Assembly (NCBI GenBank): GCA_913058345.1 | Contig: CAJXQR010000016.1 | Span: forward strand, 1 to 48,154 | Direction: 5' to 3' | Length of the DNA stretch: 48,154 nt | From: an uncultured Gammaproteobacteria bacterium | Lineage (GTDB): Bacteria > Pseudomonadota > Gammaproteobacteria > Pseudomonadales > Porticoccaceae | In this document: positions 1 to 48,154 of the stretch, in pieces | Layout: every line of letters begins with the position of its first letter | Position numbering within the stretch: the stretch's first letter is position 1 | Made by a program: the position numbers and the translations under genes | Notes under the pieces: model-generated | Databases searched by the model: none | Told to the model about the DNA's origin: nothing | Seen by the model: only the letters and a program-made list of their open reading frames with translations

Positions 1-880
1 GCTCTATGAGTGTTCGGTTTTCGGTGGAGTCTGCACCGAGCAAGGTATAGTTACTAACCTGTGTTGGTTCGCGATGAACCGCAAGATAAAAAGCAGCTTT
101 GTCACGGTATGTCTGGCTGTTAAAAAAGCGTTCGATATAGCGCGCTAAGCGAAATTGCTGATTGCGAACGGCAAGGGTGTAACGTTGCCAGGCAATGGCT
201 TCAGTGATTTCCTCTCCGTCTGTTAACAGTTTAAAGAGCGGATCACAGGCTTGCGGCTGTGACTTTCCGACAGTCCATAGTGACAGAGCGTCGCGCAGGG
301 CTACATCGCGCAAGCCATTTTTAAAGCGTGCGTATTGATATTGGCATTGTTGTGCAGTGGCGGCTGTGCTTGCTGAGTAATAATCTATAAATAACTGCCA
401 ACGCTTTTTTTTGTAAAGCAATTGTAACCAGCGTTTTCTCAGCGTTTTTGATGCCGGCACATCTTTGAAAGTGCGTAGAAAGTAGTCAATAGCACTTTGG
501 CTGTCTAAGTTTATCTTGTGGCTGATATGCGCGTATTGCAGATAGGGATAAAGCGGATAAGTTTTAAGCGTGTCATGGTGGCGGGCAAAACTCGCTGTAG
601 AGCCGCGCTTTAAATCGAGCTTGACGCGTTTGTAGAGCTGTCGTTGCTTTTCAAGCGCGTTGTCAGATGCGGGTGTTGCCTGCCTGGTTATCGTTGCAGG
701 TGTCGAGGATGCGTTCTTGTGGTCACTGCTATGAGTGACCGTAAGCTCTGCGTGAGCCAGGGTGAGCACAAAAAATGAACTGGCGATGACGCTTAGTCGC
801 GTAAGAAAAAAACGGCACGGGTAGCTGCGAATAGGCCGAGTCAGGCGTGAGTATCGGCAAAAAATAAAGAAAAAAATCAT
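1..880 (-). CDS. slt: Soluble lytic murein transglycosylase, N-terminal part (cut by window edge)
   Basis: This open frame begins with ATG at 880 and runs off the left edge, so only about 293 N-terminal residues are visible. The first 45 residues are basic, then hydrophobic (SVIASSFFVLTLAHA), which looks like a signal peptide for export to the periplasm. The rest is rich in Tyr, Arg and Leu in helical repeats, for example KTYPLYPYLQYAHI and a later AIAWQRYTLAVRNQQ. That is the pattern of the superhelical U-domain of Slt70-type enzymes, which cleave peptidoglycan glycan strands to anhydromuropeptides. The catalytic SLT domain would lie beyond the window, so activity cannot be judged. The family call rests on the motif 'LKTYPLYPYLQY' and the overall helical composition. 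Confidence 0.75.
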   Translation of the reverse strand, partial: MIFFFIFCRYSRLTRPIRSYPCRFFLTRLSVIASSFFVLTLAHAELTVTHSSDHKNASSTPATITRQATPASDNALEKQRQLYKRVKLDLKRGSTASFARHHDTLKTYPLYPYLQYAHISHKINLDSQSAIDYFLRTFKDVPASKTLRKRWLQLLYKKKRWQLFIDYYSASTAATAQQCQYQYARFKNGLRDVALRDALSLWTVGKSQPQACDPLFKLLTDGEEITEAIAWQRYTLAVRNQQFRLARYIERFFNSQTYRDKAAFYLAVHREPTQVSNYTLLGADSTENRTLIE

Positions 881-913
881 GGCTTAGTCAACAGCTCGGT
901 CCGTGTGAAATAG

Positions 914-933
914 GGGGTCAATCCTATGACCCC
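914..933 (-). terminator. Hairpin downstream of the universal stress gene
   Basis: A perfect 7-bp inverted repeat (GGGGTCA, 6-nt loop, TGACCCC) lies between the stop of the Usp gene and the start of slt, both on the minus strand. There is no long U tract after it, so it may be a weak or Rho-assisted terminator. Confidence 0.4.
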
Positions 934-951
934 ACCGTCGGCGAAATGTTG

Positions 952-1392
952 CTAGTTTTCTTCTTTGATTCTCACTGCCAGTACATCACAGACTGCACCG
1001 TGTAATACCCCGTTGGCGGTCGAGCCAAAAACCAGAGCCAGGCCATGGCGCCCGTGGCTACCTACTACGGTCAGGTCAACATCATTCTCTTTGGCGAAAT
1101 GGTGCATTTCCTGGGCCGGTTGCCCGATTAATACGTGAGCGTGATCAGTTGACAACTCAAGTTGCTGGCAAAAGCTCCGCAGACGGCCCTGAGCCTGTTG
1201 TTCCATTTGTGTTTGTACTTCGCTGAGATCCATCGGTATATCGCCACCGTAGGCAAAGGATAGAGGCTCCTGCACGTGTACCAGGCTGATGCGAACATCT
1301 TTGTCTTCGAAGAGTTCTTTGACGCGATCGATAACTTGCTGTGATTCGGGTGATAAATCGAGGCCAACGAGAACGTGGTTATAGTAAGACAT
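952..1392 (-). CDS. Universal stress protein (UspA family)
   Basis: A single-domain Usp protein of 146 residues. The frame is open to 1440, but the ATG at 1392 is preferred: it has a GGAGT ribosome site just upstream, and the protein then begins MSYYNHVLVGLDLS, the usual first beta strand of the family. The C-terminal GSHGRHGLALVFGSTANGVL matches the glycine-rich nucleotide-binding loop. These cytoplasmic proteins bind ATP or AMP and support survival under stress; the specific role is not deducible. It is transcribed divergently from the unknown gene at 1457, leaving only about 64 bp for both promoters. Confidence 0.9.
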   Translation of the reverse strand: MSYYNHVLVGLDLSPESQQVIDRVKELFEDKDVRISLVHVQEPLSFAYGGDIPMDLSEVQTQMEQQAQGRLRSFCQQLELSTDHAHVLIGQPAQEMHHFAKENDVDLTVVGSHGRHGLALVFGSTANGVLHGAVCDVLAVRIKEEN

Positions 1393-1456
1393 AAATAAAG
1401 TTACTCCGTGATTCGCGCTATAGTGTAAACCTATCATCACCCAGAGTTGAACCGTT

Positions 1457-1945
1457 GTGAGTTATTTTGTTATTGCCGTCGCCGTGTTGGTGATGATCTC
1501 TGTCTTGACCTCGTTTCGGCCCTCGACCCGGCAGAAGCAACAGATGGTTTTACGCCGCTACGCCAATGAGCGTGGTTTACATGTGGAAATTGTCGCTGAC
1601 GCGGTGACCGATCAAAAAGGTAGTAGTCCAACGGCAGTACGCTACTTGTTGCCCTGGACAGCGAAAAATATTCGTCATGATGACCAGCGTCATTGGTTGC
1701 TTGTGCGGGGGCAGCGGGGCAAATTGTCACCGTGGGAGGGCTGGTGCTGGTTTCAGCAGGAGGCCCCAAAGGATTGCCATCGTTCAATTAGCCGGGCTCT
1801 GGATAAAATGCCCAGCAGTGTGAATGCTGTCTGCAGTAATAGTTTTGGCCTGGGAGCCTATTGGCCTGAAAAGGGCAAGGTTGAAGAAATTGATCAAATA
1901 GCCGAAGGCCTACGTATCATCTCGAGAAATATAAAAACCGATTAA
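1457..1945 (+). CDS. Uncharacterised membrane-anchored protein
   Basis: I do not recognise this 162-residue protein. It starts with GTG. Residues 1-19 (SYFVIAVAVLVMISVLTSF) form one hydrophobic segment, likely an uncleaved membrane anchor. It is followed by a basic patch (RPSTRQKQQMVLRRY) and a soluble domain of about 130 residues containing several Trp residues (LLPWTAKNI, SPWEGWCWF). The basic patch after the helix suggests that the C-terminal domain faces the cytoplasm. The gene stands between a divergent Usp gene and topA and is followed by a terminator-like hairpin, so it is probably a single-gene unit. No catalytic motif is visible. Confidence 0.7.
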   Translation: MSYFVIAVAVLVMISVLTSFRPSTRQKQQMVLRRYANERGLHVEIVADAVTDQKGSSPTAVRYLLPWTAKNIRHDDQRHWLLVRGQRGKLSPWEGWCWFQQEAPKDCHRSISRALDKMPSSVNAVCSNSFGLGAYWPEKGKVEEIDQIAEGLRIISRNIKTD

Positions 1946-2088
1946 ATACCGTTATGGCAGGCTTAAAACGCTATCTACGATACCTGCCCAGGGCCTGTAT
2001 GGCGATTTCAACACTGAGGCTCACAGCAAATAAATTTAGGAAACTCCTTGACCGCCGAGGGTTCAGGCCTTATATATCGCTCCTTGTC

Positions 2089-2106
2089 AGCCCTGTCGGG
2101 CTTTTT
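2089..2106 (+). terminator. Rho-independent terminator between unknown gene and topA
   Basis: Stem AGCCC / GGGCT with loop TGTC, followed directly by a T run. It ends transcripts from the gene at 1457 just before topA, so topA must be expressed by read-through or from its own promoter close to the hairpin. Confidence 0.6.
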
Positions 2107-2131
2107 CAACCAAATGAAATTGTAGGTTTGC

Positions 2132-4765
2132 ATGGGTAAATCACTGGTAATTGTTGAATCACCAGCAAAAGCGAAAACCATTAACAAATATCTGGGCAGC
2201 GATTTTATCGTCAAATCCAGTATCGGCCATGTGCGTGATCTGCCCACTGGAGCCTCCAATCGTAAACCTGCCGATCCCAAAGAGCGAGCCAGGCAAGCGG
2301 CGATAACCCGTAAGTTGTCACCGGCAAAAAAGATTATTCATAAACAAAAGAAAGCTAAGCAGCAGCTGATTGCCCGTATGGGGATCAACCCCGAAAAAGA
2401 CTGGGCTGCGGATTATCAGATATTACCCGGCAAGGAAAAGGTCGTTAGTGAGCTGGTTAAACTGGCAAAAAATGCTGACACTATTTATCTGGCGACGGAT
2501 TTGGATCGCGAAGGTGAGGCGATTGCCTGGCATTTACAGCAAACCATTGGTGGTGACGACAGTCGTTACAAACGGGTGGTGTTTAACGAAATTACCAAGA
2601 AAGCCATTCAGGAAGCTTTCGCCAAGCCGGGTAAGCTTGACACGCATCAAGTCAACGCCCAACAAGCGCGGCGTTTTCTCGATCGTGTCGTGGGTTTTAT
2701 GGTGTCGCCTTTGCTCTGGGCCAAAATTGCTCGTGGTCTTTCAGCGGGACGAGTGCAGTCAGTCGCCGTAAAGCTGGTCGTTGAGCGTGAGCGTGAAATT
2801 CAGGCTTTTGTCCCCGAAGAATACTGGACACTCCACGCTGACCTGGAAAAGAAAACCGAAGAACAGGTGCGCTTTGAAGTGCGCAGCCACAACGGCAAAG
2901 CTTATCGCCCGGTTGATGAAGCGGGCAGTGCGGCAGCCGTTGCAGCCATGAAAAACGCTGAGTTTGTAGTAACTTCACGTGATGACAAGCCGACACAAAC
3001 AAAGCCGCCTAAGCCCTTTATCACCTCGACCTTACAGCAGGCGGCCAGCACGCGCCTGGGTTTTGGCGTGAAGAAAACCATGATGATGGCTCAGCGTTTG
3101 TACGAGGCGGGTTATATCACCTACATGCGAACCGACTCAACGAATCTGAGCAAAGATGCAGTGGAGGATTGCCGCGCATTAATTGCGACCCGCTACGGCA
3201 AAAACTATTTGCCCGAGCAGCCCAATGTTTATTCCAGTAAGGAGGGTGCTCAGGAAGCTCACGAAGCGGTACGACCATCGAATGTTGATATTTCTGTGGC
3301 CGACATACAGGGGGTGGATGAAGACGCTAAGCGGCTTTATGAGATGATCTGGCAGCAATTTGTTGCCTGCCAGATGGTGCCTGCCCAATTTACCAGCACC
3401 AGTGTTGGTGTCACGGCAGGGGAATATGGTTTACAGGTACGTGGTCGTGTGGTGCGCTTTGACGGTTTTCTCCGGGCGATCCCTGTCTTGCGCAGCAAAG
3501 ACGATACCGAACTGCCCGAATACAGCGTTGGCGAAATATTAAACATGCTGGTGCTAGTCCCACGGCAGCACTTTACCAAGCCGCCGGCCCGTTTCAGCGA
3601 AGCTGCATTGGTGCGCGAACTTGAAAAAAGAGGCATTGGTCGTCCCTCGACCTATGCGGCCATTATTTCCACCATTCAAGACCGGGGTTATGTGCGTTTA
3701 GAGAATAAACGTTTTTACGCGGAAAAAATTGGCGATATTGTCACCAGTCGCTTGAGTGATAGTTTTAGTGACCTTATGGATTACGGCTTTACCGCTGTAC
3801 TTGAAGAGCAGCTCGATGAAATTGCCGAAGGCAGCCTCGAGTGGAAAGATGTGCTTAATCATTTTTATGAAGGTTTTAGTGACAAGCTTGAAAAAGCTCA
3901 GTCGGAAGAGGGTGGAATGGCGCCTAATGGCGCCACTGCAACTGATATTCCCTGTCCTAAGTGCGGACGCCCAATGATGATTCGCACCGGTAGCACTGGT
4001 GTCTTTCTCGGTTGCTCTGGTTACGATTTACCACCAAAAGAACGCTGCAAAGCGACATTGAACCTGGTGTCTGGGGATGAGGCCATTAATGCCGATGAGG
4101 ATGATGAGGCTGAATCCAAGCGTTTAATGAACAAGCATCACTGTCCTATATGTGCAACGCAAATGGATAGCTATCTCATAGATGAAACACGCAAGCTGCA
4201 CGTTTGCGGTAAAAACCCTGATTGCCCTGGCTACGAAGTTGAGAGTGGCACCTATCGTATTAAAGGCTACGAAGGCCCTGTTATCGAATGCGACAAATGC
4301 GGTGCCGACATGCAATTGAAGTCAGGCCGTTTTGGTAAATACTTCGGTTGTACAAACGATGAGTGTAAAAACACCCGCAAACTGTTGCGCAGTGGTCAGG
4401 CGGCACCGCCGAAAATGGACCCGGTGCCGATGCCAGAATTGGCCTGTGTCAAAGTTGACGATACTTATATTTTGCGCGATGGCGCTGCCGGACTCTTTCT
4501 TGCTGCCAGTCAATTTCCGAAGAATCGTGAAACGCGTGCACCTCTGGTAAAAGAATTACTGCCCCATAAAGATGAAATAGACCCCAAGTACACTTTTTTG
4601 TTTTCAGCGCCCACGGAAGATCCCGATGGCAATAAAACGGTGGTGCGTTTTAGCCGCAAGACACAGGAGATTTATGTGCAGTCAGAAGTTGAAGGCAAGG
4701 CCAGTGGCTGGAAAGCGTTTTATAAAAATGAAAAATGGGTCGTTACTGACAAGCGTAAAAATTAG
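2132..4765 (+). CDS. topA: DNA topoisomerase I (type IA)
   Basis: This 877-residue enzyme relaxes negative supercoils through a single-strand break. The N-terminal Toprim domain starts [16 protein letters not shown] and holds the DxDxEGE acidic motif ([13 protein letters not shown]). The catalytic tyrosine is Tyr331 in [23 protein letters not shown] is the conserved motif of the central gate. After about residue 600 there are three zinc ribbons: CPKCGRPM...GCSGY with a distant Cys, CPICATQM...CGKNPDC, and CDKCGADM...GCTNDEC. A basic C-terminal tail follows. The length is close to the E. coli enzyme (865 residues). A DUF6586 gene follows after 30 bp, probably in the same transcript. Confidence 0.98.
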
Positions 4766-4795
4766 ATGTTGTTAGTGTTTATGCGGTGAATATTA

Positions 4796-5299
4796 ATGAC
4801 TTTTCGACGTCGGGTTAATCAGCACTTATTTTCTGCGCAGCTCATTCTCAGTGAGCTTGAGCATCAGGTGGATGCCAGTGATGCTCTGCAGTGCGCTTTT
4901 CAACACAGCGCACTGTCTTTACTCAATAGTGCCTATCTTTGCCAGTTGCGCGCTATTGCCGAAAATTACCGTTGCTCAGATATTCCTGCTGTTAACGGGG
5001 TTAAAACGTTGCAGGCGGCACTTACGACGCTTGATATACCTGCTCCGGAAGCCAGAGAAATAGAGGTATTGGTCAACGAAGGCTGGATAGGGGAGTTTCT
5101 TCAAGCCCACCGGCAGCTCTGTCTACCCGAGCCTTCTCCGTATTCTATAGACCCGCTGCCCGATGTTAGTCAATCAGATATTGCACTGCGCGACGAGAGG
5201 GTAGAGAAGCCAGTGCTCAATGCCACTCAGCTACGTCAGTGGATGCTCGCCCTTGAAGAATTAGTACAACGTCAGGCTGAAATGATGGCGGAATATTAA
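4796..5299 (+). CDS. DUF6586-family protein next to topA
   Basis: A small, mostly helical 167-residue protein of unknown function, with no signal peptide and no membrane segment. It begins TFRRRVNQHLFSAQLIL and ends in a helix with QLRQWMLALEELVQRQ. I place it in the DUF6586 family because a protein of this size and composition directly follows topA in Pseudomonas; this is family recall plus synteny, not a motif. The 30-bp gap to topA suggests co-transcription. It converges with the minus-strand gene ending at 5319. Confidence 0.65.
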   Translation: MTFRRRVNQHLFSAQLILSELEHQVDASDALQCAFQHSALSLLNSAYLCQLRAIAENYRCSDIPAVNGVKTLQAALTTLDIPAPEAREIEVLVNEGWIGEFLQAHRQLCLPEPSPYSIDPLPDVSQSDIALRDERVEKPVLNATQLRQWMLALEELVQRQAEMMAEY

Positions 5300-5318
5300 A
5301 GACTATTTTTAGCCTTTT

Positions 5319-5837
5319 TCATTGTTTAACTTTATTATTGTTTAAGAAGGGCTGAAAACGCACCTTCTCACCATCGATGGTGGTTTGCATACGTGCGTGA
5401 AAGAGCTGCTCATCGGCCGCACGCAATCTGCGTGTGACTTCTCTGCCCATGTTCATTTGTAATAGGGTAAATTGTTCAAGGTCCCGATGATAAATATCAC
5501 GTAAATCAGCCGCCGTTATTACAATTAATGTTGTATTTTCTGTGCTAATAATAGAGGCACTGCGGGGCAAAAAATCAAATAGCGCCATTTCGCCAATACA
5601 ATCTCCCTGGGTCAGCTCTTTCAATAAATACTCTTCTGCACCCCATTTTTTCAGAGCGGCCATGCGACCGTTTTCAATAATATACATTGAGGTGCCTCGG
5701 TCGCCTTCGCGAAATAAATAAGCACCATTTTTAACGTTTACGAGTGGGGCTTTTTCGACCAGATGAGCAATAATCTCCTCACGAATAGCACCAAAAACAG
5801 GTGTTTGCATGAGTAAATCAATCCGTTGTTTATTCAT
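5319..5837 (-). CDS. Cyclic nucleotide-binding (CRP-like) domain protein without output domain
   Basis: A 172-residue protein made almost entirely of one cNMP-binding beta-barrel: FREGDRGTSMYIIENGRMAAL is the barrel core, and GDCIGEMALFDFLPRSASI is the phosphate-binding cassette, with the key Arg and Glu present. The C-terminal 50 residues are helical and lack a helix-turn-helix, so this is not a Crp transcription factor. It probably senses cAMP or cGMP and acts on an unknown partner. It converges with the DUF6586 gene, leaving 19 bp between the two stops. Confidence 0.85.
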   Translation of the reverse strand: MNKQRIDLLMQTPVFGAIREEIIAHLVEKAPLVNVKNGAYLFREGDRGTSMYIIENGRMAALKKWGAEEYLLKELTQGDCIGEMALFDFLPRSASIISTENTTLIVITAADLRDIYHRDLEQFTLLQMNMGREVTRRLRAADEQLFHARMQTTIDGEKVRFQPFLNNNKVKQ

Positions 5838-5969
5838 TGTGTGGTTATCAGTGAGCGGCTATTAGTCAGTACGAAATAGCTTCTGTTGTGTTAAAAAATC
5901 CGCATTACACGATACGCAGCGCGGGTTGTTAGTAGCTACTACCTAAAGAATTAAAAGCCGCCTGTTTAA

Positions 5970-7652
5970 TTAAGCAGCTTTACCACCACGCAAAAGCTGG
6001 CCGGGAAGCTTGCCTCGGGGATCCAGTTGATCTTCGCCCCATTGGCGTAAAAGCGTGCCATTGACGATGACAGACTCTATGCCAAAGGCTTCGGCAATTA
6101 ATCGGTCTTGACCGGCGGGCTGATCGTAAACACGATCCAGCTTTCCACAGTGGACAGTTTGCGGATCGATTATCAGTACATCGGCGGGGCGACCTATTTT
6201 TAATAAACCACGGTCACTAATGCCAAACACCTCGGCGGGGCGAGAAGTGAGCATGCGGATAGCTTCTTCGAAGGCGATCACTTGTTTTTCTCGGACCCAG
6301 TGGCCGAGCAGATACGTCGGCAGACCAGCATCGCAAAGCTGACTGGCGTGGGCACCAGCATCGGAGAGACCAATGACCGTGTTTTTATCGGTGATGAGTT
6401 TTTCAACTTCATCTTCGTCGGCATTGGCCACAGGCATACGGAAGCGAGTTTCGAGCGCATTTTCCAGAGCCAGATCAAAGCCCAGGTCTAGAGTGTGTAC
6501 GCCCAGCTCAGTGGCCACGTCGATAACGCGTCGCTCTTCGTACTGGGGTTTGCTGGGACAGCTGGAAATTAGTGAGTTTTCCCAGGCAAGGCGAAAAGAG
6601 GGGCGCACATTGTCCATCGTTTGTTTCGCTGCGGCTCTGAATTCAGCGTCTGCGTAGAGTTGTTTTTTTCCTTCGAAGTCGGCACTTGAAATGGGTTTGA
6701 AGACTGGTAGTGCCTCAAAGGGGAAAGGTTCTTTAAACTGAAATTCAAAGCACAATGGGCGTGGTGTCACCTGGGGCACGATGTCCAGGCCCTGTTCGGC
6801 AAGTTCTCGCGAACGCTGCTGTTGGGCGAGGTGCGCATCGGGGGATGCCATACCGGCGAGCATGGCTGTCCAGCTAATCGTCATGCCGTATTTACGCGTG
6901 AGTTCTGCGTACTCGTCAAACCAGAACCCCTTACCGGCTGTGACTTGCATTACCGCATTACGGTTTTCCAGCGTTGATGCGAGGCTCTCCAGCTCGTTCA
7001 GAGAAGCAACGCGGCTGGGTACCGGCTTGCCCTTAAAGCCAACATGGGTGGGTGATTTTGAGGTGGCAAAGCCGAGAGCGCCTGCATCCAGTGCCTCGGC
7101 AACAATTTGGCGCATTTGCGCAATTTCGTTGTCGTTGGCTTCGCGTTCAGAAGCCTCTTCTCCCATCACATACAGGCGGGTTGGGGTGTGACCCACCAGC
7201 ACACCAACGTTAATAGCCGTGCCGATGTCTTCAATGGCATCGAGGTATTCGGGAAAGGTTTCAAAGGGCCAGTTGTCGCCCAGTCCCGCGTTGAGGGTGG
7301 CGGCGCTCATGCCCTCGACTTTTTCCAGGGTGCCGACAATCAGGTCGCGTTGACGGGGCCGTGTGGGTGCGACACCAAAACCACAGTTACCGAGAACGAC
7401 GGTGGTTACGCCGTGCCAGGGTGAAATCGTTAACATGCGGTCCCACACGACCTGTGCATCGTAATGGGTGTGGATGTCGACAAAGCCGGGAGTGACGGCT
7501 TTGCCGCTGGCGTCGAGGGTCTGAGTCGCGTCGCCAGGGGCTCGGCCCAGAGCGACAATTTTACCGTTTTTAATACCGATATCACCGGCATAACCTGGTT
7601 TGCCACTACCGTCGACGAGGGTGCCGCCGACAATTTTAATATCGTAATTCAT
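5970..7652 (-). CDS. N-acyl-D-amino-acid deacylase-family amidohydrolase
   Basis: A 560-residue metal-dependent hydrolase of the D-aminoacylase/dihydroorotase-like branch. The N-terminal beta-sandwich (DIKIVGGTLVDGSGKPGYAGDI) leads into the HxH metal motif VDIHTHYDAQVVWD, then GNCGFGVAP, a His-containing VGHTPTRLYVMG, and the late Asp motif GLSDAGAHASQLCDAGLP. It ends with the sandwich strand GRPADVLIIDP. A good ribosome site (GAGAGGG) precedes the ATG. Family members hydrolyse N-acyl amino acids or other amides and cyclic amides; the substrate here is unknown. It follows a second, unrelated amidohydrolase on the same strand, with a hairpin between them. Confidence 0.85.
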   Translation of the reverse strand: MNYDIKIVGGTLVDGSGKPGYAGDIGIKNGKIVALGRAPGDATQTLDASGKAVTPGFVDIHTHYDAQVVWDRMLTISPWHGVTTVVLGNCGFGVAPTRPRQRDLIVGTLEKVEGMSAATLNAGLGDNWPFETFPEYLDAIEDIGTAINVGVLVGHTPTRLYVMGEEASEREANDNEIAQMRQIVAEALDAGALGFATSKSPTHVGFKGKPVPSRVASLNELESLASTLENRNAVMQVTAGKGFWFDEYAELTRKYGMTISWTAMLAGMASPDAHLAQQQRSRELAEQGLDIVPQVTPRPLCFEFQFKEPFPFEALPVFKPISSADFEGKKQLYADAEFRAAAKQTMDNVRPSFRLAWENSLISSCPSKPQYEERRVIDVATELGVHTLDLGFDLALENALETRFRMPVANADEDEVEKLITDKNTVIGLSDAGAHASQLCDAGLPTYLLGHWVREKQVIAFEEAIRMLTSRPAEVFGISDRGLLKIGRPADVLIIDPQTVHCGKLDRVYDQPAGQDRLIAEAFGIESVIVNGTLLRQWGEDQLDPRGKLPGQLLRGGKAA

Positions 7653-7724
7653 TGGGTATCCCTCTCATTTACGAGTTGTTTTTAGAGGTTTTGTCGTGTT
7701 AATAATCGACAAAAATGCTAGCTA

Positions 7725-7755
7725 CAAAACCCCGGTTGGCGCTTGCCGAACCGGG
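7725..7755 (-). terminator. Terminator-like hairpin between the two amidohydrolase genes
   Basis: Inverted repeat CCCGGTT / AACCGGG extended inward by GGC/GCC with one bulge. Read on the minus strand it is followed by GGTTTTG. It would end or attenuate the transcript of the gene at 7827-8939 before the downstream deacylase. Confidence 0.55.
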
Positions 7756-7826
7756 TACTATGATGCGATATATTTTATTTAATTCTGTCATAACAGCCTG
7801 ATTATAAGGAAATATTTTAACGGCAG

Positions 7827-8939
7827 TTAAATAGGCAGGTTGTAACACTCCGCGACATTATCGTGGAGAATCCAGTCCTTTTCTTGCTGGTTCATATCCT
7901 TGGTGTGCTCTTCCAGAATGCCTTGCGACCAGGGCCAGGTTGAGTCGCTGTGAGGGAAGTCGTTGGCCCACATTAGACGCTGGGGGTTCATTTCATTGCG
8001 GTGCTTAAAGGCGGTCCAGTCATCTTGAAAGGTTAAATAAATATTATTGAGGAAATACTCGCTGGGCATTTTTTCCAGTGGTGGACACTTCATCCAGTAA
8101 CGATGACGGTCGTAGGCGTGATCCATGCGGTAGATGAAGTGCGGCACCCAGCCGGCATCCGCTTCAGCGCAAACCACCTTTAAATTTGGATGTCGTTCAA
8201 AAACACCGCCAAAAACGAAGGTGCCGAGCACGTCCTGGCAGCCGCGCATAATACCTAGAAAGCCGTTGATTTTTGGCCCGCGTTGGGCGGCAATCTGGTC
8301 GGCCTTCGATGTCAGGATGTGGAATGACAGGGGCATGTCCATCGCCACTGAGGCTTCCCACAACGGGTCATACATCGGGTCGTGGTAATCGGCCTCGGGA
8401 GGATTGCCGGTCATCATGACACCGACGAAACCGCGTTTTTTGGCATCTTCTATTTCTTTTATGCCCTCTTCAACACTCCGCAGGGCGACTTGGCCGAGGC
8501 CGAAGAGACGGTTCTCGGGTGCGCCGCCAACGTACTCTTCCAACCAGCGATTGTAGGCCCCGAAGCAGGCTGCTTGATAATCAATATCGGGGTGGTTGCA
8601 GAGCATCATGCCGACAGTGGGGTAAATGATTTCTGCACTGACACCATCGGTGTTCTGGTCGGCAACGCGAAAACTGGCGTCCCATGCGCTTTTGGGAAGC
8701 TCCTCGAAACTGACACCACTGGCGGTAAGGTCTGAAGGCTTTTTGCCCGCAGCGGCAATCAGGCCCATAGGAATGGGTTGATCGAGACCTTCGATGACAA
8801 AGACATCACCGTATTCGGGGTGTACTTCAATATGGGGAGCGCGGTTTTTAAAGGCAGGGTCGATGTAGTCAAGATAACAATTGGGCGGCTCGGCGATATG
8901 GGAATCGGCAGAGATAATAGGTTTATTAGTGGTGCTCAT
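7827..8939 (-). CDS. Amidohydrolase 2 family (ACMSD-like) hydrolase or decarboxylase
   Basis: A 370-residue TIM-barrel protein of the COG2159 type. It starts PIISADSHIAEPP, the D-x-H form of the first metal motif typical of this branch. The barrel histidine is in MPLSFHILTSK, a further acidic/His motif is VCAEADAGWVPHFIYRMDHAYDRHRYW, and the C-terminal metal Asp is in LMWANDFPHSDSTWPWS. Members decarboxylate or hydrolyse carboxylic acids in aromatic, terpenoid and steroid catabolism. The substrate cannot be read from sequence. An AGAGAGG ribosome site precedes the start. Gene order suggests expression with, or just before, the deacylase at 5970. Confidence 0.85.
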   Translation of the reverse strand: MSTTNKPIISADSHIAEPPNCYLDYIDPAFKNRAPHIEVHPEYGDVFVIEGLDQPIPMGLIAAAGKKPSDLTASGVSFEELPKSAWDASFRVADQNTDGVSAEIIYPTVGMMLCNHPDIDYQAACFGAYNRWLEEYVGGAPENRLFGLGQVALRSVEEGIKEIEDAKKRGFVGVMMTGNPPEADYHDPMYDPLWEASVAMDMPLSFHILTSKADQIAAQRGPKINGFLGIMRGCQDVLGTFVFGGVFERHPNLKVVCAEADAGWVPHFIYRMDHAYDRHRYWMKCPPLEKMPSEYFLNNIYLTFQDDWTAFKHRNEMNPQRLMWANDFPHSDSTWPWSQGILEEHTKDMNQQEKDWILHDNVAECYNLPI

Positions 8940-9103
8940 TGTTGAAGCCTCTCTATGAATGAATAGTTATAATTTTTTTACATGCCCGCATTATTAATAA
9001 TTGTTGTGGCGGAATAGAGTGCTAACTAGTTAAGCGGAAAAAAGGGAAAATTGCTACTGACAAGAAAGGCTGTGTTTGGTTTTTTATGACTGTCAGAAAA
9101 GGC

Positions 9104-11167
9104 TCAAATTTTTCGTCGTTTCATGTCGCGAATAATAAAGCGCGCAGGATTGAGTGCCGTCAATAATTCTCGCTCCAGGGGTGGTGGTTCGCGATTGATG
9201 TGGCTGGCTAATAGTTCCGCGCCAAGGGGGGCATAACTCAGGCCTCTGGAGCCCAGTCCGCAGTGAATAAAAAGTCCCGGCCAATACTGACCCGGCGTGG
9301 GGATATCGATACTGGCATCGCGTCGCAGGTCGGCGTAGTCATCAAGAAAAGCATCAATTTTGGGCGCTGGACCAATAATGGGTAAATAGTCGAGCGTAGT
9401 GCAACGTAGGGCAGCACGCCCGCCGAGTTCGTCGACGCGGGGTATTTGCAGTGTCATGGGCAAGCCAGCGGCGCTTTTTTCCAGTAGCTCGATATTGTGT
9501 TGATGGTCTTCGTGGCGAATTTCAAGTCCGTTGTGATTGAGATTATAGCTGGCGCCAAACGTCTGTTGAGTACTGTCGGCGGGTGCAATATAACCCGCGC
9601 CACAAAGGACGGTTTTTAATGGTTGAGTGTTTGCCAGATAATTGCGGTTCGGTGCAATAGAGATTTGCCCGCGAATGGCTTTAAGAGGGAGGTGTCTGGT
9701 TTGACTAAATTGCCCCGTTGCTGTGCTGGTGGCGAGTACCACTGTATCGGCTGTCGCGAAATATTCGCTCTCATTGTTGCTTAATAGCCAGTTCGATGAA
9801 GTGCTGTCGTAGCTTAAGGCAGTGATAGTAGCCTGCTTGATAGCAATTAATGGATTGTCTGTCAGGGCTCGGCAAATATGGGGCGGATTAAGCCACCCCA
9901 GCTGCGGGTAATAAAGACCGATTGTGGCATTGATTGCAAGACCGGCGGTTTTTTCGATCATTTTTTTATCGAGTAATTGAATAAAATCTTTTTGTTGTTT
10001 GAAATGATTGGCAATGGTTTTAAAAACGGTTGTTTCTTTTTCATTTTCGGGCAGTACCAGCACACCGCATTGTTGTCCAAAAGGCATTTGTTCTGCCACC
10101 GTTCGCCAGTAAGGCTGGTAGTAACGACTGGCAAACTGAATAGCACTCAAATTAAAGCGGCTCAATGGAGAAGCCTGAGGCGATAACTTAGGGTAGACAA
10201 TACCTTGAGGATTGCCTGAGCCCTCATTGGCCAGGCTGTTGTGTTGTTCGTACAAAGTGACTCGCCAACCGCGCTGGGCGAGTGCTGCTGCCGTGGTGCA
10301 ACCGGCAATGCCACCGCCGATCACGCTTGCGTGCCGAGAACTAGAGTGGTGGGCCGCAGAGCAGATAGACCAGAGGGACTGATGATGTGATTTTCTTTTG
10401 TGTTTGTGTTTGTGTTTGTGTTGATAGGACGGGAGTTTTTCTAGAGCCCTTTGCGTGTTGGTTTCGGGTGCCTGCCATTGGCCATACAATAGACTAGGGG
10501 TGTCAAGCTGATCGTTTGTCGTGTTCAGTGTAAAACGAATATCTTGTAAATGGTTTTGTGTTGTCTCGTCGGCTTTTAAATTCACCAGGGTTGTTGTTGC
10601 AGCGCTGAAATATCGGATCTGCTCGCACACTGCTTCTGGCAGCGTATTGGACAGAAACCAGGCGTCGACCCTAAAGGGCTTGATATGTCGCGCACCGGGG
10701 TGGCTGCTAGATTTCAGTAATGCCAGACCTTGGTCGAGAGTGGTGTTGGCATCAATAAAAATAAGGCTTAGGCAAATACGTTGATTGGCAAAAAACAGGC
10801 GATGAAAACCGGGACTCAGTACAGGGTAGTGTTCAATCAGTTGAGCTGCCAGCTCTTTGTCTGGGGTGGCTTGGTCTAAGGACTTTTTAAGGTCGGCCCT
10901 GCACAGCGGAGCTGCTTCAAAGGCAATAAAGTGTAGTCTAGCTGCCAGCGGTGCAGATTGTAGCCAAAGTGCGGCGGCCGCTAAGAAGTGATGACCGGCA
11001 CCAAACTGGGTTTCAGCAATCACAAAGTCAGTGTTTATCGGCGTGTCCAGCGCCTGCCAGCGTTCAAGAAGGTGGTTCCCGCCGAGCAGGTTGTTAGCTG
11101 CTTGAATGTTGAGCTGGTGTCGCTCGCTCAATTGAGCGGCCGGTATTTCTGTAAGCGGCTTGCTCAT
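9104..11167 (-). CDS. mnmC: MnmC: tRNA cmnm5U34 oxidoreductase with a degenerate methyltransferase half
   Basis: Length (687 residues) and layout match bifunctional MnmC, which completes mnm5s2U34 in tRNA wobble positions. The C-terminal FAD oxidoreductase half is intact: ASVIGGGIAGCTTAAALAQRG is the Rossmann motif, followed by NEGSGNPQGIVYPKLSPQ and, near the end, GLGSRGLSYAPLGAELLA. The N-terminal methyltransferase half is recognisable (FVIAETQFGAGHHFLAAA, SPGFHRLFF, DAWFL), but the usual ETGFGTGLNF is altered and the DGFAPAKNPxMW catalytic motif after DAWFL is replaced by SNTLPEAVCEQI. The two halves are joined by a His/Lys linker encoded by a hexanucleotide repeat. The start overlaps the stop of the LysR gene (ATGA), implying translational coupling. 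Confidence 0.88.
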   Translation of the reverse strand: MSKPLTEIPAAQLSERHQLNIQAANNLLGGNHLLERWQALDTPINTDFVIAETQFGAGHHFLAAAALWLQSAPLAARLHFIAFEAAPLCRADLKKSLDQATPDKELAAQLIEHYPVLSPGFHRLFFANQRICLSLIFIDANTTLDQGLALLKSSSHPGARHIKPFRVDAWFLSNTLPEAVCEQIRYFSAATTTLVNLKADETTQNHLQDIRFTLNTTNDQLDTPSLLYGQWQAPETNTQRALEKLPSYQHKHKHKHKRKSHHQSLWSICSAAHHSSSRHASVIGGGIAGCTTAAALAQRGWRVTLYEQHNSLANEGSGNPQGIVYPKLSPQASPLSRFNLSAIQFASRYYQPYWRTVAEQMPFGQQCGVLVLPENEKETTVFKTIANHFKQQKDFIQLLDKKMIEKTAGLAINATIGLYYPQLGWLNPPHICRALTDNPLIAIKQATITALSYDSTSSNWLLSNNESEYFATADTVVLATSTATGQFSQTRHLPLKAIRGQISIAPNRNYLANTQPLKTVLCGAGYIAPADSTQQTFGASYNLNHNGLEIRHEDHQHNIELLEKSAAGLPMTLQIPRVDELGGRAALRCTTLDYLPIIGPAPKIDAFLDDYADLRRDASIDIPTPGQYWPGLFIHCGLGSRGLSYAPLGAELLASHINREPPPLERELLTALNPARFIIRDMKRRKI
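10397..10420 (-). repeat. Hexanucleotide microsatellite inside mnmC
   Basis: Four perfect tandem copies of TTTGTG on the plus strand, read as CACAAA on the coding strand. They encode alternating His-Lys residues in the linker between the two MnmC domains. As the unit is 6 bp, copy-number change would lengthen or shorten the linker without shifting frame. Confidence 0.9.
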
Positions 11168-12045
11168 TGGCTTGCGCTGCTAGAGTTGGATAGTAGTTGA
11201 ATAAAGGCTTCCGCGGCATTCGACAGGCTACGATTCTGGTGGTGAATATAGCCGAGAGTGCGCTCCAGAGCGAGCCCTTCGCAGTTAAGTTGACGCAGGC
11301 TATCGTCGATCATTATCGCCGGTAGCATGCTCCAGCCGAGCCCAACGGAGACCATCATTTTAATGGTCTCCAAATAATTGGTGGCGATGCTGGTCGAGAG
11401 TTTGCAATCGCGTTGATCAAAGAACTGTTTGATTTTACGCCCCGTGTAGGTCGAGAGGTCGGGAAGAATAGCCGGATAGCTACTGAGCTCTGCCACCTTG
11501 AGTGTGGCTATTTGTGTCAACGGGTGGTCTGGCGCAACCACCAATTGCAGGCGGTCTTGCCACAGAGTTAATGCCTGCAAACTGGGGTGTTGTTCGGGCG
11601 CAAGGGTGATCACGGCAATTTCAAAACGTCCTTGGCGCACCGCTTCGTAGGCCGTTTCCGACTCCATAAAATCAATATCGACTCTCACTTTAGGGTGGCG
11701 AATGGTAAACGCTTTCAACACTGAAGGCAGGCGATGCAGGCCGATATGATGACTAATAGCGAGCCGTAAATTACCGGCTACCGACCCCGATAAATCACGG
11801 ATGCTCTGACGGGTTTCCTCCACCGCGAGTAAGATATTTCGCGCTTTTGGGAGTAAGGCGATACCGGCTTCGGTAAGGCTGACATTGCGAGCAATACGAT
11901 CAAACAAGCGGCAGTCGAGTTGTTGTTCGAGCTGGGCGATGCGCTTGCTCACAGCGGGCTGAGTGAGGTGTACCCGCTCGGCGGCAACAGAAAATGAGCC
12001 ACTTTCAACGACGGCAATAAAAGCTTCGAGTAATTGTGTATCCAT
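11164..12045 (-). CDS. LysR-family transcriptional regulator divergent from leuC
   Basis: A 293-residue LysR protein. The N-terminal winged helix-turn-helix is MDTQLLEAFIAVVESGSFSVAAERVHLTQPAVSKRIAQLEQQL, and the C-terminal part is the two-lobed effector domain (LRLAISHHIGLHRLPSVL, LVVAPDHPL, SVGLGWSMLP). It is transcribed away from leuC across about 125 bp that contain a T-N11-A palindrome, the usual arrangement for an autoregulated LysR protein that also controls the divergent gene. A regulator also sits next to leuC in Pseudomonas. Control of leuCD is therefore the best guess, but the effector is unknown. The stop overlaps the mnmC start. Confidence 0.92.
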   Translation of the reverse strand: MDTQLLEAFIAVVESGSFSVAAERVHLTQPAVSKRIAQLEQQLDCRLFDRIARNVSLTEAGIALLPKARNILLAVEETRQSIRDLSGSVAGNLRLAISHHIGLHRLPSVLKAFTIRHPKVRVDIDFMESETAYEAVRQGRFEIAVITLAPEQHPSLQALTLWQDRLQLVVAPDHPLTQIATLKVAELSSYPAILPDLSTYTGRKIKQFFDQRDCKLSTSIATNYLETIKMMVSVGLGWSMLPAIMIDDSLRQLNCEGLALERTLGYIHHQNRSLSNAAEAFIQLLSNSSSASQ

Positions 12046-12083
12046 AGTGTTTCTATTTAAAGCATTTAAAACATCTATTCTAG

Positions 12084-12096
12084 TTTGGAATCCAAA
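12084..12096. promoter_or_regulatory. Candidate LysR operator between the regulator and leuC
   Basis: TTTGGAATCCAAA is a perfect palindrome of the T-N11-A form used by LysR proteins. It lies midway between the LysR start at 12045 and the leuC start at 12172. An AT-rich stretch with TATAAA follows at about 12107 and could be part of the leuC promoter. Confidence 0.5.
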
Positions 12097-12171
12097 TAAT
12101 AAAAATTATAAATTTGTTTTATTGGGGCGGCGACCCTAAAATCAGCTCATCGCTAACATTTGGAGAGAGCA

Positions 12172-13608
12172 ATGGCTGGCAAAACCTTATACGACAAACT
12201 TTGGGATTCTCATCTCGTTAAGCAGCGCGAGGACGGTTCGGCACTGCTTTATATCGACCGGCACTTGCTGCACGAAGTGACATCGCCCCAGGCTTTTGAA
12301 GGTTTGCGACTCGCAGGCCGCAAACCCTGGCGCATCGACGCCAATCTGGCCACGGCAGACCACAACGTGCCGACCACGACCAGTGAGCGAGCCGGTGGTA
12401 TTGCGGCTATCAGCGATAGCGTGGCACGCATTCAGGTGCAAACCCTCGATGATAACTGTGAAGCCTTTGGTATCTCTGAATACAAAATGAACGATGCCGG
12501 CCAGGGCATTGTCCACGTTATTGGCCCCGAGCAGGGTGCTACCTTACCCGGCATGACGGTGGTTTGTGGTGATTCCCATACTGCGACTCACGGTGCGCTC
12601 GGAGCTCTGGCCCACGGTATCGGTACTTCTGAAGTCGAGCATGTATTAGCGAGTCAGTGCCTGGTTGCAAAAAAGATGAAAAATATGCTGGTGCGTGTTG
12701 ATGGTGAGCTTGGCATCGGTGTGACGGCCAAGGATGTCGTTTTAGCAGTGATTGCGCGCTTAGGCACCGCGGGCGGAACCGGCTATGCCATTGAGTTTGG
12801 TGGCGATGTCTTCCGCACTATGTCGATGGAAGGGCGCATGACGGTGTGCAATATGGCCATTGAAGCCGGAGCCCGTGTCGGTATGGTTGCCGTTGATGAC
12901 ATTACGCTGGATTATGTGAAAGGTCGTAAGTTTGCACCGACGGGTGAACTTTGGGAGCGTGCTGTCGCCAATTGGCAGACCTTGCACAGCGATGACAATG
13001 CGGTATTTGATGCCGTCATTGAGTTGCGGGGCGAGGATATTCAGCCTCAGGTGAGCTGGGGTACATCACCCGAAATGGTGTTGCCAGTAAGTGCTTTAGT
13101 CCCCGATCCCGAGCAAATGGACGACCCCGTAAAGCGTGAAGGCGCGACCCGTGCCCTGAGTTATATGGGTTTGAAAGCCGGGCAGCCTCTGACTGATATC
13201 AAGTTGGATCGCGTTTTTATTGGCTCTTGCACTAATTCTCGCATTGAAGATCTACGCGCAGCTGCAGCAGTGGCCAGGGGGCGTAAAGTGGCGGCTAACG
13301 TCAAACAAGTACTGATTGTCCCTGGCTCTCAGGCGGTTAAAGCACAGGCCGAGGCTGAACAACTCGATCAGATTTTTATTGACGCGGGTATGGAGTGGCG
13401 CGAACCGGGGTGTTCGATGTGTCTGGCTATGAATGCCGATAAACTGGGGGCGGGTGAACACTGCGCATCAACCTCCAACCGGAATTTTGAAGGGCGCCAG
13501 GGCAATGGCGGTAGAACACATTTGGTGGGTCCCGCTATGGCGGCGGCCGCGGCAGTGACAGGGCACTTTGTTGATGTGCGTGAACTGATGTCGAACGAGA
13601 CGGCTTAG
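12172..13608 (+). CDS. leuC: 3-isopropylmalate dehydratase large subunit
   Basis: The large subunit of isopropylmalate isomerase, the second step of leucine synthesis after isopropylmalate synthase. An upstream TTG at 12160 is in frame, but the ATG at 12172 has a GGAGAG ribosome site, giving 478 residues that start [14 protein letters not shown]. Aconitase-family motifs are present: [32 protein letters not shown] near residue 130, and the 4Fe-4S cysteines in [17 protein letters not shown] and [29 protein letters not shown] is the conserved substrate loop. leuD follows after 21 bp with its own GGAGG site. Confidence 0.98.
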
Positions 13609-13629
13609 GGCTAACCAGGAGGAGCAAAG

Positions 13630-14274
13630 ATGAAAAGTTTTAAACAACACACCGGCCTCGTGGCCCCGATTGATCGCGCTAATGTCGATACTGACATGAT
13701 CATTCCCAAGCAGTTTTTAAAATCGATTAAGCGCAGTGGTTTTGGGCCAAACTTATTCGATGAACTGCGTTATCTCGATGAAGGTCACCCGGATCAGGAC
13801 AATAGCCAACGGCCTTTAAATATGGACTTCTCTCTTAACCAGCCGCGCTTTAAAGGGGCGTCTATTTTACTGGCGCGCGAGAATTTTGGTTGCGGTTCTA
13901 GCCGAGAGCATGCGCCCTGGGCGCTTGACGACTATGGCTTTCGTGCGATTATTGCCCCGAGCTTTGCAGATATTTTCTATAACAACTGCTTTAAAAATGG
14001 CCTGTTACCCATTGTTTTATCGAAAGATATTGTTGACAGCCTTTTTCTTGCTTTGGCTGAGAACGAGGGCTACGAGCTATTGATTGACCTTGAACAGCAG
14101 TGCATTGTTCTACCCGACGGCACCAGCCTTAGTTTTGAAATAGATGCCTTTTACAAGCAGTGTTTACTTGAAGGGCTTGACGAGATAGGCCTCACCTTGC
14201 AGGACAAGGAAAGCATCAGCGCTTTTGAGCAACAATGGCGCAAGGATAGCCCCTGGCTATTTGATGTCTTATAG
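13630..14274 (+). CDS. leuD: 3-isopropylmalate dehydratase small subunit
   Basis: A 214-residue swivel-domain subunit that pairs with LeuC to isomerise 2-isopropylmalate to 3-isopropylmalate. Clear motifs are [15 protein letters not shown] near the start and [38 protein letters not shown] in the middle, the usual substrate-binding loop and helix. A strong AGGAGGAG ribosome site precedes the ATG. In Pseudomonas leuB follows further down this cluster. Here only 63 bp separate leuD from asd and no leuB remnant is present. Confidence 0.98.
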
Positions 14275-14337
14275 AATTCAAAAGACTTTAAATATAGTTT
14301 ATAACATTTTGAAAATTAAAGATTAGGTGGTTGAAGT

Positions 14338-15450
14338 ATGAAGCAAGTAGGTATTGTTGGTTGGCGTGGTATGGTGGGTTCTGTGTTGGTAGAGCGGATG
14401 TTGGCAGAGAACGATTTCGCTCTTATTGAGCCGCTGTTTTTTACCACCTCTCAAAAAGGCCAGCCGGGTCCAGATATTGGTCAGGATGTGCCGCCTTTAG
14501 CAGATGCTTTTGATATTCAAGCGCTACAGGCAATGGATATTATCCTCACCTGTCAGGGGGGCGATTATACCAAAGAGATCTATCCCAAGCTGCGCGCTGC
14601 AGGCTGGGCTGGCGCCTGGATTGATGCTGCTTCGGCCTTACGCATGGCTGATGAAGCTGTGATCGTACTCGATCCAGTGAACAGCCCGGTTATCGAGCAG
14701 GCACTGGCGAACGGCGGCAATTGTTTTGTTGGCGGTAATTGCACGGTCAGCTTGATGTTAATGGCTCTCGGTGGCTTGTTCGCTGGCGGACATGTCGAGT
14801 GGGCCAGCGCCATGACCTATCAGGCAGCCTCTGGTGCTGGGGCGCAAAATATGCGCGAACTGATTGGCCAAATGGGTGCGATTCATCATCACGTTGCTAG
14901 CGAGCTGGCCGACCCGGCCTCGGCTATTTTAGAAATTGATCGTAAAGTGTCAGACTTTATTAACAGTGAGGCTATGCCGACGGATAATTTCGGTTACCCA
15001 TTGGCGGGTAGTTTATTACCCTGGATTGATACGGAACTGGAGAACGGGCAAAGCCGTGAAGAGTGGAAAGGGCAGGCTGAGACGAATAAAATTCTCGGTC
15101 GTGAAAGCAATCCTATTGCTTTAGATGGTCTATGTGTGCGCGTCGGCGCCATGCGCAGTCATAGTCAGGCGCTAACCATCAAGTTGAAAAAAGACCTGCC
15201 GATAGCGGATGTTGAAGATGTTTTGGCCTCTGCCAACGACTGGGTGAAGGTTGTACCCAATCACCGCGATGACAGCTTAAATGAGCTTTCACCAGCAGCG
15301 GTGAGCGGTAAGTTACACGTGCCCGTTGGGCGTTTGCGAAAAATGAATATGGGCGGTGAGTACCTGTCAGCATTCACTGTCGGCGACCAATTACTCTGGG
15401 GTGCAGCTGAACCCCTACGTCGTATGTTGCGGATTCTTCTGGACCAATAG
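14338..15450 (+). CDS. asd: Aspartate-semialdehyde dehydrogenase
   Basis: A 370-residue NADP-dependent enzyme that makes aspartate semialdehyde, the branch point to lysine/diaminopimelate, threonine and methionine. The Rossmann motif is [14 protein letters not shown]. The active-site cysteine is in [20 protein letters not shown] (about residue 135), and the histidine region is [19 protein letters not shown]. Length and motifs are those of the gammaproteobacterial Asd. A GGTGG sequence precedes the start. The 63-bp gap after leuD is AT-rich and may hold a separate promoter. Confidence 0.98.
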
Positions 15451-15507
15451 TCCTAGGCAAGCACTGTTTTTACCCTTTGAATCATTGATACATGCGTGGA
15501 GTAGTAA

Positions 15508-16533
15508 ATGTCAGAACTGATTGATATTGCGGTTATCGGTGCCACGGGCGCTGTCGGCGAGGCCATTATTGAGCAGCTCGGGGAACTCGAATGTGCTACC
15601 GGCCAAATCTTCCCAGTAGCGAGTTCGGCCTCTGTCGGTGACACGGCGCTAATCGCCAACCGCCCTGTGGGTATTTGCGACCTGGCTGAGTTTGATTTCT
15701 CGACAGTGCGCCTGGCCCTATTTGCCGTGCCTGCCGATGTCTCGGTCGAGCACGTACCCCGGGCTGTCGATGCCGGTTGTACAGTGATTGACTGTTCTTC
15801 CGCTTTTCGCTCTGACAGCACTGTGCCACTCGTGCTAGCAGCGGGTTTACAAGGGGAAGATCTTGCCAGTCTCGGCGGCCATTCAATTATTGCCATGCCG
15901 GGGAGTCTTTCCGCAGAGTTGGCTCTACTGCTTAAGCCAGTCAATGCGGAAGTAGAAATTACCCGTGTCAGTGTTGTCGCCTGCATCTCTGCTTCAAATG
16001 CCGGAAAGGCGGGTGTGAGTGAACTGGCCAGTCAATCTGCGGGCTTACTCGGCGGTAAGTCCGCACAGGCCTCTGTTTTTGCCCATCAATCGGCCTTTAA
16101 TCTGATTCCTGAGGTGGGCCCTGTCGGTGAGGACGGCTACACCTCGGTGGAAGCCAGCACGGCAAGTGAGCTGCAACGCTTATTGGAAGCTGGAGGAATG
16201 GCTGTCGATGTCAGTTGTATTCAAGTGCCGGTGTTTTACGGCAACAGCATGTCCGTAAGCCTCGAAACCCGCTATCCCCTTGGTACTGACGAGTTGATAA
16301 ACGTCTTGAATGGCATTGAGGGGGTTAGTCTATTTGAAGGGCTTGAAAACAGCGGACTACCGACGCCTGTAACCGATCTGCAAAACTTTGATAAAACCTG
16401 TGTGGGCCGTATTCGTGAAAGTAAGGCCCACGACAATGCTTTCAATTTGTGGATTACGTCAGATAATGTGCGTAAAAGTGCCGCAAAAAACGTAATAGCT
16501 GTTACCCAACTCTTGCTAGAATCTTATTTATAA
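15508..16533 (+). CDS. usg: Asd-like Usg protein lacking the catalytic cysteine
   Basis: A 341-residue paralogue of aspartate-semialdehyde dehydrogenase, in the place of the 'probable Asd' gene before fimV in Pseudomonas. The N-terminal Rossmann motif (IAVIGATGAVGEAIIEQL) is kept. Where true Asd has an N-C-S/T active-site motif, this protein reads IAMPGSLSAELALLLKPV, with no cysteine, and the following Q-x-x-S-G-A-G motif reads CISASNAGKAG. It is therefore unlikely to be a dehydrogenase of the normal kind. The family (USG-1) has no agreed function. It lies 57 bp after asd, probably in the same transcript. Confidence 0.85.
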   Translation: MSELIDIAVIGATGAVGEAIIEQLGELECATGQIFPVASSASVGDTALIANRPVGICDLAEFDFSTVRLALFAVPADVSVEHVPRAVDAGCTVIDCSSAFRSDSTVPLVLAAGLQGEDLASLGGHSIIAMPGSLSAELALLLKPVNAEVEITRVSVVACISASNAGKAGVSELASQSAGLLGGKSAQASVFAHQSAFNLIPEVGPVGEDGYTSVEASTASELQRLLEAGGMAVDVSCIQVPVFYGNSMSVSLETRYPLGTDELINVLNGIEGVSLFEGLENSGLPTPVTDLQNFDKTCVGRIRESKAHDNAFNLWITSDNVRKSAAKNVIAVTQLLLESYL

Positions 16534-16540
16534 TAAATGC

Positions 16541-16562
16541 TTACAACCTTCTACTGTTGTAA
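16541..16562. repeat. Inverted repeat between usg and fimV
   Basis: TTACAAC and GTTGTAA form a 7-bp inverted repeat with an 8-nt spacer, just after the usg stop. No T run follows, so it could be a weak terminator or a protein-binding site before fimV. Confidence 0.35.
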
Positions 16563-16687
16563 CTTATACATTAACTATTGGTGGGAGTGATGGAGCGTTT
16601 GATTTGACTCCATTTCGTCAAAGAACTTGACCTGCTTTTCCCTCATAAGCCAGTTAAAGTTGAAGGACATACTAAGGGTAAAGGATC

Positions 16688-19294
16688 ATGTTGTTGCGTA
16701 AATTATCTGTACTGACCGGACTTGCGGCTCTGGGCTTTTCTTGCTGGGTTTCTGCACTGGGCTTGGGTGAGTTGACATTACACTCTGCACTCGATGAGCC
16801 TTTTGATGCGGAGATTGAGCTCGTAAATATCGGTGAGGCAGATGAAAATCAAATTCTCGTGGGCCTGGCGTCTAAATCTGACTTTGCACGCGCCGGCGTC
16901 ACCTGGGAGTTCCACCTCTTAAACTTGAAGTTTAAAACAGATTTGTCTGATGCTGATCGCCCCGTCGTAAAAATCAGCTCTAAAGAACCGATTAAAGAAC
17001 CGTATCTTGATTTTGTCGCACAGCTGCAGTGGCCATCAGGGCTACTACTTCGTGAATACACACTGTTCCTTGATTTGCCTGTTTTTGATTCGAATAAAGC
17101 TGTCTCGAGTACGGCCTCGGCTGTTACGGCGAAGCCGGCCAAGCAGTCCGCTTCAAAATCTGATACCCGTGTTAATCAAGTGCCTGCTGGACAAACAGTA
17201 GCCGCTGGTTCGACATCGAGTCCCGCGAGTACGATGGCTGGCAATGATGCTGATTATCGAGTTAAGAGTGGCGATACCCTCTGGCATATTGCATCCAGTG
17301 CTGACATTGGCGCGACGACCGTTCAACAGCGCATGGTGGCAATTCATGCGGCTAATCCTCAAGCCTTTACCGATGGCAATGCGAACCTGTTGAGAAAGGG
17401 TGCGGTCATACGCATGCCTGACCTGGCTAGTGCTGAGTCAGTAAATCCTGTTGAAGCCCGGCAACTTGTCAATGATCAAGTGAAAGCCTGGGACGAAAAG
17501 AACCGACAGGCCACTGTTCGCGAGTTAATTGGCGATGTGCCAGTCGCAACACAAAGTAAGAAGGCCGATTCAAAAGAGGGTTTACTGCGTTTATCGACGC
17601 CAACTGAGAACGAAGCCTCGTATGCTCAGCAACTTGGTCGAACGACCGGTAGCGAAGGAAATTCCACCACGTCCGACGTATTACAAAATGAGCTGAGTAT
17701 CACCCGGGAGGAGCTTGATCGTTCCAAACGAGAAAACCTGGAGTTAAAAGCAAAGCTAGAAGGCCTCGAAGCCCAGTTGACGACACAGTCGAAGTTATTT
17801 GAGCTGGAAAACGATGAGTTGAAAGCTGTCCAGATGGGTGTTTTAGCCGATAAAACCACTGAGGAGGCTGATACTTCTAGCAGAGATGAAGTCGCAGACA
17901 CTGCTACCAGAGGTCAAACCCCAGGCATTGTTGCCATTGATGAAACCACTGATATTGCTACGAGGAATGAAACCGAAGAAGTGGCCGAAGATACATCTGA
18001 AGTTGCCAGCCAGCTGGATGACGTTGGCGGGGTGGGGGCCGGCACTGAAATTGAGAGTGCAGATAAGAGTCCACTGAGTGGGCTTTTTGCTTTTTTGCAG
18101 TCTAACTGGATACCTCTGCTTGGCTTTATCGGGGTACTGCTAGGCGTTATCTTTCTGGTTGCTAAAAGCAAAAAAGAGGATCAGCCAGAGCCGATCGACC
18201 CATTTTTAAGCCCGGATGCCGACACAACTAACATCGACCAGGAAAACCTTAGCGCTATCGAACTTCTGGCAGACATTGAACCCCTGACAGCAAGCGAGCC
18301 AAAGGGTGAAGAAGAACCGGCTGTCCAGCAGCCTGTCAACCTGGAAGTTGCCGAACCTGAAGAGATAGAGGAAGTTGACCCAATTGGTGAGGCTGATATT
18401 TATCAATCCTTAGGTAATTTCACTGAAGCTGAGAGCGTTATTGAAAAAGCTATTGAGGCCTCGCCGAATGATAGCAAGCTACATTTAAAACGCCTCGATC
18501 TGTTTGCTAGTCAGCATGATATTGAACGTTTTGATGCCTACTATCCCGCTTTGGTTGCCTTCGGAGATGCTTCAGCAACGGCAACAGCAGATCGTTTGCG
18601 AGCGAACATACCTGAGCCAGAACCTGAGGTGGCGGAGGAGCCTGGCCCGCTAACACTTGAGCAACAGGTCGCCGAAGAATTAGGTATTGCCGGTTTGGAG
18701 CTGGATCTTTCGGGAACCTCGGATCGAGAGGATGAGCCGACTGATGATCTTGACAGCTTGCTGGGCGATGCTCCACTTAGCGAAGAGCTTGAGGCAGAGC
18801 TGGAAAGTAGTTTTGTAGACAGCAAGGACGATGAGCTTGATCTAAGTGGCATTGAGCTGGATCTTGAATCTACTACAAGCTCAGCAGAAACAGAGAGTGA
18901 AGAGCTTGATGAAGATTTTGAAGCTTCTATGTTCGGTGATATTTCACTGCCTGATGAGCTTGAAGAGTTATCGGCTGGTCTTGAGGGTGAAAAGGACGCA
19001 AGCGAGGATGACTTAGAACTGCCAGATCTTGACATCGAGCTGGAGGACACCAAGCTTGAAAGTAAGGAAGACGAAGGCTTGGAGCTAAATCTGGATAGCC
19101 TGGATTTTGATAGTGACGAAGGACTTGAGCTTGTTGCTGGTGCTGATGAGCGCAATACGCAGCTAGAGTTGGCCCAGGCTTATATTGAAATGGGTGATGA
19201 ACCTGGCGCTAAAGATATTCTGATTGAGGTCGCCAACAATGGTAGCGAAGAGCAAAAACAGCAAGCTGATGAACTGCTTGCCAAGCTGGGCTGA
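16688..19294 (+). CDS. fimV: FimV-family polar hub protein with LysM domain
   Basis: An 868-residue inner-membrane protein; in Pseudomonas FimV organises the cell pole and type IV pilus twitching. Residues 1-24 are a signal peptide ending VSALGLGE, followed by the FimV N-terminal domain (LTLHSALDEPFDAEIELV). A LysM peptidoglycan-binding domain begins near residue 188 (YRVKSGDTLWHIASS). A coiled coil lies around residues 335-385, one transmembrane helix near 472-493 (WIPLLGFIGVLLGVIFLVA), then a very acidic cytoplasmic region with repeated ELDLSG/LELDL stretches. The last 45 residues (LELAQAYIEMGDEPGAKDILIEV) are the conserved FimV C-terminal TPR. An AAGGA site precedes the ATG. Confidence 0.95.
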   Translation: MLLRKLSVLTGLAALGFSCWVSALGLGELTLHSALDEPFDAEIELVNIGEADENQILVGLASKSDFARAGVTWEFHLLNLKFKTDLSDADRPVVKISSKEPIKEPYLDFVAQLQWPSGLLLREYTLFLDLPVFDSNKAVSSTASAVTAKPAKQSASKSDTRVNQVPAGQTVAAGSTSSPASTMAGNDADYRVKSGDTLWHIASSADIGATTVQQRMVAIHAANPQAFTDGNANLLRKGAVIRMPDLASAESVNPVEARQLVNDQVKAWDEKNRQATVRELIGDVPVATQSKKADSKEGLLRLSTPTENEASYAQQLGRTTGSEGNSTTSDVLQNELSITREELDRSKRENLELKAKLEGLEAQLTTQSKLFELENDELKAVQMGVLADKTTEEADTSSRDEVADTATRGQTPGIVAIDETTDIATRNETEEVAEDTSEVASQLDDVGGVGAGTEIESADKSPLSGLFAFLQSNWIPLLGFIGVLLGVIFLVAKSKKEDQPEPIDPFLSPDADTTNIDQENLSAIELLADIEPLTASEPKGEEEPAVQQPVNLEVAEPEEIEEVDPIGEADIYQSLGNFTEAESVIEKAIEASPNDSKLHLKRLDLFASQHDIERFDAYYPALVAFGDASATATADRLRANIPEPEPEVAEEPGPLTLEQQVAEELGIAGLELDLSGTSDREDEPTDDLDSLLGDAPLSEELEAELESSFVDSKDDELDLSGIELDLESTTSSAETESEELDEDFEASMFGDISLPDELEELSAGLEGEKDASEDDLELPDLDIELEDTKLESKEDEGLELNLDSLDFDSDEGLELVAGADERNTQLELAQAYIEMGDEPGAKDILIEVANNGSEEQKQQADELLAKLG

Positions 19295-19339
19295 ATAAAA
19301 GGACAATGACGACCTAATTGAGTGATAGTGTAAGGATAT

Positions 19340-20212
19340 ATGCCAGCAGACAGTCACTGGACGTATTTGGCTAATTGCAAAGTGCCCGCGGGAGAGAAGC
19401 TGCCTGCGGGCACTTTTCGTTATGGCGCAGTCGTGGAATACGAAGGGAGTCAGTTTTGTGGCTGGCAGCGACAAGCCCACTGTACAGGGGTGCAGCAGGT
19501 TGTCGAAAAGGCGTTGTCTAAGGTTGCTGCAGAACCAGTGACTATCGCTTGCGCCGGCAGAACAGATACTGGCGTTCACGCCTGGCATCAGGTTATACAT
19601 TTTGATACGACCACCGAACGCGCACCGCGAAACTGGATGCTTGGCGCCAATGCTAACCTGCCGGCCAGTGTTCGCTTGCATTGGGTTGAGCAAATGCAGG
19701 CGCAGTTTCATGCTCGCTTCAGTGCAAGCTCCCGGACCTACCGATATTTGATAGTGAACCGACCAGTGAAGCCGGCTGTCATGAGCACAGGTTTATCGTG
19801 GTGTCGTTACCCTTTGTCTGTTCAAGCCATGGCCGAGGCTGCAAAGGCCTTAATAGGCGAACAGGATTTTTCAGCCTTTCGGGGCGCGGGTTGCCAGTCA
19901 AATACGGCCATGCGTAATGTCCAGTCGGTTGAGGTGTTCCAACAAGGCGAAATTGTTGCCATCGACATATGCGCAAACGCTTTCCTGTTACACATGGTGC
20001 GCAATATTGCAGGTGCGTTAATCGAGGTTGGTCGGGGTAATCAACAAGAGTCCTGGATTGGTAAATTACTGGCTGGACGCGATCGTACCCAATCTGCAGC
20101 AACCGCACCGGCGGCAGGTTTGTACTTGATTGGCGTGAGTTATCCCGAGCCATTTGTGTTGCCTTATAGGCAGCCGCCAGCGTATTTATTAGGGGCAGGT
20201 GCCACTCATTGA
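19340..20212 (+). CDS. truA: tRNA pseudouridine(38-40) synthase
   Basis: A 290-residue enzyme that makes pseudouridine in the tRNA anticodon arm. The core starts FRYGAVVEYEGSQFCGWQRQ; the catalytic aspartate is in CAGRTDTGVHAWHQVIHFD, and the late motif FLLHMVRNIAGALIEVGRG is typical. The ATG at 19340 has a TAAGGA ribosome site, so the protein carries an N-terminal extension of about 26 residues. No other ATG, GTG or TTG lies in frame between that extension and the core except one GTG at 19382, which has no ribosome site. A 14-bp hairpin with a short T run falls inside codons 14-26. Confidence 0.95.
   Translation: MPADSHWTYLANCKVPAGEKLPAGTFRYGAVVEYEGSQFCGWQRQAHCTGVQQVVEKALSKVAAEPVTIACAGRTDTGVHAWHQVIHFDTTTERAPRNWMLGANANLPASVRLHWVEQMQAQFHARFSASSRTYRYLIVNRPVKPAVMSTGLSWCRYPLSVQAMAEAAKALIGEQDFSAFRGAGCQSNTAMRNVQSVEVFQQGEIVAIDICANAFLLHMVRNIAGALIEVGRGNQQESWIGKLLAGRDRTQSAATAPAAGLYLIGVSYPEPFVLPYRQPPAYLLGAGATH
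19379..19417 (+). terminator. Terminator-like hairpin inside the 5' coding region of truA
   Basis: AAAGTGCCCGC (19379-19389) pairs perfectly with GCGGGCACTTT (19406-19416), extended inward by two G-C pairs and a G-T pair, and is followed by T and CG. No other terminator candidate lies between fimV and truA. It may stop untranslated fimV transcripts or attenuate truA when its leader is not being translated. Confidence 0.6.
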
Positions 20213-20271
20213 TTTTCCTTTAGATGGGATAAATGCTGTAATAACTAAACCAATCATCCCCTATAAATCCT

Positions 20272-20291
20272 AAAGCTCGTTACGAGTTTTT
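20272..20291 (+). terminator. Terminator after truA
   Basis: An 8-bp stem AAAGCTCG / CGAGTTTT (one G-T pair) with loop TTA and a five-base T run, midway in the 112 bp between truA and trpF. Confidence 0.55.
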
Positions 20292-20324
20292 AGCGCCACC
20301 TCAACTTCCTTTCGAGATGCTAAT

Positions 20325-20966
20325 TTGGCCTCCTCTACGATAAAAACCAAAGTAAAAATTTGTGGTATTACTTGCCTTGAAGATGCTCAGGCTGCAGTCG
20401 CGGCCGGTGCTGATGCCATAGGCCTCGTGTTTTATCCACCCAGTTCCCGTTACGTCGCGCCTGAGACAGCGGCAGAGATTGTTGCCGGTCTCGGTCCTTT
20501 TGTGACGACAGTTGGTCTCTTCGTCAACGAAAATAGCACTGTGGTGAAAAAAATTTTAGCGCTTACAGGCTTGCAATTGTTACAGTTTCACGGGGACGAA
20601 TCCGCACAATATTGTGGCCAGTTCGATAGGCCCTATATTAAAGCGCTGCGCATGTCGCCAGATCTTGACCCGGTAATCGCGATGTCAGCATACCCACAGG
20701 CTAGTGGCTTTCTTTTTGATGCCTGGCAAGCGGATCAGTTTGGTGGCACAGGTATTACCTTCGATTGGCAACGAATGGCTAACCTGAGCGGAAAAAACCT
20801 GATTCTTGCGGGCGGCTTAAACCCCGATAATGTCGCGTCTGCTGTGCGGATTGTGGCTCCCTATGCGGTAGATGTGAGTGGTGGGGTAGAGTTATTGCCG
20901 GGTAAGAAAGACCATAGGGCATTAAAAGCATTTATCAGCGCAGCAAAGCGCAGTAAATCGGTGTAA
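20325..20966 (+). CDS. trpF: Phosphoribosylanthranilate isomerase
   Basis: A 213-residue TIM-barrel enzyme for the third step of tryptophan synthesis from anthranilate. KVKICGITCLEDAQAAVAAGADAIGLVFYPPSSRYV is the diagnostic N-terminus with the catalytic Cys. QLLQFHGDESAQYC is the next core motif, and LILAGGLNPDNVASAV plus YAVDVSGGVELLPGKKD form the phosphate-binding end. No in-frame ATG or GTG precedes the core; the only standard start is TTG at 20325, with a weak GAG upstream, so low translation is likely. It stands apart from the other trp genes, as in Pseudomonas. Confidence 0.96.
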   Translation: MASSTIKTKVKICGITCLEDAQAAVAAGADAIGLVFYPPSSRYVAPETAAEIVAGLGPFVTTVGLFVNENSTVVKKILALTGLQLLQFHGDESAQYCGQFDRPYIKALRMSPDLDPVIAMSAYPQASGFLFDAWQADQFGGTGITFDWQRMANLSGKNLILAGGLNPDNVASAVRIVAPYAVDVSGGVELLPGKKDHRALKAFISAAKRSKSV

Positions 20967-21120
20967 TTACAGGTTATAATTTGCAACAGTAGGGCAGATG
21001 ATAGGCGATGGCAGCAACCAGTCGGTATTAGTGTATAGCTGGTGTTGAACTAGTTGCTGAGTTGTTGCCGCTAGTTGTTGCTAATAATGGCGATACAAAC
21101 TTCTTATTTGGATTAAACGG

Positions 21121-22059
21121 ATGAGCTGGCTAGACAGGATAAGACCCAGTGGCCTGGGTACAAAGAAAAATGAACGCAGCACGAGTGTTCCCGAAGGTTT
21201 ATGGCAAAAGTGTCCTCGCTGTAATGCGTTGCTATACAGGCCTGAGTTAGAAAGAAACCTGGATGTTTGTCCAAAGTGCGAACACCACCACCGTATTGGT
21301 GCTCGGCGGCGTCTCGATATCTTTTTCGACGATGAAAATCGTGTTGAACTCGGTGTTGATATTGAACCTGTTGACAGGCTCAAGTTTAAAGATGTCAAAA
21401 AATATAAAGATCGCCTCACGGCTGCGCAAAAAGCGACCGGTGAAAAAGATGCATTGATTGCCATGCGCGGAGAGCTTTACCAACAGCCTCTCGTTGCCGT
21501 CGCCTTTGAATTTGCTTTTCACGGTGGATCTATGGGTTACGCAGTTGGTGAAAAGTTTACCCAGGCAGCTCAGCTGTGTTTGAAAGAAGGCTTACCCCTG
21601 GTGTGTTTTTCCGCCACTGGTGGAGCACGTATGCAAGAAGCCTTGATCTCTCTGATGCAAATGGCCAAGACCAGCGCCATTCTTGAGCGGCTTAAACAAG
21701 CGGGCATTCCCTACATTTCAGTTATGACCGACCCCGTATATGGCGGTGTTTCGGCAAGTCTGGCTATGCTAGGTGACGTGAATATTGCAGAACCTGGGGC
21801 GCGCGCTGGGTTTGCAGGCCCGAATATTATTGAACAAACTATTCGGCAAAAGTTACCGCCAGGCTTTCAACGCAGTGAGTTTTTGCTTGAGCATGGCTCG
21901 ATTGACATGATTGTGTCGCGTCTTGAAATGCGCAACACGGTAGCGAGCTTATTGAGCAAGTTTATGAATGTTCCCGAACCTTTAGCGACGACTGAAGTCG
22001 AGCCCGAGGTTCAGCCCATTATGGATGAGACTGAGGCTGAAGTCCCTGCCGACGAATAA
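21121..22059 (+). CDS. accD: Acetyl-CoA carboxylase carboxyltransferase subunit beta
   Basis: A 312-residue subunit that, with AccA, transfers the carboxyl group from biotin to acetyl-CoA to give malonyl-CoA for fatty-acid synthesis. A four-cysteine zinc ribbon near residues 29-52 (CPRCNALLY and CPKCEHHH) is followed by the crotonase-fold core: [43 protein letters not shown] and [17 protein letters not shown]. The C-terminus is an acidic tail ([19 protein letters not shown]). folC follows after about 31 bp. The accD-folC order is conserved in gammaproteobacteria. Confidence 0.98.
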
Positions 22060-22090
22060 GGTATGGCAGACGCAGGGAGAACCTAAGCAC

Positions 22091-23413
22091 ATGCCGCACT
22101 CACTGAAAGAGTGGTTGGGCCTGCTAGAGACTCGTCACCCCTGCGAGATTGAACTCGGGCTTGAGAGAATGACAAAAGTCGGGGAAGCTCTTGAGCTGAC
22201 CCGACCGGCACCTAAGGTTGTCACCGTTGCCGGCACTAATGGTAAGGGTTCTACGATCGCTATTATGGAGGCTCTACTGCGACACGAGGGCCGCCGTGTC
22301 GGAGCCTATACCTCGCCTCATTTGCTGGACTACAACGAGCGGGTACGTATCGATGGCCAGCCGGTCAGCGATGAAGCACTGTGCGAGGCCTTTACTCGGA
22401 TTGAAGTCGCTCGCGGTGAGCTTAGCCTGAGCTATTTTGAATTTGGCACCCTTGCGGCACTATTAATATTTGAGCAAGCGGGGCTTGATGTCGCTCTGCT
22501 CGAAGTGGGGCTGGGCGGCCGTCTTGATGCGGTGAATATTGTCGATGCTGATGTCGGCATTATTACCAGTATCGCATTGGATCATGAAACTTGGCTGGGT
22601 GATAGCCGAGAGCAAATTGCTGTCGAAAAAGCGGGTATTGCCCGTGCCAATAGGCCTTTGGTTTGCGCTGAGGTCGATATGCCTGCAACACTTTTACCCC
22701 ACTTGCACAAACGAGGTGCTAAGCCTTATCTTCTTGGTGGCAGCGACTTTTTTTACAGTATGTCGGATCGAGGCATCACCTTGAATTGCGTCGATAGCCG
22801 TGGGGAGTCACAGGCCTATAACAATCTGCCGTTGCCCCATGTGCCTCTACCCAGTGCTCTTTGTGCGGTGCAGGCGCTGCTGCTTCTCAATGAGCCTGAC
22901 GGGGTACCCGTTGGTGAGCAGGACTTGCAGTACGTGTTCAATGGCACCCACCTGCAAGGTCGTTTACAGAAACTGCGTTTTCAAGAGAAAAGTATTATTC
23001 TCGATGTTGCCCATAACCCAGCTGCGGCGACACTATTAGCGCAAAATTTATCGACCGAAAAGCAGGGGGGCATACACGCATTATTTTCTGTGATGGCAGA
23101 TAAAAATATTGCCGGTATCATTTCGCCTTTGTGCCAATTTGTTAGTCACTGGCATATTGCCGATCTGCCAAATATTACCCGCGCTGCCAGGGTTGGCGAT
23201 ATTGTTGATGTCTTGAAGACTTGCGACGCTGGTAACGTTGAATGGAGTACTTATCCAACTATTGAAGCAGGCATGTTAGGGGCTCTACAGCAGATGCAGC
23301 CAGAAGATACTTTGTTAGGTTTTGGTTCTTTTTATACGGTGGCAGATATACTGGCATTTATCGAATCAAAGTCTCAGCCAAAGGATGCCGGGGCCAATGA
23401 AAGCCATGAATGA
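22091..23413 (+). CDS. folC: Dihydrofolate synthase / folylpolyglutamate synthase
   Basis: A 440-residue Mur-ligase-family enzyme that adds glutamate to dihydropteroate and then to folates. An upstream frame overlaps accD, but the ATG at 22091, after GGGAGAACC, gives MPHSLKEWLGLLETRHPCEIELGLERM, the usual N-terminus. The P-loop is VVTVAGTNGKGSTIAIMEALL, followed by GAYTSPHLLDYNERVRIDG and the metal/lysine region LLEVGLGGRLDAVNIVDADV with EKAGIAR. The C-terminal ligase domain has LDVAHNPAAA. The SPOR-domain gene starts inside its last codons. Confidence 0.97.
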   Translation: MPHSLKEWLGLLETRHPCEIELGLERMTKVGEALELTRPAPKVVTVAGTNGKGSTIAIMEALLRHEGRRVGAYTSPHLLDYNERVRIDGQPVSDEALCEAFTRIEVARGELSLSYFEFGTLAALLIFEQAGLDVALLEVGLGGRLDAVNIVDADVGIITSIALDHETWLGDSREQIAVEKAGIARANRPLVCAEVDMPATLLPHLHKRGAKPYLLGGSDFFYSMSDRGITLNCVDSRGESQAYNNLPLPHVPLPSALCAVQALLLLNEPDGVPVGEQDLQYVFNGTHLQGRLQKLRFQEKSIILDVAHNPAAATLLAQNLSTEKQGGIHALFSVMADKNIAGIISPLCQFVSHWHIADLPNITRAARVGDIVDVLKTCDAGNVEWSTYPTIEAGMLGALQQMQPEDTLLGFGSFYTVADILAFIESKSQPKDAGANESHE

Positions 23414-23951
23414 AAGCAGGAGACAGCGCCTTGTTGGCGCTCTCGTGTTACTTGCTCTGGGTACGGTTATATTACCTATCTTGTTTGATTTTAAGGGTGC
23501 TTACCACGTTGATACTCGCACCACCATTCCCCCTGCTCCCGATATCCAGGCGATTGAGATTGAAAAGGCAGGCCCGGTACCTGGTGCCACAGCAGCGGCT
23601 TCTCACGAGGAGATGTTTCGCTATGACGACAGTCGTGAAAAAGCCGTGGAGAGTGATAGTGACGAGAGCAACGTGCAATATCAGCCCCCGGGTCTTAACG
23701 CAGAAGGCATACCGCTTGCCTGGATAGTGCAAGTCGCGAGCTTTAGTGATACGGAGAAAGCACAGGCCTTAACCGAGCAACTATTAGCCGATGGCTACAA
23801 GGCATATCGCCGCAGAGCCGTTGTTAAGGGTGATGTTAATTATCGCATTTATGTTGGCCCTAAAGTGTCGAAAGACAGCATGCTCGCGGAAAAGCGCGCC
23901 ATTGAAGAGAAATACAAGCTCAAAGCGCTATTGTTGACGTTTGAGCCCTGA
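23397..23951 (+). CDS. dedD: SPOR-domain cell-division protein (DedD-like)
   Basis: A bitopic membrane protein of 184 residues. The ATG at 23397 overlaps the end of folC; a second ATG at 23406 is also possible. After a short basic N-terminus (NESRRQRL) comes one transmembrane helix (VGALVLLALGTVILPILF) and a linker of about 90 residues. The C-terminal SPOR domain (AWIVQVASFSDTEKAQALTEQLLADGYKAYRRR, VNYRIYVGPKVSKDSM) binds denuded peptidoglycan at the septum. Position between folC and cvpA matches DedD of E. coli and its Pseudomonas equivalent. Confidence 0.9.
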   Translation: MKAMNESRRQRLVGALVLLALGTVILPILFDFKGAYHVDTRTTIPPAPDIQAIEIEKAGPVPGATAAASHEEMFRYDDSREKAVESDSDESNVQYQPPGLNAEGIPLAWIVQVASFSDTEKAQALTEQLLADGYKAYRRRAVVKGDVNYRIYVGPKVSKDSMLAEKRAIEEKYKLKALLLTFEP

Positions 23952-24006
23952 TCCACATGCTCATTTTTGTTAAACTTCAAGTCCCTATCAAGAGTTGTAA
24001 AATCCT

Positions 24007-24501
24007 GTGAATTGGGCTGACTGGGCAATTATCGCCCTCATTTGCTTATCTATGACGATTGGATGCGCCCGAGGCTTCGTTAAAGAAGCGATGTCCCTGG
24101 CCGTGTGGTTTGCTGCTGGGGCTCTCGCCATCTTGTTTTATCAGCCCCTGGCCTCTTACTTGATTGATATTATTAGCACCGCCTCTTTGCGCTTTCTGGC
24201 AGCTTGGGTAGCTATTTTTGTCGCAGTACTACTCGTTGGCGGTCTCTTGAACTATTTGCTCGGCAAGCTGGTTGACGCCACGGGTCTGAGTGGCACTGAT
24301 CGCCTGTTGGGCCTGTTATTTGGCGCAGCTAGAGGCTGCATCATTGTGATGGTCATTTTAATAATATTACCAAGTCTACTCCCTGTTGAGCAGGATGCCT
24401 GGTGGCAGCAGTCGATACTTATTCCCCAATTCTTACGTTTTGAAGATTGGGCGCGGGAGGCTGCAACTGCAGTTTCTACTTTGATTAAACAGCTTTTTTA
24501 G
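24007..24501 (+). CDS. cvpA: CvpA-family membrane protein
   Basis: A 164-residue integral membrane protein with about four hydrophobic helices: WADWAIIALICLSMTIG at the start, then SLAVWFAAGALAILFYQPLA, FLAAWVAIFVAVLLVGGLLNYLLG and LLFGAARGCIIVMVILIILP. GCARGFVKEAMSL and GTDRLLGLLFGAARG are the conserved CvpA signatures. The start is GTG at 24007. E. coli CvpA is linked to colicin V production and envelope function; the exact role is unresolved. It lies 12 bp before purF, as in E. coli, so the two are co-transcribed. Confidence 0.94.
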   Translation: MNWADWAIIALICLSMTIGCARGFVKEAMSLAVWFAAGALAILFYQPLASYLIDIISTASLRFLAAWVAIFVAVLLVGGLLNYLLGKLVDATGLSGTDRLLGLLFGAARGCIIVMVILIILPSLLPVEQDAWWQQSILIPQFLRFEDWAREAATAVSTLIKQLF

Positions 24502-24513
24502 AGGAAGCTTACG

Positions 24514-26040
24514 ATGTGTGGCGTAGTTGGAATTGTTGGTAAAAGTGATGTGAATGTGCGGCTTTACGATGCCTTAATTATGCTACAGCACCGTGGTCAG
24601 GATGCGGCAGGTATTATGACCTGCATGAACGGCCAGTTGCATCAGCGCAAGAATGTCGGTCAGGTGAATGATGTTTTTAAAAGCAGCGACATGAAGGAAT
24701 TGCTCGGCCCTATGGGTGTTGGCCATGTGCGTTATCCTACAGCGGGCAGTTCCGGGCCCTCTTTGGCACAGCCTTTTTATGTCAATTCGCCCTATGGCAT
24801 TTGTATGGCTCACAACGGTAACTTGACCAACTCTACAGAGTTGTTAGAGCATGTGTATAAATCAGACTTGCGCCACGTTAATACCGATTCTGACTCAGAA
24901 ATACTGCTCAATGTTTTCGCCCATGAATTACAATTACAGGGTAAATTACAACCCGAACCGGCGGATGTCTTTGCCGCTGTCGCACGGGTTCATCGTCGCT
25001 GCCGTGGTGCCTATGCAGTGGTGGGTATGATTGCCAATTACGGGCTGTTTGCCTTTCGCGACCCCCATGGCATACGACCTTTAATCTTTGGCAAACGTCG
25101 CACCTATTCGGGCTATGAATATATGGTGGCTTCCGAAAGCGTCGCCCTTGATGTACTGGGTTTTGAGTTGGAGCGCGATGTCGCCCCCGGCGAGGCCATT
25201 TTCATTGATAACGACGGCAATTTTTTCTCTCAACAATGTGCAGAAAACCCTGAGCTCGCGCCTTGCATGTTTGAGCAAGTGTATTTCGCGCGGCCCGATT
25301 CCTTGATCGATAACATATCGGTGTATAAAGCTCGCCTGCGCATGGGCGAAAAACTTGCCGCTAAGTTATTGCGCGAAAGACCCAACCACGACATTGATGT
25401 AGTGATTCCGGTACCCGATACCAGCCGTGTGTCAGCACAGGCTATGGCCGAAGTGATGGGTGTAAAATTTCGCGAAGGCCTGATGAAAAATCGCTATATC
25501 GGCCGCACTTTTATTATGCCGGGGCAAAAGCAGCGCAAGAAATCTGTTCAGCAAAAACTCAACCCCGTGAAGCTGGAGTTTCAAGGCAAAAATGTATTGC
25601 TGGTTGATGACTCTATTGTTCGTGGTACGACTTCGGGAGAAATTATACAAATGGCCCGAGACGCGGGTGCCAATAAGGTTTACATGGCTTCTGCGGCACC
25701 CCCAGTGCGCTACCCGAACGTCTACGGTATCGATATGCCTGCGGCCAGTGAGCTCGTCGCCCATGGGCGCAGTGTTGAAGAAGTCGCAGAACTTATCGGT
25801 GCTGACTGGCTGATTTATCAGGATATTGAAGACCTTATTACCAGCGGTAAAGAGGGCAATCCTGACATCGAACGCTTCGATTGTGCAGTGTTTACGGGCG
25901 AATACATTACCTGTGATGTCGACGAGCAGTATCTCGAACAACTGGCGACAAATCGCAGCGAAAATGCCAAGCAAAAAAAGAAGGCGGGCTCTTCCCCCGA
26001 AGTGATTGGCCTGCATAATTCTTCGGCAGGAGTTCATTAA
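24514..26040 (+). CDS. purF: Amidophosphoribosyltransferase
   Basis: A 508-residue enzyme of the first step of purine synthesis: glutamine plus PRPP gives phosphoribosylamine. MCGVVGIVG places the catalytic Cys2 after Met removal. The glutaminase domain has [25 protein letters not shown] and [13 protein letters not shown]. The phosphoribosyltransferase domain carries VIPVPDTSR and the PRPP loop [27 protein letters not shown] and [17 protein letters not shown] are typical. A GAGGAAG ribosome site precedes the ATG. The stop overlaps the metZ start by one base. Confidence 0.98.
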
Positions 26041-27248
26041 TGCCTGATTTTGACGACGAATATTACGAGGATCCACTATCAGGTGCCTTGCTTGATACCC
26101 TGGCGGTCAGGGCAGGGCAGCGACGTTCTATGGAGGGTGAGCACAGCGAAGCGATCTACACGACATCAAGCTTTGTTTTCGCTAATGCGGCGGAGGCCGC
26201 GGCACGTTTCAGTGGCGAGCAGCCTGGCAATGTGTACTCTCGTTACACAAACCCCACTGTACGGACGTTTGAGGATCGTATTGCGGCTCTCGAAGGAGCC
26301 GAGCAGGCAGTGGCGACATCATCAGGCATGGCGGCGATCCTCAGCACCTGTTTGGCGCTGTTGAAAAATGGCGACCATATTGTTTGTTCGCGCAGTGTGT
26401 TTGGCACCACTACAGTGCTGTTAAATAAATTTCTCGGTAAATTTGGCGTCGACACCAGCGTGGTTCCATTGACTGATATCGCCGCCTGGGAGGCAGCGAT
26501 TCGCCCCGAAACAAAAATACTGTTTCTTGAAACACCTTCCAACCCACTTTGTGAAGTGGGTGATCTCGCGGCCTTGTCTGCCCTGGCCAAACGTCACAAC
26601 GTTTTGTTGGTCGTTGATAATTGTTTTTGCACCCCAGCCCTGCAGAGACCTCTGGCCTTGGGTGCTGATATTGTTATCCACTCCGCCACCAAATACCTTG
26701 ATGGGCAGGGACGGTGTATGGGCGGTGTCGTATTAGGTCGCCGCGAATTAATGGACGAGGTCCTGGGTTTTGTGCGTTCTGCCGGGCCCACGATGAGCCC
26801 CTTTAATGCCTGGGTATTCCTCAAGGGACTCGAAACCTTGCGCTTGCGCATGGAGGCCCACAGCGCCAGCGCCTTGACCTTGGCTCGCTGGTTATATGAG
26901 CAGCCCACTGTGGAGACCGTTTTTTATACCGGGCTGGAAAATCATTCCGGCCATCAACTGGCCGCACAGCAGCAAAGTGGGTTTGGTGGCGTCTTGTCTT
27001 TCCGTGTTGTGGGTGATCGGGAGCAAGCCTGGCAGGTGATCGACAGTACTCGTATTCTTTCACTAACCGCTAACCTGGGTGATGCAAAAACGACGATTGT
27101 TCACCCCGCGACAACTACTCACGGTCGACTCAGCGCCGAAGAAAAAACAGCATCGGGTATTACTGAAAATCTGATACGTATCGCCGTTGGTCTTGAAGCG
27201 ATTGAAGATATTAAAGCCGATTTACAACGTGGTCTGGCGATCATTTAA
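26040..27248 (+). CDS. metZ: O-succinylhomoserine sulfhydrylase
   Basis: A 402-residue PLP enzyme of the Cys/Met gamma family that makes homocysteine directly from O-succinylhomoserine and sulfide. SRYTNPTVRTFEDRIAALEGAEQAVATSSGMAAI is the cofactor-phosphate region, LLVVDNCFCTPALQRPLALGADIVIHSATKYLDGQGR holds the PLP lysine, and SLTANLGDAKTTIVHPATTTHGRLS the substrate end. Cystathionine gamma-synthase is an alternative from sequence alone, but purF-metZ order and the family signature favour MetZ. Its ATG overlaps the purF stop (TAATG), indicating translational coupling. Confidence 0.95.
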   Translation: MPDFDDEYYEDPLSGALLDTLAVRAGQRRSMEGEHSEAIYTTSSFVFANAAEAAARFSGEQPGNVYSRYTNPTVRTFEDRIAALEGAEQAVATSSGMAAILSTCLALLKNGDHIVCSRSVFGTTTVLLNKFLGKFGVDTSVVPLTDIAAWEAAIRPETKILFLETPSNPLCEVGDLAALSALAKRHNVLLVVDNCFCTPALQRPLALGADIVIHSATKYLDGQGRCMGGVVLGRRELMDEVLGFVRSAGPTMSPFNAWVFLKGLETLRLRMEAHSASALTLARWLYEQPTVETVFYTGLENHSGHQLAAQQQSGFGGVLSFRVVGDREQAWQVIDSTRILSLTANLGDAKTTIVHPATTTHGRLSAEEKTASGITENLIRIAVGLEAIEDIKADLQRGLAII

Positions 27249-27287
27249 ATGACGTTTCTTGCCAATAGCCAACGTGATCACACGAGT

Positions 27288-27335
27288 TTGAGTTGGCTGA
27301 CTTGAGTGTCCTGATTTGAGTACACAACCTTGAGT
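27288..27335 (+). repeat. Four TTGAGT motifs at exact 14-bp spacing up to the MoxR start
   Basis: TTGAGT occurs at 27288, 27302, 27316 and 27330, each 14 bp apart, and a C is kept at position 10 of every unit. Units 1-2 share CTGA and units 3-4 share CAA in the same place. The last copy contains the TTG start codon of the MoxR gene. This could be a decayed tandem repeat or a set of sites for a regulator. Confidence 0.7.
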
Positions 27336-28253
27336 AAACAAAGCCAGGAAATTACGGCAGCCATTATCGAACGTGTTGAAAGCGTGCTGGTGGGTAAACA
27401 AGACTCGGTGCGTTTGGCGCTGGCCTGTCTCTATGCAGGCGGGCATTTGTTGATCGAAGATTTACCGGGTATGGGTAAAACCACGCTAGCCCAGGCCCTC
27501 GCCGCTGCCATCGGTTTGAGTTATACCCGCGTGCAGTTCACCAGTGACTTGTTACCGGCCGATATTATTGGCGTTTCGGTTTACGACAGAAATAAAGCGG
27601 CCTTTGACTTTCATCCCGGCCCTTTATTTAATCAGCTGGTTTTGGCCGATGAAATTAATCGTACGACGCCAAAAACCCAAAGTGCTCTACTTGAAGCGAT
27701 GGCGGAGGGGCAGATCAGTGTTGAAGGTGAAACTCGTCAGTTGCCACACCCTTTTTATGTGATCGCCACGCAAAACCCCTTATCTCAATCGGGCACGTTC
27801 CCACTACCAGAATCGCAGCTAGACCGTTTTTTAATGCGTTTGCGCCTCGGTTATCCTGACCCGGAGGCTGAGCGTCAATTACTTTCCGGTGCCGATCCGC
27901 GGTTAAAACTTGCCGAATTGAAGCGAGGTATTACGCCCGCTCAGTTAGAGGCCATTCAAGCGGCCGTCAACCAGGTTAAGGTATCCGACAGTTTGGTGGA
28001 CTATTTGCAACGCCTGCTGCAATTCACTCGCAGCAGTGCCGATATTGAATATGGCATTTCCCCCCGTGGCGGCATAGCGGTGTTGAAAAGTGCTCGCGCA
28101 TGGGCCTTGATGGCGGGGCGGGACTATGTGATACCAGAAGACATTCAGGCCGTTTTCGCGCCGGTCTGTGCTCATCGCTTGCCAGTGAGTGGTGGCGAGC
28201 ATGGGGCCGACAACTTTATTCAGCAGGCCTTAAATTCGGTCGACATCATTTAA
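27330..28253 (+). CDS. MoxR-family AAA+ ATPase
   Basis: A 307-residue AAA+ chaperone-like ATPase. Walker A is LLIEDLPGMGKTTLAQALA, Walker B is QLVLADEINRTTPKTQSALLEAM, and sensor 1 is FYVIATQNPLSQSGTFPLPESQLDRFLMRL. The C-terminal lid contains SPRGGIAVLKSARAWALMAGRDYVIPEDI. No ATG is in place; TTG at 27330 is the start that gives the normal N-terminus, with only a weak GAG upstream. It heads a moxR-DUF58-transglutaminase operon. MoxR proteins usually help mature or activate partner complexes encoded beside them; the partner here is unknown. Confidence 0.95.
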   Translation: MSKQSQEITAAIIERVESVLVGKQDSVRLALACLYAGGHLLIEDLPGMGKTTLAQALAAAIGLSYTRVQFTSDLLPADIIGVSVYDRNKAAFDFHPGPLFNQLVLADEINRTTPKTQSALLEAMAEGQISVEGETRQLPHPFYVIATQNPLSQSGTFPLPESQLDRFLMRLRLGYPDPEAERQLLSGADPRLKLAELKRGITPAQLEAIQAAVNQVKVSDSLVDYLQRLLQFTRSSADIEYGISPRGGIAVLKSARAWALMAGRDYVIPEDIQAVFAPVCAHRLPVSGGEHGADNFIQQALNSVDII

Positions 28254-28276
28254 GTCCCTATGATTCTCCTCCGATA

Positions 28277-29275
28277 ATGCTTAAGCGCTGGCGCCAGGTC
28301 TTTCACAAACGCTATCAGCAATGGATATTTCGGCGCTTGCCGCCCGTTAAAAAAATCAAGCTCGACAATCGCAAACTCTTTATTTTCCCCACGCATAGCG
28401 GTTTTGTGTTCTTCGGTTTATTGCTCTTACTTTGGTTAATCGCCACTAACTTTGAAAACAATGTCGTTTTTGCTTTCACCTTTTTATTGACCTCCCTGTT
28501 TATTGTGGGTGTTTTCCACACTTTTTTGAACGTGTCCGGCTTGAGCATTGAAGGGGGTAAAGCGGCACCAGGCTTTGCTGGGCAGACGGTAGAGTTTGAA
28601 TATTTATTGAGCCAGAGTGGCAAACGTCGACGTTGCAATATTGAATTTACATACCCTGGCGTTGAGCCTGCCTTCGTGACACTCACCGGTAGTGAAATAA
28701 AAGCGATTTATCTTTCCATTCCCGTCAAGCAGCGGGGGTGGTTTCAGGCTCAGCGCATTACGGTTAAAAGTGTTTACCCCCTGGGTCTACTTAAAGTTTG
28801 GACTTATCTGCAATTTGAGATGACCGCCCTGGTTTACCCTCGCGTTATTGATGCACCCCTACCGTCTCAGTTCGCCGCTAAGCAGGGCGATAAAACGCCA
28901 CCCCAGCGCTACATCCCCCAGAACAGCGGCAGCGAGGATTTTCTTGGTCTGGAAAAATATCGGCTCGGTGAGTCTCGACATCATATCGCCTGGAAACAAT
29001 ATGCTCGCGAGCAAGGCCTGCAAACCAAGCATTACGCCGATGTAATCGATGACGAGTTTTGGCTCGATTGGCAGGCATTAAAAGGCATGGATACCGAGGC
29101 CCGCTTGTCGCGGCTCTGTGCCTGGGCTTTGCATTTTAGCGAAGGGCCCCAGCCCTATGGCCTGCGACTTCCGGGTTTTGAATTGCCGCCAGATACGGGG
29201 CGTGCCCACCGCGATGCCGTGTTGCGCGAGCTGGCATTGTTTGAACGGGGCAAAGAAACAGGGGGACAAGCATGA
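28277..29275 (+). CDS. DUF58 membrane protein
   Basis: A 332-residue protein with two transmembrane helices near the N-terminus (FVFFGLLLLLWLIATNF and VVFAFTFLLTSLFIVGVF), a beta-rich domain, and the DUF58 signature GSEDFLGLEKYRLGESRHHIAWKQYARE. An in-frame upstream stretch overlaps moxR, but MLKRWRQVFHKRYQQW at 28277 is the natural start; no good ribosome site is visible, so coupling to moxR is likely. DUF58 proteins are the regular partners of MoxR ATPases. Its stop overlaps the start of the transglutaminase gene (ATGA). Confidence 0.92.
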   Translation: MLKRWRQVFHKRYQQWIFRRLPPVKKIKLDNRKLFIFPTHSGFVFFGLLLLLWLIATNFENNVVFAFTFLLTSLFIVGVFHTFLNVSGLSIEGGKAAPGFAGQTVEFEYLLSQSGKRRRCNIEFTYPGVEPAFVTLTGSEIKAIYLSIPVKQRGWFQAQRITVKSVYPLGLLKVWTYLQFEMTALVYPRVIDAPLPSQFAAKQGDKTPPQRYIPQNSGSEDFLGLEKYRLGESRHHIAWKQYAREQGLQTKHYADVIDDEFWLDWQALKGMDTEARLSRLCAWALHFSEGPQPYGLRLPGFELPPDTGRAHRDAVLRELALFERGKETGGQA

Positions 29276-31302
29276 GGCCCCTCTGGCAAATCCCCAGGGA
29301 TTGCCTGTTTTGGTTGCTGGTCAGTGTGGTTATCAGTATTGGCCTACATCTTGAACACCTGCCACCCTGGATTGTACTGTCGGGAATCGTTGCGACCCTC
29401 TGGCAAATTCAGCTTTATCGAGAGCGTTGGCGTCAGCCGGGCCGTTTTATCAAATGGAGTTTGGTGGGCGCCTGTGCCGCTGGCTTAGTTCTACACTATG
29501 GCCGTATCTCGGGGCTTGAACCCATGGTAGCGCTGTTATTTGCGGGCTATGTCTTGAAATTGTTGGAGATCCACCACAAGCGCGATGCCTTGGTACTGCT
29601 TTATCTCTCCTATTTGATCATTATTTTACAAAGTTTGTTTTCAAGCAGTATCGTCTCCAGCCTACTGGTATTTGGTGCATTGTTACCCGTGACAGCGGCG
29701 TTGGTGGCTATGCACGCGGATGTTGAAAGCCGTCGTCCCGCATCGGCTCTGCGCACCGCTTTGACAATGACTCTGCAGGCGATACCGCTGATGTTGGTGA
29801 TGTTTGTTGTTATGCCGCGCATGGGTTCTCTATGGGCTGTACCGCAACACAATAGTGGTACTACCGGTGTGAGTGACAGTATGTCACCGGGCGATATGAC
29901 CCAGCTGGGGCGCAACGGTGATGTCGCTTTTCGCGTTGAGTTTGACGGGCCTATCCCAGAGCAACGTGAGTTGTATTGGCGGGGTCTGGTTTTTTCCGGT
30001 TTTGATGGACGGCGTTGGCAGCAAGAAGGGCCCTGGGGCTATAACGACGGTGAGTTTCTACAATGGTCTGACGAAGCGCCTGAGGCCTGGGATAAAGTCA
30101 TTGTGCGTCATGGTGAGCCCCTGGCCTATCAAATCACTTTAGAGACCACCAACAGTCCCTGGCTTTTTGCATTATCGACCCCCGTATCGCAATCGCCAAC
30201 AGTGGCACTAAGCCGTGATTTTCGTTTAGTAAACCGCGAGCCCGTTACCTCTAAACTGCAATATTCTGTGAATTCCTGGCTCGATAACCAACTTGAACCT
30301 GAGGTGTTACCGGGCTGGCGCGCCAGGTTAGAGCTTGCCATTCCTTCAGGTTTTAATCCGAAAACGATTGCGGTTGCTCAGCAATGGCGTCAAGAAACGC
30401 CAGAAACCGAGGCCTTAATTAATCGTTTATTAGCGCTTTACCATCGAGAGTTTATTTATACCCTACGACCTCCGGCACTGGGCAAGCATACGGTGGACGA
30501 ATTTTTGTGGGACACAAAAAAAGGGTTTTGTGAGTTTTACGCCAGTAGCTTTGTCTTTTTTATGCGCGCTGCTGGCGTGCCCGCCCGTGTGGTTGTCGGT
30601 TATCAGGGCGGTGAGCGTCACCCCACAGAGAATTATTTATTAGTGCACCAGTACGACGCCCACGCCTGGGCCGAGGTTTGGATAGAGGGACGTGGCTGGT
30701 TGCGTGTAGACCCCACAGCAGCTGTTGCTCCGGAGCGAATTGAAATGAGTTTCGCCGACTTGTTCAACGAACAGGATGACTTCCTAGCGGCGTCGCCTTT
30801 TTCCCTTGAACGCCTACGCCATATCGACTGGCTCAATAGATTGCGTTTAAAGCTGGACTCGCTCGACTATGCCTGGGCGAAATGGGTGCTGGGTTATGAC
30901 AATCGACAAAATGATTTTCTAATGAATCTATTGGGTGCTGTTAATCCGCAGCGCATTGCGCTATTTATCGTACTGGCGGGTGGCATTGCCTTATTACCCG
31001 TTTTTATCATGCTGTATTTAAGTCGCGAGAAAAACACGCGGGATCAGCTCGACCGTTTATTTCTGCAGTTTTGTTCACGCCTGGAGAAAATAGGTCTACC
31101 TCGAAAACCGGGAGAGGGGCCGCGTGATTACGCCCAGCGTATACGCTTACAAGCGCCGAGCCTTGCCGAGCAGGTCGACAGCTTAACTCGACGCTATGAA
31201 CGTGCGCGCTATGCAGAGCAACAGGAAGCAGAATTTAAACAGTTCAAAGCAGCGCTCAGCAAGTTTAAACCTGGCCGCAAAGACCGGCTGACAAGACCTT
31301 AA
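29272..31302 (+). CDS. tgpA: TgpA-type transmembrane transglutaminase-like protein (DUF3488)
   Basis: A 676-residue inner-membrane protein. The first 180 residues hold five to six membrane helices (DUF3488); a periplasmic domain follows, then the transglutaminase-like triad: Cys420 in KKGFCEFYASSFVFFMRAAGVPARVVVGYQGG, His in VHQYDAHAWAEVW, and Asp in GWLRVDPTAA. A last helix near 564-582 (IALFIVLAGGIALLPVFIML) precedes a cytoplasmic DUF4129-like tail. In P. aeruginosa the equivalent PA2873 (TgpA) is reported as essential; its substrate is unknown. It overlaps DUF58 by four bases and converges with the dioxygenase gene with overlapping stop codons. Confidence 0.93.
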   Translation: MRPLWQIPRDCLFWLLVSVVISIGLHLEHLPPWIVLSGIVATLWQIQLYRERWRQPGRFIKWSLVGACAAGLVLHYGRISGLEPMVALLFAGYVLKLLEIHHKRDALVLLYLSYLIIILQSLFSSSIVSSLLVFGALLPVTAALVAMHADVESRRPASALRTALTMTLQAIPLMLVMFVVMPRMGSLWAVPQHNSGTTGVSDSMSPGDMTQLGRNGDVAFRVEFDGPIPEQRELYWRGLVFSGFDGRRWQQEGPWGYNDGEFLQWSDEAPEAWDKVIVRHGEPLAYQITLETTNSPWLFALSTPVSQSPTVALSRDFRLVNREPVTSKLQYSVNSWLDNQLEPEVLPGWRARLELAIPSGFNPKTIAVAQQWRQETPETEALINRLLALYHREFIYTLRPPALGKHTVDEFLWDTKKGFCEFYASSFVFFMRAAGVPARVVVGYQGGERHPTENYLLVHQYDAHAWAEVWIEGRGWLRVDPTAAVAPERIEMSFADLFNEQDDFLAASPFSLERLRHIDWLNRLRLKLDSLDYAWAKWVLGYDNRQNDFLMNLLGAVNPQRIALFIVLAGGIALLPVFIMLYLSREKNTRDQLDRLFLQFCSRLEKIGLPRKPGEGPRDYAQRIRLQAPSLAEQVDSLTRRYERARYAEQQEAEFKQFKAALSKFKPGRKDRLTRP

Positions 31303-32138
31303 TGGTTCGATAGGGACTGGCCAAACTGTAGGGCCGATACTTTTGCACCCAACACGTGATCCTCATAGATAGCTCTGCCTGGGTCATCCGCAGCGGCACC
31401 TGCGACAAGCATAAGTGGTAATAAATGTTCCTCTCGGGGGTGCGCTTCACGGGCGGCAGGGGCCTTTTGCCAATGACAGAGCAAGTCCTCCCGTGCCTGA
31501 CCTTGAGTGGCGCAAGTATCTTGCAACCAGCGGTCGAATTGCTCAGCATCAAGCTTATTCTCCCCCGGTCTCATCAAGGTTTGCATGTTGTGGTAGCTTA
31601 TGCCGCTGCCCACTATTAATGTACCGGCCTGACGCAGCGGCGCCAAGGCTCGGCCCACTGCAATATGATGGGCAGGATCGAGATCATTGCGTAAGGAAAT
31701 CTGCACAATGGGGATGTCGGCATCGGGGTAGATCAATTTAAAAGGAATAAAAACACCGTGGTCGAAACCGTGTTCGGCATCTAAGCGGGCATTAATATTG
31801 GCATTATTCAGTAGACTCTCTATCTGCAGCGCTAATTGTGGCGAACCGGGTGCCGGGTACTTCAGCTCGTAGGTATGGGCTGGGAAACCCTTGTAATCGT
31901 AAATTAGCGGTGGCTTTGACCGGAAATTAATCAAAGTCTGTTCGCCCTCCCAATGGGCTGAACAAACTACAATTTGGCTGGGGCTGGCGCCAATGGAGTG
32001 AGCCAGTTGGAGCAACCAGCTTTTCATTTTCTCCCAGGTATCTGCGGGCCCCATCGTCCAGTCCATAAAAAAGCAGGGGCCTCCTCCATGGGGAATGTAA
32101 AGGGTGGGAAAAATGTCAGCTGTACTGTTTGTCTTCAT
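31299..32138 (-). CDS. DODA-type extradiol ring-cleavage dioxygenase family protein
   Basis: A 279-residue class III extradiol dioxygenase-like protein, close in layout to E. coli YgiD. The frame is open to 32237, but MKTNSTADIFPTLYIPHGGGPC at 32138 gives the family N-terminus and has AAGGG upstream. Metal and active-site candidates are the His in IPHGGGPC, VCSAHWEGEQ, LDAEHGFDHGVFIPF and VGSGISYHNM. AREAHPREEHLLPLMLVAGAA is the C-terminal signature. Members open catechol-like rings such as DOPA. The substrate is unknown, and it may serve the nearby catabolic genes or be a housekeeping enzyme. Confidence 0.85.
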   Translation of the reverse strand: MKTNSTADIFPTLYIPHGGGPCFFMDWTMGPADTWEKMKSWLLQLAHSIGASPSQIVVCSAHWEGEQTLINFRSKPPLIYDYKGFPAHTYELKYPAPGSPQLALQIESLLNNANINARLDAEHGFDHGVFIPFKLIYPDADIPIVQISLRNDLDPAHHIAVGRALAPLRQAGTLIVGSGISYHNMQTLMRPGENKLDAEQFDRWLQDTCATQGQAREDLLCHWQKAPAAREAHPREEHLLPLMLVAGAAADDPGRAIYEDHVLGAKVSALQFGQSLSNH

Positions 32139-32346
32139 CGTGTTGAAACCCTTTTTGCCTGAGAGCACGTTTTCTCTGTTCACTCGCGACTCTTTGTTTC
32201 TGAGGTTGATGATTAGTTCAACGTCAGGTTTTGCCATGTGCCCTGAGAGCTCCTTATTATGCAGGATGGCACTGGCTACAGGTTGTCGTTGGTTTGAGGC
32301 GTAATGGGTCGCGGATTCAATAGATAATTGATTCAGCCGCTGTATT

Positions 32347-32382
32347 AAAAAAGGGACGCTCTACTTAGAGCCTCCCTTTTGT
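32347..32382 (-). terminator. Strong terminator after the luciferase-like monooxygenase gene
   Basis: AAAAGGGA and TCCCTTTT pair, then one C-C mismatch, then GCTCT/AGAGC around a short loop. A and T runs on both sides make it able to work in both directions. On the minus strand it closes the transcript of the gene at 32411-33502. Confidence 0.8.
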
Positions 32383-32410
32383 TTATACAGAGTTGATAGT
32401 AAGCCTTATC

Positions 32411-33502
32411 TTAACCACTCACAGGGCTTAACAGTGGCTCACCAGGCATCTTGCGCAACTCTGGCAGTACATCTTTTGCAAACAAGCGCAGGCTCTTCTC
32501 GACGTCGTCATAGGGCATGCCGCCGTAGCTGAAGACACCGTTGTAGGCGCCGGCACCGGTGCGGGCGGTGAAGTCTTGAATGCGCTCGAGACATTGCTTG
32601 GGTGTACCGTAGACCTGAATACTCATAAAGAAACGGACCACGTCTTCGAGATTTTTGGTGACATGGTCGACCATGGCACCGTAGGTTTCATAACCTTTGG
32701 TGCTTTTCAGGTGATCGCTGGCCATTTCGTAGTGCTCGATCACAGAGCGGTAGTAGCCGCCGATATATTGGTAAGCCATTTCTTCGGCGCGGTCAGCACT
32801 TTCGTCGCAATACGTCCAGCCGCCGAGAATAGGGGCGGGGGCTTCTTCACCGTTGACCTCACGATAAATGGCGCGATAGTCGTTCATCTCTTTTTCGACG
32901 TGGTCCCAGGGCTTTTGCGGAATAATCAAAATACCGACACCCAGTTCGGCCATGATTTTCGACGATTCGGGAGAGACGGCAGCCGCATAAGTGCGGCCTT
33001 TAAAAGATTTGTAGGGGCGGGGCCGGATTTCGCGACGTGGTTGTTTAACATACTTGCCGTCAGCTTCGCAGAAGCCGGTCTCGAGACCGTCAAGAATCAT
33101 GGTGGCGGCTTCAGTGAAGGTCTCACGACTGGCGTTCATATCTTTGCCAAAACCCTCAAATTCAACACGACCCAAACCGCGCCCAACACCGAGAATCATG
33201 CGGCCATTGGACATGTTGTCGAGCATAGAGACTTCTTCAGCGACGCGCATGGGGTCGTGCCAGGGTAGGACGATAACCATGGAGCCCAGACCGAGGTCAG
33301 GGTTGCGGCCAGCCCAGTAAGAGAGATACTGGGTCACATCAGGGCACATGGTGTAGTCGGTAAAGTGGTGCTCGACACCCCATATAGATTGAAAGCCGAG
33401 TTCACTGGCTAAATCGCCCATGCGCAGGTCGTTAGTGTAGACCTCGTGGTCTGTCATATTAGGGTCTACGCCCTGAAAAATTAAAGATAATCCTACGTCC
33501 AT
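32411..33502 (-). CDS. Luciferase-like flavin monooxygenase
   Basis: A 363-residue LLM-family TIM-barrel protein that uses FMNH2 or F420. It begins MDVGLSLIFQGVDPNMTDHEVYTNDLRMGDLASELGFQSIWGVEHHF, the usual strand-helix start with the substrate-side EHH. Core motifs are GLGSMVIVLPWHDPMRVAEEVSMLDNMSNGRMILGVGRGLGRVEFEGFG and, later, GTPKQCLERIQDF. Members oxidise aldehydes, ketones, sulfonates or terpenoid ketones; the exact substrate cannot be told. It is the last gene of the minus-strand arm of the catabolic cluster and is followed by a strong terminator. AGAGGAAAC is its ribosome site. Confidence 0.88.
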   Translation of the reverse strand: MDVGLSLIFQGVDPNMTDHEVYTNDLRMGDLASELGFQSIWGVEHHFTDYTMCPDVTQYLSYWAGRNPDLGLGSMVIVLPWHDPMRVAEEVSMLDNMSNGRMILGVGRGLGRVEFEGFGKDMNASRETFTEAATMILDGLETGFCEADGKYVKQPRREIRPRPYKSFKGRTYAAAVSPESSKIMAELGVGILIIPQKPWDHVEKEMNDYRAIYREVNGEEAPAPILGGWTYCDESADRAEEMAYQYIGGYYRSVIEHYEMASDHLKSTKGYETYGAMVDHVTKNLEDVVRFFMSIQVYGTPKQCLERIQDFTARTGAGAYNGVFSYGGMPYDDVEKSLRLFAKDVLPELRKMPGEPLLSPVSG

Positions 33503-33600
33503 TTTTGTTTCCTCTGTCGGTTAGTTAATTGTTTTGGCTTTTATATCCAGATAAAAGCTCTTGGCGTTCTTTGTCAATAAAAGGCATTGGCGGGTGCCTT

Positions 33601-34365
33601 TTATTGGTTAAACATTCTTAGACTGCCATCAAGGCGGATGACTTCGCCGTTAAGCATTTTATTGCAGCATATATCGCGCACCAATGCACCGAATTCATCC
33701 GGTTGGCCGAGGCGTTTCGGAAAGGGGACTTCCTTGATGATTTCGTTCCACAGTTCTTCGGGTACGGTTTTTGTCAAGGGTGTTTCAAAGGCGCCGGGAG
33801 CGATGGTCATCACGCGGATGCCGTATTTGGCCAAATCACGTGCCATTGGCAAGGTCATGCCGATAACACCGGCTTTTGAGGCGCCATAGGCGACCTGTCC
33901 CGCTGGAGATTCATAACCGGCAATGGAAGCCACGTTGATGATAACGCCGCGCTCACCATCATCGTCCAGTGGCTCGGCGTCAATCATTTGCCTGGCGGCA
34001 AGACGGGCACAACTAAAGGAGCCGGTGAGGTTGACGTTGAGCATGTGCTGGAAATCGTCGAGGCTGTGAATACCTTTGCGACTGGCCGTTTTAGCAATGA
34101 CATCGACGCCAGCAGCGTTGAGCAGTACGCGCACGGGGCCGAGCTCTGTTTGTATTTTTTCAAAGGCGGCGACGACACTCGTTTCATTAGCAACATCACA
34201 AGCAATAGCTGTTGCCCCGAGGCTTTTTGCCGTTGCCTGGGCCAGGCTTTCATTGCGGTCGAGAATAACGACCTGAGCGCCGGCTTCGCTAAGCACGCGG
34301 GCAGCGCCTGCGCCCAGGCCCGATGCGCCACCGGTAATGGCGACGATTTGATGATTAAGATCCAT
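33601..34365 (-). CDS. SDR dehydrogenase, 3-hydroxyacyl-CoA dehydrogenase type-2 (HSD10)-like
   Basis: A 254-residue short-chain dehydrogenase. The cofactor motif is VAITGGASGLGAGAARVL with a following acidic residue in VILDRNE, suggesting NAD. LNAAGVDVIAKT is the NNAG-like motif, IINVASIAGYESPAGQVAYGASKAGVIGMTLPMARDLA has the Ser-Tyr-Lys triad, and the C-terminal RVMTIAPGAFETPLTKTVPEELW plus GEVIRLDGSLRM resemble the HSD10/3-hydroxy-2-methylacyl-CoA dehydrogenase group. That would fit oxidation of a 3-hydroxyacyl-CoA in beta-oxidation of a branched substrate. GGAGC precedes the ATG. It lies between the monooxygenase and the tandem SDR pair. Confidence 0.85.
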   Translation of the reverse strand: MDLNHQIVAITGGASGLGAGAARVLSEAGAQVVILDRNESLAQATAKSLGATAIACDVANETSVVAAFEKIQTELGPVRVLLNAAGVDVIAKTASRKGIHSLDDFQHMLNVNLTGSFSCARLAARQMIDAEPLDDDGERGVIINVASIAGYESPAGQVAYGASKAGVIGMTLPMARDLAKYGIRVMTIAPGAFETPLTKTVPEELWNEIIKEVPFPKRLGQPDEFGALVRDICCNKMLNGEVIRLDGSLRMFNQ

Positions 34366-34417
34366 TGATAAGCTCCTTGTATGTTTATAATTTAGTAAAG
34401 CCTTGTCCTGAAAATTA

Positions 34418-34450
34418 AAAAACCCGAACGCAAAAGCAGCTCGGGTTTTT
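34418..34450 (-). terminator. Terminator between the SDR genes
   Basis: A 10-bp perfect stem AAAAACCCGA / TCGGGTTTTT with a 13-nt loop; on the minus strand it is followed by a long T-rich tail. It separates the tandem SDR pair upstream from the HSD10-like gene, which therefore probably has its own promoter or relies on read-through. Confidence 0.8.
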
Positions 34451-34489
34451 GTTTTGCGATGCGTCAGCTAGAGAGCTAGCTGGGCATTT

Positions 34490-35257
34490 TTAGATGGCGA
34501 GTGACAAACCACCGTCCATAACAATAATGGAGCCAGTAATGAAGCTAGATGCCTCACTTGCTAGCAATACGGACATTCCCTCGAAGTCCTCCGGCTGGCC
34601 GTAGGCGCCGGTTGCTGTTTTTGATACGGCAAAGTCAACGAGAGGAACTTTGTTTTCGCCTTCACAAGGCATCATTTCAGTGTTAACCAGGCCGGGTAGT
34701 AAAGCGTTAACCGTAATACCGTGTTTGCCCCAGCCCTGGGCCAGACTCTGTGTCATGTGATCCATACCACCTTTGGCCGCTGCGTAGTGAACCAGCTTGC
34801 CAAAGCCAAGTTTAGTGATAATAGAACCAACATTGACGATTCTACCGCCGCCCGCTTCAACCATATGGGGGAAGACGGCTCGGCAGGTGAGAAAGCAGGA
34901 AGTCAGGTTGATGGCAATAAAGTTGTTCCACTCATCGAGAGTCATGCTCTCAGCGGGGATACCCCAGCTAATGGCCGCGTTATTAAAGAGGATGTCGATG
35001 CGCCCGTAGTGCTCGGCAACGGCAGCAACCATATTGTTAACATCATCTTCTTTCGATACATCACACTGCACACCAAAAGCTGTTGCGCCGTTGCCTTCAA
35101 GAACTGACACGGCGTTATTAATTTTGTCCTGGTTGCGACCAACTACGGCAACCTTGGCGCCAGCTTTGGCCAGGCCTCCGGCAATACCCAGCCCGAGTCC
35201 ACCGTTGCCGCCGGTGATAATGGCGACTTTGCCCGTTAAATCAAATTTGCTATTCAT
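34490..35257 (-). CDS. SDR-family oxidoreductase, tandem copy 1
   Basis: A 255-residue classical SDR. VAIITGGNGGLGLGIAGGLAKAG is the TGxxxGxG dinucleotide site, with VGRNQ after it; LFNNAAISWG is the NNAG-type motif; and NVGSIITKLGFGKLVHYAAAKGGMDHM carries the catalytic Ser, Tyr and Lys. VNALLPGLVNTEMMPCEGENK is the substrate loop and FITGSIIVMDGG the C-terminal motif. Roughly two thirds of residues match the neighbour at 35356, including the unusual HYAAAKGGMDHMTQSLA stretch, so the pair arose by duplication. GGAG lies 8 bases before the ATG. Substrate unknown. Confidence 0.88.
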   Translation of the reverse strand: MNSKFDLTGKVAIITGGNGGLGLGIAGGLAKAGAKVAVVGRNQDKINNAVSVLEGNGATAFGVQCDVSKEDDVNNMVAAVAEHYGRIDILFNNAAISWGIPAESMTLDEWNNFIAINLTSCFLTCRAVFPHMVEAGGGRIVNVGSIITKLGFGKLVHYAAAKGGMDHMTQSLAQGWGKHGITVNALLPGLVNTEMMPCEGENKVPLVDFAVSKTATGAYGQPEDFEGMSVLLASEASSFITGSIIVMDGGLSLAI

Positions 35258-35355
35258 TTACTTATCTCCAAAAAAACACTACGGCATGCATTGCTTCTGT
35301 TACATTTTTGCGTAGTGGTGAATCCTGTAGGGTTAGGGAATAAACCTGTAGTGGT

Positions 35356-36123
35356 TTAAATACCCAGGGTCATTCCGCCATCGGCAACGATGATAGAGCC
35401 AGTGATAAATTTAGAGGCTTCACTTGAGAGTACCAGTGATAAACCTTCGAAATCATCGGGCATGCCGTAGCGACCCACCGGAGTTTTCTTGGTGATGTAA
35501 TCGACCACTGGGCCAATTTTGTTTTCGCCGAAGCAGGGCATCATCTCGGTGTGTACCAAGCCTGGAAGAATGGCGTTGACTTGAATGTTGTCCTTGCCCC
35601 AGGCTAGTGCCAGGCTTTGGGTCATATGGTCCATACCGCCTTTTGCCGCTGCGTAGTGAACCAGTTTGCCCATGGCTTTTTGAGTGATAGCAGAGCCAAC
35701 GTTAATAATTTTACCGCCACCCACTTTAACCATTTCAGGGTGCACTGCTTTAGAACAGAGGAAGCAAGATGTCAGGTCGATAGCAATAAATTGATCCCAG
35801 TCTTCTATGGTCAGCTTCTCCGGTGCAACGCCCCAGCTAATAGCAGCATTGTTAAAAAGAATATCAACACGACCGAGTTGCTCAACAGTTTCGGCGACCA
35901 TACGGTTAACGTCATCTTCCTTGGAAACGTCAGCCTTAACGCCTATAGCAGTGGCTCCGACGTCTTTCATCTCGGCGACTGCTTTATCAATTTTTTCCTG
36001 GTTACGGCCAACAAGGGCAACTGCGCAACCTTCGGATGCCAGACCCTTGGCAATGCCGAGGCCGAGGCCGCCGTTACCGCCGGTAATAATGGCTACTTTT
36101 CCTGTTAAATCAAAACACTTCAC
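35356..36123 (-). CDS. SDR-family oxidoreductase, tandem copy 2
   Basis: The first gene of the minus-strand arm: 255 residues, starting with GTG after a strong GGAGG. It has the same architecture as copy 1: TGGNGGLGLGIAKGL for NAD(P), NNAAISWGV, and the triad region NVGSAITQKAMGKLVHYAAAKGG. Differences from copy 1 cluster around residues 190-225 (FGENKIGPVVDYITKKTPVGRYG), next to the substrate pocket, which suggests the two act on different or successive alcohol groups. It starts beside the long intergenic region shared with the divergent DUF7064 gene. Confidence 0.88.
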   Translation of the reverse strand: MKCFDLTGKVAIITGGNGGLGLGIAKGLASEGCAVALVGRNQEKIDKAVAEMKDVGATAIGVKADVSKEDDVNRMVAETVEQLGRVDILFNNAAISWGVAPEKLTIEDWDQFIAIDLTSCFLCSKAVHPEMVKVGGGKIINVGSAITQKAMGKLVHYAAAKGGMDHMTQSLALAWGKDNIQVNAILPGLVHTEMMPCFGENKIGPVVDYITKKTPVGRYGMPDDFEGLSLVLSSEASKFITGSIIVADGGMTLGI

Positions 36124-36984
36124 GGGTGTACCTCCAATCGTCTTACATGGTCAAAATGCATTAAATGCTAGGTGGCGAGCAATCTCGCCGTTGCTGCTGG
36201 TCTTATCAGTGCACGAGGTCATTTAGTGATAATTAACCTCGATTCACGTTGTTATTTTCCTGTCACTTTCCGCCTTGTGTATCGTTTCTCGACACATAGG
36301 GTTGTTCCAACAGGGCGATACTCGCATTTTTCTTGCTGAAAAGGAACTTTTTTTTACCTATTGGTAACATCGCATGGGCAGTTTTTGAGTCAAGTCCTTG
36401 ATGTGTTTTGCAAAATTTGGCGACGCAGTGGGTAGGTTTTGCCCTGCGCTGCGTGTCTGTTGGCGAGTTCTGCAATGTCTGTCGGTGTGTTTATTTTTTT
36501 AAATTATGTATAAAAAATAGCAAGTTAAAGGATATGTTTTATGTTAATAATAGATCCTTGCTTATTCTTTTCTCGCCCCCTGGCCTATGCAATTGCGTTG
36601 TCGTTGTGGAGCCTTTTGACGAAAAATGAATGCTCGATACTGCTCTTAACCCCGCTTAATCACTCCTCCCTTTGATGTGTCAGGGATTCTCGCTCAGGAC
36701 AAAGTGTGAATCGGCAGTAACCCCTTATTAATGACGGTAAAAGTCGGAAAGGCCGGTGTTCTCCTCCATACAGGGCTTGCTATTAGCCCTAGTTTTGTGC
36801 GGATGTAAACCCACACTATCGGTTTTTGTTTTTTTATGTCAATCAGTTGTCAGGAATTAGTAGGGCAATACTCTGTTTTTCCCCCGTTGCTTTATTGTAT
36901 AGTTTTAAGCATTCGGTAATGATAGCCATAGCGGTGAGTAATAATGATTATAAAATTTGCCGCCTGTTAAAAAAAGGGGAAAGC
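36124..36984. other. Long divergent intergenic region at the centre of the catabolic cluster
   Basis: About 860 bp with no convincing gene; short open frames here lack ribosome sites and family features. It must contain the divergent promoters of the cluster. Visible inverted repeats are CGAGGT / ACCTCG (36214-36219 and 36236-36241) and TGTGT / ACACA around 36275-36296, either of which could be an operator. No regulator gene is adjacent. Confidence 0.5.
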
Positions 36985-37989
36985 ATGAGTAGGTACCGTC
37001 TCGACACGGTGGACGAATACGGCCATCAACCCACTGCAGATAGTAATTTCAACGAAAGTGTCTATCTTAACGGCTGGGACCCGCAGCAGAAGATGGGCGT
37101 GTGGATGCGCCTCGGTAACCGCGTTAATGAGGGCCATGCGGAGCTTTCTGTGTGTATCTATTTACCGGATGGCCGCGTTGCCTGCCAGTTCTTGCGGCCT
37201 GCGATAGACACTAACGAGCGCCACAGCGCTGGCGGTCTTGACTATGAAGTGCAGGAGCCTTTCAAAGCGGTGAGCATGAGGTACTGCGGTGAGGCGATGA
37301 TGCTCGACGATCCTCAAGTATTGCGCGAGCCGCGTAAAATGTTTAAAACCGCACCGCGAGCGTCTTGCGAGATCACACTATCCCATATTGGGCTATCGCC
37401 CATGAATGGTGGTGAACCCACCAACCATGAAACAGATACTATGTACGGTCGGGATTTTTCCCTTGGCCATTTTAATCAACACTCTCGCATCACCGGCAAA
37501 ATCACGCTGGGCGATGAAAGCTGGGACTTAAAAGGCTTCGGCTGGCGCGACCATTCATGGGGCCCCCGTTATTGGACCAATATCAACTTCTATCGCTTGT
37601 TTGTCGCGAATTTTGGTGAAGATCGCGGCATTATGATGCTCAAGCGCACTGATTGTGAAATGAAGGTACACCGTCGGGGCGTGCTGATGTTCGACGGTCA
37701 ATACGAAGAGATTATCGATATGGATGTGATGACCGAGTGGGATGAAAATAAAGACCCCAAAGCTGTTCGTCTCGGTGTGCGTACGGCCAATCGAGCTGTG
37801 GTGTTGAATGGCAAGATTATTACCCTGGCGCCGCTGCGCAACCATCGACAAATTGATGGGCAGACTGTAGAGAGCCGTATTGCCGAAGGTTTCACTGAAT
37901 GGTCTTGGGATGATGGTCGCCCAGGTATCGGTATTACGGAATATATCGAGCGTCTCGAAGATGGAGAGCCAGTCGGCTTTCCACTTTGA
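36985..37989 (+). CDS. DUF7064-type protein with CrtC/AttH-like fold signature
   Basis: A 334-residue protein. An in-frame upstream extension exists, but the ATG at 36985 has GGGGAAAG just before it and begins MSRYRLDTVDEYGHQP. The strongest landmark is GFGWRDHSWGPRYWTNINFYRL at about residue 187, the G-x-R-D-H-S-W-G-x-R motif that I associate with DUF7064 and the hydroxyneurosporene-synthase/AttH lipocalin-like superfamily. Beta-rich repeats surround it (SLGHFNQHSRITGKITLGDESWDLKG). No enzyme activity is established for this group as far as I know; members sit in lipid, steroid and terpenoid clusters. It is the first gene of the plus-strand arm. Confidence 0.75.
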   Translation: MSRYRLDTVDEYGHQPTADSNFNESVYLNGWDPQQKMGVWMRLGNRVNEGHAELSVCIYLPDGRVACQFLRPAIDTNERHSAGGLDYEVQEPFKAVSMRYCGEAMMLDDPQVLREPRKMFKTAPRASCEITLSHIGLSPMNGGEPTNHETDTMYGRDFSLGHFNQHSRITGKITLGDESWDLKGFGWRDHSWGPRYWTNINFYRLFVANFGEDRGIMMLKRTDCEMKVHRRGVLMFDGQYEEIIDMDVMTEWDENKDPKAVRLGVRTANRAVVLNGKIITLAPLRNHRQIDGQTVESRIAEGFTEWSWDDGRPGIGITEYIERLEDGEPVGFPL

Positions 37990-38023
37990 AGACAGCGGCT
38001 AATACTGCCTACAGAAGGTAAAA

Positions 38024-39052
38024 TTGTCGATAATGGCTGAGGTTTCTGAGCAACAAGCAGAGCTTGCTGACAGCGTCGCTAAACTCCAACTGGCCTTAAA
38101 ACGGCGCTACGGCGAGGCTGCCCGTGTTGAGAATGTGTCTATCGCCACTCTCGGTGCATCCAATAGAACCTTGTTGTTTGACTTGGTGGAGCCAGTGGGC
38201 CAACGTCGTCTGGTGTTACGCCAGGAAACTGTGAAATCTGAAGTCTCTCCTTTTATCTCTCCCCACGATCAGTTTGAAATTTTAAACGTCGTCTATCGCC
38301 ACTGCGTGCCGGTGCCCGAGCCGATATTTGAACTCGAGCTCGAAGATGACCTCGATGTCGGTTATGTTATGGCCTGTGTGGAAGGAGAAACCCTGCCGAA
38401 AACCTTGCTTAATGCCCCTGAGTTTGCAGTGGCGCGTCAGCGTTTCGCGGCACAGACTGGCGAAATCTTTGCCAAACTGCACGCCATTGATCCCCGCGAG
38501 GTCGCCTTTTTGGAAAAGGTTGTCGATAGCGTTGACCCCCTGGCGGCACAAATCAGCCGTTACGATGCCTACTGTGAATATCATCCGGGGCTTGATGTCG
38601 GCATTCGCTGGTTGGAAAATAATCGCCCTAAAGAAAAGCCTCGCGTGTTTGTCCATGGGGATTACCGCAATGGCAATGTTATTCTCAGCCCCGACGGTAT
38701 CGAGGCCGTGCTCGACTGGGAATGTGCCCATATCGGCAGTGCCATGGAAGACTTTGGCTGGGTCTGTTTGCGTGCCTGGCGCTTTGGTAATATCAATCAG
38801 CCCGTGGGTGGTTTCGGTCCGCGTGATGAATTTTACCAGGCCTATACCAGCAATGGCGGTCAGGCGATTGATGAAGATGAGATTCGCTGGTGGGAAATTT
38901 TTGGCTCACTGCGCTGGGCCGTTTTGAACATGATGCAGGCCGACGGTCATATTCGCGGGGTCAGGCGGTCATTGCCCTTTGCCTGTTGTGGGCGCAATAC
39001 CAGCATGATCGAATACGATATGTTGATGACCATTGATGGTCAATTTTCTTAA
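38024..39052 (+). CDS. APH-family kinase, LvaA/ACAD10-11-like
   Basis: A 342-residue aminoglycoside-phosphotransferase-fold kinase. The ATP-side N-lobe has ATLGASNRTLLFDL and RRLVLRQET (Lys replaced by Arg-Gln in the usual place). The catalytic loop is RVFVHGDYRNGNVILSPDG (HGDxxxxN) and the metal motif is EAVLDWECAHIGSAMEDFGW. This is the subgroup found fused or adjacent to acyl-CoA dehydrogenases, which phosphorylates hydroxyacyl-CoA esters, not antibiotics. AAGG lies 5 bases before the TTG at 38024 and 14 before the ATG at 38033, so TTG is the better start. A DUF6285 gene follows. Confidence 0.85.
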   Translation: MSIMAEVSEQQAELADSVAKLQLALKRRYGEAARVENVSIATLGASNRTLLFDLVEPVGQRRLVLRQETVKSEVSPFISPHDQFEILNVVYRHCVPVPEPIFELELEDDLDVGYVMACVEGETLPKTLLNAPEFAVARQRFAAQTGEIFAKLHAIDPREVAFLEKVVDSVDPLAAQISRYDAYCEYHPGLDVGIRWLENNRPKEKPRVFVHGDYRNGNVILSPDGIEAVLDWECAHIGSAMEDFGWVCLRAWRFGNINQPVGGFGPRDEFYQAYTSNGGQAIDEDEIRWWEIFGSLRWAVLNMMQADGHIRGVRRSLPFACCGRNTSMIEYDMLMTIDGQFS

Positions 39053-39247
39053 GCGAGAAAGCGCAAGGTTCCTGACAGTTTGAGATAGGTTTTGTCCTGA
39101 CCAACTGTTTAGCAGGGGAGTTCGTTTGGCACGGTTATTAAGGGCATTCTTTTACTCGCCGTAGCACCGAAGTAAGCCCGCTTCTGTACATGAATTTTCT
39201 ACACATGCTTTCAATCAATAAGAATAAACGTTGCTGGAGTAAGCGCT

Positions 39248-39616
39248 TTGAGTCAGGATAAGCCCGATATAAAAGAAATTCTTGTCACCGTAAAACAGCT
39301 GTTAGAAAGCATCGCCAATAGATCCAAAGGGGGAGAGCGCTACGATGCTCTGTGCGGTGCTTTTCTGATTGGTGTGGTTGATAGAGAGCTCGAATGTGAT
39401 CGACACCAAGACGAACGTCAGCGTCGCGAGCTGCAAGTTTTACTTGGGCGAAAGGGCTCTATCAGCGATCTCTATCTGCAGTTCTGCCAGCAAGTGCGTC
39501 ACGGTGAATTAGACGATCAATGGCCCGCTGCTTTCGATTTTGCCTTGCAACAGGTGATTGATAAAGTCAGCGTCACTAAGCCCGATTACCTTACCGCCGT
39601 GCATCGCTCAGACTAG
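39248..39616 (+). CDS. DUF6285 small protein, candidate LvaB-like kinase partner
   Basis: A 122-residue helical protein starting with TTG after GGAG. It begins SQDKPDIKEILVTVKQLLESIANR and contains RYDALCGAFLIGVVDRELE and RRELQVLLGR. I place it in DUF6285 from its length, pattern and position after an APH-family kinase. In the levulinate pathway a small partner (LvaB) is needed by the kinase LvaA to phosphorylate 4-hydroxyacyl-CoA; the same role here is inference. A 195-bp gap separates it from the kinase, without an obvious terminator. Confidence 0.7.
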   Translation: MSQDKPDIKEILVTVKQLLESIANRSKGGERYDALCGAFLIGVVDRELECDRHQDERQRRELQVLLGRKGSISDLYLQFCQQVRHGELDDQWPAAFDFALQQVIDKVSVTKPDYLTAVHRSD

Positions 39617-39711
39617 AGGGTTGATAGTTAAGCGCCCGCCAGTCCAAAAAGTTTTTAATGCGTTAGTTATTTCGTTTATTCAATGTTTAATAAAAGAGAG
39701 GAGTTATTCTT

Positions 39712-40476
39712 ATGTCAGGAAGAGTAGAAGGACAAGTAGCCATCGTCACCGGTGCCAGTGGTGGAATTGGCCGTGCGGCGAGTGAGATTTTTGCCCGCGA
39801 AGGTGCCAGTGTTGTGGTCGCTGATATGAATATCGTTGGCGGTGAAGAGACGGCCCACCTCATCGAACAGGCGGGGGGCAAAGCAATATTCGTTAAAACC
39901 GATGTCTCCAGTGCCGCCGATACTGAGGCAATGGTCAGCGCCGCCGTAGCGGAGTTTGGCAAGCTCAACTGTGCCTTTAACAATGCCGGTGTCGAGGGTG
40001 AGCAATCCCTGGCCGCCGATGCCACTGAAGAAAATTTCATGCTTAACTACAAGGTCAATATGCTGGGTGTATGGCTGTGCATGAAATACCAAATCCAACA
40101 AATGATGGCCCAGGGCACGGGCGGGGCGATCGTTAATACGGCTTCCGATGCGGGTTTGATCGGTGTCAAAGGTCTCAGCCATTATTCAGCCGCTAAGCAC
40201 GCGGTTATTGGCTTGACCAAATCGACAGCACTGGACTACGCCACCAAGAACATTCGTGTCAATGCGGTGTGCCCTGGCCCCATTCGCACGCAAATGCTTG
40301 AGCGGGTATTCGAAGAAAACCCCAAGTTTGCCGAAGCAATGATTTCAGCCCAGCCGGTTAAGCGCTTAGGTGAGCCCCATGAGATCGGCGACGCCGCTGT
40401 TTATTTGTGTTCGGATGCTGCCAGCTACATCACTGGTCACGCACTGCCAGTCGATGGTGGTTATATGGCGACCTAG
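39712..40476 (+). CDS. SDR-family oxidoreductase (plus-strand arm)
   Basis: A 254-residue classical SDR. VAIVTGASGGIGRAASEIFAREGASVVVADMN is the NAD-type site with Asp after the second strand; AFNNAGVEGEQ is the NNAG motif; and NTASDAGLIGVKGLSHYSAAKHAVIGLTKSTALDYA has the Ser-Tyr-Lys triad. VNAVCPGPIRTQML and ITGHALPVDGGYMAT close the fold. It resembles cyclopentanol/2,5-dichloro-diol type dehydrogenases more than FabG, but substrate is not assignable. It is clearly different from the minus-strand SDR pair. GGAG precedes the ATG. It lies about 95 bp after the DUF6285 gene. Confidence 0.88.
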   Translation: MSGRVEGQVAIVTGASGGIGRAASEIFAREGASVVVADMNIVGGEETAHLIEQAGGKAIFVKTDVSSAADTEAMVSAAVAEFGKLNCAFNNAGVEGEQSLAADATEENFMLNYKVNMLGVWLCMKYQIQQMMAQGTGGAIVNTASDAGLIGVKGLSHYSAAKHAVIGLTKSTALDYATKNIRVNAVCPGPIRTQMLERVFEENPKFAEAMISAQPVKRLGEPHEIGDAAVYLCSDAASYITGHALPVDGGYMAT

Positions 40477-40584
40477 GCCGGGGTAGGCTGAAAGAATCGA
40501 CTTCCCAGGGCTGTTCGACTTTGTGTAGTATGGCCCGGGTTTTATAACAAATAGCCCTTAATTTTATGGGCATGGAGAAAATGA

Positions 40585-41691
40585 ATGAAAATCAAGGCCG
40601 CAGTATTGCGCGGGGTAGACCAGCCTTTCGAGATTGAAGAACTGGAGCTCGCGCCACCAAAAGAAAATGAAGTGTTGGTTAAAACCACTGCCAGTGGTAT
40701 TTGCCACAGTGACTACTCTGTCGCTCATGGCATTTTGCGCTGTCCTTTTCCCATCGTCCTCGGTCACGAAGGCGCGGGGGTCGTTGAGGCCGTAGGGCCT
40801 GGCGTTACGGAGCTGAAGCCCGGTGATAAAGTGATCGCTTCTCTAACGCCCAGTTGTGGCAATTGCAGCATGTGTAAAGAAGGTAAAGAGTTTATGTGTT
40901 CGGGCATGGGTAAATTACTCACCGATTGCACTCAGCTCGATGGCACTACGCGCCACAAAACCGCAAGTGGCGAAGATGTTTACACGCTGTGTGGTGTTGG
41001 CTCCTTCGGCGAATATATGGTGATGCCAGTGGGTTCAGCCATTAAAGTGCCAGATGATACCCCCCTCGATACTACTTGCCTGATTGGCTGCGGTGTCACC
41101 ACCGGCACTGGTGCTGCGCTTAATACCGCTAATGTACAACCCGGCGAGGCGACAGCGGTTATTGGCTGTGGTGGTGTTGGCTTGTCTATTATTCAGGGCT
41201 GCCGCATTGGTGGTTCAACGATTATTATTGCTATTGACCCCATGGAAGAAAAACGCGAGCTGGCGCTGTCTCTGGGTGCTACTCACGCAATTAATCCCTT
41301 TGAGGAAGACGCCGCTGCGAAAGTGAAAGAACTGACCGGTGGTTTAGGCGTGCACTACGCCTTTGAAGCATTAGGCCGTGTTGAAACCATGGCGCAAACC
41401 TGGGACATGATTCGACCCACCGGTACATGCGTGATTGTTGGTGTCGCCTCGCTGGACCAATCGGTAAAAATTCCCTCAGCCGGTTTGTTGGCCGAGTATG
41501 AAATTCAGGGTTCTTGCTATGGCTCATCAACCCCGAAGAAAGATATCCCCCGTTTCGTTGAATTGTATAAGAGCGGTGATCTAAAGCTGGACGAAATGAT
41601 TACCCAGCGTATAGGCCTGGAAGATATCGGTCGTGCCTTTGACGAAATGGGCCGCGGTGAAGGTGCCCGTTCTGTGATCATGTACGGTTAA
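40585..41691 (+). CDS. Zinc-dependent alcohol dehydrogenase, tandem copy 1
   Basis: A 368-residue MDR dehydrogenase. Catalytic zinc ligands are the Cys in ASGICHSDYSVAHG, the His-Glu in LGHEGAGVVEAVG and the Cys in CLIGCGVTTGTGAAL. The four-cysteine structural zinc loop is CGNCSMCKEGKEFMC. The Rossmann site is AVIGCGGVGLSIIQGCRIGG followed by IAIDPMEEKR, where Asp suggests NAD. This is the class-III/NDMA-dependent-like ADH group that oxidises primary alcohols to aldehydes. GGAG precedes the ATG by 7 bases. Its neighbour at 41751 is a close paralogue. Confidence 0.92.
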   Translation: MKIKAAVLRGVDQPFEIEELELAPPKENEVLVKTTASGICHSDYSVAHGILRCPFPIVLGHEGAGVVEAVGPGVTELKPGDKVIASLTPSCGNCSMCKEGKEFMCSGMGKLLTDCTQLDGTTRHKTASGEDVYTLCGVGSFGEYMVMPVGSAIKVPDDTPLDTTCLIGCGVTTGTGAALNTANVQPGEATAVIGCGGVGLSIIQGCRIGGSTIIIAIDPMEEKRELALSLGATHAINPFEEDAAAKVKELTGGLGVHYAFEALGRVETMAQTWDMIRPTGTCVIVGVASLDQSVKIPSAGLLAEYEIQGSCYGSSTPKKDIPRFVELYKSGDLKLDEMITQRIGLEDIGRAFDEMGRGEGARSVIMYG

Positions 41692-41750
41692 TAAGCTATT
41701 TACAGTTTAATGTCGATTGTCCGCCTAAGGGCGCGACTGGGAGAAAAACA

Positions 41751-42854
41751 ATGAAAACAAAAGCCGCAGTGCTTTATGAAGTGGGTTCGCCTCTGGTTGT
41801 TGAAGAGCTAGAGCTTGAAGGCCCAAAAGAAAATGAAATTTTAGTGAACTATACCGCCAGTGGTATTTGCCATAGTGACTACTCCTTTGCTCACGGCGTA
41901 CTACCAACGCAACTACCTGCCGTACTGGGTCACGAAGGGGCAGGGGTAGTTGAAGAAGTGGGTGCCAATGTTACCAACGTGAAAGTGGGTGACCACGTGG
42001 TGGCCGCACTCACACCGGCTTGTGGCAAGTGCACCTTCTGTCTCGAGCGCAAGCCTTTTCTCTGTGCAGAAATGTCCAATGTTATTTGGGAAGGCAGCTT
42101 GCTGGACGGCACGAAGCGCTTTAAAAACAGCAAGGGCGAAGATATTGGTCAACTGGTTTGTGTTGGTACTTTTTCTGAACGCTCTGTTATCCCCGCGGGC
42201 ATGGCGATAAAAGTCGATGACAAAGCACCCCTTGATACTATTTGCTTAATTGGTTGTGGCGTTACCACCGGTGTTGGCGCCGCGTTAAATACCGTCGATA
42301 TTAAAGAAGGTGACAGCTGTGCCGTTATCGGCTGTGGTGGTGTGGGTTTGTCCATTATTCAGGGCTGTCGTATCGCCGGAGCCGGACAGATTATTGCTAT
42401 TGACCCCGTTGCTGAAAAGCGTGAGCTAGCTCTGCAAATGGGTGCGACAGATGTCATTGACCCCACTGATATTAATGTCGTCAAAGAAGTGCGTAAACTC
42501 AGCGGTGGCGGTGTGCACTTTGCCTTTGAAGCCTTGGGTTTGAAAGTCACTATCGAGCAAGCCTGGGCTATGCCGCGCGTTACCGGTACCGCCGTCATCG
42601 TCGGTGTGCCAAAAATGGATACTGAGTTAGAACTGCCTGTACTGGGTTTCTTTGGCGAGAAGCACTTTAAGGGTTCTGCCTACGGTAGCTCTGTTCCGTC
42701 AGAGGATATACCCAAGTTTGTCGACCTGTATATGACCGGCGAGTTAAAGCTCGACGACATGATTACCAAACGTATAAAACTTGAAGAGGTGAATACCGCT
42801 TTTGAGGAAATGGGTCGTGGTGAAGGTGCTCGTTCAGTCATTATGCATGGCTAA
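41751..42854 (+). CDS. Zinc-dependent alcohol dehydrogenase, tandem copy 2
   Basis: A 367-residue paralogue of the preceding gene, about 60 bp downstream with its own GGGAG site. Zinc ligands are conserved (GICHSDYSFAHG, GHEGAG, CLIGCGVTTGVGAAL), as is the structural loop CGKCTFCLERKPFLC and the NAD site VIGCGGVGLSIIQGCRIAG. The C-terminal ELKLDDMITKRIKLEEVNTAFEEMGRGEGARSVIM is nearly the same in both copies. Divergence lies mainly in residues 103-150 and around 268-300 (TKRFKNSKGEDIGQ, MDTELELPVLGFFGEKH), near the substrate pocket, so different chain or ring alcohols are plausible. Confidence 0.92.
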   Translation: MKTKAAVLYEVGSPLVVEELELEGPKENEILVNYTASGICHSDYSFAHGVLPTQLPAVLGHEGAGVVEEVGANVTNVKVGDHVVAALTPACGKCTFCLERKPFLCAEMSNVIWEGSLLDGTKRFKNSKGEDIGQLVCVGTFSERSVIPAGMAIKVDDKAPLDTICLIGCGVTTGVGAALNTVDIKEGDSCAVIGCGGVGLSIIQGCRIAGAGQIIAIDPVAEKRELALQMGATDVIDPTDINVVKEVRKLSGGGVHFAFEALGLKVTIEQAWAMPRVTGTAVIVGVPKMDTELELPVLGFFGEKHFKGSAYGSSVPSEDIPKFVDLYMTGELKLDDMITKRIKLEEVNTAFEEMGRGEGARSVIMHG

Positions 42855-42938
42855 ACAGCAGGTTATTTAAGCGTAGATAAAAACCTGTGCAGGGGAGGGA
42901 GTAATTCTTATGTGCAGGTTTAAAAAAGGAAATAAATC

Positions 42939-43793
42939 ATGAAAGAATTAACAAGCTCCTCCTTTGTCGATGACTTTGTCTTTCTCGAAGGCCCGCGCTG
43001 GAACGATGGTAAGCTCTGGGTATCCGATATGTTTGGCAATACCGTTTATACCATTACGCCAGACGGTGAACGCACGGCTATGGCCACGTTACCCAATCGT
43101 CCTTCCGGTATTAACTTTATGCCCGATGGCTCTGTGGTTGTGGTCTCTATGGCCGACCGCAAGTTAATGACACTGGCTGACGATGGCTCTTTAAGTGAGT
43201 ACGCGGACCTGTCTGGCAATCTTGAATACGACATTAACGACTGCGTGTGTGCGCCCAACGGCAATATTTATGTGGGTACGTTCGGTTACGACGTATTTGC
43301 CCATCAAGAACCAAAGCCGGCGACTTTAACCCTGGTTAAGACTGACGGCACGATTCAAACGGTTGCTGAGGATATGCACTTCCCCAATGGCGCGTGTATT
43401 ACCCCCGATGGCAAAACCTTGATTGTGGCGGAAACCTTTGTGGGTCGTATTACGGCATTTACCATTGAAGCCGATGGTACATTGTCTGGACGTCGAGTCT
43501 TTGCCGACCTGGGTGAGTACACACCCGATGGTATTTGTCTCGATGCCGAGGGAGCTGTTTGGGTTGCTGCCTTCGAAAATGGCGAATTTATTCGCGTGCT
43601 GGACGGCGGAGAAATCACCCATAAAATTGATACCGGTGATCGCCGTGCCGTTGCTTGTAATCTGGGCGGAGCTGATGGAAAGACTCTTTACTGCCTGATT
43701 TATGACGGTAGTTTAGATGATATTCCCGAAGGTAAGCGCAACGCTATCATCGAAACAGCCAGGGTTGATGTTGCCGGAGCGGGTTCCCCCTAG
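42939..43793 (+). CDS. SMP-30/gluconolactonase-family protein
   Basis: A 284-residue six-bladed beta-propeller. Metal-site candidates are the Glu in VFLEGPRWNDGKLWVSDMFGNTVY, the Asn in DINDCVCAPNGNIYVGTFGYDVF, and the later HFPNGACITPDGKTLIVAETF and YTPDGICLDAEGAVWVAAF. These enzymes open lactones using Ca2+ or Zn2+. It is the last gene of the plus arm, so it may hydrolyse a lactone produced by the dehydrogenases or by the monooxygenase. AAGGAAAT precedes the ATG. A perfect 20-bp terminator follows 16 bp after the stop. Confidence 0.9.
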   Translation: MKELTSSSFVDDFVFLEGPRWNDGKLWVSDMFGNTVYTITPDGERTAMATLPNRPSGINFMPDGSVVVVSMADRKLMTLADDGSLSEYADLSGNLEYDINDCVCAPNGNIYVGTFGYDVFAHQEPKPATLTLVKTDGTIQTVAEDMHFPNGACITPDGKTLIVAETFVGRITAFTIEADGTLSGRRVFADLGEYTPDGICLDAEGAVWVAAFENGEFIRVLDGGEITHKIDTGDRRAVACNLGGADGKTLYCLIYDGSLDDIPEGKRNAIIETARVDVAGAGSP

Positions 43794-43809
43794 TATTTGA
43801 TAATTCATT

Positions 43810-43854
43810 ACCCATAAAAAAACCGGAGATAATCTCTCCGGTTTTTTTATGGGT
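43810..43854. terminator. Perfect 20-bp bidirectional terminator
   Basis: Arms from 43810-43829 and 43835-43854 pair without mismatch around a 5-nt loop. The GC core CCGGAGA/TCTCCGG is flanked by seven A and seven T. It ends the plus arm of the catabolic cluster and isolates it from umuDC. Confidence 0.95.
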
Positions 43855-43938
43855 GTTATTTGATGATAGTGGTGTTGCCGTGTGAATTATTTTTGAGTGG
43901 AGAGAACTGCTGCGGTGAGAGGTTCGAGCCGATGCGTC

Positions 43939-43967
43939 TTGGCTATTTGCGGGCCAGCGCCTATACT
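43939..43967 (+). promoter_or_regulatory. Sigma-70 promoter of umuDC
   Basis: TTGGCT at 43939-43944 and TATACT at 43962-43967 are separated by 17 bp. The -10 element overlaps the LexA box, so LexA binding would block RNA polymerase. The transcript would begin near 43974. Confidence 0.75.
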
Positions 43968-43981
43968 GTATTTTTATACAG
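43966..43981. promoter_or_regulatory. LexA (SOS) box
   Basis: CTGTATTTTTATACAG has the CTG-N10-CAG form of gammaproteobacterial LexA sites, with an A/T-rich spacer. It lies 11 bp before the umuD start and over the -10 element, which indicates induction by DNA damage. Confidence 0.93.
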
Positions 43982-43992
43982 TGTTGGTGCTA

Positions 43993-44442
43993 ATGGTGAA
44001 GCTGATTTCTCTTACCCCTGCGTGCGCGCGCACGACAGTATTATTTCCACTCTATCTCAGTCGTGTGGCGGCGGGTTTTCCCAGCCCGGCTGATGACTAT
44101 CTCGATGGGGGGCTAGATCTTAACGAGCATTTGGTCGACCATCCGGCGGCAACTTATTTTGCTCGCGCCGAAGGTGACTCAATGATCGAGCTGGGGATAT
44201 CCACGGGCGACTTGCTGATTATTGATCGTGCTGTGCCAGCTGTCGACGGCGATGTCGTCGTGGTTGCCGTCGATGGTGAGCTCACCATCAAACTGCTTGA
44301 TTTGGCCCACTCCCGTTTATTACCCGCTAATAAATTGTACCGGCCCATTGAAATATCGCCAGAATCTCAAGTTGATGTTGAGGGTGTGGTGATTCATGCG
44401 GTCCATCATTTAAAGGGAGCTGGCAAAGGACTGAACCTGTGA
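43993..44442 (+). CDS. umuD: UmuD-like self-cleaving polymerase V subunit
   Basis: A 149-residue S24-family protein. The frame is open further upstream, but the LexA box and promoter lie inside that part, so the ATG at 43993 is the start. FPLYLSRVAAGFPSPADDYLDGGLDLNEHL aligns with E. coli UmuD; the cleavage site is Ala27-Gly28 where E. coli has Cys-Gly. Ser63 in EGDSMIELGI and Lys100 in GELTIKLL form the catalytic dyad. After RecA-stimulated self-cleavage it would join UmuC to form the error-prone translesion polymerase. Its stop overlaps the umuC start (GTGA). Confidence 0.95.
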   Translation: MVKLISLTPACARTTVLFPLYLSRVAAGFPSPADDYLDGGLDLNEHLVDHPAATYFARAEGDSMIELGISTGDLLIIDRAVPAVDGDVVVVAVDGELTIKLLDLAHSRLLPANKLYRPIEISPESQVDVEGVVIHAVHHLKGAGKGLNL

Positions 44443-45698
44443 TTGGTCTGTGCGACATGCGTAGCTTTTACTGCGCCTGCGAAAAGGTGTTTCGTCCTGA
44501 TATTCGCCACAGAGGCGTGGTAGTCACTTCAAATAATGATGGCGTGGTGGTGGCGCTGGATGACAGAGCCAAAGCGGCGGGTATCAAAAAATTTGAGCCC
44601 TACTTTAAGCAGCGCCAGTTGATTGAACGGACCGGCGTGCTGGCCTTTTCCAGCAACTATGAGCTTTATGGTGAGATTAGTGCGCGCATTATGACAACCC
44701 TGGCCGAATTGGCGCCCAATGGTATCGAGATTTATTCCATCGATGAGTGTTTTGTGGATTTTAGCGCCGTGCCCCGGTGCGAATTAAAAGCTTTTGCCGC
44801 TATGTTGCGCGATACGATCTGGCAGCAGCAGGGTATAAGAATGGGCGTGTCAATTGCGCCGACAAAAACCCTGGCCAAGCTTGGACAGTGTGCCACCAAA
44901 CTCTTTCCGCAAATTGATGGCATCTGCGTACTTGAGCATGAAGCCCAATGGCAATGGCTCGCGGCTCGGGTGGCTGTCAGTGAGGTCTGGGGGATTGGCC
45001 GCAAACTGACGCGAAAGCTCGAGACCAGGGGGATCAATACGGTGGGCGATTTATGGGGGATGGCTACAGTCGACGCCCGAACCTTACAGGGAATCACTCT
45101 GGTGCGCACAGTGCGCGAGCTACGGGGTGAGCCTTGTATTGATATCGATGGCCAGCCCCCGCCGAAGCAGAGCATTATTTCCAGCCGTTCCTTTGGTCAA
45201 AAGCAAACGAGTTTAAAACCTCTGCAGGAGGCCGTGAGCCACTATGCCGTGAGAGCGGGGGCTAAGCTCAGAGCGCAGGCATCGTTGTGCTTTCGCCTCT
45301 CGGCCTGGCTACAAACCAGTGTGCACGATACGAGACCTTGTGCTGATGAACTCTCGGTGAGCTTGCCCGGTGGCACGGCCGATAGCAGAGAGCTATCAAG
45401 GGCTGCCGTAGCGCTGGTGGCTAAGCTTTATCGACCGGGTTACAAGTACGCCAAGGCGGGGGTAATGCTGCAGGATATTCGTCCTGAACAATTTACTCAG
45501 CAAGACTTACTGGCGCCTCGGTCGGAGAATGCCGCTCATTTAATGGCGGTGGTAGACAGGGTGAATCAGCGTTTCGGCTCGGGAGCTATCAAACTGGCTC
45601 GCCAGGGCGGTGAAGGTCGTTTTACCATGAAGCGGGCCATGAGGTCTCCCAGCTATCTGACCCGCTGGCACGAAATCCCGCGTATCAGGTTTGGTTGA
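44439..45698 (+). CDS. umuC: UmuC-like Y-family DNA polymerase V catalytic subunit
   Basis: A 419-residue Y-family polymerase for translesion synthesis after SOS induction. Palm motifs are GLCDMRSFYCACEKVFRPD (first metal Asp) and NGIEIYSIDECFVDFS (SIDE with the catalytic acidic pair). VVVTSNNDGVVVALDDRAKAAGIK, AFSSNYELYGEIS and MGVSIAPTKTLAKLGQCATKLFP are family motifs, and VWGIGRKLTRKLETRGINTVGDL is the helix-hairpin-helix. The C-terminal little-finger region starts around RSFGQKQTSLKPLQEAV. The start is GTG overlapping the umuD stop. Length equals typical UmuC (about 420). Confidence 0.97.
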   Translation: MIGLCDMRSFYCACEKVFRPDIRHRGVVVTSNNDGVVVALDDRAKAAGIKKFEPYFKQRQLIERTGVLAFSSNYELYGEISARIMTTLAELAPNGIEIYSIDECFVDFSAVPRCELKAFAAMLRDTIWQQQGIRMGVSIAPTKTLAKLGQCATKLFPQIDGICVLEHEAQWQWLAARVAVSEVWGIGRKLTRKLETRGINTVGDLWGMATVDARTLQGITLVRTVRELRGEPCIDIDGQPPPKQSIISSRSFGQKQTSLKPLQEAVSHYAVRAGAKLRAQASLCFRLSAWLQTSVHDTRPCADELSVSLPGGTADSRELSRAAVALVAKLYRPGYKYAKAGVMLQDIRPEQFTQQDLLAPRSENAAHLMAVVDRVNQRFGSGAIKLARQGGEGRFTMKRAMRSPSYLTRWHEIPRIRFG

Positions 45699-46258
45699 TT
45701 GAAACCTGCAGACGCGCTAAAGCGCTATGTTTCTCGCTGTCTCAGCCTGTCGTCTAGTAGGATTGTTGAAACCTAAGGCGGGTCTTGATGAAGTTGCCGG
45801 GATGATAAGAGGCCATGACATCCCTTTTTGCTTGAAGAGGGTGTAAGAAATAAAGATTTTCTCCTGCCAATAGGCTTTTAGAGCTCGCCTGGACGTTTAC
45901 CTGAGTGGTGATTGAACGGTTAAGCGTTCTATGCTGCAAAAGTCTCGATATTGCCTTGCTCCTTCACATGGGGGGCAGCAGAGGGTATAGCATCTACCTT
46001 GTATCAATCTGGGGAGTCTTTATGCTTGGCGTTCGCTTTAAGAGATTTGGCTACTCGCGGTTTTTCAGTGCTGCAAGCGGCTTTGTGTCGGGGGTCTATT
46101 TTAACGAATGAAGAAAGGAGCGTGGCTTTCTGCTTTTGCGGAAGTCTACTTTCGCGGTAGAAAGACATTCTGGTGAGAGGGTTTGATGATGCTTTTAATC
46201 CCCACGAAACTACCTGATCTTTTGAAGCCTTAAGTAGTTTGAGTGGGGGTGTAAAAGA
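45699..46258. other. Apparently non-coding stretch between umuC and tRNA-Arg
   Basis: About 560 bp with no gene I can support. The short open frames near 45905-46160 lack ribosome sites and protein-family character. No integrase, direct repeat of the tRNA end, or clear terminator was seen; a small palindrome GCGCTAAAGCGC lies near 45715. Confidence 0.5.
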
Positions 46259-46335
46259 TGGCGCACTCGGAAGGATTCGAACCTTCGACCGCCCGGTTCG
46301 TAGCCGGGTACTCTATCCAGCTGAGCTACGAGTGC
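46259..46335 (-). tRNA. tRNA-Arg (anticodon ACG)
   Basis: On the minus strand the acceptor stem pairs GCACTCG with CGAGTGC, followed by G and an encoded CCA. The D arm reads AGCTCAGCTGGATAGAGT, the anticodon arm CCCGG-CTACGAA-CCGGG with anticodon ACG, and the T arm contains GGTTCGAATCC. ACG (read as ICG after deamination) decodes CGU, CGC and CGA. Confidence 0.97.
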
Positions 46336-46345
46336 AGAGGGCGGC

Positions 46346-46374
46346 ACTATAGGCAAATGGCCGCTTTGAGTCAA
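46346..46374 (-). promoter_or_regulatory. Promoter of tRNA-Arg
   Basis: On the minus strand TTGACT and TATAGT are separated by exactly 17 bp and lie just upstream of the tRNA 5' end. The stretch between the -10 element and the tRNA is GC-rich (GCCGCCC), the discriminator type linked to stringent ppGpp control of stable RNA. Confidence 0.85.
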
Positions 46375-46423
46375 GGTTAATTGCCCTTTTAATGCTTCCT
46401 ATAAGGCTTTTTTCCACGGTGGG

Positions 46424-47968
46424 TTATACCCCTCGGTTGTGATTGGCCCAATAGGGCGCGCGCAGTTCGCGACGCAAAATTTTGCCGCTGGGGTTGCGTG
46501 GTAATTCAGGAATGAAATCGATAGATTTTGGCGCTTTAAAACCGGCAATTTGGGTGCGGGCGTAGGCGATGATGTCTTCTTCGCTGAGCTCGGCTCCAGA
46601 CCGCAGCACGACGCAGGCTTTGATTGACTCGCCCCATTGTTCGTCGGGGATCCCGATCACGGCGACATCAAGAATGTCTTCATGGCTGTGTACGGCATTT
46701 TCAACTTCGGCGGGAAAGACATTTTCGCCGCCTGTGATGATCATGTCTTTGACGCGATCCTTGATAAACAGAAAGCCTTCGTCGTCGAGGTAGGCGGCAT
46801 CGCCAGTGTGATACCAACCGCCGGCTTTGACCTCTTCGGTAGCTACGGTGTTGCGCCAGTAGCTTTTTAAGATCCAGGTACTTTTGAGGAGAATTTCACC
46901 GACTTCACCATTGGGCAGGGTGTTGCCATCATTGTCGACGATCTTAACTTCTGAGCCTTCAGCCGGCTTGCCACAGGAACGTAGCTTATTGCGATGTGGT
47001 GCATGATCTTCGGGGGCCAGCTTGCTGATAATGCCGTAGTTCTCAGTGGCGCCGTAAAGCTGCATAAAGTTACAGCCAAACACTTCGCCAGCTTCAACCA
47101 ATACAGATTCAGAGATGGGCGAGGCGCCGTAGTAGAGGCACTGTAGGCTGCTGTAGTCGCGTTCGCGTACTTTGGGTTCCTGTAGCAACATCTGGATCAT
47201 GGCAGGCACAAATAGCGCGTGGGTGATTTTGTCATTGTCGAGGGTGTCGAGAACGGTGGTGGCATCGAACTCGGCCAGTAGATTGATTCGAGCGCCGCGC
47301 AGTAGAGGTATGATCGTCAGGTTAATACCGCCAACGTGGAACAGCGGCATGACGTTAATAAAGCGGGCACTTGGATCAACAGCGAGAATATCGTTGTCGA
47401 CAAAGGCGTTATAGGCGTTGACGTAACCCTGATTGGTGAGCTGTACGCCCTTGGGTAGGCCAGTGGTGCCGCTGGTGTACAGCTGGAGAATATCGTCTTC
47501 GCCTTCAAGGTTGACCTCGGGGCGTTGTTTGGATTGTTGGTCGCGCCAGTTTGTATAATCGAGCCAGCGATCGTGGCCACCGTCGATGGCGATAATGTTT
47601 TTAATGAACGTCAGTTCGCTTTCAATGGCTTCGATGGTGGGGTAGAACTCCTTGCCGACGAACAGAGTACTATTTTCGGTGGCGTTGAGAATCTGTAATA
47701 TCTCAGGGCCTGCTAAACGCCAGTTAATGCCCGCAGTGGCGAAGGCTGATGCGCTAGCGCCAATGAAGATTTCAAAGAACTCTGTGGAATTTTTTGCCAG
47801 GTGAGCGACGCGATCCTGACGTTCTACGCCGAGTTCGAGCAAGCCATTGGCAACCTGCCAGCTGTGTTCCATCAGCTCATTGTAACTGGTGTCATGTCCT
47901 TCAAAGCTGATGGCTATATGGTCGGGTTGGGTACGCTGAAGCTGTTGAAACTGATCGGCAAAAAACAT
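46424..47968 (-). CDS. Acyl-CoA synthetase (AMP-forming, FadD-like)
   Basis: A 514-residue ANL-superfamily ligase that activates a carboxylic acid with ATP and CoA. The ATG at 47968 has GGAG 6 bases upstream and is preferred to one four codons earlier. The P-loop is LQLYTSGTTGLPKGVQLT; LYGATENYG, GWYHTGDAAYLDDEGFLFIKDRVKDMIITGGENVFPAEVE and PRNPSGKILRREL (catalytic Lys) are diagnostic. The substrate may be a fatty, aromatic or branched acid; closeness to the catabolic cluster suggests it could feed that pathway, although umuDC and a tRNA lie between. Confidence 0.93.
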   Translation of the reverse strand: MFFADQFQQLQRTQPDHIAISFEGHDTSYNELMEHSWQVANGLLELGVERQDRVAHLAKNSTEFFEIFIGASASAFATAGINWRLAGPEILQILNATENSTLFVGKEFYPTIEAIESELTFIKNIIAIDGGHDRWLDYTNWRDQQSKQRPEVNLEGEDDILQLYTSGTTGLPKGVQLTNQGYVNAYNAFVDNDILAVDPSARFINVMPLFHVGGINLTIIPLLRGARINLLAEFDATTVLDTLDNDKITHALFVPAMIQMLLQEPKVRERDYSSLQCLYYGASPISESVLVEAGEVFGCNFMQLYGATENYGIISKLAPEDHAPHRNKLRSCGKPAEGSEVKIVDNDGNTLPNGEVGEILLKSTWILKSYWRNTVATEEVKAGGWYHTGDAAYLDDEGFLFIKDRVKDMIITGGENVFPAEVENAVHSHEDILDVAVIGIPDEQWGESIKACVVLRSGAELSEEDIIAYARTQIAGFKAPKSIDFIPELPRNPSGKILRRELRAPYWANHNRGV

Positions 47969-48031
47969 GAAATCTCCCAATTAAAGCTATTAATAATAAG
48001 TATGGTTAAGCTAATGGCGCCGCAGTCTAAT

Positions 48032-48054
48032 ACTTGAACGTTTGTTCTTCAAGT
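48032..48054. promoter_or_regulatory. Palindromic operator candidate upstream of the acyl-CoA synthetase
   Basis: ACTTGAA and TTCAAGT form a perfect 7-bp inverted repeat with a 9-nt spacer, about 64 bp before the synthetase start. A nested GAAC-GTTT-GTTC repeat overlaps it. Size and symmetry suit a TetR-type repressor such as those controlling acyl-CoA genes. Confidence 0.5.
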
Positions 48055-48154
48055 TTGCAGTCTGTTTGCAGGGCCATGGACAAGAGAAAAGCGTCGGACC
48101 GGCAGGGTGGCAATTAACACTCGGCGACAAACACCGCTCTACGCGGTGCTGGAT

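Follow-up and report, generated by a model that had tools for sequence, protein, structure and literature searches.

A likely ATP-dependent dehydration module joining an LvaAB-type kinase to a DUF7065/DUF7064 protein in a gammaproteobacterium of the family Porticoccaceae

In the levulinate catabolism of Pseudomonas, the kinase LvaA acts with a small subunit, the 12 kDa LvaB, which was pulled down with it, and both proteins are needed to form 4-phosphovaleryl-CoA (passages of PMC6692424, citing Rand 2017). ACAD10 and ACAD11, whose kinases belong to the same branch, likewise proceed by phosphorylation and then phosphate elimination, and carry the kinase fused to a flavin-dependent acyl-CoA dehydrogenase (ACAD) (passages of PMC11342911 and PMC12440821). 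In common with LvaC, the ACAD of the levulinate system, they have a catalytic Asp and an HCMR region, on which elimination of the phosphate depends (passages of PMC12440821). In Sterolibacterium denitrificans, a two-step ATP-dependent dehydration combines an APH-fold kinase, 25-HSK, with a double-lipocalin lyase, 25-PSL (PDB 9fsg, 9fzn and 9g4c, of which 9fsg is 25-HSK by its database name). According to passages of PMC8449060, 25-HSK behaved as a monomer and phosphorylates a tertiary C25 alcohol, a lyase then unknown eliminates the phosphate to give an alkene, and in 2021 no candidate for the lyase was found near the kinase gene. The mycobacterial Rv3168–Rv3169 operon (PDB 3ats) joins an APH-fold kinase to a protein of Rv3169_fam, and the passages of PMC5340868 that describe it mention no DUF6285 gene.

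The locus described here was found in a window of 48,154 nucleotides, the whole stretch of DNA that was analysed, from an uncultured member of the Porticoccaceae (Gammaproteobacteria). A plus-strand series runs from a DUF7065/DUF7064 gene to an SMP-30 gene, and upstream of it three short-chain dehydrogenase (SDR) genes and a luciferase-like monooxygenase (LLM) gene lie on the opposite strand:

32411..33502, minus strand: LLM, recurrent neighbour of DUF7064 modules (Bac_luciferase 3.4e-54)
33601..34365, minus strand: SDR dehydrogenase, divergent neighbour
34490..35257, minus strand: SDR dehydrogenase, divergent neighbour
35356..36123, minus strand: SDR dehydrogenase, divergent neighbour
36985..37989, plus strand: DUF7065/DUF7064 protein, predicted phosphate-eliminating lyase, 334 aa (Pfam PF23212 9.2e-18, PF23213 1.8e-16)
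38024..39052, plus strand: APH-fold kinase, LvaA-like, 342 aa from TTG (Pfam PF01636 (APH), E 1.8e-30)
39248..39616, plus strand: DUF6285 protein, LvaB family, 122 aa, predicted kinase subunit (PF19802, 52.9 bits, cut-off 28.1)
39712..40476, plus strand: SDR dehydrogenase, conserved neighbour (adh_short_C2 7.6e-67; position kept in window-type clusters)
40585..41691, plus strand: zinc alcohol dehydrogenase 1, conserved neighbour (ADH_N and ADH_zinc_N)
41751..42854, plus strand: zinc alcohol dehydrogenase 2, conserved neighbour (ADH_N and ADH_zinc_N)
42939..43793, plus strand: SMP-30/gluconolactonase-like protein, possible lactonase (SGL 1.7e-51)

The DUF7064 gene likely starts at ATG 36985 and not at TTG 36826, because of the length of its orthologues and a likely ribosome site; the kinase has an alternative in-frame ATG at 38033 and may start there. 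A first-pass annotation had reported the kinase–DUF6285 pair at 38024..39616, with the motifs HGDYRNGN and DWECAHIG, among SDRs, two zinc alcohol dehydrogenases, a DUF7064 protein and a lactonase; all of these are present as listed, the last as the SMP-30/gluconolactonase-like protein, and Pfam confirms both members of the pair. The gene order is above chance, the same arrangement being found in relatives and in other classes. On either side of the cluster, a gene for a LigB-type ring-opening dioxygenase subunit (31299–32237) adjoins the LLM gene, and a umuDC-type translesion polymerase operon (43897–45698) lies immediately 3′.

Each of the described systems resembles this locus in part. LvaABC has the kinase and the DUF6285-type small subunit, whereas in the window the pair has a DUF7065/DUF7064 gene next to it in place of an LvaC-type ACAD, and no adjacent CoA ligase. 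Unlike ACAD10 and ACAD11, the window encodes a 342-aa kinase alone, with no ACAD domain, and we know of no DUF6285 or DUF7064 protein in those systems. Compared with 25-HSK and 25-PSL, the kinase falls in the LvaA-like branch, is linked to DUF6285 and adjoins the putative lyase gene, and the similarity of the lyase is remote. The match between Rv3169_fam and the DUF7064 protein of the window is weak, 40.8 bits, below the family cut-off of 150. With its genes in constant linkage, its catalytic motifs intact and the remote sequence and fold similarity of its upstream protein to 25-PSL, the segment 36985–39616 is in our judgement probably an ATP-dependent dehydration module, in which an LvaAB-type kinase is combined with a 25-PSL-type phosphate lyase that replaces the flavin-dependent LvaC.

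The first-pass annotation had equated DUF6285 with LvaB, and this holds, since by sequence identity the DUF6285 family is the LvaB family. At a locus from the same order (L115), genes for a kinase, a DUF6285 protein, an ACAD with HCMR, an SDR and an AMP-ligase follow the lvaABCDE order, with a divergent sigma-54 activator. The DUF6285 protein of this locus shares 73.5% identity with plasmid-encoded proteins whose annotation reads 'lvaB: 4-hydroxypentanoyl-CoA kinase subunit LvaB', and its weaker matches are annotated as DUF6285 domain-containing. The small proteins of the window and of L115 share 27% identity over 84 positions, and the two kinases 32%. Kinase and DUF6285 are fused in a single ORF at 13 other loci, not counting a fourteenth ORF over the length filter (L065) that overlaps a separate kinase ORF, and for one of these natural fusions, that of L203, a structure model reaches a pLDDT of 92.4 and a pTM of 0.91; the fusions and this model suggest that the DUF6285 protein binds the kinase. 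A single-sequence PDB search with the DUF6285 protein returned chance-level matches only (best E 0.19).

The window kinase retains both catalytic motifs of the form HxDxxxxN and DxE, with the catalytic Asp codon of HGDYRNGN at 38660–38662 and the Asp codon of DWECAHIG at 38714–38716. In a quick tree of 95 of the 138 kinases, with SH-aLRT support only, the DUF6285-linked kinases form one 79-row clade (SH-aLRT 99) that includes the window kinase; with DUF6285 being the LvaB family, the earlier description of the pair as LvaAB-like is borne out. Inside this clade, kinases neighbouring LvaC-signature ACADs, ACADs of a Glu type or DUF7064 are largely separate, and the window kinase belongs to a 35-row subclade (SH-aLRT 100) in which DUF7064 adjoins 34 of the 35 rows. 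A profile of the kinase clade scores 25-HSK, ACAD11, Rv3168 and 3dxp at 58.7–82.7 bits (3dxp 82.7, ACAD11 62.3 and 25-HSK 62.1, the 25-HSK sequence being absent from the kinase tree) and macrolide kinases at 35.1 bits or less. It is highly improbable that the protein is an antibiotic-type or unrelated small-molecule kinase in a coincidental neighbourhood, as its Pfam family, APH, and a weak APH(3′) model match might indicate: that match scores 30.3 bits where the cut-off is 205, with MPH_3 at 20.5 (500) and MphE at 19.3 (640), 3dxp and ACAD11 are matched better, and the linkage to DUF7064 and DUF6285 is constant. Tree and profile scores thus place the kinase in the DUF6285-linked clade and not among antibiotic kinases, a grouping that the first-pass annotation had said would count against it.

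Two further observations concern kinases. In the window-type clusters of L072, L076 and L084, Glu replaces the catalytic Asp, giving HGEYR(N/I)GN, and the rest of the cluster is kept; L135 and L138 are copies of genomes among these three. The window's own genome also contains a locus, L051 (G000:C1:406000-425000), with two DUF7064-like genes and two kinases and without DUF6285, perhaps a second kinase–lyase system. One of its kinases, the one of the two that was searched, matches Rv3168, 9o56 and 25-HSK better than the window kinase does (57.9–72.6 bits), and a 25-HSK-like assignment of the window kinase is less favoured. The DUF7064 relative at L051 has no PDB match at 0.1, and the RDHSWG motif is absent from it.

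The first-pass annotation had seen the pair in unrelated surroundings, with its phosphate-removing partner simply missing. We depart from it on both points: the upstream DUF7064 gene belongs to the system, being constantly linked to kinase and DUF6285, and from its sequence this adjoining DUF7065/DUF7064 gene is probably the best candidate for the partner. The 78 loci of our DUF7064 scan stand for the best 80 of at least 570 relatives (at least 591 stretches); the scan favours query-like proteins because the best 80 matches were kept, its query A1 derives for the most part from loci with a linked kinase, and several loci are from the same genomes as L071–L084 or are near-duplicates (e.g. L178, L187). 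Within this sample of the best 80 relatives, a kinase lies directly 3′ of DUF7064 at 52 of the 78 loci, with 51 of the 52 gaps shorter than 150 bp, and DUF6285 follows at 49; the other three loci end near a contig edge, 739–1078 bases past DUF7064. Long ORFs at L151, L185, L202 and other loci were considered as DUF7064–kinase fusions; they are an open frame 5′ of one domain, and no such fusion is therefore claimed.

DUF7064 is also the constant partner of the window's kinase clade when genomes are counted. Among 112 genomes of the window's family, 18 have DUF6285 and 19 have DUF7064, and all 18 genomes with DUF6285 share DUF7064, which does not amount to 18 independent events because the genomes are related. 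There, 25 of the 29 DUF6285 matches are preceded on their own strand by DUF7064 at a distance of 1.1–1.6 kb, a count based on 44 DUF7064 matches, those left out lying by coordinates not less than 2.5 kb from DUF6285. The exceptions are G282 and G281, which lie at or close to a contig end or are incomplete, G339 (L085), beside an ACAD, and G283 (L090), which has a second kinase and no DUF7064. Both DUF6285 genes of the window's own genome are arranged DUF7064–kinase–DUF6285. Across a phylum sample of 398 genomes, DUF7064 exceeds the cut-off in 2 and DUF6285 in 39, and both DUF7064 genomes have DUF6285.

The module occurs in Gammaproteobacteria, in Alphaproteobacteria and on a small number of contigs whose labels name Actinomycetota or other groups. 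Metagenome contigs with the titles Klebsiella pneumoniae and Bifidobacterium breve (L142, L173, L203) carry it too, and these titles look doubtful. Our searches found no mention of DUF6285, DUF7064 or DUF7065 in the open-licence PMC literature, and no kinase, DUF6285 and DUF7064 combination in the literature searched.

As to the function of the DUF7064 protein, the family profile A2 retrieves 25-PSL first from the PDB (9fzn, E 2.2e-9) and AttH next (0.018), and 25-PSL is the sole solved family with a significant match. The similarity is remote, at 15–19% identity, and includes a common motif, GxRDxSWGxR, present in the window as GWRDHSWGPR. Its Asp (Asp189, codon 37549–37551) is invariant in 78 of 78 rows of A2 and aligns with a position changed from D to N in 9g4c, a 25-PSL chain with phosphate and product; from this chain, the motif Asp is presumably catalytic. 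An AF2 model of the protein has a pLDDT of 95.6, and the top five Foldseek rows are all 25-PSL (1.1e-13). The fold, an AttH/CrtC-type double lipocalin, fits kievitone hydratase, AttH and Diels-Alderases just as well, and 26 of the 78 loci, again among the best 80 of at least 570 relatives, have no directly downstream kinase. Both points would suit a DUF7064 hydratase, isomerase, cyclase or hydrophobic carrier that acts before or after the kinase without phosphate chemistry. We give this a low probability, in view of the unique profile match, the shared Asp motif and the association of DUF7064 with DUF6285 kinases in three separate parts of the tree (the 35-row clade, the L052/L086/L202/L203 group, and L120 inside the Glu-type group).

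The phosphate could also be removed by an ACAD, and here the first-pass annotation was correct that the window has none: no window ORF of at least 70 aa matches our ACAD profile, which, like those for LLM and other neighbours, was built from this locus set and not taken from Pfam. In the first set of 71 DUF6285 loci, 22 had DUF7064, 34 an ACAD within 4 kb, 1 both and 16 neither. HCMR is found in 30 of the 87 ACAD ORFs of at least 300 aa in the fetched regions, and an HCMR ACAD in 20 DUF6285 loci without DUF7064, in 9 of the 20 only as a second ACAD beside one of the Glu type. None of the 49 DUF7064–kinase–DUF6285 modules, from the best 80 of at least 570 relatives, has an LvaC-signature ACAD (HCMR and Asp) within the fetched flank. 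There, 30 have no ACAD, 16 have an isovaleryl-CoA-dehydrogenase-like (IVD) ACAD with LDLER, alone or with another, and 3 have another type only. Although the first set gave the impression that ACAD and DUF7064 simply exclude each other, this idea was rejected on the wider set, given the IVD-type ACADs in 16 of the 49 modules and LvaC-type ACADs beside DUF7064 at eight loci without DUF6285. The surviving claim is narrower: the LvaC-signature ACAD is absent from DUF7064–kinase–DUF6285 modules as fetched.

Other DUF6285 loci present further arrangements. Another type of ACAD, which carries NRIRQAASSLGA as well as TEG (Glu) and lacks HCMR, stands beside the kinase and DUF6285 at L061, L062, L085, L091–L107, L122 and L126–L129, and several Burkholderia-like loci of this group have an HCMR ACAD too, on the opposite strand. 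The 16 loci with neither DUF7064 nor ACAD within 4 kb are L063, L065, L083 (cut by a contig end), L090, L094, L097, L099, L105, L108–L111, L113, L118, L124 and L125; a partner of a third kind may act there.

The eight alphaproteobacterial loci (L159, L161, L162, L164, L169, L170, L171, L181) combine DUF7064 with an HCMR ACAD, have a kinase at a distance of about 2 kb and give no DUF6285 match, and they tell against a simple replacement of LvaC. They would also agree with an ordinary LvaAB kinase in the window whose product loses its phosphate through an LvaC-type ACAD from elsewhere in the genome, DUF7064 performing another step. Candidates exist in the window's genome, where HCMR is present in at least three ACADs: C7:114346 (62% identity with the LvaC-type protein of L115), C2:518671 and C1:253891; three is a minimum because 38 loci were scanned (30 of 42 ACAD matches and the 8 best of a further search). 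Such an action in trans is nevertheless unlikely: two of the three ACADs adjoin their own APH kinase without DUF6285, both DUF6285 kinases of the genome adjoin DUF7064, and the modules lack the LvaC signature as described. This reading and a non-lyase role of DUF7064 are the main rivals to the dehydration module. In their clusters, the alphaproteobacterial loci L211, L159, L161–L171 and L181 bring together a kinase, an AMP-ligase, an LvaC-type ACAD and DUF7064; several encode a protein of about 710 aa with an SMP-30 domain, and L211 also has annotated sugar ABC transporter genes.

For the dehydration module, we infer two reactions in a fixed order. The APH-fold kinase and its DUF6285 subunit would phosphorylate a hydroxyl group of the substrate, which would be either a hydroxyacyl-CoA or a hydroxylated compound in free form. 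The DUF7065/DUF7064 double-lipocalin protein would then eliminate the phosphate and so create a C=C bond, filling the role of LvaC in levulinate catabolism with no need for flavin. CoA and non-CoA substrates are both kept because the kinase clade is about equally close to ACAD11 and 25-HSK and closer to 3dxp.

The neighbourhood offers hints about the substrate. LLM genes, often divergent from and close to DUF7064, occur at 47 of 103 DUF7064 loci versus 0 of 49 DUF6285 loci without DUF7064 (the loci overlap and the flanks differ). An FMO-like protein takes the place of the LLM at L079, L081 and L140 (L140 by profile only), and the best NCBIfam model for those of L081 and L079 is the Baeyer-Villiger enzyme PtlE, far below cut-off. 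From these flavin-monooxygenase neighbours and the SMP-30 protein, one may guess at a route from ketone to lactone to hydroxy acid, followed by dehydration by the module, and a lactone-derived hydroxy acid is hinted at as a reasonable guess for the substrate; the first-pass annotation had suggested an acid derived from a lactone or a diol. In many other DUF7064 modules, a protein of about 257 aa and an IVD-type ACAD follow; the former is a crotonase in L141 by Pfam, the single case so scanned, and that of L191 matched crotonase models. These crotonase-type and IVD-type ACAD genes favour CoA esters in those modules, and both are absent beside the window cluster.

Tentatively, DUF7065/DUF7064 might be a widespread flavin-free lyase that has repeatedly replaced LvaC, and the window module might end a lactone route by taking off an unreactive, perhaps tertiary, hydroxyl. 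Dehydrogenases would yield a ketone, a flavin monooxygenase (luciferase-like in the window, Baeyer-Villiger-like in L079, L081 and L140) would convert it to a lactone, the SMP-30 protein would open the lactone, and the kinase and lyase would remove the hydroxyl as phosphate.

If the dehydration module is real, a reaction would be assigned to a gene family without known function, DUF7065/DUF7064, and the kinases currently called aminoglycoside phosphotransferases would receive a testable annotation. The LvaB subunit would work with two different eliminating enzymes. The dehydration of unreactive alcohols by a kinase and a lyase would prove to be a conserved, clustered module in Gammaproteobacteria, Alphaproteobacteria and contigs labelled Actinomycetota, and it would link levulinate and 4-hydroxyacid catabolism with anaerobic sterol side-chain degradation, two systems that have been studied apart.
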